From contig CACWNW010000020.1 of assembly GCA_902762305.1 (NCBI GenBank), positions 1 to 40,473 on the forward strand: 40,473 nucleotides of DNA, in the 5' to 3' direction. Shown here piece by piece: positions 1-40,473 of this stretch. Within the stretch, counting starts at the first letter, position 1; each line of letters opens with the position of its first letter. The translations under genes and the position numbers were made by a program. Source of the stretch: Fibrobacter succinogenes. Lineage in GTDB: Bacteria > Fibrobacterota > Fibrobacteria > Fibrobacterales > Fibrobacteraceae. The notes beneath the pieces were generated by a model. That model was given only the letters and a program-made list of their open reading frames with translations, was not told where the DNA came from and ran no database searches.

Positions 1-272
1 GGCGCCCAGATGTCTATCATGTTCGGCGCGTACTTGTAAAGCCACCTCGAGAATTCAGGCATGGCGGGCTCGCCATTCTTCCAGTTCAGCGCATCTTCGG
101 AAAACTGCATCAGCATGTGGTTATCCGTCGTCGCGAGCGCATAGCCATCCTCGTAACGGATGATGTCCGGGTCATGCCCCGCCCAGCGAGTCTCCTTCGC
201 GTACCAATCGGCCGCAAAGGCCTGCCCCGCCAGCAGTGCAGAAAGTACAAAAACCACGTTGAATCTTTTCAT
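1..272 (-). CDS. Glycoside hydrolase family 43 (arabinanase-like), N-terminal part
   Basis: Only the first 90 codons lie in the window; the gene runs off the left edge. The product starts MKRFNVVFVLSALLAGQAFA, a clear Sec signal peptide ending at an AFA-A site, so the enzyme is exported. The mature part carries HDPDIIRYEDGYALATT followed by FSEDALNWK and, at the edge, MIDIWAP. That is the usual order of the first GH43 five-bladed propeller motifs: the HDP motif with the general-base Asp, the S-x-D-x-x-W stretch, then the WAP motif. GH43 enzymes cut arabinan, arabinoxylan or xylo-oligosaccharides. The endo-arabinanase-like subfamilies fit best, but the specificity cannot be set from 90 residues. 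The start is supported by GAGG 5 bases before the ATG. A possible -10 (TATATT) lies about 28 bases further up, so this gene has a conventional leader. Confidence 0.8.
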   Translation of the reverse strand, partial: MKRFNVVFVLSALLAGQAFAADWYAKETRWAGHDPDIIRYEDGYALATTDNHMLMQFSEDALNWKNGEPAMPEFSRWLYKYAPNMIDIWA

Positions 273-418
273 AACGCCTCGCTTTCCACACATCCAAGGT
301 AAATATACAATAAAAAGTAGATAGGAGAATGCGACTGGAGGCAACTGGACTGACGTTTGTTTCGCGAAATAAGTTATATTGCATAAAAAATCCAACATTC
401 TACTGGGGCGATGACTGC

Positions 419-1348
419 ATGGCTAGATTCGGTAAAATTGCTGCTATAGGTTGCCTTATTCCGATAGGCCTTGTGGCTCTTATTCCGCTTTTTGCATGGG
501 GATGTTCTAAGTTCATCGATATCGACAGCAAATGGATTAAGAAGGGAATATCGGACGCTTTTGAAAAAGAAGAATTCTCGTTTGACGCTCAATTCGAGTT
601 TCATCAAGAAGGTTCTTCATCGGAAGATATAACATCACTCATCTTACTAGGGACCTTGAAGCAAAAAAGTCTTTTTGGAAAGGAATTGCTAGTAGCTTTG
701 CAAACGAAAGATAATGGCAACACCTGGAAAATGGTGAATAACAGCATAGGCGCAGATTCGGATTTTAGAGACGGTGCAGAAAGTTGGGAATATTTCGGGG
801 TGGCCGTATTGAACGGGAAAATCGGAAAAGTTTACTCGAATGTAAAGGATTCCGTTTCCTCGTTTGGCAAATCGATTATTTTAGAAAAGAGAAGTACATA
901 CAATAAGCATTTTGGGGATTGCAGCAGCGAACTGGTTTTTGCCCAGGAAGACCCGAACTGGTTTATTTGCGGATATGACAACAAGTATTCTTCGACACAC
1001 GAAATTCGCGTCTTACATAAGACAGAAGGTTCATCCAAGATACAAAGTTCATTTCCCAACAAATGGCATCTGTTTCGTACAGAAAATGGGCGCATATACG
1101 ATTTTCACGTCAAGGGAAACATGATGGCAGCAGCCATCGTATTCGATAGAGGTCCTACAACTTGGCTGCACTACCTGTACTATAGCGTCGATGGCGGCAA
1201 AAACTGGAAAAACGAAAAGCTTCCAAATATCTCTGACGCACGCTTGGTAATCAGTGACAATAAAATTGCGGTACTCGGGTTAGAAAACTTCTACAACGAA
1301 GGCTGGGTCCGCGTCCATATTTTAACAATGCCGAATCCGAAAAAATAA
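419..1348 (+). CDS. Membrane-anchored Asp-box (BNR-like) protein, copy 1
   Basis: A 309-residue protein of unknown function. Residues about 5-28 form one hydrophobic segment, probably an uncleaved N-terminal membrane anchor, and the rest would face the periplasm. Two Asp-box motifs are visible, TKDNGNTW (96-103) and SVDGGKNW (256-263); such motifs mark turns in beta-propeller blades of sialidase-like and sortilin-like folds. It is a diverged paralogue of the next gene, which starts 13 bases after its stop and has the same layout, so the two are probably one transcript. I chose the ATG at 419 because the anchor follows it directly and GGGGCG lies about 8 bases upstream; the frame stays open back to 329. 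The gene is more AT-rich than its neighbours. No catalytic residues are recognisable, so I assign no enzymatic role. Confidence 0.75.
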   Translation: MARFGKIAAIGCLIPIGLVALIPLFAWGCSKFIDIDSKWIKKGISDAFEKEEFSFDAQFEFHQEGSSSEDITSLILLGTLKQKSLFGKELLVALQTKDNGNTWKMVNNSIGADSDFRDGAESWEYFGVAVLNGKIGKVYSNVKDSVSSFGKSIILEKRSTYNKHFGDCSSELVFAQEDPNWFICGYDNKYSSTHEIRVLHKTEGSSKIQSSFPNKWHLFRTENGRIYDFHVKGNMMAAAIVFDRGPTTWLHYLYYSVDGGKNWKNEKLPNISDARLVISDNKIAVLGLENFYNEGWVRVHILTMPNPKK

Positions 1349-1361
1349 GTCCGTTGGTATC

Positions 1362-2309
1362 ATGAGTACAAAGAAAAAGATTGCCATTATAATTTTCGCC
1401 ATCCCTTTCATCGCGTCTATCTTGATTGCGGTCAAGTTTTGTTTGTTCTTGTCGGATATAGAAATGCCTTCAGAAGCGTTTATTGAAAAGACCGTCAAGC
1501 ATGAGAAATTTAAGAATTTTATCATAGATGAAATGAAGGTGCAGAACCTCGACACAATCTATCTATTCGGCACATACCGCGACAAGGGCGTTTCCGTTCT
1601 CAGAACATTCGATGGCGGCGCTTCTTGGAATGCAGTCTTGATTAATGACAAGTCTTTTTTGTCGTCATTCTTTCTCATAGAAGACTATGCGATTCTAGAT
1701 AATTACGAGCAGCAGGGTGCTACTGAAAGTTCGATATACGTTTCGAACGGAGATTACTCAGAGTGGAAATTTATCGGAAGCTACAAGCACAACGAGGGCA
1801 AGTATTTTCAGGCTTCCCGTATAAAAGATTCTACGCAGACCGAACATCTGGAATTCATAGCCGGGCAGAGGAATTCGCCCCACCCAGCATCTTTCGTCCG
1901 TCATGGAAATGCGCTATTTGCAAGGGGCGACACTAGCTGGATTGTCGGTTCCATGCGCAACCAACTCTTTTTTTACCGGCTAGAGAACGAAAAGGCGCAA
2001 TTGCAACTGAAAACTGATTTCACGGACGACGAAGAAATCCATCTTTCATTTGATGATTTCTTTGTAGAAGACAAATTCATTGCAGTCATCGTTTCGGACG
2101 ACAAGAGCACTTTAAATTTAAATAGGCATTCATTCCTATTCTACAGCGTTGACGGCGGTCGCTCCTGGAAAAAGGAAAAAATCTCGCCGACTAAAATTTT
2201 TTACAGAATCCAACTTGATGGCGACAAGATTGTTCTTGCTTATTGCGATTCGTCGTATTTCTCGCTCACGATCTTGGCCCTGCCCATCCATTCATCTGCT
2301 CAAGAATAA
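1362..2309 (+). CDS. Membrane-anchored Asp-box (BNR-like) protein, copy 2
   Basis: A 315-residue paralogue of the preceding gene, with the same plan: a short Lys-rich N-terminus, one hydrophobic segment at about 7-31, then a long exported domain. The Asp-boxes are RTFDGGASW (81-89) and SVDGGRSW (262-269), at nearly the same positions as in copy 1. The FYSVDGG stretch matches YYSVDGG of copy 1 while most other sequence has drifted, which indicates an old tandem duplication. Between the boxes are several aromatic, strand-like segments, as expected for a partial beta-propeller. Like copy 1 it is AT-rich compared with the neighbouring efflux genes. The function is unknown. The gene converges on the RND pump gene, with only 32 bases between the two stops. 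Confidence 0.75.
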   Translation: MSTKKKIAIIIFAIPFIASILIAVKFCLFLSDIEMPSEAFIEKTVKHEKFKNFIIDEMKVQNLDTIYLFGTYRDKGVSVLRTFDGGASWNAVLINDKSFLSSFFLIEDYAILDNYEQQGATESSIYVSNGDYSEWKFIGSYKHNEGKYFQASRIKDSTQTEHLEFIAGQRNSPHPASFVRHGNALFARGDTSWIVGSMRNQLFFYRLENEKAQLQLKTDFTDDEEIHLSFDDFFVEDKFIAVIVSDDKSTLNLNRHSFLFYSVDGGRSWKKEKISPTKIFYRIQLDGDKIVLAYCDSSYFSLTILALPIHSSAQE

Positions 2310-2341
2310 ACGAAGGCTTCTTCAAGAAAGCGTTTTTTGCT

Positions 2342-5300
2342 TTACGCCATCTTGCTCGCATCAATCGCCTTGCCGGATTCGACCTTGCCCGCAAAGAAGC
2401 TATAAGCCGCAGGCACGATGAACAGCGAGAGGAACGTGGCAAACGTGAGGCCACCCGCAATGGCGATGCCCATCGCGATGCGGCTCGGGGTGCCGGTCAT
2501 GATGAGCGGCACCGCGCCCAACACCGTCGAAAGGCTCGTCATGAGGATTGGGCGGAAGCGGCGTTCCGCCGCCATCCGAGCCGCTTCAAGCTTGCTGCAC
2601 CCGGTATTCGCCGCAATCTGGTTCGCAAATTCCACAATCAAGATACCGTTCTTCGTCACGAGCGCGATAAGCAATATAAGCGCAATCTCGCTAAAGATAT
2701 TGAGCGTTTGGCCCGTGATGAACAGGAAGGCAAGCGCACCCGCGAGCGCGAGAGGTACCGTAAAGAATATCACGAAGGGAGCGCGGAAGCTTTCGAACTG
2801 TCCTGCAAGCACCAGGAACACGAGCGCAAGTGCAAGCAGGAACACGATGTAGAGCCCGCTGGAACTTTCCTCGAACTCCTTCGAGGACCCGCTCAATGCG
2901 GTACTCACGCTCGGGTAATCCTTCAGGAGGTGCTTCGCTATCCGGCGCATCTCTTCCACGCCGTCGCCAATCGTCTTGCCCGGCACAAGGCCCGCCTGGA
3001 TGGTGGCGGCAGAGAATCGGTTGAATCGCGGGAGCGACGGCGATGCGGACTGCTCGCTGAACGTGATGAAGTTGTCGAGGCTCACGAGTTCGCCCTTTCC
3101 GTTCTTCACGGTAAGCATCGAGATGTCCTCGGGCGTGCTCCTGTACTGGTACCCCACCGCGCCGATAATATCGTACTGGCGACCGTCCTTATAAAATTCA
3201 CCATAACTCTGGTCGCTTATCGCAAGTTGCACCGCCTGTGCGATGTCGTTCACCGAAACGCCTTCCTCATTCGCCTTGTCGCGCAAGATCTCAATATGGA
3301 GTTCGGGCTTCGTGAATCTCAGGTTCGTATTCACCACGCTGAACACCGGGCTCTTGCTCGCCTCTTCTTCGAACTTGGGCACGAGCGTGCGGAGAATTTC
3401 GATATTCGGGGCCTGCAGCACGAACTGGACCGGCAGGCCACCGCGCTGCGTACTGATGCTCTGCGGTTCGAAAACCATCACGCGCAAGTCGGGGTATTCG
3501 TTACCGAGCACCTGGATGGCGCGCGCAATCTCGCTCTGCGGGCGACGCGCCTTCTTGTTGTCGTTCAGGAATATGCGCATTCTCGAGTTGCCCGCATTCC
3601 ACGCACCCGCCTGGATTTCGGAATACTCGTTGGTGTCCATGAGCGCAATGACTTCTTCGGCAAAAGCGTCGGCCATGCGCTTGGTGCGCGTAAGCGTCAC
3701 GCCCTCGGGCATGTTCATGTTCACCATGACCGCATTGGAGTCTTCCGTCGGGGCCATTTCGCTACTCATGTTGTTGAAGCAGAAATACGCGATGGCCAAG
3801 AGCCCCGCCACTACCGGGAAAAGCAAGAAGCGCAGCTTGAGGAACAGCCCGAGAAGCACGGCGTAAATGCGGTTAAGCCAGTTAAAGAACGGCTCGGTGA
3901 CACGGAAGAACCAGCCCTGTTTCTGGCGACTCAGGAACTTGGAACAGAGCATCGGCGAGAGCGTAAGTGCACAGAGCGTCGAGAGGAACACCGTACCGAT
4001 CATCACCGCCACGAACTCGCGGAACAGGAGGCCCGTAGTACCGCCCAGCGCAAGCACCGGAACGAACACGGCCATGAGCACCACAGATGTCGCAATCACC
4101 GCAAAGAAGATTTCATTTGTACCCGCGACCGCCGCCTGCTTGGGAGTCATGCCGCGTTCAATCTTGTGGTAGATGTTTTCCACAATCACGATGGCATCGT
4201 CCACCACGAGGCCAATCGCCAGGACCATCGCAAGCAAGGTCAGCACGTTGATACTGAACCCGCACAGATACAGCACGAAGAAGCTTCCGATAACGGCCAC
4301 CGGCACCACCACCATCGGGATGAGCGTCGTGCGGGCCTGCCGCAGGAAGGCAAAGATAATCGCAATCACCAGCAGGAACGCGATGAAGATGGTCTCCACC
4401 ACCTCCTTGATGGAAGCGCGGATGTTGATGGAAGTATCGCGCCCGTAAAGCACCTGCACGCCTTCGGGAATTTCGCGGCGGATATCCTCCACGCGCCTGT
4501 AGAACTCGTTCGCGATTTCCACGTGGTTACTACCCGGCTGCGCCATCAGGGCGAGCGTGATGGAGTTCTTGCCGTTACGGCGGAACCCGGTACGCGTATC
4601 CTTCGGTTCGTAATGGATATCCGCCACATCGGAAATGCGGATGACGGTCCCGTCGGCAGCCGTCTTTACCGCGATATTCTCGAACGATTTCGGGTCGAGA
4701 ATGCGGCCCAGCGTGCGGATAGAAAGTGTCGTCTCGCTACCTTCGATGGAGCCGGAGGGCAATTCCAGGTTGCCGCGCTTGAGCGCCGCCGACATCTCGG
4801 CACCCGAAACGCCAAGGGCCTGCAGACGCACAGGGTCAATCCACAGGCGCACTGTCGGGCGTTTCTCGCCCCAGATGGCGACTTCCGACACACCGTTGAT
4901 GGTCTGCAGGCGCTCCTTCACAAAGTTGTTCGCGATTTCGGAAACTTCCATCGGGTCGAGCTTGTCGCTCACGAGGCTCACCATCAATATCGGGTCGTTG
5001 TCGCTATCGGACTTGTAGACCGTCGGCTCGTCCACATCGTCGGGGAGTCTGCGGCGCACGCGGCTCACGCGGTCGCGGATTTCGTTCGCGGCCGCCTCCA
5101 AATCCATGCCCGTCTCGAATTCAATATTGATGAACGAGAAGCCGTCTCGGCTCGTGGAGGTAAGCGCCTTGATACCGGAAGCGCTGTTGATGGAGGCTTC
5201 GAGGATTTCGGTAACTTCCGCCTCCACCACTGCAGCGTTAGCGCCCGGGTACGACGTACGTACCTGGATAAGCGGATAGTCTACGTTCGGGTATTCGCGC

Positions 5301-5401
5301 ACGCCCAAGTTAGTGGCACCAAAAGCGCCGAGCAAGATGATGACAAGCGCCATCACTGTCATGAGCACCGGGCGACGTACGGAAAGGTTCGCGACACTCA
5401 T
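2342..5401 (-). CDS. RND efflux pump, HAE1 (AcrB/MexB-like) family
   Basis: A 1019-residue inner-membrane transporter of normal family length. RND pumps take drugs, detergents or other amphiphiles from the membrane or periplasm and, with an adaptor and an outer-membrane channel, push them out using the proton gradient. The first membrane helix is near the N-terminus (MSVANLSVRRPVLMTVMALV). The TM4 motif is VVDDAIVIVENI, with the paired Asp at 401-402 that match AcrB D407/D408. The TM10 motif is LVTKNGILIVEF, with Lys 917 matching AcrB K940, followed by RRFRPILMTSL with Arg 950. The full proton relay is therefore present, in contrast to the second RND pump at 25011..28148. It starts 6 bases after the adaptor gene's stop, so the two form one operon. 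No TolC gene is linked, so it may borrow the TolC-like channel encoded at 22511. Confidence 0.95.
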   Translation of the reverse strand: MSVANLSVRRPVLMTVMALVIILLGAFGATNLGVREYPNVDYPLIQVRTSYPGANAAVVEAEVTEILEASINSASGIKALTSTSRDGFSFINIEFETGMDLEAAANEIRDRVSRVRRRLPDDVDEPTVYKSDSDNDPILMVSLVSDKLDPMEVSEIANNFVKERLQTINGVSEVAIWGEKRPTVRLWIDPVRLQALGVSGAEMSAALKRGNLELPSGSIEGSETTLSIRTLGRILDPKSFENIAVKTAADGTVIRISDVADIHYEPKDTRTGFRRNGKNSITLALMAQPGSNHVEIANEFYRRVEDIRREIPEGVQVLYGRDTSINIRASIKEVVETIFIAFLLVIAIIFAFLRQARTTLIPMVVVPVAVIGSFFVLYLCGFSINVLTLLAMVLAIGLVVDDAIVIVENIYHKIERGMTPKQAAVAGTNEIFFAVIATSVVLMAVFVPVLALGGTTGLLFREFVAVMIGTVFLSTLCALTLSPMLCSKFLSRQKQGWFFRVTEPFFNWLNRIYAVLLGLFLKLRFLLFPVVAGLLAIAYFCFNNMSSEMAPTEDSNAVMVNMNMPEGVTLTRTKRMADAFAEEVIALMDTNEYSEIQAGAWNAGNSRMRIFLNDNKKARRPQSEIARAIQVLGNEYPDLRVMVFEPQSISTQRGGLPVQFVLQAPNIEILRTLVPKFEEEASKSPVFSVVNTNLRFTKPELHIEILRDKANEEGVSVNDIAQAVQLAISDQSYGEFYKDGRQYDIIGAVGYQYRSTPEDISMLTVKNGKGELVSLDNFITFSEQSASPSLPRFNRFSAATIQAGLVPGKTIGDGVEEMRRIAKHLLKDYPSVSTALSGSSKEFEESSSGLYIVFLLALALVFLVLAGQFESFRAPFVIFFTVPLALAGALAFLFITGQTLNIFSEIALILLIALVTKNGILIVEFANQIAANTGCSKLEAARMAAERRFRPILMTSLSTVLGAVPLIMTGTPSRIAMGIAIAGGLTFATFLSLFIVPAAYSFFAGKVESGKAIDASKMA

Positions 5402-5407
5402 CCGCGT

Positions 5408-6556
5408 TTACTCCACTTCGTAATCGGCGTTGTGGCGGATTTCACGGATGCGCACAGAAATGCCTTCGCGCAGGCTAATGAGGCCCGAGGTAATCACGGT
5501 ATCGCCCTCGTCGAGCCCTCCGGTCACATCGACCGTAATGGGCGTGCGGAGCCCGGTCTGTACGTGCTTGATTTTCGCCTTCCCGCCGGTAGCCACGAAC
5601 ACGTAGGCGCCGTCCTTGTCGAGCGTAAACGCTTCTGCCGGAATCGGGATGCTCTTGGCCACACCCGACAGCATGGCAACGTTCACCTTCGCATAAGAAC
5701 CAGCGAGGAGCTCGCCCCCTACGTTATTGACTTCCACCAGCACCTGGCGGGTACGGCTGCTTTCTGAAAGCCCCGCTTCGAGCGCCTTCACCTTGCCGCT
5801 TGCAGAAATATTGCGTTCCTCGTCCTTGAGTTCCACGGCATCGCCCGGCTTGAGGGCCGACGCATAGCGCTGCGGAAGCGCGAACTTTGCCTTGAGTTTC
5901 TTGACTTCGCTAAGGGAGGCAACCGACGTGCCCGTCGTGAGCCAGGCGCCCACCGAAACGTTCACGAACCCGAGCTTGCCTGCAAACGGGGCCCGCACTT
6001 CGGTCTTTGCAATCTGCGCCTTGATGAGTTCCACCGAAGCTTCTGCCGACTTGAGCGAGGCCTCGGCACTTTCCATGTCGGCCTTCGTCGCACCGTCCTT
6101 CTCGTAGAGTCCCTTCGCACGGTCGTACTTCTGCTGGGCGAGCTGCTTGTTCGATTCAGCCTGCTTGAGCTGCGCCCTGAGTTCGGAATCGTCAATCTTT
6201 GCAAGGAGCGAGCCCTTCTGCACCTGGGCGCCGTCCTTCGCATAAAGGTTCATGAGCCTGCCGGAGGTTGCCGCCGTAAGTTCAACATTGTTCAGCGGTT
6301 CAAGGGTCGCCATAGCCGAAAAATCCTTGGCCGCACGGTGGGATTCGGCAATATAGCCTTCCACGGCAATCTCGCGAGCAGGCCTGCCTCCCGGGCCACC
6401 CTTACCGCCAGGGCCGCCTTTTCCGCCCGGGGCTCCTTTTGCACCAGGAGCAGGAGAATCGCCGCCACCGCAGGCAGCCAGGAATACAGAAACAAAAATG
6501 GAAATAAAGATCTTTTTCACGCTTTTTAGATGCATATCGGGTAAAAATGGTTGCAT
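5408..6556 (-). CDS. RND periplasmic adaptor (membrane fusion) lipoprotein with collagen-like linker
   Basis: A 382-residue HlyD/AcrA-type adaptor that would link the following RND pump to an outer-membrane channel. The signal sequence ends in the lipobox LAAC (Cys 29), so the mature protein is a lipoprotein. Directly after it come seven G-X-Y triplets (residues 38-58, with G-K and G-P variants), a collagen-like tether that is unusual in this family. Next are the first lipoyl half (near LEPLNNVELTAATSGRLMNL), a coiled-coil hairpin rich in Ala, Gln and Lys (about 125-195), the second lipoyl half (KTEVRAPFAGKLG) and beta-barrel domains. The start is uncertain: ATG at 6556 follows a TAAATT hexamer (6577-6582) and GGGGAA, while an in-frame ATG at 6535 would also leave a good signal peptide. 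It lies 44 bases after the CE2 gene on the same strand. Confidence 0.9.
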   Translation of the reverse strand: MQPFLPDMHLKSVKKIFISIFVSVFLAACGGGDSPAPGAKGAPGGKGGPGGKGGPGGRPAREIAVEGYIAESHRAAKDFSAMATLEPLNNVELTAATSGRLMNLYAKDGAQVQKGSLLAKIDDSELRAQLKQAESNKQLAQQKYDRAKGLYEKDGATKADMESAEASLKSAEASVELIKAQIAKTEVRAPFAGKLGFVNVSVGAWLTTGTSVASLSEVKKLKAKFALPQRYASALKPGDAVELKDEERNISASGKVKALEAGLSESSRTRQVLVEVNNVGGELLAGSYAKVNVAMLSGVAKSIPIPAEAFTLDKDGAYVFVATGGKAKIKHVQTGLRTPITVDVTGGLDEGDTVITSGLISLREGISVRIREIRHNADYEVE

Positions 6557-6600
6557 TTCAAAAAAATTTCCCCGAAAATTTAGAAAAAATCGTTATTTTC

Positions 6601-7737
6601 CTAGTTCCAGCCGAACTCCGAGCGCATCCACGCACTCAGCTTCTCGGCATCCTCCCGAGCCTCGTCCGTAACCGGATGCGGATCCAAGCCATGCGAGGAA
6701 TTTTCCCTAGGCTCAAATGAAAAACGGTACAGGCCCGTCAGGCCCTCCTTTTCGAGCGTTTCCTTCACCAAATCCAAGTATTGGCGGCACATGACCATAT
6801 ATTCGCCAGTAAGCATCGGGCCATCCAGAAGCACAATTCTCGCATTCGGATGGTAAGAATGTACTTTCCGCACAAAATCAAGTGCCGAATCCACAAACTT
6901 GGTGGAATCGTTCTTCCCGCTCGCAAAATCGTTCGTCCCCAAATTGATTACAACAACATCCGGATGCCACTTGTCATGGTCCCACGGCACAACCGAGGTC
7001 GAATGCGTTCCCGTCCTGTCGTACACAACAGGCAGAGTGAGCGTCGACGATCCGTCCACATTGATATAAAGCCCATGCCCGCTGCTGCACACGATACGCG
7101 CATCGGCATCGAGAATTTTCGCAGTCTGCCCCGCATAGCTATAAAAAGAACTTTCGTAGGCAAGGTCGAATTCCATACCCACCACAGGCACCAGAACATC
7201 GTAACCGCACGTGATGGAGTTCCCGACAAATTCGATTTTCCGTTCCGGCAATTCGGGCAGAAGTTCCTTTTTCACTTCCCCATTGACACGCATTCCATAC
7301 AGGAACCAGTCGCCTAAATTGCTTTCGCTCCTTTTATATAGGGTAACAACATGCGGGCCATAAGGCAGGCCCGAAACAACAGGAACAAAAGTCGGGGATT
7401 CTTCGGATTTGGCTACAAGTACCACAGAAGACGGGGATTCCTCCCCATCCACAAAAATATCCAAGAAAACAACATCGTTCGTCCAGTTCATCGCTTGGAG
7501 GTCGGTCCCGATAAAAGCAATCGTGACAGCGGAAGCCGACCACGACAAAATCAAGACATCGCCCTTCTCATAATTAGCCCGACCCGAAACAAGCAAGGCA
7601 TCCGAATCGTAGGGGACAAACGTCCATTCCTGCGACAAGTCTCCATCAAGATTTTCAGAAACGGCAGCACTATTGCTGCAAGAACCCAACAGCAAGGGGA
7701 AAATCAGTAAAACAAGTAAACCGATATACCTTGCCAT
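6601..7737 (-). CDS. SGNH-type esterase lipoprotein, carbohydrate esterase family 2-like
   Basis: A 378-residue exported lipoprotein with signal peptide MARYIGLLVLLIFPLLLGSC and lipid-anchored Cys 20. Residues about 35-155 look like the N-terminal beta-sandwich of CE2 esterases, ending in GDWFLYGMRVNGEV. The C-terminal SGNH hydrolase domain has the nucleophile block FVGNSITCGYD (Ser 174; GNSI instead of the usual GDSI), the Asn block NLGTND (Asn 269) and the His block GLDPHP (His 354). CE2 enzymes remove acetyl groups from xylan, glucomannan or cello-oligosaccharides, which fits plant-fibre breakdown, but the substrate is inferred. A TAAATT hexamer lies 6 bases before the ATG and there is no Shine-Dalgarno site, so the message may be leaderless. 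The gene could read through into the RND adaptor 44 bases downstream, although that gene has its own -10-like site. Confidence 0.82.
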   Translation of the reverse strand: MARYIGLLVLLIFPLLLGSCSNSAAVSENLDGDLSQEWTFVPYDSDALLVSGRANYEKGDVLILSWSASAVTIAFIGTDLQAMNWTNDVVFLDIFVDGEESPSSVVLVAKSEESPTFVPVVSGLPYGPHVVTLYKRSESNLGDWFLYGMRVNGEVKKELLPELPERKIEFVGNSITCGYDVLVPVVGMEFDLAYESSFYSYAGQTAKILDADARIVCSSGHGLYINVDGSSTLTLPVVYDRTGTHSTSVVPWDHDKWHPDVVVINLGTNDFASGKNDSTKFVDSALDFVRKVHSYHPNARIVLLDGPMLTGEYMVMCRQYLDLVKETLEKEGLTGLYRFSFEPRENSSHGLDPHPVTDEAREDAEKLSAWMRSEFGWN

Positions 7738-7753
7738 ATTGGAAATTTATCGC

Positions 7754-8464
7754 CTAGAATTTCACATTCAGCAGCAATCCGCCACCATCGTCAAAGAATT
7801 CCGGCACCACATTCATGCGCTGCGAGAAAGCCTTCGAAGACGTCGCCCTGTAGATGCGCATGGCATCGAGCATCGAGACCACGCGGTTTATCACGAGCGC
7901 ACCCACCGACACTTGGAACACGATACGGCTCACACGGAAATGACGCATGCGGTTCTTGAATTCCTCGATATTTTCCGTCGATTCCGGATTATCGCTGCTG
8001 CCCCAGTCCCACTGGATGCTCTCGTCCAGGTCCGCATTCACATCCTTCCCGGCACGGATCATCGCCTGGTTGTAGTCCTCATCCATGTCGGGCGAAGAAT
8101 TCTGCCCCGCGACACCGCCGCGACTGCGGTAGCTACCTACCGTGTTGAGCAAAGAGATATCGCGACTGCCATTCGTGAGGCCGGCGTGGCTCACCGCATA
8201 GTTGTGCGCCGATGAGATATAGTGGTCCCCGATAAAGTACGAACTGATGGCGGCCAGCCACAGGGCGGCATCTGTCCAGACGAACGGGCGGACGAGCGAT
8301 TTTTCGCCCAGGTAGAGTTCGCCCATGCCCGGCAGAACGGCACTAGCACCGAGCGCAAGCCACAGGCTCTTGTCCTGGTTCTTGCTCACGCTTTCGTCCA
8401 CCGAGATAACCACCTGCGAAAAAGCGGCGGAGGCTGCCAATATCAAGGCCAACAGAATACGCAT
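7754..8464 (-). CDS. DUF5683-like membrane protein
   Basis: A 236-residue protein with a cleavable signal peptide (MRILLALILAASAAFSQ). It has the motif LPGMGELYLG, which matches the PGxGQxYxG signature of DUF5683-type proteins, followed by hydrophobic segments near 60-80 and again near 180-200 (FQVSVGALVINRVVSMLDA). The function is unknown. It is a shorter relative of the protein encoded just upstream (8464..9888): both have the PG-G-LY-G motif, a hydrophobic ALW segment, a Tyr-rich middle and a late VI-N-V-S-(I/M)-DA segment. Its ATG overlaps the upstream TGA by one base (TGATG), so translation of the two is probably coupled and the products may act together. The C-terminus ends in alternating hydrophobic residues (GGLLLNVKF), like an outer-membrane strand. 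Confidence 0.75.
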   Translation of the reverse strand: MRILLALILAASAAFSQVVISVDESVSKNQDKSLWLALGASAVLPGMGELYLGEKSLVRPFVWTDAALWLAAISSYFIGDHYISSAHNYAVSHAGLTNGSRDISLLNTVGSYRSRGGVAGQNSSPDMDEDYNQAMIRAGKDVNADLDESIQWDWGSSDNPESTENIEEFKNRMRHFRVSRIVFQVSVGALVINRVVSMLDAMRIYRATSSKAFSQRMNVVPEFFDDGGGLLLNVKF

Positions 8465-9888
8465 CAGAATCCCCAGCTGGCCTGCACGCCCACACCAAAC
8501 CCGTTAAAGAAGTTCACGAAACTATCGAAACGGAGGTGGTCGTACCAAGAAAGTTCCTCGGCATACAATGTCTTGTTATGCGCATTCGCCGTGAACGCAG
8601 CATCGATTGCCGAAATGACATGGTTCAGGATGAGACCGCCGAAGAACCAGGCCTGCAAGTCGGCATAGTCGTTTGCCTTGCCGCGCATGGAACGGTATTC
8701 GTCCATGTGTTCGGACTTCGCCAGCGGGACAAGCCCGTCAGCAAGTTCGTCATCCTCGAGATTCAGGTTCATGGCAACCGCGGGGTCGGCCACATCATCC
8801 CAGCCGAGCACATAAGTCTTGTCGGAAATCTGCTGGTACACGGCCGACGCATCGTAGAACGAACCGACGTTGTCTATCTCGTCTTCAAGATTGGACGGAT
8901 TAGATACGGAGAACCGGTTGTAGTGGCTCTTGTCATTGTAGAACAGGCGATGCGACGTATAGCAGCCCGAACCGACAGCACCAGACTCGCCATAAATCGC
9001 CTCGCAGAAGTTCTCGCGCGAACCCATGTAGCGGTTCTCAAAACGTGCTTCCTCGGTCTCGTCCGAAAGTTGCCCGTAAAGGTCACGCATGCCCGCCTCG
9101 TAACGGCCGATGGAGTAATGCTCCTTCGCATAGTTCTTGTACTTCTTCACCTGGTCGTTGTACTTGTACACCGAGAAGTAGTACCAGCTCCCCCAGAGGG
9201 CGGCTTCGAGCGCGAGATAAACGCCACCGCGCACATTGGTAAATGCGGAACCGCCCACATAGAGCTGACCGCTACCGGGAACGACAAGCGACATGAACAA
9301 GGCCTTGCGCGGGCTCTTGTAACGGCCCTTCATCTCGTCGATACCATGCACCCTGGAAACCTTCACTGGGCCAAGCAAGTCACGACGGCTCATAGAACTA
9401 GAAGAAATATCCGGAGCAGGCTGTTCGGAACTGCTGGAACTGAGTGCGGCAAGGGAATCGCTGATGCGGTTTTCCTCCGAACGCCTCCTCATCTCTGCTG
9501 CGAAGGCCTCTTCGGGAGTCATCTGCTTCGCGGAATCGACGGCAGCGGAATCTGCAACAGTGGTATCGGCCGGAGCAGTCGTATCCGCAACGGCAGGGGC
9601 GGTCGTGTCGGCAACAGCGGGGGTCGAAGAATCGGCCGGAGCCGCAGGATCGCTGCTAGAAGACACAACCTCCGAACTGGAAAGCGGGGCCACAGAACTC
9701 GAGGAAACAACCGAGCTGGAAGACTCCTTCACAGAACTAGAAGAAACAATCGCGGAACTCGACGAGACAACCGCCTCACTCGACTGAGTCGCTTCCGCCT
9801 CGAACTCCGCAAACAAGTCGCGAGGCTGGGCAAAGGACTGAACCGCAAACAAACCGGCAAAACATGCTACAATATGGAACTTATGCAT
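8464..9888 (-). CDS. Exported protein with poly-Ser linker and DUF5683-like domain
   Basis: A 474-residue protein. The start at 9888 gives the signal peptide MHKFHIVACFAGLFAVQSFA; the frame is open to 9960, but that extension has no signal. Residues 35-165 are low complexity: runs of four Ser separated by Val, Ala and Glu, then Ala-Asp-Thr-Thr repeats, then another Ser run. Poly-Ser linkers of this kind are common in Fibrobacter exported proteins. The folded part starts near 170 and has PGSGQLYVGG (204-213), the DUF5683-like signature, followed by ALEAALWGSWYYFSV. A late VISAIDAAF segment parallels the smaller downstream paralogue, to which it is coupled by a one-base stop/start overlap. There is no Shine-Dalgarno site. 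TATTTT ends 8 bases before the ATG, which suggests a leaderless or nearly leaderless message. Its role is unknown, perhaps envelope-associated. Confidence 0.75.
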   Translation of the reverse strand: MHKFHIVACFAGLFAVQSFAQPRDLFAEFEAEATQSSEAVVSSSSAIVSSSSVKESSSSVVSSSSVAPLSSSEVVSSSSDPAAPADSSTPAVADTTAPAVADTTAPADTTVADSAAVDSAKQMTPEEAFAAEMRRRSEENRISDSLAALSSSSSEQPAPDISSSSMSRRDLLGPVKVSRVHGIDEMKGRYKSPRKALFMSLVVPGSGQLYVGGSAFTNVRGGVYLALEAALWGSWYYFSVYKYNDQVKKYKNYAKEHYSIGRYEAGMRDLYGQLSDETEEARFENRYMGSRENFCEAIYGESGAVGSGCYTSHRLFYNDKSHYNRFSVSNPSNLEDEIDNVGSFYDASAVYQQISDKTYVLGWDDVADPAVAMNLNLEDDELADGLVPLAKSEHMDEYRSMRGKANDYADLQAWFFGGLILNHVISAIDAAFTANAHNKTLYAEELSWYDHLRFDSFVNFFNGFGVGVQASWGF

Positions 9889-9921
9889 ACAGGAATAAAA
9901 TAGCAAATTTTCCGCCTTTAC

Positions 9922-9953
9922 ACAAAAAGAACCGCCCCTTTTTAAGGAGCGGC
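9922..9953 (-). terminator. Rho-independent terminator after rplI
   Basis: Read on the minus strand, CCGCTCC pairs with GGGGCGG across a short A-rich loop (one G-U pair), followed by TTCTTTTTG. It lies about 27 bases after the rplI stop and closes the rpsF-rpsR-rplI operon. Confidence 0.8.
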
Positions 9954-9979
9954 CTTTCAATTTTCAAGTGAAGCGAGAA

Positions 9980-10426
9980 TTACTTCTCCGCGACCACCCA
10001 AACCTTGACCTGTGCTTCGACGTCGCTGAACACCTTGATGGTGACAGTGAACACGCCAACCTGCTTGATAGGTTCGGCGAGGTCGACCTGAGCACGGGAA
10101 ACCTTGACACCGGCCTTGGTGATGGCATCGGCAATGTCGCCGGCAGTCACGGAACCGTACAGACGGTCGCCTTCGACGACGCGGCGTTCGAGGTTCACAG
10201 AAATCTGGGACAGCTTGGCAGCCACATCGCCAGCGGCAGCGAGTTCCTTCTGGAACTGGGCTTCGAGAGCGGCGCGGTTGGTTTCAATCTGTTCCTTGGC
10301 TTCCTTGGTAGCACGGACAGCGAGCTTGCGCGGGAAGAGGTAGTTACGGGCATAGCCGTCCTTGACCTTCACGACGTCGAGCATCTTGCCCAAGTGGGGA
10401 ACGTTGGCCTTAAGAATAATTTCCAT
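9980..10426 (-). CDS. rplI: 50S ribosomal protein L9
   Basis: A 148-residue protein, the usual L9 length. It opens MEIILKANVPHLGKMLDVVKVKDGYARNYL, written here as the known N-terminal fold: a small RNA-binding domain with the conserved GYARNYL-P motif, then a long central helix (about 40-75), then a C-terminal domain with RVVEGDRLYGSVTAGDIADA. L9 binds domain V of 23S rRNA and reaches across the ribosome surface. It is the last gene of the rpsF-rpsR-rplI operon. Its start is fixed by a strong AGGAGG site 11 bases upstream, which overlaps the end of rpsR. A clear hairpin-plus-U-run terminator follows. Confidence 0.98.
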   Translation of the reverse strand: MEIILKANVPHLGKMLDVVKVKDGYARNYLFPRKLAVRATKEAKEQIETNRAALEAQFQKELAAAGDVAAKLSQISVNLERRVVEGDRLYGSVTAGDIADAITKAGVKVSRAQVDLAEPIKQVGVFTVTIKVFSDVEAQVKVWVVAEK

Positions 10427-10440
10427 AGTCTAGTTCCTCC

Positions 10441-10692
10441 TTAGCGCAGACTGTCCGAAACGAACGGGAGAATGGCCATCTGGCGAGCACGCTTGATAGC
10501 CTCGTTCAGCATACGCTGGTACTTGGCAGAGGTGCCGGAGATGCGGCGCGGGATGATCTTGCCACGTTCAGAGATGAAGCGACGGAGAGTCTTCTCGTCC
10601 TTGTAGTCAATGAACTTGACGTTGTTTTCCGTGAACCAGCAAGTCTTCTTGCGGCGGACACGGGTAGCCTGCTTCTTATCTTCAAAAGCCAT
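10441..10692 (-). CDS. rpsR: 30S ribosomal protein S18
   Basis: An 83-residue protein with the typical S18 core: [20 protein letters not shown], then [20 protein letters not shown] and [12 protein letters not shown]18 pairs with S6 on the central domain of 16S rRNA. The ATG overlaps the rpsF stop by one base (TAATG), so the two partners are translationally coupled, in line with their forming an S6:S18 dimer. Only one Cys (in KKTCWF) is present, so this is not a zinc-binding S18. The common ssb gene between rpsF and rpsR is absent here. Confidence 0.98.
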
Positions 10693-11063
10693 TATTCAGC
10701 CTCCCCTTCTTCTGCGTCAACCGGGATGATTTCCTCGGTAGACTGAGCCATGTCCTTGTTGTAAACGATTTCGCTCATCGGGTAATCGGCGAGCGTCATC
10801 CAGCGGAGGACGTTTTCGTTAAGCTTGAGAGCGGCTTCCATAGCGGCGACCACAGCGGCTTCTGCCTTGTAGTAGAAGATCACGTAGTAACCATGCTGGC
10901 GCTTGTTGATGGTGTAAGCGAGCTTGCGCTTGCCCCAGTCGTCACGGCGGAGAATTTCGCCGTTGCCGTCGGTGATGCTCTTGCCAATCGTCTCGACTTC
11001 GGCATTGATAGCGTCGTCAGAGATCATAGCGTCGATGATCACCATCGTTTCGTATTGTCTCAT
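10692..11063 (-). CDS. rpsF: 30S ribosomal protein S6
   Basis: A 123-residue S6 protein. It opens [20 protein letters not shown], the standard first strand and helix, followed by [20 protein letters not shown] and [10 protein letters not shown], the conserved central strands. The C-terminal tail is acidic (ends EEGEAE), as in several S6 proteins that carry tails. It is first in the operon with rpsR and rplI. GGGAC sits about 6 bases before the ATG. A well-formed promoter and a structured leader of about 60 bases lie upstream, where feedback control by S6:S18 is known in many bacteria. Confidence 0.98.
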
Positions 11064-11168
11064 AATGAGTCCCTTTGGTCTATCGCCCGGGTACCGACAT
11101 TGGCTCCGGGAGGGTTCCGATTATAAAAATCGGTGTGCCAAATATAGAAAACGCTCCCCCTTTGTCAA
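11064..11168 (-). promoter_or_regulatory. rpsF promoter and structured leader, possible S6:S18 feedback site
   Basis: On the minus strand TTGACA (11168-11163) is followed by a 16-base spacer and TATATT (11146-11141), a near-consensus sigma-70 promoter. Transcription should start near 11134. The leader begins with a small hairpin (CCGATT/AATCGG, about 11117-11133). It then has a CCCGG/CCGGG stem around 11085-11110 enclosing a GTCGG-TACC stretch. Bacterial rpsF leaders often carry an S6:S18-binding motif with a CCG-containing bulge. The match here is suggestive only; a covariance-model search would decide. Confidence 0.6.
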
Positions 11169-11230
11169 CTTTTCGGGGCTCGGACCGCCCCCTGAGGTCG
11201 AGTTCCCTATTTTTTGTTAAATTTCCGCGC

Positions 11231-12346
11231 ATGAACAAGTCCGACAGGATTCTAGGCTACATTTCGCTATTTGCGCTCGTCGCCCTATTTGCGGGTATCG
11301 CGTACGGCATGTACGAGGCGCACCAGCACGTAACCTACAAGACCTATGTCGATTTTGACGAACTGGGCTCGCTGCAGCCCGAAGACCCGGTAGTCATCCG
11401 CGGATACACAGTCGGTACCATCGGCAAGGTCACCTGGATGGGAGACCGCGCACGCGTAGAGGTCAAGTTCGACGAACCCCGCACCATCCGCGAAGGCACG
11501 CAGTTCAGAAACGTGAACTACGCCATCATGGGCCAGCGCAGGCTTGAAATCGTCCCGAACAAGAACGGGAAAGTGCTTCCCGTCGACCATATCCACCAGG
11601 GAACTTTCGAACCGGGTGTCGCCGAAGCGCTCCGCTACATCGAAGACCTGAACGGCCTACTCGCCAACGTGCGCGACGTGGTCAAGCTACTCACCGAAGG
11701 CGACTCGACGCACCAGTCCGCACAGGAAATCTACGAGAACGTGCTGGGGACAGTCGAAGGGCTCCTCGAGAACGCAAACAAGACGGTAGACAAACTGAAC
11801 CCTGCCGTGAACAAGCTCATTTCGCAGATGAACGAAGCCGGCAACGGCGTAGCCGAAGTCGTGATCCAGGTCGATACGACGGTCAAGGCCACCACGCAGG
11901 CCATCAACGGGAAAATGAAGCAGGCCGACGACGCCATCAACGCAATCGCCGAAGGGACCCGCAAGGCGGAGAAGCTCATCACCGAGATCGAGAACTCCGG
12001 AACCATGGACAAGCTTTTCAACTCGCGCGAATTCGTGGACCAGGTTACGGACATCGTAAAGAAGGTGAGCGCAGTACTCGCCGCGATAGATACGAAGGGA
12101 ATCAAAGTATACGACGAGAACGGCAAGCAGGTCAAGCTGTTCACCTGGAAAAATACGAACCTCATCGGGAAGACGGCACGCGAAAAGGCAAAGATTCGTG
12201 CAGAGAAAGGCGAAAGCCTCCCCGAATCGGAACCTGTTCCCGAACCCGCGGTGGAAACCGCACAAGAACCAGTTTCGGAAGCCGCAACGGAATCCGTACA
12301 GGAAACCACCTCGGAACCGGCTTCGGAACAAGCCGATGGCGAGTAG
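11231..12346 (+). CDS. MCE/MlaD-family lipid-transport protein
   Basis: A 371-residue protein with an N-terminal membrane anchor (about 8-26, ILGYISLFALVALFAGIAYG). It has one MCE domain (about 35-115), including YVDFDELGSLQPEDPVVIRG, GTIGKVTWM and the GQRRLEI region. MCE proteins form periplasmic hexamers that carry phospholipids between membranes. After the domain comes a long helical stretch (about 130-290, heptad-like, rich in Val, Asn and Lys), as in longer MCE proteins that build tubes. The tail (about 325-371) is rich in Glu, Pro, Ser and Thr and probably disordered. No MlaE permease or MlaF ATPase gene is adjacent; recG follows after 34 bases. The ATG at 11231 is preceded by TAAATT and exactly 7 bases with no Shine-Dalgarno site, which suggests a leaderless message. 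The frame upstream is open to 11075 but crosses the rpsF promoter. Confidence 0.88.
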   Translation: MNKSDRILGYISLFALVALFAGIAYGMYEAHQHVTYKTYVDFDELGSLQPEDPVVIRGYTVGTIGKVTWMGDRARVEVKFDEPRTIREGTQFRNVNYAIMGQRRLEIVPNKNGKVLPVDHIHQGTFEPGVAEALRYIEDLNGLLANVRDVVKLLTEGDSTHQSAQEIYENVLGTVEGLLENANKTVDKLNPAVNKLISQMNEAGNGVAEVVIQVDTTVKATTQAINGKMKQADDAINAIAEGTRKAEKLITEIENSGTMDKLFNSREFVDQVTDIVKKVSAVLAAIDTKGIKVYDENGKQVKLFTWKNTNLIGKTAREKAKIRAEKGESLPESEPVPEPAVETAQEPVSEAATESVQETTSEPASEQADGE

Positions 12347-12380
12347 CACCCCGGTATAGCAAACGGAAGCGCATAGCCAG

Positions 12381-14630
12381 ATGGAAATCTCTCAACTTCC
12401 AGGGCTCGGGCCCAAACGCGTAGAGGCGCTCCGCAAGGCGGGGCTGAATTCCATCGCCGACCTGCTTTACAACATTCCCCGCACATACCTCGACCAGACG
12501 AAGGTGACGCCCATCGGGAACTGCCGCGTGGGCGAAAAGGTGGTGCTCATCGGAAAAATTTCGCGTTCGGGAATCGTCCGCGGGCGCAAATCCAGATTTG
12601 TCGCGACTCTCTCCGACGGCACAGGCGAAATCCAGCTGCTGTTCTTCCATGCGGCGACGTTCTGGGCGCGCAGAATCAAGAACGACACGCGCTGGCTCGT
12701 CACGGGGCAAATCGGCGAATTCCGCGGCCTGCAGTTGACGCACCCGGAAATGCAGCAGCTCGATGACGACGAGGAATTCAACGGCTGCATCCAGCCCGTA
12801 TATTCCATAAGCGAGGCTTGTCGCGACGCCCGCATGGAACAGAAGTTCTTCCGCGGACTTTACAAGACGATTTTTAACTTTCCGGGGCTCACGCTTTCGG
12901 GACTCTGCCCGAGGGAGCTGACGGACTACCTGCACTTCGCGCCCGTAATGCAGAACCTGCGCGCACTCCACCAGCCGAAGGATTTTCCATCCATCTACAG
13001 GGCGAAGCGCGAACTCAAGGTGCTCGAGCTTTTGCCGTTCTGCCTGCGCATGGTCAAGCGACGCGAGAACCAGAAGTTGCGCGGGCACGAGAGGCAGATT
13101 GACCTCGGGACGGTCATGACTGCCAAGGCGCGCCTCCCCTTCTCGCTTACGCGCGGGCAAGAGGCCGCGCTAGACACGATTGTCGCCGGCCTTAACGGGA
13201 AGAAGCAGTTCCACGCTCTGCTACAAGGCGACGTCGGCTGCGGCAAGACCGTAGTCGCGATGCTTGCGATGATGGCCGTGTGCGGCGGCAGCGGGGATGT
13301 TGTCGCTGAAACGGGGATGCGCACGGGCAACGGCGCGGGTTTAAACGGCACAAATGGCAATGCCGGCTTAAACGGCGCCGCCGGTAATGGGATGCGCGAG
13401 CAGTGCGCGCTGATGGTTCCGACGGATATCCTCGCGCGGCAGCACTACAAGAGCCTCAAGCCGTTCTTCGATGCGGCGGGCCTGAATGTACGCCTGCTCG
13501 TGGGCGCCACCCCCGCTGCGGAGCGCAAAGTGATTCTCGGGGAACTCCAGATGGGCCTTGCCGATGTCGTCATCGGCACACACGCGCTGTTCAGCAAGGA
13601 CGTGTTTTTTTCGCGCCTCGGATTCGTGGTCATCGACGAGCAGCACCGTTTTGGCGTGGGCCAGCGCGAGGCCCTGCTTGCGAAGGGCGACTACCCCGAC
13701 ATGCTCGTGATGAGCGCGACGCCAATTCCACGCAGCCTCGCCATGACGCTCTACGGCGACCTGAAGGTGGTGAGCATCAAGGAAAAACCCGCAGGCCGCA
13801 AGCCCATCAAGACTCGCCTTGTAAATGCAGCCAAGCGCGAGGACATGAAGAAATTCATATGCAAGGAAGCCGCCAGCGGGAACCTGTGCTACTGGATCGC
13901 GAGCCGCGTCGGGAGCGACGACGAAGGCGGTGCACGTAGCGTCGACGAAATTGTCGAGGAATTGCGCGCATATATCGCGGGGCCGGGGCGAGCCATCCTA
14001 AGCGAAGCAACTTCGGGCGCATCTAGGGCGTTAAACGACGCAATTTCGGGTACGACTGGGGCATTAAACGGCGCCGCCCTGAAGGTCGCGGGCGTGCACG
14101 GCCAGATGGACGAAGCGGAGCGCGATGGAATCATCGCGCAGTTCGCGGCGAGCAAAATCCAGATACTCGTGGCGACGACCGTCATCGAGGTGGGCGTGAA
14201 CGTGCCTGCCGCGAACCTGATGGTCATAGACCAGCCAGACCGCTTCGGCCTCGCGCAATTGCACCAGTTGCGCGGACGCGTAGGCCGCGGTAACACCCAG
14301 GCCTGGTGCTTCTTGATGATTCCCGAAGGCGATGCCGCGGACACCAGCATGGAACGCCTCTCGCAGTTCTCGCAGACCGAAGACGGCTTCGAGATTGCAG
14401 AACTCGACCTGCAGAACCGCGGTGCAGGGAACCTCGAAGGCAACGAACAGAGCGGAGCATGGGTTTTCCGCTGGTTCGACTGGATTGCCGACCAGGAGCT
14501 CATCAGCCAGACGCTAGAAACCGCAGAACATATCCTCAAGGACCGCGATGCCTTCGACGATACCGCCCGTGAAAAGATTCAGGCTTGGTACGGCGAAAAG
14601 GAATTCGCCAACGAAGACGGCGTGCACTAG
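12381..14630 (+). CDS. recG: ATP-dependent DNA helicase RecG
   Basis: A 749-residue superfamily 2 helicase that regresses stalled replication forks and branch-migrates Holliday junctions. The wedge (OB) domain is at about 50-125 (VLIGKISRSGIVRGRKSRF). The helicase part has GDVGCGKT (283-290; Cys where most RecG have Ser), the DEQH box (419-422) in VVIDEQHRFGVGQRE, SATPIPRSLAMTLYGDL, ATTVIEVGVNVPAA and HQLRGRVGRG. All are RecG hallmarks. Two low-complexity insertions are odd. One lies between motif I and motif Ia (about 301-339, Gly/Asn/Ala-rich), the other in helicase domain 2 (about 531-566). Both contain the peptide LNGAA, encoded by the identical 15-base TTAAACGGCGCCGCC. Reading frame and motifs are intact, so the enzyme is probably functional. 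It follows the MlaD gene by 34 bases. Confidence 0.96.
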   Translation: MEISQLPGLGPKRVEALRKAGLNSIADLLYNIPRTYLDQTKVTPIGNCRVGEKVVLIGKISRSGIVRGRKSRFVATLSDGTGEIQLLFFHAATFWARRIKNDTRWLVTGQIGEFRGLQLTHPEMQQLDDDEEFNGCIQPVYSISEACRDARMEQKFFRGLYKTIFNFPGLTLSGLCPRELTDYLHFAPVMQNLRALHQPKDFPSIYRAKRELKVLELLPFCLRMVKRRENQKLRGHERQIDLGTVMTAKARLPFSLTRGQEAALDTIVAGLNGKKQFHALLQGDVGCGKTVVAMLAMMAVCGGSGDVVAETGMRTGNGAGLNGTNGNAGLNGAAGNGMREQCALMVPTDILARQHYKSLKPFFDAAGLNVRLLVGATPAAERKVILGELQMGLADVVIGTHALFSKDVFFSRLGFVVIDEQHRFGVGQREALLAKGDYPDMLVMSATPIPRSLAMTLYGDLKVVSIKEKPAGRKPIKTRLVNAAKREDMKKFICKEAASGNLCYWIASRVGSDDEGGARSVDEIVEELRAYIAGPGRAILSEATSGASRALNDAISGTTGALNGAALKVAGVHGQMDEAERDGIIAQFAASKIQILVATTVIEVGVNVPAANLMVIDQPDRFGLAQLHQLRGRVGRGNTQAWCFLMIPEGDAADTSMERLSQFSQTEDGFEIAELDLQNRGAGNLEGNEQSGAWVFRWFDWIADQELISQTLETAEHILKDRDAFDDTAREKIQAWYGEKEFANEDGVH

Positions 14631-14653
14631 GCCCGCGCAATCCATTCCGCAAA

Positions 14654-14986
14654 TTAGATTAGGTTTGTAAACATGCCCAAGACAAGGGCAAGGAGCGCTA
14701 TGTTCAAGAAGAACATGGCCCGCCGTACTATCATGAAGAACACCGCCTGCCAGTGCAGGATTCCGTCAGTCGGAGCCACCAGTTCCTTGACAGCAAGGAA
14801 CATGTTGAGCGCACCGGTCAGCACCATCATCAGCGCTCCGGCAAAATAGCCTTCGCTCCAGACCATCACCGTGACGACAGCGCCAGCAATCATCGCGAAA
14901 AAGCCGATGATGACCTCAACCCGCAAAAACATGTACTTCAGCTTGCGGGCCAGCGAACGCACTTTCTTTTCCGTCTGTTCTTCCAT
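14654..14986 (-). CDS. Small membrane protein of unknown function
   Basis: A 110-residue protein. A basic, soluble N-terminus (MEEQTEKKVRSLARKLKYMF) is followed by three or four hydrophobic segments at about 22-45, 48-66, and 80-108, ending VLGMFTNLI. I do not recognise a family. It is an inner-membrane protein with no visible catalytic motif. I chose the ATG at 14986: TATATT lies exactly 7 bases upstream with no Shine-Dalgarno site, matching the leaderless pattern of this window. A TTG three codons earlier is less likely. It lies 31 bases after the Omp85-like gene on the same strand but seems to have its own promoter. It converges on recG with 23 bases between the stops. Confidence 0.7.
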   Translation of the reverse strand: MEEQTEKKVRSLARKLKYMFLRVEVIIGFFAMIAGAVVTVMVWSEGYFAGALMMVLTGALNMFLAVKELVAPTDGILHWQAVFFMIVRRAMFFLNIALLALVLGMFTNLI

Positions 14987-15017
14987 AGCAAGCAATATAG
15001 CAATAATGAATCAAAAA

Positions 15018-16751
15018 CTATAGCGAGTAGCTCGTCGTAATGGAATAGTGCGGCTCGCCCTTTCGCGCTCCGTTCAAGGGAATGCTCACATCGAGCTTGT
15101 TAATCAGCCTGCTAATCGACTTTGTCATCACAAAACGGGCACCAACACCGAGGACATAAATCAAGTTGTCACGGCGGATATCAGAGAATTTCCAAGCAGT
15201 CTCCCCCACGCTTCCAAAAACGACAAAGACGGGAACCATCGTGAGGATTTCGAACTGCGGGAACCAGCGCTGTTCGAGGTTTCCGTACACACGCGCCTGC
15301 CCCGTGTAGAACCCAGTCGGGAAGCCGGCAAAGCCGTCGGAACCGCCCAGCGAAAGCTGGTAGCCGAAACGGGCATCCTCATAGAAATCCAGGAGTCCGG
15401 TCAAAGCCGTCGAGAACCTGTCGCTCGGGTGGAAGATATATTCACCCTTCAGGCGACCGTAGAAATCGTGCTTTTCGCCATGATCCAGGAAGAATCTCGC
15501 GTTGGACGAAAGGGTAAGGTGGTTCATGCCGAAACCCAGATACAAGTTCAGCCAGAAATCCAGGCGTATATCGTTGTCGGCGGCGCCGAGCTGCTCGTAG
15601 TTCTTGGAAAGCTGGACCTTCGCCGTCCAGCCGCGGTCCACATCCTCCGTCCACTTCACGTTGTGGAAGTTGCGGATTTTTTCGTATCGCAAGTTCGAAT
15701 ACATGATGTAGGCACCCAAGCGCGAATCCTTGCGTTCCGGCAGCCACTCGTTGACCGCCGATGCGGAATCCACCGCATACACGTTCTCGCCGTCCGTGAA
15801 CATGTAGCGCAAAAGTTCGCCCTTGCTGGCCGTAAGGCGCTTGTAGTCGTAGGTCGCCGCCAAGTAAATCTTGCGCTGCGTCCCGCCGAAGGAGCGGCTT
15901 ATCCTGAAGCTCAGGGAGTCGCTTATAAAGCCCTTCACCTTCATGAGTTCAACGGCCTCGTCGCCGTTGTAGCGCTGGATAGAATCGAGCGATTTATCCG
16001 TATGCACGAGGGCGGAACCCGCGGGCATGTCGCCACTGCCATATACATAATAGTAACTCTCGTTCTTGAGGCCCGTGAGCGTGTAGGCCCACTGGTTCAC
16101 ACTCCGGGAAAGGAACGGCACATACATCTGCCAGCTTGCGAGGTAGCCATCGGTATTGTAGCTGTAAAGGAAGTCGAGATGGTTGTAGCGGAAAATGAAG
16201 TGCGGGTCACCATATTCCACCTGCCACATGTCGCGGAACTCGTTGTGCGCGAAGGTGAAACCCAGAAGTTGTCCAAGCCCCAAGAAGTTGTTTTCTTGCA
16301 CGCCGACACTCCAGATCAGGTTCTTGTACTGCCATTCCCTGCCTCCGAAGCTCAGGCCAATCGGCAGCGTGAGCGTCCAGTTGTCGCTCGTATGGACAGT
16401 CACGACATTCTTCCCGCTATCCTGCGCGACAGCGATGCTCGCGTCACTCAGGAACTTCTGTTCACGCAAAAAGCGCTCCGTTTCGAGCATAAGGTCGAGA
16501 TTTGCCATTTCTCCCTGGTTGAACAGGAGCAACTTGCGCACCGTAAGTTCGCGGGTCTCTATATGAAGCCAGTTCAGCAGGTCGTAGGCCCACTTGTCAT
16601 ACTTGGTATGCACCTTCGAATCATCAAACGCATCGCCGATCTCGTAAGCAATGCTGTCAACGCGAAAAAAGGTTGTCGAATCAGCGCGACCATCGGCAAA
16701 AGCGAAGGAGGCAAAAGCAGAAAGCAACAAGGTATAAACGATTCTACGCAC
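15018..16751 (-). CDS. Omp85/BamA-like outer-membrane beta-barrel protein
   Basis: A 577-residue exported protein. A GTG start at 16751 gives a signal peptide (VRRIVYTLLLSAFASFAFA) and is preceded by GGGGAA at good spacing; the open frame runs 28 codons further up but without support. Residues about 60-125 resemble a POTRA domain (a helix-strand unit with RELTVRKLLLFNQGEMANL, then LREQKFLSDASIAV and VVTVHTSDNWTL). The rest, about 130-577, consists of alternating aromatic and polar strands typical of a 16-strand barrel. It includes GFPTGFYTGQARVYGNLEQR, similar in place and character to the region before the last barrel strands of BamA-type surface antigens. The C-terminus YSITTSYSL fits a beta-signal, although it ends in Leu rather than Phe. 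Such proteins assemble or export outer-membrane proteins or lipids; the cargo here is unknown. With a single POTRA-like domain it is shorter than BamA. Confidence 0.75.
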   Translation of the reverse strand: MRRIVYTLLLSAFASFAFADGRADSTTFFRVDSIAYEIGDAFDDSKVHTKYDKWAYDLLNWLHIETRELTVRKLLLFNQGEMANLDLMLETERFLREQKFLSDASIAVAQDSGKNVVTVHTSDNWTLTLPIGLSFGGREWQYKNLIWSVGVQENNFLGLGQLLGFTFAHNEFRDMWQVEYGDPHFIFRYNHLDFLYSYNTDGYLASWQMYVPFLSRSVNQWAYTLTGLKNESYYYVYGSGDMPAGSALVHTDKSLDSIQRYNGDEAVELMKVKGFISDSLSFRISRSFGGTQRKIYLAATYDYKRLTASKGELLRYMFTDGENVYAVDSASAVNEWLPERKDSRLGAYIMYSNLRYEKIRNFHNVKWTEDVDRGWTAKVQLSKNYEQLGAADNDIRLDFWLNLYLGFGMNHLTLSSNARFFLDHGEKHDFYGRLKGEYIFHPSDRFSTALTGLLDFYEDARFGYQLSLGGSDGFAGFPTGFYTGQARVYGNLEQRWFPQFEILTMVPVFVVFGSVGETAWKFSDIRRDNLIYVLGVGARFVMTKSISRLINKLDVSIPLNGARKGEPHYSITTSYSL

Positions 16752-16829
16752 TATGGAATTCCCCAAAATCAGACGTAATGTGTAAAATATAGAAAAAAGG
16801 AGCGGTCCAAATGCAGGCCGGAGCAGGCC

Positions 16830-16858
16830 TTGCACGCGACACCGAGATTTTCTAGATT
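16830..16858 (+). promoter_or_regulatory. rnpB promoter
   Basis: TTGCAC (16830-16835), a 17-base spacer and TAGATT (16853-16858) form a sigma-70-like promoter. The predicted RNase P RNA 5' end (16865) is 7 bases after the -10, which calibrates the -10-to-start distance used elsewhere in this window. Confidence 0.8.
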
Positions 16859-16864
16859 TGCATG

Positions 16865-17259
16865 CGGGTAGCGGATGGCCGCCGGCAACGCCCTGGTTTC
16901 AGGGCCTGCTGGAGGAAAGTCCGGGCACCGAAGGGCAGGATGCTGGATAACGTCCAGGCGCGGAAACGCGACAGACAGTGCAACAGAAAGCAAACCGCCA
17001 GGTTCGGGCGCAAGCTCGAGCAAGGTAAGGGTGAAATGGCGAGGTAAGAGCTCACCGCGTTCCTGGCGACAGGGATGGCACGGTAAACCTCATCCGGTGC
17101 AAGACCAAGCAGGATTCCGCTCGCAGCAATGCGGGCCTGGTGCTGCCCGCACCAGCTGGTTTCCGGGTAGGTCGCTTGAGGCGGTCGGTAACGATTCGTC
17201 CAGAGAGATGGTCATCGCCCCGCAAGGGGTACAGAACCCGGCTTATAGAGACCCGATTT
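16865..17259 (+). ncRNA. rnpB: RNase P RNA (bacterial type A)
   Basis: The RNA subunit of RNase P, which trims the 5' leader of tRNA precursors. All universal blocks are in order: GGAGGAAAGTCCGGGC (from 16911), ACAGAAAGCAAACCGCC (from 16983), GGTAAGGGTGAAATGG (from 17023), GGTAAACCTCATCCGGTGCA (near 17083), GAGGCGGTCGGTAACG (near 17177), CCAGAGAGATGG (near 17200) and ACAGAACCCGGCTTATAGA (from 17231). The ends pair as P1 (CGGGT at 16865 with ACCCG at 17251-17255). At about 395 nt it has the normal bacterial size. It has its own promoter and is followed at once by a terminator hairpin. The exact 3' end is uncertain by a few bases. Confidence 0.97.
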
Positions 17260-17291
17260 GAAAGCCTCCGCTAACTGCGGGGGCTTTCTCC
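17260..17291 (+). terminator. Terminator hairpin of rnpB
   Basis: GAAAGCCTCCGC and GCGGGGGCTTTC form an 11-12 bp stem around the loop TAACT directly after rnpB, followed by TCTCCTT. The U-run is weak, but the position and strength fit a terminator. Confidence 0.7.
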
Positions 17292-17325
17292 TTAAGCGAC
17301 TCGTTGATACGAGTCGCTTAAGGAG
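17288..17325. repeat. Perfect 16-bp inverted repeat, with partial copy at 17393..17414
   Basis: CTCCTTAAGCGACTCG and its exact complement flank the 6-base loop TTGATA. A shorter copy with the same core and loop (CGACTCG-TTGATA-CGAGTTG) lies at about 17393-17413. The 67 bases between the two copies are GC-rich and contain nothing gene-like. Being perfectly palindromic, the hairpin could form from either strand. The role is unknown; it could be a second terminator for rnpB or a repeat element. Confidence 0.7.
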
Positions 17326-17450
17326 AACTAGAGACCGTTCGCGCTGCGCTCGGGGGTTAAATTACTGCGGCTAGCGCTCGCTCTCGCCAACACGACTCGT
17401 TGATACGAGTTGCGAGTGGATTTCGGGGTGGCGCGGGCTGTTTTGGGGCT

Positions 17451-17682
17451 TTTTGGCTGACTAAAAGTTGATTTTTGGCATTTTAGTCAGCCAAAAATTA
17501 CTTTGTACGCAGTCAAATTCAGGAATGCGGCAGACTAAAACACGTTTTTCGGCAAAATAGTCAGCCAAATGAGCCGCAGAATCTCTCCTAGAAGCACGGC
17601 ATCATGAAATTCCACCGCAAATTCCGTTACTTTATATGAAAAACGACTGACTAAATACCGTTTTTCGGTAATCTAGTCAGCC
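17451..17682 (-). repeat. Triple-hairpin GGCTGACTA element, copy 1
   Basis: Three inverted repeats share the arms GGCTGACTA and TAGTCAGCC. The first (17451-17496) has 16-bp perfect arms (TTTTGGCTGACTAAAA) around a 14-base loop. The second is at 17529-17566 (left arm GGCAGACTA) and the third at 17645-17682 (left arm GACTGACTA). ATTACTTTGT follows the first (17497-17506) and GTTACTTTAT precedes the third (17626-17635). TTTTCGC-AAA follows the last. The same layout recurs at 19582..19814 and 28519..28750 (first-arm G to last-arm C: 228, 229 and 232 bases). I give the minus strand because most arm mismatches become G-U pairs there. This copy lies between rnpB and the stop of the gene at 17740. 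Confidence 0.85.
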
Positions 17683-17739
17683 ATTTTCGCAAAATAAGAC
17701 CGCGAAACACCTCAGGAGCGCCCGCGGCACAGCCACAAG

Positions 17740-18117
17740 CTACTCGAGCGCGGACCGCACCTGTTGGATGAAATCCATCTCCTCGGGAGAGACGTTGCTC
17801 TCGTTGTCGTCTTCACGGGATGCGGCGGCCACACGAAGCATGGACTCCAGCACCTTGCTCTGGAACTCGGCAGTCGACTGCTTGAGCACCTCGACACAAG
17901 CCGCTGTACGGTCTTTCGCAGAACCAAAGCTTGCATAGGCGTTGTTGAAATCGTCCCACGACACATCCGGGGTCAGTTCATCGTGAATCAGGTCAAGCGT
18001 ATCGCTTTCAGCCTCGGTCGCCGAAGTCGAACCCGGCAAGAGTTTCTGGGTTTCCGTCTCGTGGAACAGGCACGCCACCTGCCATGAGAGAATCAAAAGG
18101 GCCATATTTTCACTCAT
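17740..18117 (-). CDS. Hypothetical protein, possibly TerB-like
   Basis: A 125-residue acidic, all-helical-looking protein without signal peptide or membrane segment. The start at 18117 follows GAGG with 8-base spacing; a TTG two codons earlier is less likely. The C-terminus (VSPEEMDFIQQVRSALE) and the first helix (MALLILSWQVACLFH) vaguely resemble TerB/DnaJ-associated helical proteins that sense or process stress signals. That resemblance is weak and I assign no function. The gene is 58 bases upstream of the next minus-strand gene's stop region and ends just before repeat element copy 1, which would lie in its 3' untranslated region. Confidence 0.65.
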   Translation of the reverse strand: MSENMALLILSWQVACLFHETETQKLLPGSTSATEAESDTLDLIHDELTPDVSWDDFNNAYASFGSAKDRTAACVEVLKQSTAEFQSKVLESMLRVAAASREDDNESNVSPEEMDFIQQVRSALE

Positions 18118-18175
18118 AAACAACCTCGTTTATACCCTAAAGATATAAAACACGCAGAAAAGCAGGGACGACCAA

Positions 18176-19219
18176 CTACCCGCACAAGCCCAAATTGCGG
18201 GCCAGAATCGAAACGAGCCGCGAGGAAAGCGGGGTTTCCACACTTTCGTACGTCATCACGAGATTCTTGCCGGGAACGAAGCCGTTGTTCACATACATCT
18301 CAAACTTGGCCACCATGTTCTGCGCATACTCAGGGCTGTCGACCAGACCGAAATGTTCCCAAATGATTTCCCGGCGATGGCGCACGTCTAGGCAGGTAAA
18401 GTCCGGATAGACAATTGCGGTCTGTTTCCGGCCAGAAGCGCTGGCACCCGAGGCTCGCCCGTGGGAACTGCCGGAAGGACTCCTGCCCGACATCCGCCCG
18501 CTGGACTTGCCGGAGGGTGGCTCGCGATCCCTACCGGCAGGCTGTCCGCCTTCACAACAAGAAGGCTGTTCGCCAGCACCGTCAGAAAGCGCGCCACCCG
18601 AGACGCGCATCTTGTGCGGGTATTCATACCTGTATGGTATACCCAGGCGGGCAAGCGTATCCGCAATGATGACCTCGGACTTGGAACGCACCCGCTCGCC
18701 ACCCGCGGTAAAAAGTTCCGGCGTATCGGCGTCAAACCCGCGCCCCTCGTAGGCAACCGCCTTCCAGCGCCGCACGAACTCTTCGTCCAGCAGGCGCACC
18801 GGCACCACAAGCGATTGGCGCGACTCATGCAGGTTCGCGTAAATTCCGGCGATATCGACAGGAAGGTAATCATCCATAAATCGCTCTACAGCAGAAAGCG
18901 ATTTTTCTGCGGCCGCCAGGACCCCCTGGTCATACATTTTCTGGGCCAGCGATCGGGCAAAGTTCCCCTCCGATGCCGGAATGAAAACGCCGCCGGGCCG
19001 CGGGACCGCACCGCCATCTTCCGCACTCCCGCCAGGAAGGCGGGCATCCGCCACATGAAACCACTGCGGTTTCCCGCGATGCATGGATATGCGGAGCCGC
19101 CCATCGGGAGCATGCTTCAGGGATTTTTTCTTGGATGAAATGAGATACTGCAATTCCTGGACCTTGGCCTGCAGCATCGGCTCGAGCAGGTCCAGCGTAT
19201 ATTGTTCCTTGATGTCCAT
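18176..19219 (-). CDS. PD-(D/E)XK nuclease-like protein with low-complexity insertion
   Basis: A 347-residue protein. The start at 19219 is supported by GAGG 5 bases upstream. Residues 1-55 include a coiled-coil-like helix (LQAKVQELQYLISSKKKSLK). Residues 178-200 (RSKSEVIIADTLARLGIPYR-YEY) followed by YPDF (271-274) and IIWEHFG (285-291) have the pattern of PD-(D/E)XK nuclease-like proteins: Glu 182 on the first helix, Asp 273, then Glu 288 as the E-x-K-like position, here with His instead of Lys nearby. Between the first and second core strands lies an unusual Ser/Gly/Arg-rich insertion (about 207-267, repeated SGR and SG units). A smaller Gly/Pro-rich insertion lies near 60-78. Whether it is an active nuclease is unclear. 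No toxin-antitoxin or restriction partner is visible next to it. Confidence 0.72.
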   Translation of the reverse strand: MDIKEQYTLDLLEPMLQAKVQELQYLISSKKKSLKHAPDGRLRISMHRGKPQWFHVADARLPGGSAEDGGAVPRPGGVFIPASEGNFARSLAQKMYDQGVLAAAEKSLSAVERFMDDYLPVDIAGIYANLHESRQSLVVPVRLLDEEFVRRWKAVAYEGRGFDADTPELFTAGGERVRSKSEVIIADTLARLGIPYRYEYPHKMRVSGGALSDGAGEQPSCCEGGQPAGRDREPPSGKSSGRMSGRSPSGSSHGRASGASASGRKQTAIVYPDFTCLDVRHRREIIWEHFGLVDSPEYAQNMVAKFEMYVNNGFVPGKNLVMTYESVETPLSSRLVSILARNLGLCG

Positions 19220-19225
19220 GGACAC

Positions 19226-19581
19226 CTCAAAGGATCAAGCATATAGAAAAAGGCGCACATTCGTGACGCGACAAATCGGGCGCCATGTAATCGCAATCGG
19301 CAAATCGCAGGGCGATTGGCGGGTTTCCTGGCTCCGATGGAAATAATATCCAAAATCTTGCGGAGAAAAACCAGCTTCTTGCGGGATTTTCGGCATTTTT
19401 TGTGGAATGGGCTGCATTTTTTTGCAGGATTGCAGGGCTGTCGGCGGAAATCAGGCTTTTTGGGGGCGAAAGCCTGTATTTTTGCAATTGAAGCGCAGGA
19501 CTCGCCGATTTTTGCGGTTTTAACAGCGTTTTTGGAGGTTTTTGCAATGTTTTTTGGAGGTTTCAGCAGTATTTTTGGAGG
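19226..19581. other. Non-coding stretch with short tandem TTTTTGGAGG repeats
   Basis: No convincing gene between the start of the nuclease-like gene and repeat copy 2. The stretch is rich in G-T and T-runs on the plus strand. Its end has three copies of TTTTTGGAGGTTT (GGAGG at 19534, 19556 and 19577; periods 22 and 21), the last running into the first hairpin of the repeat element. An open frame across 19316-19591 lacks a start signal and has a composition dictated by the repeats. Confidence 0.6.
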
Positions 19582-19814
19582 TTTTGGCTGACCAAAAACT
19601 GATTTTTGAGGTTTTAGTCAGCCAGAAAATTACTTTGTCTGTACGAATCTTAGTGAGAGCGGCTGACCAAAACGCAATTTTTCGCAATATAGTCAGCCAA
19701 ATAATCTGCAAAAGGGCAACAGCCTCCCTAAAACAAGGGTTTTGCCGAGCAAAAACAGTTACTTTATCCAAAATTTGGCTGACTAAAACGCAGTTTTCCC
19801 GACTTTAGTCAGCC
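19582..19814 (-). repeat. Triple-hairpin GGCTGACTA element, copy 2
   Basis: The hairpins are at 19582-19627 (left GGCTGACCAAAA, right TTTTAGTCAGCC), 19661-19698 (left GGCTGACCA, right TAGTCAGCC) and 19777-19814 (GGCTGACTAAA/TTTAGTCAGCC, perfect). The linkers carry ATTACTTTGT (19629-19638) and GTTACTTTAT (19758-19767) at the same places as in copy 1. Distances between left arms (75 and 116) match those of copy 1 (74 and 116). The flank TTTTCCCGAAATTTCACCCGCG resembles the flanks of the other copies. The C-A mismatches of hairpins 1 and 2 become G-U pairs on the minus strand. The copy lies between the nuclease-like gene and dnaX. Confidence 0.85.
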
Positions 19815-19946
19815 ATTTTCCCGAAATTTCACCCGCGTAACGCCCGCAAAGTCCGCGAAACACCCGAAAAACCCGCGAAACGCCCGCAGAGCCCCAAACG
19901 CCCATCCCAAGCGCAAATGCAACCCGAATATGCATGGGCCCGAGGC

Positions 19947-20139
19947 GCGCGGCATTACAAAACCCGAAATGGTCCCGCATGCCACCCCCGAAGCGCACGG
20001 CACCCCCAGCCAGAAATCAACCAGCGTGCCGCGACCCGAAAATGCGCGGCATTACAATACCCGAAATGGTCCCGCATGCCACCCCCGAAGCGCGCGGCAT
20101 CCCCAGCCAGAAACCAACCAGCGTGCCGCGACCCGAAAT
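19947..20139. repeat. Tandem direct repeat, two 97-bp units upstream of dnaX
   Basis: Unit 1 starts at 19947 and unit 2 at 20044, each beginning GCGCGGCATTACAA and ending near CCGCGACCCGAAA, with only a handful of differences. The units are GC-rich and contain short inverted parts (GCGCGGCAT with ATGCCACCC, and CGTGCCGCG). The frame of dnaX is open through them, but the real dnaX start is downstream. From 19815 to 19946 the sequence has loose CCCGCGAAACGCC repeats. From 20140 to 20260 nothing further is recognisable. Confidence 0.85.
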
Positions 20140-20282
20140 CAGCCCACAAGCCTCCCTCCGAAAGCACGCCCCCTCGGACAGTGCCGCCCCCTCCAACCGC
20201 ATACAGACCCGCGACAAACAATCCACCCGCGCCCCGCTTCCACGCACAAGCCTTCCACCGCATTTTTACTATATTCCCGCAC

Positions 20283-22016
20283 ATGGCATACGTAGCAATG
20301 GCCCGCAAGTGGCGCCCGCAGTCCTTCGACGACATGGTCGGGCAGGAACATATCGCAAAGACCCTCCAGAACGCAATCGAAGGGGGCCGACTCCATCATG
20401 CATTCCTTTTTACCGGGACCCGCGGTGTAGGCAAGACGACCAGTGCCCGAATCCTCGCCCGCACGCTGAACTGCACAGGCGGCGACCCGCTGCACCCCTG
20501 CGGAAAGTGCGACAGCTGCAAGGATATCGCCGGCGGCAACCCGATGGACGTCTATGAAATAGACGCCGCCTCCAACACGAGCGTAGACAACATCCGCGAA
20601 GCCATCGTCGAACGCGTGCAGTACCCGCCCGTCATCGGCAAGTACAAGATTTTCATCATCGACGAAGTCCACATGCTCTCGAACAGCGCCTTCAACGCCC
20701 TCCTCAAGACGCTCGAAGAACCGCCTGCGCATGTCATCTTCATTTTCGCGACCACCGAAGTCAACAAGGTGCCGCAGACCATCCTCTCCCGTGTGCAGAG
20801 GTTCGACTTCAAGCGCCTGACCATCAACCAGATCATCACGCGCCTGCGCTACATCTGCGAACAGGAAGGCATCAACGCGAGCGACGAAGCCCTGAACATC
20901 TTCGCCGAGAAGGCCGACGGCTCCATGCGCGACGGCCTCACCTACTTCGACCAGGCTTTTGCATTCACGGGCAGCGAGATGGACGCCGATTCCGTGCGTT
21001 CCGTCCTCGGCATCCCGCCCACCGAACTCTTCTTCGAGCTCATCCAGGCCATCGAGGGCCACAACCTCAAGGGTTGCTTCCTCATGGTCGACAAGTCCGT
21101 GAACCGCGGCGTCGAATTTGCCCCGCTGCTCGACGGGTTCGGCAAGTTCCTCAGGAACCTCCTGTACAGCCGCATCGACGCGGTCACGCCCGACGCCCTG
21201 AACATCTCCGCTGAACTTTACGCGAAGCTCAAGGAGACAGCCCCCAGCCTCTCCAACGGCGACCTGCTCCGCATCTCCAAGATGCTGATCGACCTGCAGT
21301 CGCAAATCCGCTTCAGCACCAACCCGCGGCTCCTGGTCGAAACGACATTCGCCCGCATGGCATGGCTCGACAGGCTCACCGACCTGCGACGCGCACTTGC
21401 CGCCATCAACGACCCGAAATCAGCCGCCGACGAGGCGCTAAAAAAAAAAGTAACTGATATCCAGGCGATGCTGGCCGAGCAGGCCTCCCCGAGCGGCGGC
21501 GCCGGTCCGGCTCCCGACAGCTATTCCGAAAAGGAAAGCGCGTATTCCCGCTACGAGATTACGGCCGCCTGGCCCTCTATTGTCGCATCGCTTGCCGACT
21601 GCGGCGACCTGCAGTTCTCGGCCGCCATAAACGGCTCCGTGCTCGAGGCGGGCGACCTCAAGGAAGACCCGTTCCCGCTTTCCATCACCTACACAGGCGA
21701 GTCCGACCAGAACATCCCCTGGGGCTACCAGCAGATGCTCGACCACCCCGAATTCGTGAAGCGCGCCCGCGAAATCCTCGAAGACAAGCTCCAGACGCAG
21801 GTTTCGCTCTCGCTCAAGGCCCGCGCCTACACCGAAGAGGAACGTGCCAGAAGGCGCAATGCACAAATGAGCCCCTTCGAGAAAGACCTGGAAAAAGAAG
21901 CCTGCCTGCAGGAACTTATCAAACTTTTCGGCGGAGAATTGGTATATTCTAAGCCGCTTGGAAAACAGCCGGAGGCGATGGCCATCGATTCCGGTGACGA
22001 CATGAACGAAAACTAA
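20283..22016 (+). CDS. dnaX: DNA polymerase III tau/gamma subunit DnaX
   Basis: A 577-residue clamp-loader ATPase that opens and loads the sliding clamp and, as tau, holds polymerase and helicase together. It starts MAYVAMARKWRPQSFDDMVG, the standard DnaX opening. The Walker A is GTRGVGKT (45-52), the zinc Cys are C64, C73, C76 and C79, the Walker B is IIDEVH (125-130), and the sensor region is ATTEVNKVPQTILSR. The collar domain III follows, then a shorter C-terminal part. Codons 386-389 lie on a run of ten A (21440-21449) followed by G, a strong slippage site; both other frames stop within three codons after it, so a gamma-like product of about 390 residues is likely. The start at 20283 has TATATT and exactly 7 bases before it with no Shine-Dalgarno site. 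The frame is open upstream to 19917 across repeats, which I reject as coding. ybaB follows after 14 bases. Confidence 0.97.
   Translation: MAYVAMARKWRPQSFDDMVGQEHIAKTLQNAIEGGRLHHAFLFTGTRGVGKTTSARILARTLNCTGGDPLHPCGKCDSCKDIAGGNPMDVYEIDAASNTSVDNIREAIVERVQYPPVIGKYKIFIIDEVHMLSNSAFNALLKTLEEPPAHVIFIFATTEVNKVPQTILSRVQRFDFKRLTINQIITRLRYICEQEGINASDEALNIFAEKADGSMRDGLTYFDQAFAFTGSEMDADSVRSVLGIPPTELFFELIQAIEGHNLKGCFLMVDKSVNRGVEFAPLLDGFGKFLRNLLYSRIDAVTPDALNISAELYAKLKETAPSLSNGDLLRISKMLIDLQSQIRFSTNPRLLVETTFARMAWLDRLTDLRRALAAINDPKSAADEALKKKVTDIQAMLAEQASPSGGAGPAPDSYSEKESAYSRYEITAAWPSIVASLADCGDLQFSAAINGSVLEAGDLKEDPFPLSITYTGESDQNIPWGYQQMLDHPEFVKRAREILEDKLQTQVSLSLKARAYTEEERARRRNAQMSPFEKDLEKEACLQELIKLFGGELVYSKPLGKQPEAMAIDSGDDMNEN
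21440..21457 (+). other. dnaX slippery run A10-G with stops in both alternative frames
   Basis: Frame 0 reads CTA AAA AAA AAA GTA ACT GAT. A -1 shift reads AGT AAC TGA and stops at 21455-21457. A +1 shift reads TAA at once (21451-21453). GAGG lies 5 bases before the run, where it could act as an internal Shine-Dalgarno stimulator. Small hairpins follow (CCAG/CTGG and GGCC/GGCC, about 21461-21485). In E. coli dnaX uses ribosomal -1 frameshifting at A-AAA-AAG, and in Thermus it uses transcriptional slippage on an A-run. Confidence 0.75.
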
Positions 22017-22030
22017 GAGGAAAATACGCT

Positions 22031-22339
22031 ATGGATATGAGTAAAATGCTCAAGGACCTTCAGAAAATGCAGAGCAAGATGATGAAGGCCCAGAATGACC
22101 TCAAGGCTCAGAGTTTCGACGCCGAAGCCGGCGGCGGCATGGTCAAGGTCGCCATCAACGGACAGGGGGTCCTCACCATGATCAAGATTAATCCCGACGC
22201 CGTCGACAAGGACGACGTGGAGGCCCTCGAGGACCTGGTCATGGCCGCGGTGAATTCCGCCATCAAGAAGAAAGACGAGGCAGCCCAGTCTAGCCTGTCC
22301 AACATCACCGGTGGGATGAAAATCCCCGGCCTGATGTAG
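22031..22339 (+). CDS. ybaB: YbaB/EbfC family nucleoid-associated protein
   Basis: A 102-residue protein with the family pattern. An N-terminal helix is rich in Met, Lys and Gln (MDMSKMLKDLQKMQSKMMKA). It is followed by FDAEAGGGMVKVAINGQG, the conserved strand region, and by a C-terminal helix with VMAAVNSAIKKKDE and a flexible GGMKIPGLM tail. YbaB proteins form tweezer-like dimers that bind DNA and affect nucleoid structure and repair. The gene sits 14 bases after dnaX, as in many bacteria, though recR, often third in this cluster, is not here. AGAGG lies 8 to 10 bases before the ATG. A strong terminator follows. Confidence 0.95.
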   Translation: MDMSKMLKDLQKMQSKMMKAQNDLKAQSFDAEAGGGMVKVAINGQGVLTMIKINPDAVDKDDVEALEDLVMAAVNSAIKKKDEAAQSSLSNITGGMKIPGLM

Positions 22340-22361
22340 TCTTTTTTCCCAAAAAAATACC

Positions 22362-22393
22362 GCCCTTCCGCACCCGCGGAGGGGCATTTTTTC
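22362..22393 (+). terminator. Rho-independent terminator of dnaX-ybaB
   Basis: GCCCTTCCGC pairs with GCGGAGGGGC (10 bp, one G-U) around the loop ACCC, followed by ATTTTTTC. It lies 22 bases after the ybaB stop. Confidence 0.9.
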
Positions 22394-22398
22394 ATAAT

Positions 22399-22510
22399 TT
22401 TTAGCCGTTTATCAGCTAAAATATGCTTTTCGTCACTTTTTCAAACCACATGCCTTTAAGATTATATAATATATTTTTACATTTGGCGCGTAAAATCTCT
22501 TGGAGAATAG
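22399..22510 (+). promoter_or_regulatory. Promoter region of the TolC-adaptor-RND operon
   Basis: TATAAT at 22465-22470 is the best -10, giving a leader of about 33 bases with TTGGAG 6 bases before the TolC ATG. No good -35 is visible. An inverted repeat TTTTAGC-N9-GCTAAAA (22399-22421) lies about 45 bases upstream of the -10 and could be a regulator site. That role is inference only. Confidence 0.5.
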
Positions 22511-23929
22511 ATGCTCAGGCACTTAGCAATTCCCACATTTCTCGCGCTCACAGTTGCACTGCCCAGTTGGGCAGGTAAGACGTATACCCGCGAAGAAGCC
22601 CTCAACATTGCCCTCGAAAAGTCCTCGGATGTAAAATCCGCCGAAGAAGACTTGAAAAGCGCAAATTCCCAGGTAACAGCCGGATACGGCAACGCCTACC
22701 CCTCCATCGACCTGAACGCCACCGTAACCCGCATCTTCGGCCTGGACGACGTAAAGCAATCCACCGACCTGACTGATGCCGCCACGCAGATGGCCCAGGG
22801 CAAAGACGCAGAAGGCTACCCCATGGCAAACGCCTACGACCAGCAGGTCATCGGTCCGGCCATGGACGGGCTCATTTACGGCATGAAATCGCAGGGCTAC
22901 CGCTGGCAATCCAGCGTGGGCATCACCGCCACGCAGATCCTGTACGCCGAAGGCAAGGTGGGCGTCGGCATCGAAATCGCCAAGGCCTACAAGCGCATCA
23001 ACGAAGTGAACCTCGAAAACAAGAAGGCACAGGTCCGCTACGACGTGAACAACGCCTTCGACCAGCTCATCTACCTGGATTCCGCCATCAAGATCCTGTA
23101 CGCTTCCAAGGACCTCCTGCAGGAGAACCTGAATTTCGTGGAGCAGTCCAAGAACAGCGGGCTTGCCACCGAACTCGACCTCATCCGCGTACAGCTTTCG
23201 ATGGACCAGCTGAGCTCGAACATCGCAAGTACCGAAAAGAAGCGCATCCTCGCCCGCAACGCGCTCCTCAACACGATGGGCCTCGAATGGGAAACCGACG
23301 TGAACTTCCAGGGCGACCTGCGCGACCCCGCCGAAGGCTACTCCTTCCCCGACACCGCCATGGCCAACGTGAAGAAGCGCCGCAAGGAACTCGTGATGCT
23401 CGAAGAGACGGAACACATGAAGAACCTGAACGTCGAAATCGAGCAGGGCGGCTACAAGCCGACCGTCGTCCTCCTGGGCGGACTCAAGTACGCGAACAAC
23501 AAGAACAAGATTACCGAATGGGACGCCCCGAAGTGGGACAAGCTCAACAAGTACGTCGCGCTGAACGTCTCGATGAACCTGTTCAACGGCATGAAGACCC
23601 GCGAAGGCGTGGCGCAGGCAAAATCGAGCCTCCGCAGCACGCAAATCCAGAAGGAAACAGCCGAACGCGGATTCCGCATGCAGATTGAATCGTGCGTAAA
23701 CACGCTCGACGATGCGAACAGCCAGATTGAAATTGCGAAGCGCCAGATCGACCTCGCACAAAAGAACTACGACCTCACGAACGAAGCCTACAAGCTCGGC
23801 CGCGAAACGCAGCTGAACCTCCTGAGCGCAGAAAACAGCCTGCGCACCGCAAAACTCGACTACATGTCGGCAATCGTAGAATGGAACAAGGCCTACAACG
23901 CTCTACTGCAGGCCACCGGAGAATATTAA
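22511..23929 (+). CDS. TolC-family outer-membrane efflux channel
   Basis: A 472-residue outer-membrane factor. The signal peptide is MLRHLAIPTFLALTVALPSWAG. Two similar halves follow, each with long amphipathic helices. The first begins YTREEALNIALEKSSDVKSAEEDLKSANSQV and continues to AYPSIDLNATV. The second includes RRKELVMLEETEHMKNLNVEI and GGYKPTVVLLGG, then ALNVSMNLFNGMKTREGVAQAK. The C-terminal helix has YKLGRETQLNLLSAENSL, the usual TolC repeat ending. TolC proteins are trimers whose barrel and alpha-tunnel make the exit duct of tripartite pumps. The adaptor gene follows after 12 bases and the pump after a further 19, so this is a complete tripartite operon. It may also serve the pump at 2342..6556, which has no channel gene of its own. 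Confidence 0.93.
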   Translation: MLRHLAIPTFLALTVALPSWAGKTYTREEALNIALEKSSDVKSAEEDLKSANSQVTAGYGNAYPSIDLNATVTRIFGLDDVKQSTDLTDAATQMAQGKDAEGYPMANAYDQQVIGPAMDGLIYGMKSQGYRWQSSVGITATQILYAEGKVGVGIEIAKAYKRINEVNLENKKAQVRYDVNNAFDQLIYLDSAIKILYASKDLLQENLNFVEQSKNSGLATELDLIRVQLSMDQLSSNIASTEKKRILARNALLNTMGLEWETDVNFQGDLRDPAEGYSFPDTAMANVKKRRKELVMLEETEHMKNLNVEIEQGGYKPTVVLLGGLKYANNKNKITEWDAPKWDKLNKYVALNVSMNLFNGMKTREGVAQAKSSLRSTQIQKETAERGFRMQIESCVNTLDDANSQIEIAKRQIDLAQKNYDLTNEAYKLGRETQLNLLSAENSLRTAKLDYMSAIVEWNKAYNALLQATGEY

Positions 23930-23941
23930 TAGGAAGAAGAT

Positions 23942-24991
23942 ATGAACAAGTTAACGAAAGCAATCATCACAGCAACCGCACTCTCGCTTCTTCTCACGGG
24001 TTGCGACCTCAAGAAAAAAGATGAAGGCGCCGAACAGAAGGCAGCCACCATTGAGCAGATCCAGGCCGAAAAGGGCAAGCCCGCCAAGGTCGTAAAGGCC
24101 ACCACGGCAGAAATCACCGACGTGCGCAAGTTCAGCGGCTCCATCGAGGGCATGCAACAGTCCTACGCCATCTCGAAGATGACTGACCCGCTTGCGAAAA
24201 TCAACGTGCAGGTCGGCTCCACCGTGAAAAAAGACCAGGTGCTCGCCGAATTCATTTTCACCGGAGATAACACTCAGTACCAGCAGGCACAGGAACAGAT
24301 AGCCATCCTCCAGAAGGCAACGGAACGCATGCGCGAACTGCACGCCAAGGGCGGCATCAGCCAGCAGGACATGGACACGCAGGAAATGCAGCTCAAGGTT
24401 GCCAAGATGAACCTCGAGACCGCCCGCCGCGCCACAAAGATTCTCGCCCCGGCAGCCGGCGTTGTCACGCAGGTCAACTACCAGGTAGGCCAGACTCCCG
24501 GTCTCGGCGCCACAGTCTTTACCATCGCGAAGCTCGACCAGGTCATTCTCAAGCTGAACGTCACAAGCAAGGATATCGGATTCTTCAAGAAGGGTGCGGC
24601 AGCGACTGTCGATGTGGGCGGCGAAAAGATCAAGGGCAAGGTGACGCTCATCCCACTAGCCGCAAACTCGATGACTCGATTCTTCCCGGTCGAAATAACT
24701 TTCCAGAACAAGAACAAGAAGTTACTCCCCGGCATGTACGTAACAACCGAACTTGACGCACGCAGCGTAAAGGGCATCATCGTCCCCATCGAAGCTGTCG
24801 TATACCGCAACGGCATAAATACCATCTGGACCGTTACTGCCGAAGGCAAGGCAAAGCGCAAGGTCGTGAAACTCGGCGTACAGACCAAGGGCGACGTCCA
24901 GATTCTCGAAGGCCTTGAAGAGGGCGACCAGGTCATGGTCGAAGGCCAGTTCCGCATGAACGATGGCGACAAGGTTCTCATCATCGAATAA
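23942..24991 (+). CDS. RND periplasmic adaptor lipoprotein
   Basis: A 349-residue membrane fusion protein. The signal peptide ends in the lipobox LLTGC (Cys 21), so it is lipid-anchored. Next are a charged linker, the first lipoyl half (MTDPLAKINVQVGSTVKKDQ), a short coiled-coil hairpin (YQQAQEQIAILQKATERMRE to DMDTQEMQLKVAKMNLETAR), the second lipoyl half (ATKILAPAAGVVTQVNYQVG) and the beta-barrel and membrane-proximal domains (VPIEAVVYRNG, GLEEGDQVMVEGQFRMNDGD). The hairpin is shorter than in AcrA. AGGAAG lies 6 bases before the ATG. It lacks the collagen-like linker of the other adaptor in this window (5408..6556). It connects the TolC channel and the RND pump encoded on either side. Confidence 0.93.
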   Translation: MNKLTKAIITATALSLLLTGCDLKKKDEGAEQKAATIEQIQAEKGKPAKVVKATTAEITDVRKFSGSIEGMQQSYAISKMTDPLAKINVQVGSTVKKDQVLAEFIFTGDNTQYQQAQEQIAILQKATERMRELHAKGGISQQDMDTQEMQLKVAKMNLETARRATKILAPAAGVVTQVNYQVGQTPGLGATVFTIAKLDQVILKLNVTSKDIGFFKKGAAATVDVGGEKIKGKVTLIPLAANSMTRFFPVEITFQNKNKKLLPGMYVTTELDARSVKGIIVPIEAVVYRNGINTIWTVTAEGKAKRKVVKLGVQTKGDVQILEGLEEGDQVMVEGQFRMNDGDKVLIIE

Positions 24992-25010
24992 GGCGACGGA
25001 GATTTATTGA

Positions 25011-28000
25011 ATGATTAAGGCGAGTATCTATAAACCGATTACCATGCTCATGGTCATATTGACCGTGGTGGTTTTCGGTATCTACACCTACCGCATGATG
25101 GTGGTGGACCTGTTGCCGAAATTCGAAGTGCCCGTGGTAACGGCGGTCATCGTCTATTCGGGCGCAAACCCCGAAGAAATCGAGACTACGGTCATCAAGC
25201 CAGTCGAAGACGCCGTCGAACTTGTTGACGGTATCGACTTCGTGCAGGCAATATGCATGGAGAACTACGGCATCCTCATCGCCATGTTCAACATGGGAAC
25301 GAACGTGGACGTGGCTGCAAACGACGTGCGTGCGAAAATCGAGCAGACCGCAGCCACCTTCCCCGACGCCGTCGAAGCCCCGATTATCTCGAAGCTCGAC
25401 ATCAACGCCCAGGCAATCATGAGCTTCTCCTTCACCGGCCCGGTAAGTTCTACCGAACTGCGTAGGAAGGCCGAAGACGAAATCGAGCCCCTGCTCACAT
25501 CTGTTTCCGGTGTTGCAAGCGTGGATATTTTCGGCGGCACGACCCGCGAAATTTCCATTGAACTCGACAAGGAACAGCTCATGGCCCGCGGAGTCGACAT
25601 TTCGACCATCATGGGCGTGTTCCAGGCATCGAACATCAATTACCCCGTCGGTGAAGTTCGCGGCGCCCGCAAGAACACCTCCGTGCGTACCGCAGGCAAG
25701 TTCGAGAACCTGGACCAGATGCGCAACATGGACATTCCGACAGCGACAGGCGTCATCAAGCTCGGCGAAATCGCGAAGGTCAAGGACACCGTCAAGACGG
25801 TTACATCCGCATCGCGCTACAACGGCATCAACTCCGTCTCGCTCGACATCAAGAAGCGTTCTGATGCTAACGTGGTCGACGTCGCCAAGGGTACACTCGC
25901 CCGCGTGGAACAGATCAACAGTACGCTTCCCGAAGGTTTCAAAATTCACCTGATTTACGACAAGTCCGAAGCCATTCAGGAATCCGTAGACAACGTTATC
26001 CAGAACATCCTCCTTGCCATCGTGCTTACGTCGGTGCTCCTGCTCCTCTTCCTGGGCAAGCTTTCCACCACGCTTATCGCAGCCCTCACGATGCCGATTT
26101 CCGTCATCGGTGCGTTCACGTTCATGTACTTCGCCGACTTCGGCATCAACATGATGTCTCTCATGGCGCTATCTTCGGCGGTGGGCTTGTTGGTCACTAA
26201 CTCCATCGTGGTGCTCGAGAATATCAACTCCAAGTTGCAGGATGGCCTCGATCCCAAGGAAGCTGCCTACAAGGGCACAAGCGAAATCATGGTCGCCATC
26301 ATGGCGTCGACGCTTACCAACGTGTGCGTGTTCGTGCCTATCGCGTTCATGAAGTCCATCGTGGGCATTTTCTTCAAGACCTATGGTATGACCATGGTGT
26401 TTGCGACAGTCGTGTCGCTGTTGGTGACGTTCACGCTCACCCCGCTCATGGCCGCCTACCTGTTCAAGGGCAAGAAGAAGGACGAGAACGGCAACATCAT
26501 CGAAGAGAAACCCGGCATCGTAGAACGCCTAACATCGTTCTTCCCGATGATTCTGAACGGCATCCGCTTTGTTTACCTGAAAACGCTCAGTTTCAGCCTT
26601 TCCGTCCCGGGATTCTTTGCCCAGTTGCTTGGCATGATTGCGTTGCTCGCTTTCGTCGCCTTCATGGGATTCAACTTCCTCTCCGTCGAACTCATGCCCA
26701 AGCAGGATCAGGGTCAAATCCTCATTTCCGTCGAAATGCCTATCGGAACGAACATCGAAACTACGGATAGCGTAACGAAGATTATCGAAAGCCGCATCAA
26801 GGACATTCCCGATATGGAGCGCTACAACGCTACCGTCGGTGGTGAAAACGGCTTTACGGGCACGAACACCTCCAAAATTCGTCTGAAACTGTTCAAGCGC
26901 GGCGAAGGCCGTGACCGCAGTTCCGATGACATTGTCGACTCGTTGCGCCCCTACCTCGCCGACATTCCCGACGCCTACATCTCTATCAAGATGTCTTCCG
27001 TTACCGAAATGAACAACGGCCAAGGTGGAGACGTCGTGCTCGAAGTGAACAGCCTCGTTGTCGATTCCGCCCTGAAGGCTGCGGAAATCGTCATGAACAG
27101 GATTCAGGACATTCCCGGCGTTGTCGACGTCAAGCTCAGCTACGAAGCCGGCAAGCCCGAAATCAAGCTTATCCCCAACCGCCAGGCGCTTGCCGACTAC
27201 GGCGTCGCCCTGCAGTCCGTCGCAGTCATGAACTACATCGCCGTGAGCGGTCTTGAGACCAGTACCTTTACCGAAGACGGCGAAGAATACAAGGTATATG
27301 TCCGCATGGAAGAAAAAGACCGCAAGGACCATGCCGATATCGAAGACCTGCCTTTGCTCACGCCCAAGGGTTATGTCCCGACCTCTACCCTCTTCGACAT
27401 TGTCGATGGTGCGGGCCCGACCAAGATCGAACGCAAGCGCAAGCGCAACCACGTCGACGTCTACATGAACCTCCTCCCCGGCCACACGACCGGCGAAATC
27501 ATGGACTCGATTAAGGTTATCACTGACTCCATGAAGGATGAGGTGCCCGACGGCATCACGTTCAGTTTCGGTGGAAACGCCGACATGCAGAACGACATGG
27601 TGGAAGAATTCATCGCGGCTATCCTCATGGCCATTCTCCTCACCTACATCTTGCTGGTGGCCCTGCTCGAAAGCTTCTTGCAGCCCTTCATCATCATGTT
27701 CACTATCCCGATGGGCGCCATTGGCGTTATCCTCGCGCTCGTGTTTACGAATACCTCGCTCTCCATGGTTTCCCTCATGGCTATCGTGATGCTTATCGGT
27801 GTGGTGGTGAACAACGCCATCTTGCTACTCGACGAAGCGAACCGACTGCTCCGAAGCGGAGCCATGGGCAGGCGCAGCGCCATGCTGACGGCCGCAAAAG
27901 AAAAATTCCAGGCCATCGTACTTGCGACATTCGCATCCATAGTGGCCCAGATGCCGCTCGCCCTTGCTATCGGTGGTGACGTCGCGAAGATGAACCAGCC

Positions 28001-28148
28001 CATGGGTATCGCATGCGTGGGCGGCCTCGCCGTTTCCGCCATCCTGACCATGTACCTGATCCCGACTGCATTCTGGCTCCCGAACGCCTTGTTCCACAAG
28101 GTCAAGAAGGGTGTGAAGAAAATCGGGAAGAAGATGAGCAAGCACTAA
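25011..28148 (+). CDS. RND-family transporter lacking the canonical proton relay
   Basis: A 1045-residue RND protein, normal in length and layout: TM1 near 10-27, a large periplasmic loop, TM2-6 at about 330-470, a linker (KGKKKDENGN), TM7, a second periplasmic loop and TM8-12. The relay positions are changed. TM4 reads VGLLVTNSIVVLENI, with Thr 396-Asn 397 in place of the paired Asp. TM10 reads GVVVNNAILLLDEAN, with Asn 934 in place of Lys. The following RPILMT motif is QAIVLAT (Gln 967 for Arg). The first pump (2342..5401) keeps all of these. The protein has intact TM segments, no stops and a full operon with channel and adaptor, so it is not a decaying gene. How it is energised is unclear; another ion or other membrane residues are possible. 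It closes the operon and is followed by a strong terminator. Confidence 0.93.
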   Translation: MIKASIYKPITMLMVILTVVVFGIYTYRMMVVDLLPKFEVPVVTAVIVYSGANPEEIETTVIKPVEDAVELVDGIDFVQAICMENYGILIAMFNMGTNVDVAANDVRAKIEQTAATFPDAVEAPIISKLDINAQAIMSFSFTGPVSSTELRRKAEDEIEPLLTSVSGVASVDIFGGTTREISIELDKEQLMARGVDISTIMGVFQASNINYPVGEVRGARKNTSVRTAGKFENLDQMRNMDIPTATGVIKLGEIAKVKDTVKTVTSASRYNGINSVSLDIKKRSDANVVDVAKGTLARVEQINSTLPEGFKIHLIYDKSEAIQESVDNVIQNILLAIVLTSVLLLLFLGKLSTTLIAALTMPISVIGAFTFMYFADFGINMMSLMALSSAVGLLVTNSIVVLENINSKLQDGLDPKEAAYKGTSEIMVAIMASTLTNVCVFVPIAFMKSIVGIFFKTYGMTMVFATVVSLLVTFTLTPLMAAYLFKGKKKDENGNIIEEKPGIVERLTSFFPMILNGIRFVYLKTLSFSLSVPGFFAQLLGMIALLAFVAFMGFNFLSVELMPKQDQGQILISVEMPIGTNIETTDSVTKIIESRIKDIPDMERYNATVGGENGFTGTNTSKIRLKLFKRGEGRDRSSDDIVDSLRPYLADIPDAYISIKMSSVTEMNNGQGGDVVLEVNSLVVDSALKAAEIVMNRIQDIPGVVDVKLSYEAGKPEIKLIPNRQALADYGVALQSVAVMNYIAVSGLETSTFTEDGEEYKVYVRMEEKDRKDHADIEDLPLLTPKGYVPTSTLFDIVDGAGPTKIERKRKRNHVDVYMNLLPGHTTGEIMDSIKVITDSMKDEVPDGITFSFGGNADMQNDMVEEFIAAILMAILLTYILLVALLESFLQPFIIMFTIPMGAIGVILALVFTNTSLSMVSLMAIVMLIGVVVNNAILLLDEANRLLRSGAMGRRSAMLTAAKEKFQAIVLATFASIVAQMPLALAIGGDVAKMNQPMGIACVGGLAVSAILTMYLIPTAFWLPNALFHKVKKGVKKIGKKMSKH

Positions 28149-28194
28149 AAGCTGATGCGCCAGCAGGCCCGCAGATGCGACCGCTGGATTGCAT

Positions 28195-28334
28195 GAGCGC
28201 GGCCGGTGGAAGCGGCCAACAAGCGCGGATGCTGGATTGCAAGCGCGGCAAACAAGCTCGCCCGCAAATTTACAAGTTCGCGGCCGGTGGATGCACGGCA
28301 AACAAGCGCGGATGCTGGATTGCAAGTGCGCGGC
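28195..28334. repeat. 83-bp-spaced direct repeats after the RND operon
   Basis: The sequence AACAAGCGCGGATGCTGGAT, extended by TGCAAG, occurs at 28218 and 28301. It is preceded in both cases by CGCGGCCGGTGGA (28198 and 28280). A weaker third version (CGCTGGATTGCATG) starts near 28179. The units lie between the pump stop and its terminator, so they would be in the 3' untranslated region. The function is unknown. Confidence 0.75.
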
Positions 28335-28358
28335 CAATTGCCTGGCAGAAAATTGCAG

Positions 28359-28392
28359 AAATCCCCGCTACGAGGCGGGGATTTTCGCTTTT
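28359..28392 (+). terminator. Rho-independent terminator of the TolC-adaptor-RND operon
   Basis: AAATCCCCGC and GCGGGGATTT form a perfect 10-bp stem around TACGAG, followed by TCGCTTTTTG. It lies about 210 bases after the pump stop. Downstream, 28393-28510 is G-rich with no recognisable gene. Confidence 0.85.
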
Positions 28393-28518
28393 TGAGGGAC
28401 ACGGGGAGGAGCGTGGGCAGCTTTTGGGCGGTCGGCAGTGGTCGCAGGGAGGAGCGCGGGCATTTTCAGGCTTTCGCATGGTGCATCGTGGCTTTCGCGG
28501 GGACGATTTCAGGATTTT

Positions 28519-28750
28519 GGCTGACTAAAAGCGCGATTTCGGGAATTTAGTCAGCCACTTTATTACGTTGTATGCATCAAAAAAGTAAAATTTGAAAAAA
28601 AGTGGCTGACCAAAAACGGGAAAATGGCAAAATGGTCAGCCAACCCACCATAAAACCAGCCACATATTCCACCACGTCCCCCCCCGAAAAGCGTTTACTT
28701 TGTTCAAAATTTGACTGACCAAATCTGCAAAAACGCAACTTTAGTCAGCC
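28519..28750 (-). repeat. Triple-hairpin GGCTGACTA element, copy 3
   Basis: The hairpins are at 28519-28556 (GGCTGACTAAA/TTTAGTCAGCC, perfect), 28604-28641 (GGCTGACCA/TGGTCAGCC, perfect with both arms changed together) and 28713-28750 (left GACTGACCAAA, right TTTAGTCAGCC). ATTACGTTGT (28562-28571) and TTTACTTTGT (28694-28703) stand where copies 1 and 2 have ATTACTTTGT and GTTACTTTAT. TTTCGCGAAA (28753-28762) and ATCACCCG follow. The matched change in hairpin 2 supports selection on pairing. The two mismatches in hairpin 3 are G-U pairs on the minus strand. The copy lies between the RND operon and the GspE-like gene. Confidence 0.85.
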
Positions 28751-28842
28751 ACTTTCGCGAAAAATCACCCGAAAAAACGCCCGCGCCCCCGCACACAACC
28801 CGCATTGGCCTGCGGGAAAGTGCATTTTGTAGATTGCGGAAC

Positions 28843-30090
28843 ATGACTAACCTCAACAAGTCCGACTTCATCTGCAGCACCATCTCGCGGGGCAAGGACT
28901 CGCTCCGCATCGCGGTCACCGACATCTACGACGAGCTCTCGCTCGAGCGGGTGCGTGTGCAGGCGGGTTGCAGGATCATTCCCGAGGAACATTCCGAAAA
29001 AGAAATACGGCAGATGATCCGCGAGCGCACCCAGACCGAGGCCCGCAACGGGATTGCCGTCCTCGAAGCAGCAAGGCCCGCCGAAAGCAAGTCGAATTCT
29101 TGGGAATCCGAGCCGGTCATCAACCTGGTCGACACCCTCATAGACGATGCACTCGAGAAGAACGCGACCGACATCCACCTGGAACCGGCGGGCGGCAACT
29201 TCATCGTACGCTTCCGCATCGACGGGATGCTCGAGACCTACCGGCAACTCCCCGGATGGCTTTCCGAACCCGTCATCATCCGCCTGAAATTGCTGGCGAA
29301 AGTCGACATCACCGAGAGACGCCTCCCCCACGACGGCAGTTTCTACTATCAGGGAATCTACCGCAACACGAACATCCGCCTGAGCACGCTCCCCATACAG
29401 GGAGGCGAGAAATGCGTATTGCGCCTGCTCCCCGCAGAAGACCGCGGGCAGACGCTGGATTCGCTCGGCTTCACGCCCGAGGTATTGCGGGAGTTCCGCC
29501 GCATTTTCGCAAAGCCGCAGGGGCTGTTCCTGATTACCGGGCCCACGGGAAGCGGGAAAACCACCACACTGTATGCGGGCCTACGCGAGATCCTGCAGAA
29601 GAAAATCAACGTGACTACAATCGAAGACCCAGTGGAATACCCGCTGAAAGGCGCAAACCAGGTTCAGGTGAACGAGAAATGCGGGTTCACGTTCGCGAGG
29701 GCGATGCGATCCATCCTGAGGCAGGACCCGGACGTGATTCTCGTCGGGGAGATTCGCGACGAGGAAACCGCCCGCATCGCCATACGCGCAGCACAGACAG
29801 GCCACCTGGTACTTTCGACCCTCCATACGAACAGCGCGAAGGCCGCAACCGAAAGGCTGCATGACCTCGGGGTTTCGCCCGCGACCCTCCAGGACTGCCT
29901 GCTGGGCATCGCCGCACAAAGGCTCCTGCGTAAAGTTGCTGGCAACGGGACGTATTCCGGCCGGATTGCGGCAGTAGAAATCTACACGCCCGATGGCGGC
30001 TATGTCCAGGGAGACCTCCGGGAATACGCCCGCGGGCTCGTAAGCGCGGGCATCACCGACATGTGCGAAGTCGAACGCGTAATCGGGTAG
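28843..30090 (+). CDS. GspE/PilB-type secretion ATPase (compact form)
   Basis: A 415-residue ATPase of the type II secretion / type IV pilus family, which powers assembly of a pilus or pseudopilus from the cytoplasm. N2-domain motifs are DIHLEPAGGNFIVRFRIDGM (110-129) and RLPHDGSF. Walker A is GPTGSGKT (233-240), the Asp box is TTIEDPVEY, Walker B is ILVGEIRDEET (299-309) and the His box is HLVLSTLHTN (321-330). It is shorter than GspE (about 500) because the N1 domain is cut down. The tetra-Cys zinc motif expected after QRLLRK is absent. No other secretion or pilus gene is nearby, so the partner machine is unknown. The start at 28843 has TAGATT and exactly 7 bases before it, without a Shine-Dalgarno site; the open frame upstream runs into repeat copy 3 and is rejected. 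Confidence 0.93.
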   Translation: MTNLNKSDFICSTISRGKDSLRIAVTDIYDELSLERVRVQAGCRIIPEEHSEKEIRQMIRERTQTEARNGIAVLEAARPAESKSNSWESEPVINLVDTLIDDALEKNATDIHLEPAGGNFIVRFRIDGMLETYRQLPGWLSEPVIIRLKLLAKVDITERRLPHDGSFYYQGIYRNTNIRLSTLPIQGGEKCVLRLLPAEDRGQTLDSLGFTPEVLREFRRIFAKPQGLFLITGPTGSGKTTTLYAGLREILQKKINVTTIEDPVEYPLKGANQVQVNEKCGFTFARAMRSILRQDPDVILVGEIRDEETARIAIRAAQTGHLVLSTLHTNSAKAATERLHDLGVSPATLQDCLLGIAAQRLLRKVAGNGTYSGRIAAVEIYTPDGGYVQGDLREYARGLVSAGITDMCEVERVIG

Positions 30091-30232
30091 TCGCGGCACT
30101 TCGCGTGCGGCACGCCCTATACGACACATTCCGCGCAGCCACATCCTGCGCAGCACATTCCGTACAAAACACCTAGCGCACTACTTTCCGTGCGACAAGC
30201 CTTACATGCGTCACATCGCAGCGCAGCACGCG

Positions 30233-30964
30233 TTAAGGCATTAACGCGCCGTCCTTCATGTTCTGCATGATGACGTTGCGACGGCGCTGCATAAGTTCTG
30301 ATTCTTCTTCGGGCTTGCTGTTACCTGGACTCGCAAGCATCGCAGCAAGGTTCACGGCCTGCTGGAGCGTGAGTTCGGAACAATGCACGTTGTAATAGAT
30401 TTCGCTCGCCGCCTCGCACCCGAACACGTTCTTGCCCCATTGCGCATAGTTCAGGTAGAGTTCCAAAATGCGGTCCTTCCCGAGATTCCATTCCATCACA
30501 AGCGCATACACGAGTTCCTTCATCTTACGTTCCCATGTGCGTTCGCCCGTCAAGAACAGATTCTTCGCCAACTGCTGCGTGATGGTCGAACCGCCATAGC
30601 GCAGTTCCCCCTTGGTCATATTCGCATCCATCGCACGGGCCATGCTGCGTACGTCAAAACCGGGATGCATGTAAAATGCGGGGTCTTCGACCGCAATCAC
30701 GGCCTTGCGCAAATTCAGGCTGATGGAATCGAGCGGGACAAAACGGTGCTGAATATTGACCTTCGGGTTTGAATCTACAAGGTCGAGCATGAATCGGCTC
30801 ATTGCAGGCGGAGTATCGCGCATCGCCTGGATTTCATCAAGTTGTCCGAATACGTACGAATGCGCCTTGACGAGGAACAACGTCCCAACCAAACTAAAAA
30901 GCACTGAATAAATGAACAGGACAACAAAGAAGATACGGCCGACAATCTGAATTTTCTGCAACAT
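30233..30964 (-). CDS. mtgA: Monofunctional peptidoglycan glycosyltransferase (GT51)
   Basis: A 243-residue inner-membrane enzyme that polymerises lipid II into glycan strands. A membrane anchor (about 8-33, VGRIFFVVLFIYSVLFSLVG) is followed by the GT51 domain. This has VPLDSISLNLRKAVIAVEDP (catalytic Glu in AVED), then FDVRSMARAMDANM, GGSTITQQLAKNLFLTGERT, KMKELVYALVMEW, RILELYLNYAQWGKNVFG and QQAVNLAAMLASP. There is no transpeptidase domain, hence monofunctional. I chose ATG 30964; the frame extends 12 codons up but overlaps the upstream gene's stop. It starts 20 bases after the primase-like gene and may share its transcript. Between this gene and the ATPase at 30090 there are 142 bases; a CGCGTTAA/TTAACGCG hairpin (30229-30248) spans its stop codon. 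Confidence 0.93.
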   Translation of the reverse strand: MLQKIQIVGRIFFVVLFIYSVLFSLVGTLFLVKAHSYVFGQLDEIQAMRDTPPAMSRFMLDLVDSNPKVNIQHRFVPLDSISLNLRKAVIAVEDPAFYMHPGFDVRSMARAMDANMTKGELRYGGSTITQQLAKNLFLTGERTWERKMKELVYALVMEWNLGKDRILELYLNYAQWGKNVFGCEAASEIYYNVHCSELTLQQAVNLAAMLASPGNSKPEEESELMQRRRNVIMQNMKDGALMP

Positions 30965-30983
30965 AGCCTTAGAAAGATAGCAA

Positions 30984-32108
30984 TTATTTGCGGCCACCAA
31001 ACCATTCGTTTACGTCTTGACCATCCTTCAGGCCTGCCGGCAAGTTTTCGAGACCGTCCCCCAAGATAATCGTGCGGATTCCCGCGTTGCCGAATACCTC
31101 CTGCAGGTATTCCATCCCCTTGCGGCCCGCCTCGTCGTGGTCCAGGCAAAGGACTACGTTCTTGTTCTTGAAGAGCGGAACCCAATCCGCCTTGAAGCTG
31201 CGCACGCCCGGAATGCCCACGGCATCGATGTTCTGCTGCAACATGGTCAGCGTATCGACAACACCTTCGCAAAGATAAATCCAGCCCATCTTCTGGTTCA
31301 GGGCCGATACGTTGTACGGAAACGGGACCGTTCCACGCAAGTGAAGTTCCTTCGGCTCGGTAGAACGTTCCAGCGCACGCGCCTGGAAATGCGAAGCACG
31401 CTTCTGCGAATCCAGGTACGGGAAAATCAGCGGATGCTTGTAGTAACGCAGGTTGCCCTTGTCATTGAACAAGCCGACATACTGCAGCACTTCCATGCTG
31501 TACATTTCCTTCAATTTGCGGTTCAACCCGTCGTAATCCGTGATGGCGCGCAAGAGCATCCTGTCCCATACGGGCTTGAATATGCGGCGCCGCGCAAGAT
31601 ATGCAGCAGCAGGCGTACCATCTACGGGAGAAAGCATCTTGAGGAACGAGAGGACGACCTTCTTGCGTTCGTCTTCGGTAACGACTTCCTTAACGGGCTT
31701 CGGTTCGGCAAGTTTTTGCGCGAGAACAGCCTCTCGGGCATCGGGCCACGGCGCATTCACGTTAGGCATGAGCGTCGTCGAGGAAGCCTTCGGAAGTTCC
31801 GACCGGCCGCCTTTCCCAGGAACAAGAAACGAATAGGTTTCCTTGAGCCAGTCGAGCGCCTCAAGGAAGCTGCAACCGCGGTACTGCTGCACCAGGCTAA
31901 TCACGTCGCCACGAATGTCGTCGCAAACCCAGCAGCGGAACATGCCGCGTTCTTCCGAGATCGAGACAGACGGGGTGCGATCGCCGTGCACATGGCGCTG
32001 CGGACAGAAGCACCGGAACTTTCCACGCACGACTTCGATACCGAGAGCCTGAGCCACGGCGGTTATCGAAAGTGATGCCTTGAATTGTTTGAGTTCTTCG
32101 TCTGTCAT
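30984..32108 (-). CDS. Short DnaG-like protein (CHC2 zinc finger plus TOPRIM)
   Basis: A 374-residue primase-like protein. The N-terminal CHC2 zinc finger has FRCFCPQRHVHGDRTPSVSI followed by MFRCWVCDDIRGDVISLV, giving the CHC-C ligands. A TOPRIM domain follows, with the Glu motif IYLCEGVVDTLTML and the Asp motif VVLCLDHDEAGRKG, then DGQDVNEWF at the end. DnaG makes RNA primers for DNA synthesis, but DnaG is about 600 residues and ends in a helicase-binding domain that is missing here. The RNA polymerase basic subdomain between zinc finger and TOPRIM is also reduced. It may be a second, specialised or phage-type primase rather than the housekeeping one. The ATG at 32108 has a perfect TATAAT ending 7 bases upstream, divergent from murB. 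mtgA follows after 20 bases. Confidence 0.85.
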   Translation of the reverse strand: MTDEELKQFKASLSITAVAQALGIEVVRGKFRCFCPQRHVHGDRTPSVSISEERGMFRCWVCDDIRGDVISLVQQYRGCSFLEALDWLKETYSFLVPGKGGRSELPKASSTTLMPNVNAPWPDAREAVLAQKLAEPKPVKEVVTEDERKKVVLSFLKMLSPVDGTPAAAYLARRRIFKPVWDRMLLRAITDYDGLNRKLKEMYSMEVLQYVGLFNDKGNLRYYKHPLIFPYLDSQKRASHFQARALERSTEPKELHLRGTVPFPYNVSALNQKMGWIYLCEGVVDTLTMLQQNIDAVGIPGVRSFKADWVPLFKNKNVVLCLDHDEAGRKGMEYLQEVFGNAGIRTIILGDGLENLPAGLKDGQDVNEWFGGRK

Positions 32109-32134
32109 TGCCCGAATTATAGTATATTTTCGCC
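32109..32134. promoter_or_regulatory. Overlapping divergent promoters of murB and the primase-like gene
   Basis: The 26 bases between the two ATGs hold TATATT (32123-32128, plus strand, 6 bases before the murB ATG) and TATAAT (minus strand, 32121-32116, 7 bases before the primase ATG). The two -10 sites lie back to back. Neither gene has a Shine-Dalgarno site, so both messages are probably leaderless and the two polymerases would compete for the same DNA. Confidence 0.65.
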
Positions 32135-33067
32135 ATGCAAATTCTAGAAAACGAGCCGATGAACATGCACACCTCTTTCAGGGTGGGCGGTCCGGCGCGT
32201 TTTTTCGTGAAGGCAGAAAGCATCGACGACCTAAAGCAGGCGCTCACGTTCGCAACCGAGAAGGGACTCCCCCACTTTATTCTCGGGAACGGCACGAACC
32301 TGCTTGTCTCGGACAAGGGCTACGAAGGCGTCGTCATCACGCTCGCCGGAGATTTCGCAAAAATCGAAGACCTCGGAAACGGCATATTCAAGGCCGGAGC
32401 CGCAGTCCCGCTCGGACGATTCGCCCGCATGGCACTCAAGCAGGGCTACGCCGGCATCCACAAGCTTGCAGGAATTCCGGGAACCCTCGGCGGGGCCATC
32501 TACATGAATGCAGGCGCCTACGGGCAAGAAATCGGAGCGCACTGCACGCAGGTTACCAGCCTAGATGCAAGCGGGAACATCTGCGAACGCACCACCGACG
32601 ACTGCTCCTTCGGATACAGACAAAGTATTTTCCAGAAAACCGGCGGCGCGCAGGCCGAAACAATCCTTTCGGCAACGTTCCAGCTAGAGAGCGGCAGTCT
32701 TGCAGGCGAATCGCTGGAGCAGACCGTCGCACGCCTCGAAGCCGAGCTGCAGGAATGTATGGCCAAGCGCAAGGCGACGCAGCCGCTGAACATGCCGAAT
32801 GCGGGTTCCACCTTCAAACGCATGGAACGCGGTTCAATCGAAATGCCGCAGCAGATTGCTCCCGGCTACTACATCGAGCAGGCGGGTCTCAAAGGGCACT
32901 GCATCGGTGGCGCCGAAGTCAGCACCCTCCACGCAAACTTCATCGTGAACGCGGGCGGCGCGACGGCAAAGGACATCCTCGACCTGAGCGATTACGTCAA
33001 GGCGTCCGTCGCAAAAAAATTCGGCGTCGAACTCCAGCGCGAAATCGTATTGCTCGGAGAATTTTAG
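32135..33067 (+). CDS. murB: UDP-N-acetylenolpyruvoylglucosamine reductase
   Basis: A 310-residue FAD enzyme that reduces UDP-GlcNAc-enolpyruvate with NADPH to UDP-MurNAc, the second committed step of peptidoglycan synthesis, in the cytoplasm. FAD-binding motifs are TSFRVGGPARFFVKA, ILGNGTNLLVSD and GIPGTLGGAIYMNAGAYGQE. The catalytic region has FGYRQSIF and AGSTFKRM, with the proton-donor Ser. The C-terminus has GGAEVSTLHANFIVNAGGAT and ELQREIVLLGEF with the conserved Glu. The length and lack of the extra type I loop suggest a type II MurB. The ATG is 6 bases after TATATT. A bidirectional terminator follows, shared with the convergent pseudo-subtilase gene. Confidence 0.96.
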   Translation: MQILENEPMNMHTSFRVGGPARFFVKAESIDDLKQALTFATEKGLPHFILGNGTNLLVSDKGYEGVVITLAGDFAKIEDLGNGIFKAGAAVPLGRFARMALKQGYAGIHKLAGIPGTLGGAIYMNAGAYGQEIGAHCTQVTSLDASGNICERTTDDCSFGYRQSIFQKTGGAQAETILSATFQLESGSLAGESLEQTVARLEAELQECMAKRKATQPLNMPNAGSTFKRMERGSIEMPQQIAPGYYIEQAGLKGHCIGGAEVSTLHANFIVNAGGATAKDILDLSDYVKASVAKKFGVELQREIVLLGEF

Positions 33068-33076
33068 AGCACAAAA

Positions 33077-33105
33077 AAAACAGTCGGAAAATTTCCGACT
33101 GTTTT
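33077..33105. terminator. Bidirectional terminator between murB and the subtilase-like gene
   Basis: AAAACAGTCGGAAA and TTTCCGACTGTTTT form a 14-base nearly perfect palindrome with A-run and T-run on its two sides. It lies 10 bases after the murB stop and 27 bases beyond the stop of the minus-strand gene, so it can end both transcripts. Confidence 0.9.
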
Positions 33106-33131
33106 GGATACAATGTATAATCCCTAAAGAA

Positions 33132-35090
33132 TTATCTGTTCGGACGATATTCAGAAGAAGTCAAGTTAAAGCCGAGAACGATTTCGCCCTTATTTTCACT
33201 ACGGCTATCTTCCGATTCGAGGGTAATTTTGAACACTAGGTATTCATAATCCGAAGCAATACTAACTTTTTCAAATGCATTGGTTGTGCTGTAAGAACCA
33301 CCAATAAACACACCCGGATTATTGAAGTTAAGACTCAGCGGTTCATTCAATGAACTCGACATGTAGGGAACGCTCAAATCAACATTGGCATCATCCAAAT
33401 AATAGTAGTCGTCGTTCGTACCATAAACTTCAAGATCAAAGTTCTGCGGAATCTTACCGATATTCGCAATATCATTACCGCTACTTAGCCAGGCAATTGC
33501 GGCAGTGGCAGGATTACTCGCGCTTCCCGGGTTTTCAATCACCATCCAAATTTCAGACTTGCCCCTGTTATTCACGCGGGTCCTCAACTTACTAATACTG
33601 CCATTCCAGAAACGAGAATCGTAGTTATAATCAGGCTTCGCTCCAATATCATCAAATACAAGGTACTTATAGGTCGGAGCCTTTTTCGTCGACGAAGTAA
33701 AGGCCAGCGGATTAGAGGTCAAGAGCAAAGCCTTAACAACTTCCGGATGCCAACGATAGAACGGATTAACAGACAGAAGGTTAGAAACCATACCAGCGGT
33801 GTATGCCGCGGCCATTTCGGTACCATCATAGAACGGCTGGTAATAATACTGCTTGTTATTATTCGTCTGCGTGTAGGTTCTAGCAAGGTCATCCATCATC
33901 ACATGAGTGTAGTTATAGATTTCCGGCTTCTGAGAGCAATCAGCGCATACCCGCGTCGAAGTGTAGTTGGTAACAGTATTGTTGAACGGTTCAATAGCGC
34001 CCACCGTGATAGCATTTGCTGCATACGCCTTCGAGTTCAAGTAACCGGGATTCGTTTTATCCAGTCCATAGTTACCAGCAGGAACGAATTCGATCGTACG
34101 GTTCTGGTAAATAAAGTTGTCCAAATCCCTGGCGTGAGAAGAATAACCCGTAGATTTAGAAATGCCGTTATTACGCACACCTATGTAGACCTGCGGAGTT
34201 CTACCAGCCGGATTATCAGGATTACCATTCTTACCCACATAAATTACAGAATGATTCGAAGATTCCTTCACCAGAGCGTAAGTCCTGGAGTCTCTCATTT
34301 CATAACCCGGAGCCACATTGAAAGATTCCGAACGATTATTCCTGATATAGCCAACAGGCCTATAATAACCAAGTTGAACAGGAAGAGCATCGGCACCCAT
34401 GTAAACGCCCACGTCCGTGGCCTTGTCATCATACCAGTTCGGTACTTTGGAAGCCTTAGAAAGGGTGTTCTTCACATAACTATATTGCTTGTAAGAAATT
34501 GTCTGGTTGGAATTATATGGTGAAGTCTGGGAAGTACTGCCGTTTGCACTATTGAAAGAAACCGTATACCCGTGACCGTTCGCATTCGTCCAGCCCGGAG
34601 TGCTCTGGCTAGTCATGGGTTCAGAATTCGAAAACATATAGCCCGCATATTCGGTGAGATTATCCTCACGAGATTCTTCCGTCCTAATAAAAATAGCTCC
34701 CAGACGGCTTCTATAATAAGCCCAGTTGTAATTACAATATCCACCCAAGCAATTATCCGTTTTGTCTACATAGTAACGTCTCAGGAAGTGATTCGCATTT
34801 GTATTGAAGCCACCATCCACCATACGATTGTTAGTCATATAAAGCGACCTGTATGCGCCCGCAATAGCCTTCACATTACTTGGCATACCCGTTTTCTGCA
34901 AAGAATGTGTCTCTAAAGAAGGACCAACTTTCTGTTGTTCATTCTTTTGGACCTTAGCGTAGTCCACATTTTTGTAGACCATCGGAGAGTTCATTTTGCT
35001 CGCCTTGCGGCCCAGAAGGTCATAATTACTTGTAGCGGCACTGACACCAATGCAGCCGAGAGTTAATGCAATAGGAATTATTTTATTCAT
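33132..35090 (-). CDS. Exported subtilisin-fold (S8-like) protein with Glu at the catalytic Ser position
   Basis: A 652-residue secreted protein; signal peptide MNKIIPIALTLGCIGVSA. Residues about 330-465 carry the C-terminal half of an S8 subtilase: TIEFVPAGNYG (oxyanion Asn 340), AYAANAITVGAIEPFNN, then YDGTEMAAAYTAGMVSNLL (422-440) and HPEVVKALLLTSN. In active subtilases the motif is GTSMAAP; here Glu 425 takes the place of the nucleophile Ser. No convincing DTG or HGTHVAG motif is seen upstream, so all three catalytic residues seem to be lost. The fold is probably kept as a binding or structural domain. The first 320 residues are rich in Asn, Tyr and Ser. The gene is more AT-rich than most neighbours. 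AGGGGA lies directly before the ATG, and a TATATT -10 is at 35132-35127, giving a leader of about 30 bases. Confidence 0.8.
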   Translation of the reverse strand: MNKIIPIALTLGCIGVSAATSNYDLLGRKASKMNSPMVYKNVDYAKVQKNEQQKVGPSLETHSLQKTGMPSNVKAIAGAYRSLYMTNNRMVDGGFNTNANHFLRRYYVDKTDNCLGGYCNYNWAYYRSRLGAIFIRTEESREDNLTEYAGYMFSNSEPMTSQSTPGWTNANGHGYTVSFNSANGSTSQTSPYNSNQTISYKQYSYVKNTLSKASKVPNWYDDKATDVGVYMGADALPVQLGYYRPVGYIRNNRSESFNVAPGYEMRDSRTYALVKESSNHSVIYVGKNGNPDNPAGRTPQVYIGVRNNGISKSTGYSSHARDLDNFIYQNRTIEFVPAGNYGLDKTNPGYLNSKAYAANAITVGAIEPFNNTVTNYTSTRVCADCSQKPEIYNYTHVMMDDLARTYTQTNNNKQYYYQPFYDGTEMAAAYTAGMVSNLLSVNPFYRWHPEVVKALLLTSNPLAFTSSTKKAPTYKYLVFDDIGAKPDYNYDSRFWNGSISKLRTRVNNRGKSEIWMVIENPGSASNPATAAIAWLSSGNDIANIGKIPQNFDLEVYGTNDDYYYLDDANVDLSVPYMSSSLNEPLSLNFNNPGVFIGGSYSTTNAFEKVSIASDYEYLVFKITLESEDSRSENKGEIVLGFNLTSSEYRPNR

Positions 35091-35540
35091 TTCCCCTGTC
35101 CTTTTTGTACATGAAAGAATGGCTTCAATATAATATTTTTATTTTATACGAGATATACAAAACATGATATTTTATGAACAAATTCGTACAAATTCACTTT
35201 CTTCAACATCCTGCACCATCATGTATTTTATTTGTAAGATGTTTTACATAATCATTTATGCGGTTAGGCAAGGGTCTTGTTTGAACAATTCCACCATTAA
35301 AACTGTGTAAACAAACAGTGAAACAAATACCTTCTAAAGTTTATATTCAAAAAAATTTTTCATCATATATGCCACAATCAACATATCATACAAATTTGTC
35401 AAAAATAAAACAGTTTTAATAAATTATCAAATAAATCTTACAAACAAATTACTTTGTTGTCGGTAAAACGCTTCTTTTAACAAAAAAGCGTACATCAACA
35501 AAACATTATCAAAAACGACCTTCTTAAAGGCTTTTTTACG
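35091..35540. other. AT-rich intergenic region between the subtilase-like gene and guaA
   Basis: About 450 bases of very AT-rich DNA without a credible gene. It includes a -10 for the minus-strand gene (TATATT, 35132-35127) and many A/T runs. ATTACTTTGTTG at about 35448 matches the box found inside the triple-hairpin elements, but no hairpins accompany it here. Its composition differs sharply from the GC-rich genes around it. Confidence 0.6.
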
Positions 35541-35607
35541 GATTTTGGGCCAAAATCACCTCTTTTGGGGCAAAAGGATCTTAAACCAAGGCCAAATTTT
35601 CTATCTT
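35541..35607 (+). promoter_or_regulatory. guaA promoter with twin palindromic sites
   Basis: Two palindromes have the same form: TTTTG-GGC-CAAAA (35543-35555, inside a longer GATTTTGG-G-CCAAAATC) and TTTTG-GGG-CAAAA (35563-35575). Their starts are exactly 20 bp apart, two helical turns. The likely -10 is TATCTT at 35602-35607, 8 bases before the guaA ATG. The sites would sit about -70 to -40 from the transcript start, as expected for a dimeric regulator. The regulator is unknown. Confidence 0.6.
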
Positions 35608-35615
35608 TGGGGCGT

Positions 35616-37451
35616 ATGAAGAACGTTGACACTATTGCCGTTTTGGACTTTGGCGGGCAGTACGCCCACCTGATTGCCAACCGAGTACGCCGCTTGGGCG
35701 TATTTACCGAAATCCACTCCCCTGCCGCCCCGGTCTCTGAACTGGAAGGCGTGAAGGGAATCATCTACAGCGGCGGCCCGAGTAGCGTGTACGCGGCCGA
35801 CGCCCCGGAATACAATCCCGAAATTCTGGACCTCCCCGTGCCGAAGCTTGGCATCTGCTACGGTCACCAGCTCATCGCCCAGCAATTGGGCGGGCACGTG
35901 GAACCGGGCAAGGTGAAGGAATACGGCATCGCCGACCTTATCGTGGGCGACGAAAAGTGCCCGCTTTTGAAGGGTCTCCCGAAGGCCAGCCCCATGTGGA
36001 TGAGCCACGGCGACCAGGTGACGAAGCTCCCCGAAGGCTACAAGATCGTGGCCAGCACCAAGGACTGCGAAATCGCCGCCGTCGCCTTCAACAGCGACAA
36101 GCCTGAACGCCAGATTTTCGGCATCCAGTTCCACCCGGAAGTCACGCACAGTAAGTTCGGCATGAAGTTACTCGAGAACTTCATCGACTTCACCGGCGCC
36201 AAGAAAACCTGGAACATGAAGAGCTACCTGCCGCTCATCACGCAGCGCATCAAGGACCAGGTCAAGGACCGCAAGGTGTTCTTGCTCGTGAGTGGCGGTG
36301 TGGACTCCACCGTGGCATTCGTGCTCTTGAACCGCGTGCTCGGGCCGGAAAAAGTCCTCGGCCTACATGTGGATAACGGCATGATGCGCCTCGGCGAATC
36401 CCAGAAGATTATGGACTTCCTCACCAAGGAAGGCATGAACAACCTCAAGGTGCGCGATGCCAGCGAACACTTCCTTGCAAAGCTCAAGGGCGTGACCGCT
36501 CCGGAAACCAAGCGCGGCATCATTGGTAAGGAATTCTTGACAGTCAAGGACGAGGAAATGGCGAAGCTCAACCTCGATCCGAACCAGTGGATGATGGCTC
36601 AGGGCACCATCTACCCCGACACCATCGAAAGCGGCGGCACCAAGAACGCCGACAAAATCAAGACGCACCACAACCGCGTGCAAGAAGTTCTGGACCTCAT
36701 GGAAAAGGGCCTCGTGCTCGAACCGCTCGCCGACCTGTACAAGGACGAAGTCCGTGCCCTCGGCGAAGAACTCGGCATCCCGCACAACCTCGTGTGGCGA
36801 CACCCGTTCCCGGGCCCGGGCCTCGGCGTGCGCCTGCTCTGCAGCGACGGCGTGCTCGCCAATGACATGGTGAAGTTCGAAGACGTGAAGGACACCGCCG
36901 GTCAGTCGCTCGCCGACTACCTGAAGGCAAACAACATTGCAGGCCGCCTGCTCCCCATCAAGAGCGTGGGTGTGCAGGGCGATGGCCGCACCTACGCGCA
37001 GCCGTTCCTCATTACCACTCCGGGCTTAAGCTGGAAGGATTGCGAAAAGTTCTCCACCGAACTTGCCAACCGATTCAAAGCCATCAACCGCGTCATCTAC
37101 CAGATTGGCAGCGTCGCCGATGAAGACCCGAAGCTTGTCGAACAGTTCGCCACCCGTGAAAACTTCGATACGCTCCGCAAGTTCGACAACATCTGCACAG
37201 AATTCCTGCAGGCCAACGACCTGTACGAAAAGATTTGGCAGATGCCGGTGGTTCTCGTTCCGCTTCGCACGGCAAACAAGCCCTGCATTGTGATGCGCCC
37301 GGTGAACTCCACCGAAGCCATGACGGCTAACTTCGCCGAAATCGACCAGGGAATGCTCGCTGGTCTCTGGCGCAAGTTCGAAGCCGAAGGCGCCGGCAGC
37401 CTGTGGTACGACGTCACGCACAAGCCGCCCGGAACCATCGAGTGGGAATAA
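35616..37451 (+). CDS. guaA: GMP synthase (glutamine-hydrolysing), long form
   Basis: A 611-residue enzyme that converts XMP to GMP with ATP and glutamine, the last step of GMP synthesis. The class I amidotransferase domain has LGICYGHQ (nucleophile Cys 81) and FGIQFHPEVTHS (His 173, Glu 175). The ATP-pyrophosphatase domain has the P-loop SGGVDST (226-232), then GTIYPDTIESG and RHPFPGPGLGVRLLC. The dimerisation domain ends KPPGTIEWE. Typical bacterial GuaA is about 510-525 residues. The extra length is an insertion of about 90 residues between GVRLLC and the end, with LLPIKSVGVQGDGRTY and KIWQMPVVLVPL. These resemble the inserted domain of human-type GMP synthetase rather than E. coli GuaA. 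The start at 35616 follows TATCTT and 8 bases containing GGGG; the open frame upstream crosses the promoter. Confidence 0.97.
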   Translation: MKNVDTIAVLDFGGQYAHLIANRVRRLGVFTEIHSPAAPVSELEGVKGIIYSGGPSSVYAADAPEYNPEILDLPVPKLGICYGHQLIAQQLGGHVEPGKVKEYGIADLIVGDEKCPLLKGLPKASPMWMSHGDQVTKLPEGYKIVASTKDCEIAAVAFNSDKPERQIFGIQFHPEVTHSKFGMKLLENFIDFTGAKKTWNMKSYLPLITQRIKDQVKDRKVFLLVSGGVDSTVAFVLLNRVLGPEKVLGLHVDNGMMRLGESQKIMDFLTKEGMNNLKVRDASEHFLAKLKGVTAPETKRGIIGKEFLTVKDEEMAKLNLDPNQWMMAQGTIYPDTIESGGTKNADKIKTHHNRVQEVLDLMEKGLVLEPLADLYKDEVRALGEELGIPHNLVWRHPFPGPGLGVRLLCSDGVLANDMVKFEDVKDTAGQSLADYLKANNIAGRLLPIKSVGVQGDGRTYAQPFLITTPGLSWKDCEKFSTELANRFKAINRVIYQIGSVADEDPKLVEQFATRENFDTLRKFDNICTEFLQANDLYEKIWQMPVVLVPLRTANKPCIVMRPVNSTEAMTANFAEIDQGMLAGLWRKFEAEGAGSLWYDVTHKPPGTIEWE

Positions 37452-37686
37452 GGCGAGAGTCGCGACAAAAAGCTGGCTTTTTGTCATGACCGAGCCGCGG
37501 GAACACGCGTTTGAACAAAGTGAAAGCGCCGTGGGAGTAGCGCGGAGCCGAGTGTCGCAAAAATGAGCTTGCTCATTTTTATGACCGAGGCGAACAAGCA
37601 GACGCCGAAGCCGTAGGCGTAAGCGTCAGTAAGGCGAGTGTTGCAGGGCTGCTTGCAGACCTATAACCGAGCCGCGCGAACATGCG
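37450..37686. repeat. Three-unit repeat with conserved shoulders and variable hairpins
   Basis: The units start at about 37451, 37544 and 37632. Each has a left shoulder like GGCGAGTGTCGC, then a hairpin, then a right shoulder like ATGACCGAGCCGCG and GAACA-GCG. The stems are unrelated in sequence: GACAAAAAGC/GCTTTTTGTC (37464-37485), AAAAATGAGC/GCTCATTTTT (37559-37580), AGGGCTGC/GCAGACCT (37645-37662), each with a 2-base loop (TG or TT). Unit 1 begins at the guaA stop and may end its transcript. The remaining bases have no gene. Confidence 0.75.
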
Positions 37687-37722
37687 ACGAGCATAGCGCA
37701 ATCGCAATGGGAATAGCATCAT

Positions 37723-37744
37723 CTGTCACCCCGGAGGGTGACAG
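37723..37744. terminator. Hairpin at the end of the 37750 lipoprotein gene
   Basis: CTGTCACCC and GGGTGACAG form a perfect 9-bp stem around CGGA, 5 bases beyond the stop of the minus-strand lipoprotein gene. There is no U-run, so it may act as a terminator, an RNA-end protector or a repeat. Confidence 0.5.
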
Positions 37745-37749
37745 GGTGT

Positions 37750-38634
37750 CTACCACTTCCAGGGTTTCTTTATCTTAAAGAACGTCGTGATTTCGGTGGA
37801 GTCTTCGACACCGTACATATCCGAGTAATGCGCCATCCACGTAATGGTCGTATCGTTTTTAGGAACTTCCGTAGTATCCGCAAACACATGGATGCTCGAT
37901 TTATAGCCCACCAATTTCTGCGGGAACTTGATAAACGAGGTGTAATTGCAGGAATATACCGTAAGCGAAACGGTGTACCCATCCAAAGAAACAATAGTCG
38001 TGTCGGCCAACGGGGTTCCGTCTTTCCCGTCAAAGATGACCACTTTTCCGGCTGTCGACGAAGCATAAGCCCATTCTGTCAAACGGCTATGATCAAGGTC
38101 ATAAAAATCAAAATATGTCTTGGATTCACCAGACCAATAATCTGAATATTTCTTTTCCACAACGACCGTATCAAAGGCATCCTGCAATTTTTTCGCATTG
38201 AAAGGCGGAATTTCGATATACGGCGGAATATAGTTCGACAAGCGCTGAGGGCCATAATTGATATAGGTCGTATCACCGACTCTCACCTGATGTTCTACAG
38301 GCCGTTCTTTGCCGGGCATAACGACAGCCTCTCCGTTCTGCAAATATTCAAACCGAAAACAGCTATAGAACTTTCTCAATGTACATTCAAAATAATCGTT
38401 CCAGATGTCGCAAGCGAGGTTGTCCGTTGTCTCGGTTATAGTATCCAGTTTGTTCTTGCCAGAATAATAGACAAAGCTGTAAGCCTTCGCATTGACCGTA
38501 TCGCAGACAGCCCCCTCGGGGCAATCGCCCTGGACTCTGACACCGTCATCAGCATTGCTGCAAGCAAAGAAAAACGCCGAAGCGCAAGCCAAACAGGCAA
38601 TATTAAACAGACAATTAACCATTTTTGACGACAT
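37750..38634 (-). CDS. Lipoprotein of unknown function
   Basis: A 294-residue lipoprotein. The start at 38634 (MSSKMVNCLFNIACLACASA) is supported by GGGAG 6 bases upstream; an earlier in-frame start at 38652 is less likely. The lipobox is FFACS, in the hydrophobic segment FNIACLACASAFFFAC. The mature part is rich in Tyr, Asp and Thr with alternating hydrophobic residues, so mainly beta. Six to eight Cys (for example DCPEGAVC, NLACDIW, YFECTLRKFYSC) may form disulfides. I recognise no domain. The style, a small Asp/Thr-rich lipoprotein with a short DGVRVQG linker, is common in Fibrobacter. It is 50 bases downstream of the FISUMP gene on the same strand. Composition is AT-rich relative to guaA. 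Confidence 0.72.
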   Translation of the reverse strand: MSSKMVNCLFNIACLACASAFFFACSNADDGVRVQGDCPEGAVCDTVNAKAYSFVYYSGKNKLDTITETTDNLACDIWNDYFECTLRKFYSCFRFEYLQNGEAVVMPGKERPVEHQVRVGDTTYINYGPQRLSNYIPPYIEIPPFNAKKLQDAFDTVVVEKKYSDYWSGESKTYFDFYDLDHSRLTEWAYASSTAGKVVIFDGKDGTPLADTTIVSLDGYTVSLTVYSCNYTSFIKFPQKLVGYKSSIHVFADTTEVPKNDTTITWMAHYSDMYGVEDSTEITTFFKIKKPWKW

Positions 38635-38684
38635 ACTTTTCTCCCGTTTCAATTATTTGCGGGGGCAATATAGAAAAAAAATGA

Positions 38685-39404
38685 TTAATCATTCCTTATG
38701 CAACGCAGGGGCAGTTCATTGGACTTGTAATCTTCGACTTGGACAAGCCCGCTTCTGCTTTTCGAAAGTTCCCAACTAGCCGCCTGCGTTTCGTTTATTT
38801 GCGTGATGCTCCAGAAACGTGTTTTCCAACCGACATCCAAGAAATTTCCGTTCATAAAACGAAAACCGGATGGCAAAGCATTAAAATTGGATTCATTCGT
38901 CCCGTTTCCACCTTTCCAGGCATACGTCGACTTGAGCACCTCAGCGCCCCTCCCTTTCGACTTGCTGTTGACATACGTCGTCAAATGAATCCAATCTGAA
39001 TCTGTAGGGATATGCCATCCATCGGGGCAAATGCCGCGAAAATTCGTCTCGTAAATGAGTTTGCAAACATTCTGGTTGCAGTTCGGGGTGGCCCCGACAG
39101 CCTGTGCCCAAGTGTAATAACGGCCAAAACGTTCGCACGATTTCTGATTCAATTCCAGGCATTCGCTACCGGGAGCGTAGAACCTCAAGTTTTCCGCCAT
39201 CCAAATCTTCTTGCCAATCATGACAATCTTGTAGCGTTCCCCGTCGCGCGAATCCACCAGATAATACGGAGCCGTCGTTTTCGGCTCAACATTTTGAACA
39301 GCAGGCTTTTCTTTTGGAGGCGGAGCAAAAGGCGACACGCTCCAGTCAACCTGCGCAAACAATTCAAGGCTCAGAAATAGAATTGCAAAAACAAAAAACC
39401 TCAT
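38685..39404 (-). CDS. FISUMP-domain exported protein
   Basis: A 239-residue protein with signal peptide MRFFVFAILFLSLELFAQ. After a Pro-rich linker (about 22-45), residues 48-239 form a Fibrobacter succinogenes major paralogous domain. Its hallmarks are DSRDGERYKIVMIGKKIWMA, then ENLRFY (together the D-RDG-Y-IVKIG-WMAENL pattern), then ERFGRYYTWAQA, GICPDGWHIPTDSDW, SNFNALPSGFRF and LPLRCIRND at the end. The domain is a large paralogous family in this phylum, related to C-type-lectin-like folds, on secreted or surface proteins; binding of ligands or partners is assumed. Four Cys in the middle (ECLELNQKSC, CNQNVC) probably make disulfides. TATTTT lies exactly 7 bases before the ATG and there is no Shine-Dalgarno site. 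An inverted repeat spans the start. Confidence 0.93.
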   Translation of the reverse strand: MRFFVFAILFLSLELFAQVDWSVSPFAPPPKEKPAVQNVEPKTTAPYYLVDSRDGERYKIVMIGKKIWMAENLRFYAPGSECLELNQKSCERFGRYYTWAQAVGATPNCNQNVCKLIYETNFRGICPDGWHIPTDSDWIHLTTYVNSKSKGRGAEVLKSTYAWKGGNGTNESNFNALPSGFRFMNGNFLDVGWKTRFWSITQINETQAASWELSKSRSGLVQVEDYKSNELPLRCIRND

Positions 39405-39437
39405 GTAGAATAAAATAGATTTTCTACACGAGGTTTT
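39395..39437 (-). promoter_or_regulatory. Inverted repeat around the FISUMP gene start
   Basis: AAAACCTCATGTAGAA (39395-39410) and TTCTACACGAGGTTTT (39422-39437) are complementary in 15 of 16 positions, 11 bases apart. The spacer holds the -10 (TATTTT on the minus strand, 39417-39412), and the left arm contains the ATG. If the message is leaderless the repeat is not an RNA leader structure, so a DNA-binding dimer covering the promoter is the likelier reading. Confidence 0.55.
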
Positions 39438-39496
39438 ATCGAATTTTTTCAGGTTACCGATAAACGGACAAATTAGCCGACAAAGCGTGAGCCGAA

Positions 39497-39519
39497 GCCC
39501 TCAAGCGAAAGCTGAGGGC
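39497..39519. repeat. GAAA-loop hairpin downstream of purL
   Basis: GCCCTCA-A-GC and GCTGAGGGC form a stem with one bulged A and a GAAA loop. The shoulders (GAGCCGAAG before, GGAGGCGAGAG after) resemble those of the three-unit repeat after guaA. It lies about 43 bases beyond the purL stop and may help end its transcript. Confidence 0.5.
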
Positions 39520-39561
39520 GGAGGCGAGAGAAAAGGGCCTACCAGCGATTCGTCCCCAACA

Positions 39562-40473
39562 TTAGCCCTTTTCGGCCACAAAGATGCGGCCGTTGCGGAA
39601 CAGCTGCATCCACGGGCCGTCTTCGCCCCATTCCGCCGGGTGCCAGGAGTACTGGCAGGTACGGAATACGCGTTCGGGGTGCGGCATCATCACGAGGGCG
39701 CGGCCGTCTTCGGAGCAGAGGCCGTTGATGCCGAACGGAGAGCCGTTGGGGTTCAGCGGGTAGCGTTCGGTGTATTCGTGCTTGCCGTCCACGTAACGGA
39801 GCGCCACGAGACCAGTCTTGAGGCAGGCTTCAGCGGCTTCGCGGCTAGCGAATTCCGCGCGGCCTTCGCCGTGTGCGACCGCAATCGGGAGCACGGAGCC
39901 TGCCATGCCCTTGAGGAGCACGGCCGGAGTGTCTTCGACCTTGAGCGTGCAGAAGCGAGCCTCGAAGCGTTCGGAGAGGTTCTGCACAAAGCGCGGCCAG
40001 TGCTTGGCGCCCGGAATCAAGTCCTTGAGGTTAGAAACCATCTGGCAGCCGTTGCAGACGCCGAGCGTGAAGGTGTCCTTGCGGTTGAAGTAAGCCTCGA
40101 ATTCAGCACGGGCCTTCGGGTTGAAGAGGATGCTCTTGGCCCAGCCTTCGCCGGCGCCGAGAACGTCACCGTAGCTGAAGCCACCGCAAGCCACGAGACC
40201 GTTGAAGTCCTTGAGCGAGATGCGGCCTTCGAGAATGTCGGTCATGTGAACGTCGATAGATTCAAAACCAGCCTTCTGGAAGGCAGCGGCCATTTCGAGT
40301 TCGCCGTTGACGCCCTGTTCACGCAGGATGGCCATCTTCGGGCGGCTTGCGAAATCCTTCACAATCTTGGCGGACGCCGCCACGTCGAAGGTAACCTTCG
40401 GCGTGATACCCGGATTGTCCTGTTCCAGCTTGAGCGTGTATTCACTTTCAGCACAATCCGGGTTATCGCGGAG
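39562..40473 (-). CDS. purL: Phosphoribosylformylglycinamidine synthase (large PurL), C-terminal part
   Basis: The last 303 codons of the large, single-chain PurL (usually about 1290 residues); the gene continues off the right edge. PurL makes FGAM from FGAR, glutamine and ATP, the fourth step of purine synthesis. The edge begins [16 protein letters not shown], continuing to [13 protein letters not shown], the linker before the amidotransferase domain in E. coli PurL. That domain has [40 protein letters not shown], the nucleophile motif GVCNGCQM and the His-Glu motif [11 protein letters not shown]. All three glutaminase residues are intact. The ending [18 protein letters not shown] matches the conserved C-terminus. 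There are 157 bases between this stop and the FISUMP gene start. Confidence 0.97.

Follow-up and report, generated by a model that had tools for sequence, protein, structure and literature searches.

A secreted subtilase-like protein of Fibrobacter succinogenes with glutamate at the nucleophile position, and its family in the Fibrobacteraceae

Background

What becomes of a subtilase whose catalytic serine has been replaced by a glutamate, and is such a replacement an accident of one gene or the property of a family? The question is raised by a gene of the window, by which we mean the whole 40,473-nt stretch of Fibrobacter succinogenes DNA that was analysed (contig CACWNW010000020.1). An initial annotation, made from the sequence alone, had described its product as a secreted pseudo-subtilase that may bind rather than cut, or be a phylum-specific surface protein. 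Pseudoproteases are usually recognised by scattered catalytic losses; here, Glu repeatedly replaces the nucleophile, within a large, recent and tandemly expanded bacterial family in which active-looking and dead members are found side by side. Its members are secreted proteins, so far unexplained, of rumen bacteria that degrade fibre.

Gene, fold and domain architecture

The open reading frame is real and is encoded on the minus strand (Table 1), the plus strand carrying stops. The long clean frame initially described is indeed intact over 652 amino acids, with the precision that the coding strand is the minus one. Its signal-peptide-like start and the plausible Shine-Dalgarno sequence AAAAAGGACAGGGGAA upstream of the ATG at 35090 also agree with the first description. 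The gene is flanked by murB (plus strand, convergent) and guaA (plus strand, divergent), with no operon partners between the two. This guaA neighbourhood holds a single family copy in the window genome versus an array of four Glu-type copies in L105. One terminator-like hairpin was found in the stretch versus about 1.9 expected by chance, which makes it a weak signal. FISUMP-domain proteins are present in the window and in the genome.

Pfam Peptidase_S8 (PF00082) matches residues 313-460 over profile positions 127-273 (E 8.4e-13), and the score of 48.7 bits, compared with a curated cut-off of 21.8, places the protein in S8 at the level of the fold. The AlphaFold (AF2) model has a mean pLDDT of 82.8, with most blocks within residues 200-645 above 90, and superposes on the alkaline protease KP-43 with Z 24.4 and an rmsd of 2.9 A over 360 residues (Foldseek E 4e-15). 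On this predicted structure the window protein has a subtilase fold, and the superposition proposed in the initial annotation thus returned the expected fold and not an unrelated one.

A PDB sequence search with the window protein alone gave nothing meaningful (best E 0.42); sequence matches were obtained with Ser-type relatives or with the family profile as query, the latter reaching KP-43 at 2.9e-22 and SubHal at 1.5e-20. When the model of the Ser-type relative L052 is superposed on KP-43, Z is 35.6 and the rmsd 2.5 over 365 residues; this model also aligns along the pro-forms of Tk-SP (3afg_B, from residue 25) and subtilisin E (3whi_A, from residue 94), and a prodomain is therefore the most likely identity of the region that precedes the subtilase domain. 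NCBIfam returned no family for the window protein at E up to 1, including the T9SS C-terminal sorting domain (Por_Secre_tail, TIGR04183), and a search of a viral collection returned no relative.

Table 1. Coordinates of the features of the gene and of its product in the window
Feature	Position	Strand	Remark
Terminator-like hairpin 3' of the stop codon	33077..33105	-	13-bp stem and T tail; weak
Secreted pseudo-subtilase ORF	33132..35090	-	652 aa and stop codon
C-terminal beta domain, residues 490-646	33153..33623	-	Like KP-43 and Tk-SP; KP-43 aligned over model residues 203-645
Subtilase domain, residues 200-485	33636..34493	-	Pfam and model superposition
E425, position of the Ser221 nucleophile	33816..33818	-	Predicted first turn of the central helix 424-441
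N340, position of the oxyanion-hole Asn155, kept	34071..34073	-	Asn in 49/49 Ser-His and 59/64 Glu members; Asp or Glu in 11/13 others
R266, position of catalytic His64, lost	34293..34295	-	His in 49/49 Ser-His members; Arg, Leu, Ile or Ala in most Glu members
E264, two residues ahead of the former His	34299..34301	-	100% conserved in the main Glu clade (58/58)
A233, position of catalytic Asp32, lost	34392..34394	-	Glu (39) or Asp (10) in the 49 Ser-His members (L052, L036, L048 and others); Val, Ala or Ile in most Glu members
N-terminal region, residues 70-198, counterpart of the Ser-type prodomain	34497..34883	-	Via the L052 model; indirect for the window protein
N-terminal linear motif NYDLLGRK..KMNSPMVYKNVDYAK, residues 22-46	34953..35027	-	Conserved; low-pLDDT stretch
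Signal peptide, residues 1 to about 19 (MNKIIPIALTLGCIGVSAA)	35034..35090	-	Cleavage site placed by eye

Active-site classification of the family

The S8 motifs quoted in the initial annotation are all present (PAGN 337-340, NAITVGAI 359-366, GTEMAAAYTAG 423-433 and HPEVVKALLL 448-457), and E425 falls in the Ser column both in the Pfam S8 alignment and in an ungapped family column that reads GTS-AATP in Ser-type relatives versus GTE-xAA in the Glu group. The absence of Asp and His motifs is confirmed: A233 and R266 occupy the two corresponding columns. All three catalytic residues are therefore replaced, the canonical columns of the window protein contain no intact triad, and the protein lacks the triad of an active S8 enzyme. 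It does keep the oxyanion-hole Asn as N340, a feature absent from the first description. A subtilase fold, a degenerate triad and selective maintenance (see below) make it a pseudo-subtilase of the CspC kind; this is membership of a functional class and no proof of common descent with CspC.

We surveyed the active site in 126 full-length family members, numbering residues by the window protein. Forty-nine contain a Ser-His-acid triad with the oxyanion Asn, 64 carry Glu at the nucleophile and 13 have neither. The survey of this Glu among homologues, which had been singled out as a check, shows it to be the majority residue: it is carried by 64 of the 126 members, and within the main clade by 58 of 65 rows. 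In the Ser-His members, the Asp32 column aligns without gap to subtilisin BPN', for which we used what we take to be the reference sequence (D32, H64, N155 and S221 fall where they should). The Ser-type sisters, with a mostly Glu-His-Ser triad read from the alignment, would be an unusual variant among subtilases.

The 13 members with neither arrangement point to a second regularity. An acid at oxyanion position 340 occurs in 11 of them, versus 4 of the 64 Glu members and none of the 49 Ser-His members. The 425/340 pairs of the 11 are Ala/Asp, Ala/Glu (twice), Gly/Glu, His/Glu, Pro/Asp, Arg/Asp (twice), Ser/Glu (twice) and Trp/Glu, and the exchange is also seen inside the main clade (L002 and L003 Arg/Asp, L012 Gly/Glu, L043 Ser/Glu). 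Two members fetched later conform to the same rule (L153 Ala/Asp and L154 Ala/Glu; 2/2). The exceptions are four Glu members which also have Asp340 and two broken members, with Met and Gln at 425, which have neither charge. Asp at position 425 is absent from every row.

Over the 77 rows without a Ser-His dyad, the coupling has a Fisher p of 1.4e-8, to be read with the descent relations between rows in mind. In tree-independent pairs, the two traits change in opposite ways in 5-6 of 7 and in the same way in none, for which a sign test gives a median p of 0.06 (range 0.03-0.22), a borderline result. Of the 583 columns tested, none is more strongly associated with Glu425 than column 340. The presence of either Glu425 or an oxyanion acid in most dead members suggests that the dead active site has been selected rather than left to decay.

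A salt bridge between E425 and the residue at the old His position was considered and rejected: Arg or Lys is found there in only 20 of the 64 Glu members (17 Arg, 3 Lys) and the position is otherwise Leu, Ile or Ala, so that such a bridge is no general rule.

Proposed role of the Glu-type proteins

We propose that the window protein is a secreted pseudoprotease of the KP-43 type which has lost its triad, binds instead of cutting, and has its former active site plugged by a carboxylate; we consider this reading probable as a whole. The oxyanion hole of subtilisin is formed by the NH of residue 221, the side chain of residue 155 and the N-terminus of the central helix. From homology and covariation, we infer that one carboxylate, from either 425 or 340, would sit in this former hole, replace the oxyanion of the reaction, cap the buried central helix at its positive N-terminus, and both close the dead site for good and stabilise it. 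The choice of site would be coupled: Glu425 with Asn340, or another residue at 425 with Asp or Glu at 340. Such a plug would best explain why an enzyme that no longer works retains a single negative charge at its oxyanion hole.

Binding instead of cutting is the best-supported reading that we infer, and its biological role is most likely that of a binding protein of the cell surface or the periplasm. Less certainly, the protein may be periplasmic or exposed at the cell surface, the prodomain-like segment may stay uncleaved in Glu-types, and the ligand may be a peptide, a protein or a small molecule, with binding surfaces that would vary among tandem paralogues.

Distribution of the family

Strong matches (E below 1e-80) were found only in Fibrobacteraceae, in four genera, in a scan of 168 genomes of the phylum. 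The protein is thus lineage-restricted, as had been supposed, but its family is confined to the Fibrobacteraceae and does not extend over the whole phylum. A contig labelled Candidatus Saccharibacteria (L013) also carries a Fibrobacter-family member and is most likely mis-binned. In the window genome, all ten S8 matches coincide with places matching the pseudo-subtilase family. The copies often occur in tandem arrays, and Ser-type relatives with a plausible Glu/Asp-His-Ser triad exist alongside Glu-types, also in the window genome.

This coexistence, observed in many genomes (G000, G004, G144, G145, G151, G147, G142, G131 and G113), could mean that the Ser-type paralogues have partners, inhibitors or decoys in the Glu-types, which would bind the substrates, prodomains or inhibitors of the Ser-types and tune their activity. 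Inactive subtilase paralogues are regulators elsewhere, as CspA and CspC are with CspB (PMC6636752). We nevertheless regard this explanation as unlikely, if the least unlikely of the alternatives. Most of the arrays that we looked at hold a single type, the window copy is solitary, with murB on one side and guaA on the other, and only broken forms were found in eight near-complete genomes (G029, G148, G120, G152 and G118, together with G003, G115 and G001), which argues against an obligatory active paralogue in the same cell. The genomes are partly drafts, so the absence of Ser-types may in places be a gap.

As a clue to function, the genome context was of little use: the window copy has no operon partners, and radical-SAM neighbours were seen near only three array loci. 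At L048:1304-3087, L109:129-2464 and L128:1-2429, a PapB-like radical SAM/SPASM enzyme lies near the family arrays, as do one or two Ser-rich proteins of about 200-220 aa that resemble lipoproteins; these genes possibly form a peptide-modification system.

Origin of Glu425

Ser codons at position 425 are AGT or AGC in 50 of 51 cases and Glu codons are GAA or GAG, so that three base changes are needed to pass from one to the other. Most Glu rows (58 of 64) belong to one main clade, and Glu425 is also found in a second group, made up of L027, L096 and L107 and placed among the Ser-types. A single origin of Glu was rejected by the AU test (p 0.027), a value which becomes 0.094 once the neighbouring long-branch row L146 is admitted; two origins are therefore likely, though unproven.

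This history leaves some room for Glu425 as the founder residue of one radiating clade, fixed by chance or by the preference of the helix N-terminus and bearing no relation to the oxyanion hole, while the other broken forms drift. Glu is common in the first turn of helices, the 58 of 64 rows belong together, and a single origin is not rejected with L146 included. The exchange between 425 and 340, found within the main clade itself and in the two rows added later, speaks against this explanation, which we hold to be doubtful and somewhat less likely than a regulatory partnership.

Conserved residues and selective maintenance

Besides E264, the main Glu clade has K388-P389-E390 and H448-P449-E450 invariant. 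Together, E425, E264 and Asn340 might form a new, serine-independent carboxylate (glutamic-type) hydrolase, derived from a serine protease on the subtilase scaffold. Conservation holds at these three positions but not at the former His and Asp columns, which vary freely, and the arrangement would be comparable in principle to the sedolisins, which have the same fold and use Glu and Asp beside Ser. However, the family also maintains paralogues in which 425 is Gln, Met, Arg, Gly or Pro, E264 becomes Lys or Met in the second Glu group and the groove strand (SLG in subtilisin) is replaced by diverse residues, all of which makes such an enzyme improbable.

Glu-type pairs have dN/dS values of mostly 0.1-0.35 with open frames, indicating purifying selection, and this bears out the initial view of a maintained protein rather than a decayed gene. 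Some copies are broken by stops (single-copy TAG, TAA or TGA) and a 117-aa remnant lies at G000:C13:51578, but decay of the window gene itself is scarcely conceivable, given its intact frame, these dN/dS values and its well-predicted fold. Single stop codons had been flagged in a first scan inside L021, L028 and L040; L021 was later found to be an open frame of 631 aa.

Conservation is also marked at the N-terminus. Inside the signal peptide, Gly12 (81%) and Cys13 (91%; 35052-35054) are conserved in the main Glu clade with an imperfect lipobox, and the window protein may be a lipoprotein. The following motif of about 25 residues is probably unordered, as it is in the model, yet its conservation exceeds that of much of the folded domain: P36-M37-V38 of NYDLLGRK..KMNSPMVYKN are 100% conserved in the main Glu clade, and the DxLGR core, common to Ser-types, occurs in 192 of the 231 frames of the family. 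The motif may serve in processing, sorting or binding. An unrelated secreted protein with a C-terminal DUF7305 (L160:2777-4894, G000:C31:40776 onward) carries a motif like it, VYDILGRKYDKVTAQRVIKN, behind the signal peptide (E 0.028), and the relatives of this protein are without it; an N-terminal tag common to the L160 protein and the subtilase family is possible.

Comparison with known systems

KP-43 (1wmd) and SubHal (5fax), both S8, combine a subtilase domain and a C-terminal beta domain as the window protein does. KP-43 is the best match by structure, for the window protein and for the Ser-type relative alike, and by profile; it is an active Asp-His-Ser protease, whereas the window protein has all three residues replaced. 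Tk-SP (3afg, 9ues) adds a prodomain to the same two domains, which is the form followed by the Ser-type model; it is an active enzyme, at 15-18% identity.

Sedolisins (S53) have a subtilase-related fold with Asp at the oxyanion position and acidic catalytic residues, and one of them, kumamolisin, is among the structural matches of the window protein (Z 21.2). They keep a Ser nucleophile, unlike the window protein, in which the Ser-Glu-Asp triad, oxyanion Asp and SGTSxxxP of sedolisins are replaced by a site without nucleophile Ser, with Asn340 and with GTEMAAAY.

In the open-access literature, we found no subtilase with Glu for Ser, no Fibrobacter pseudo-subtilase, and none of a fixed Glu, its exchange with an oxyanion residue, or Glu-His-Ser sisters. 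According to an old idea, active sites are under strain, and filling the oxyanion hole may make a dead enzyme more stable; as the negative charge swaps here between the two sides of this hole, mutagenesis can test the idea directly.

CspC of Clostridioides difficile has the pseudotriad G485/T170/D105 and an uncleaved prodomain and, with CspA, is a maintained subtilase-fold pseudoprotease with a degenerate triad, a precedent for a non-catalytic role; its triad is Gly/Thr/Asp and not Glu, these are spore proteins of Bacillota, and the portion of the paper at our disposal reports no exchange of the 425/340 type (PMC6636752). PIMMS2 of Plasmodium, a subtilisin-like pseudoenzyme that has lost the HGT and GTS motifs, keeps the oxyanion Asn in a dead site like the window protein, but is eukaryotic and membrane-anchored, with no Glu reported (PMC5520436). 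Pseudo-subtilases as such are thus already known.
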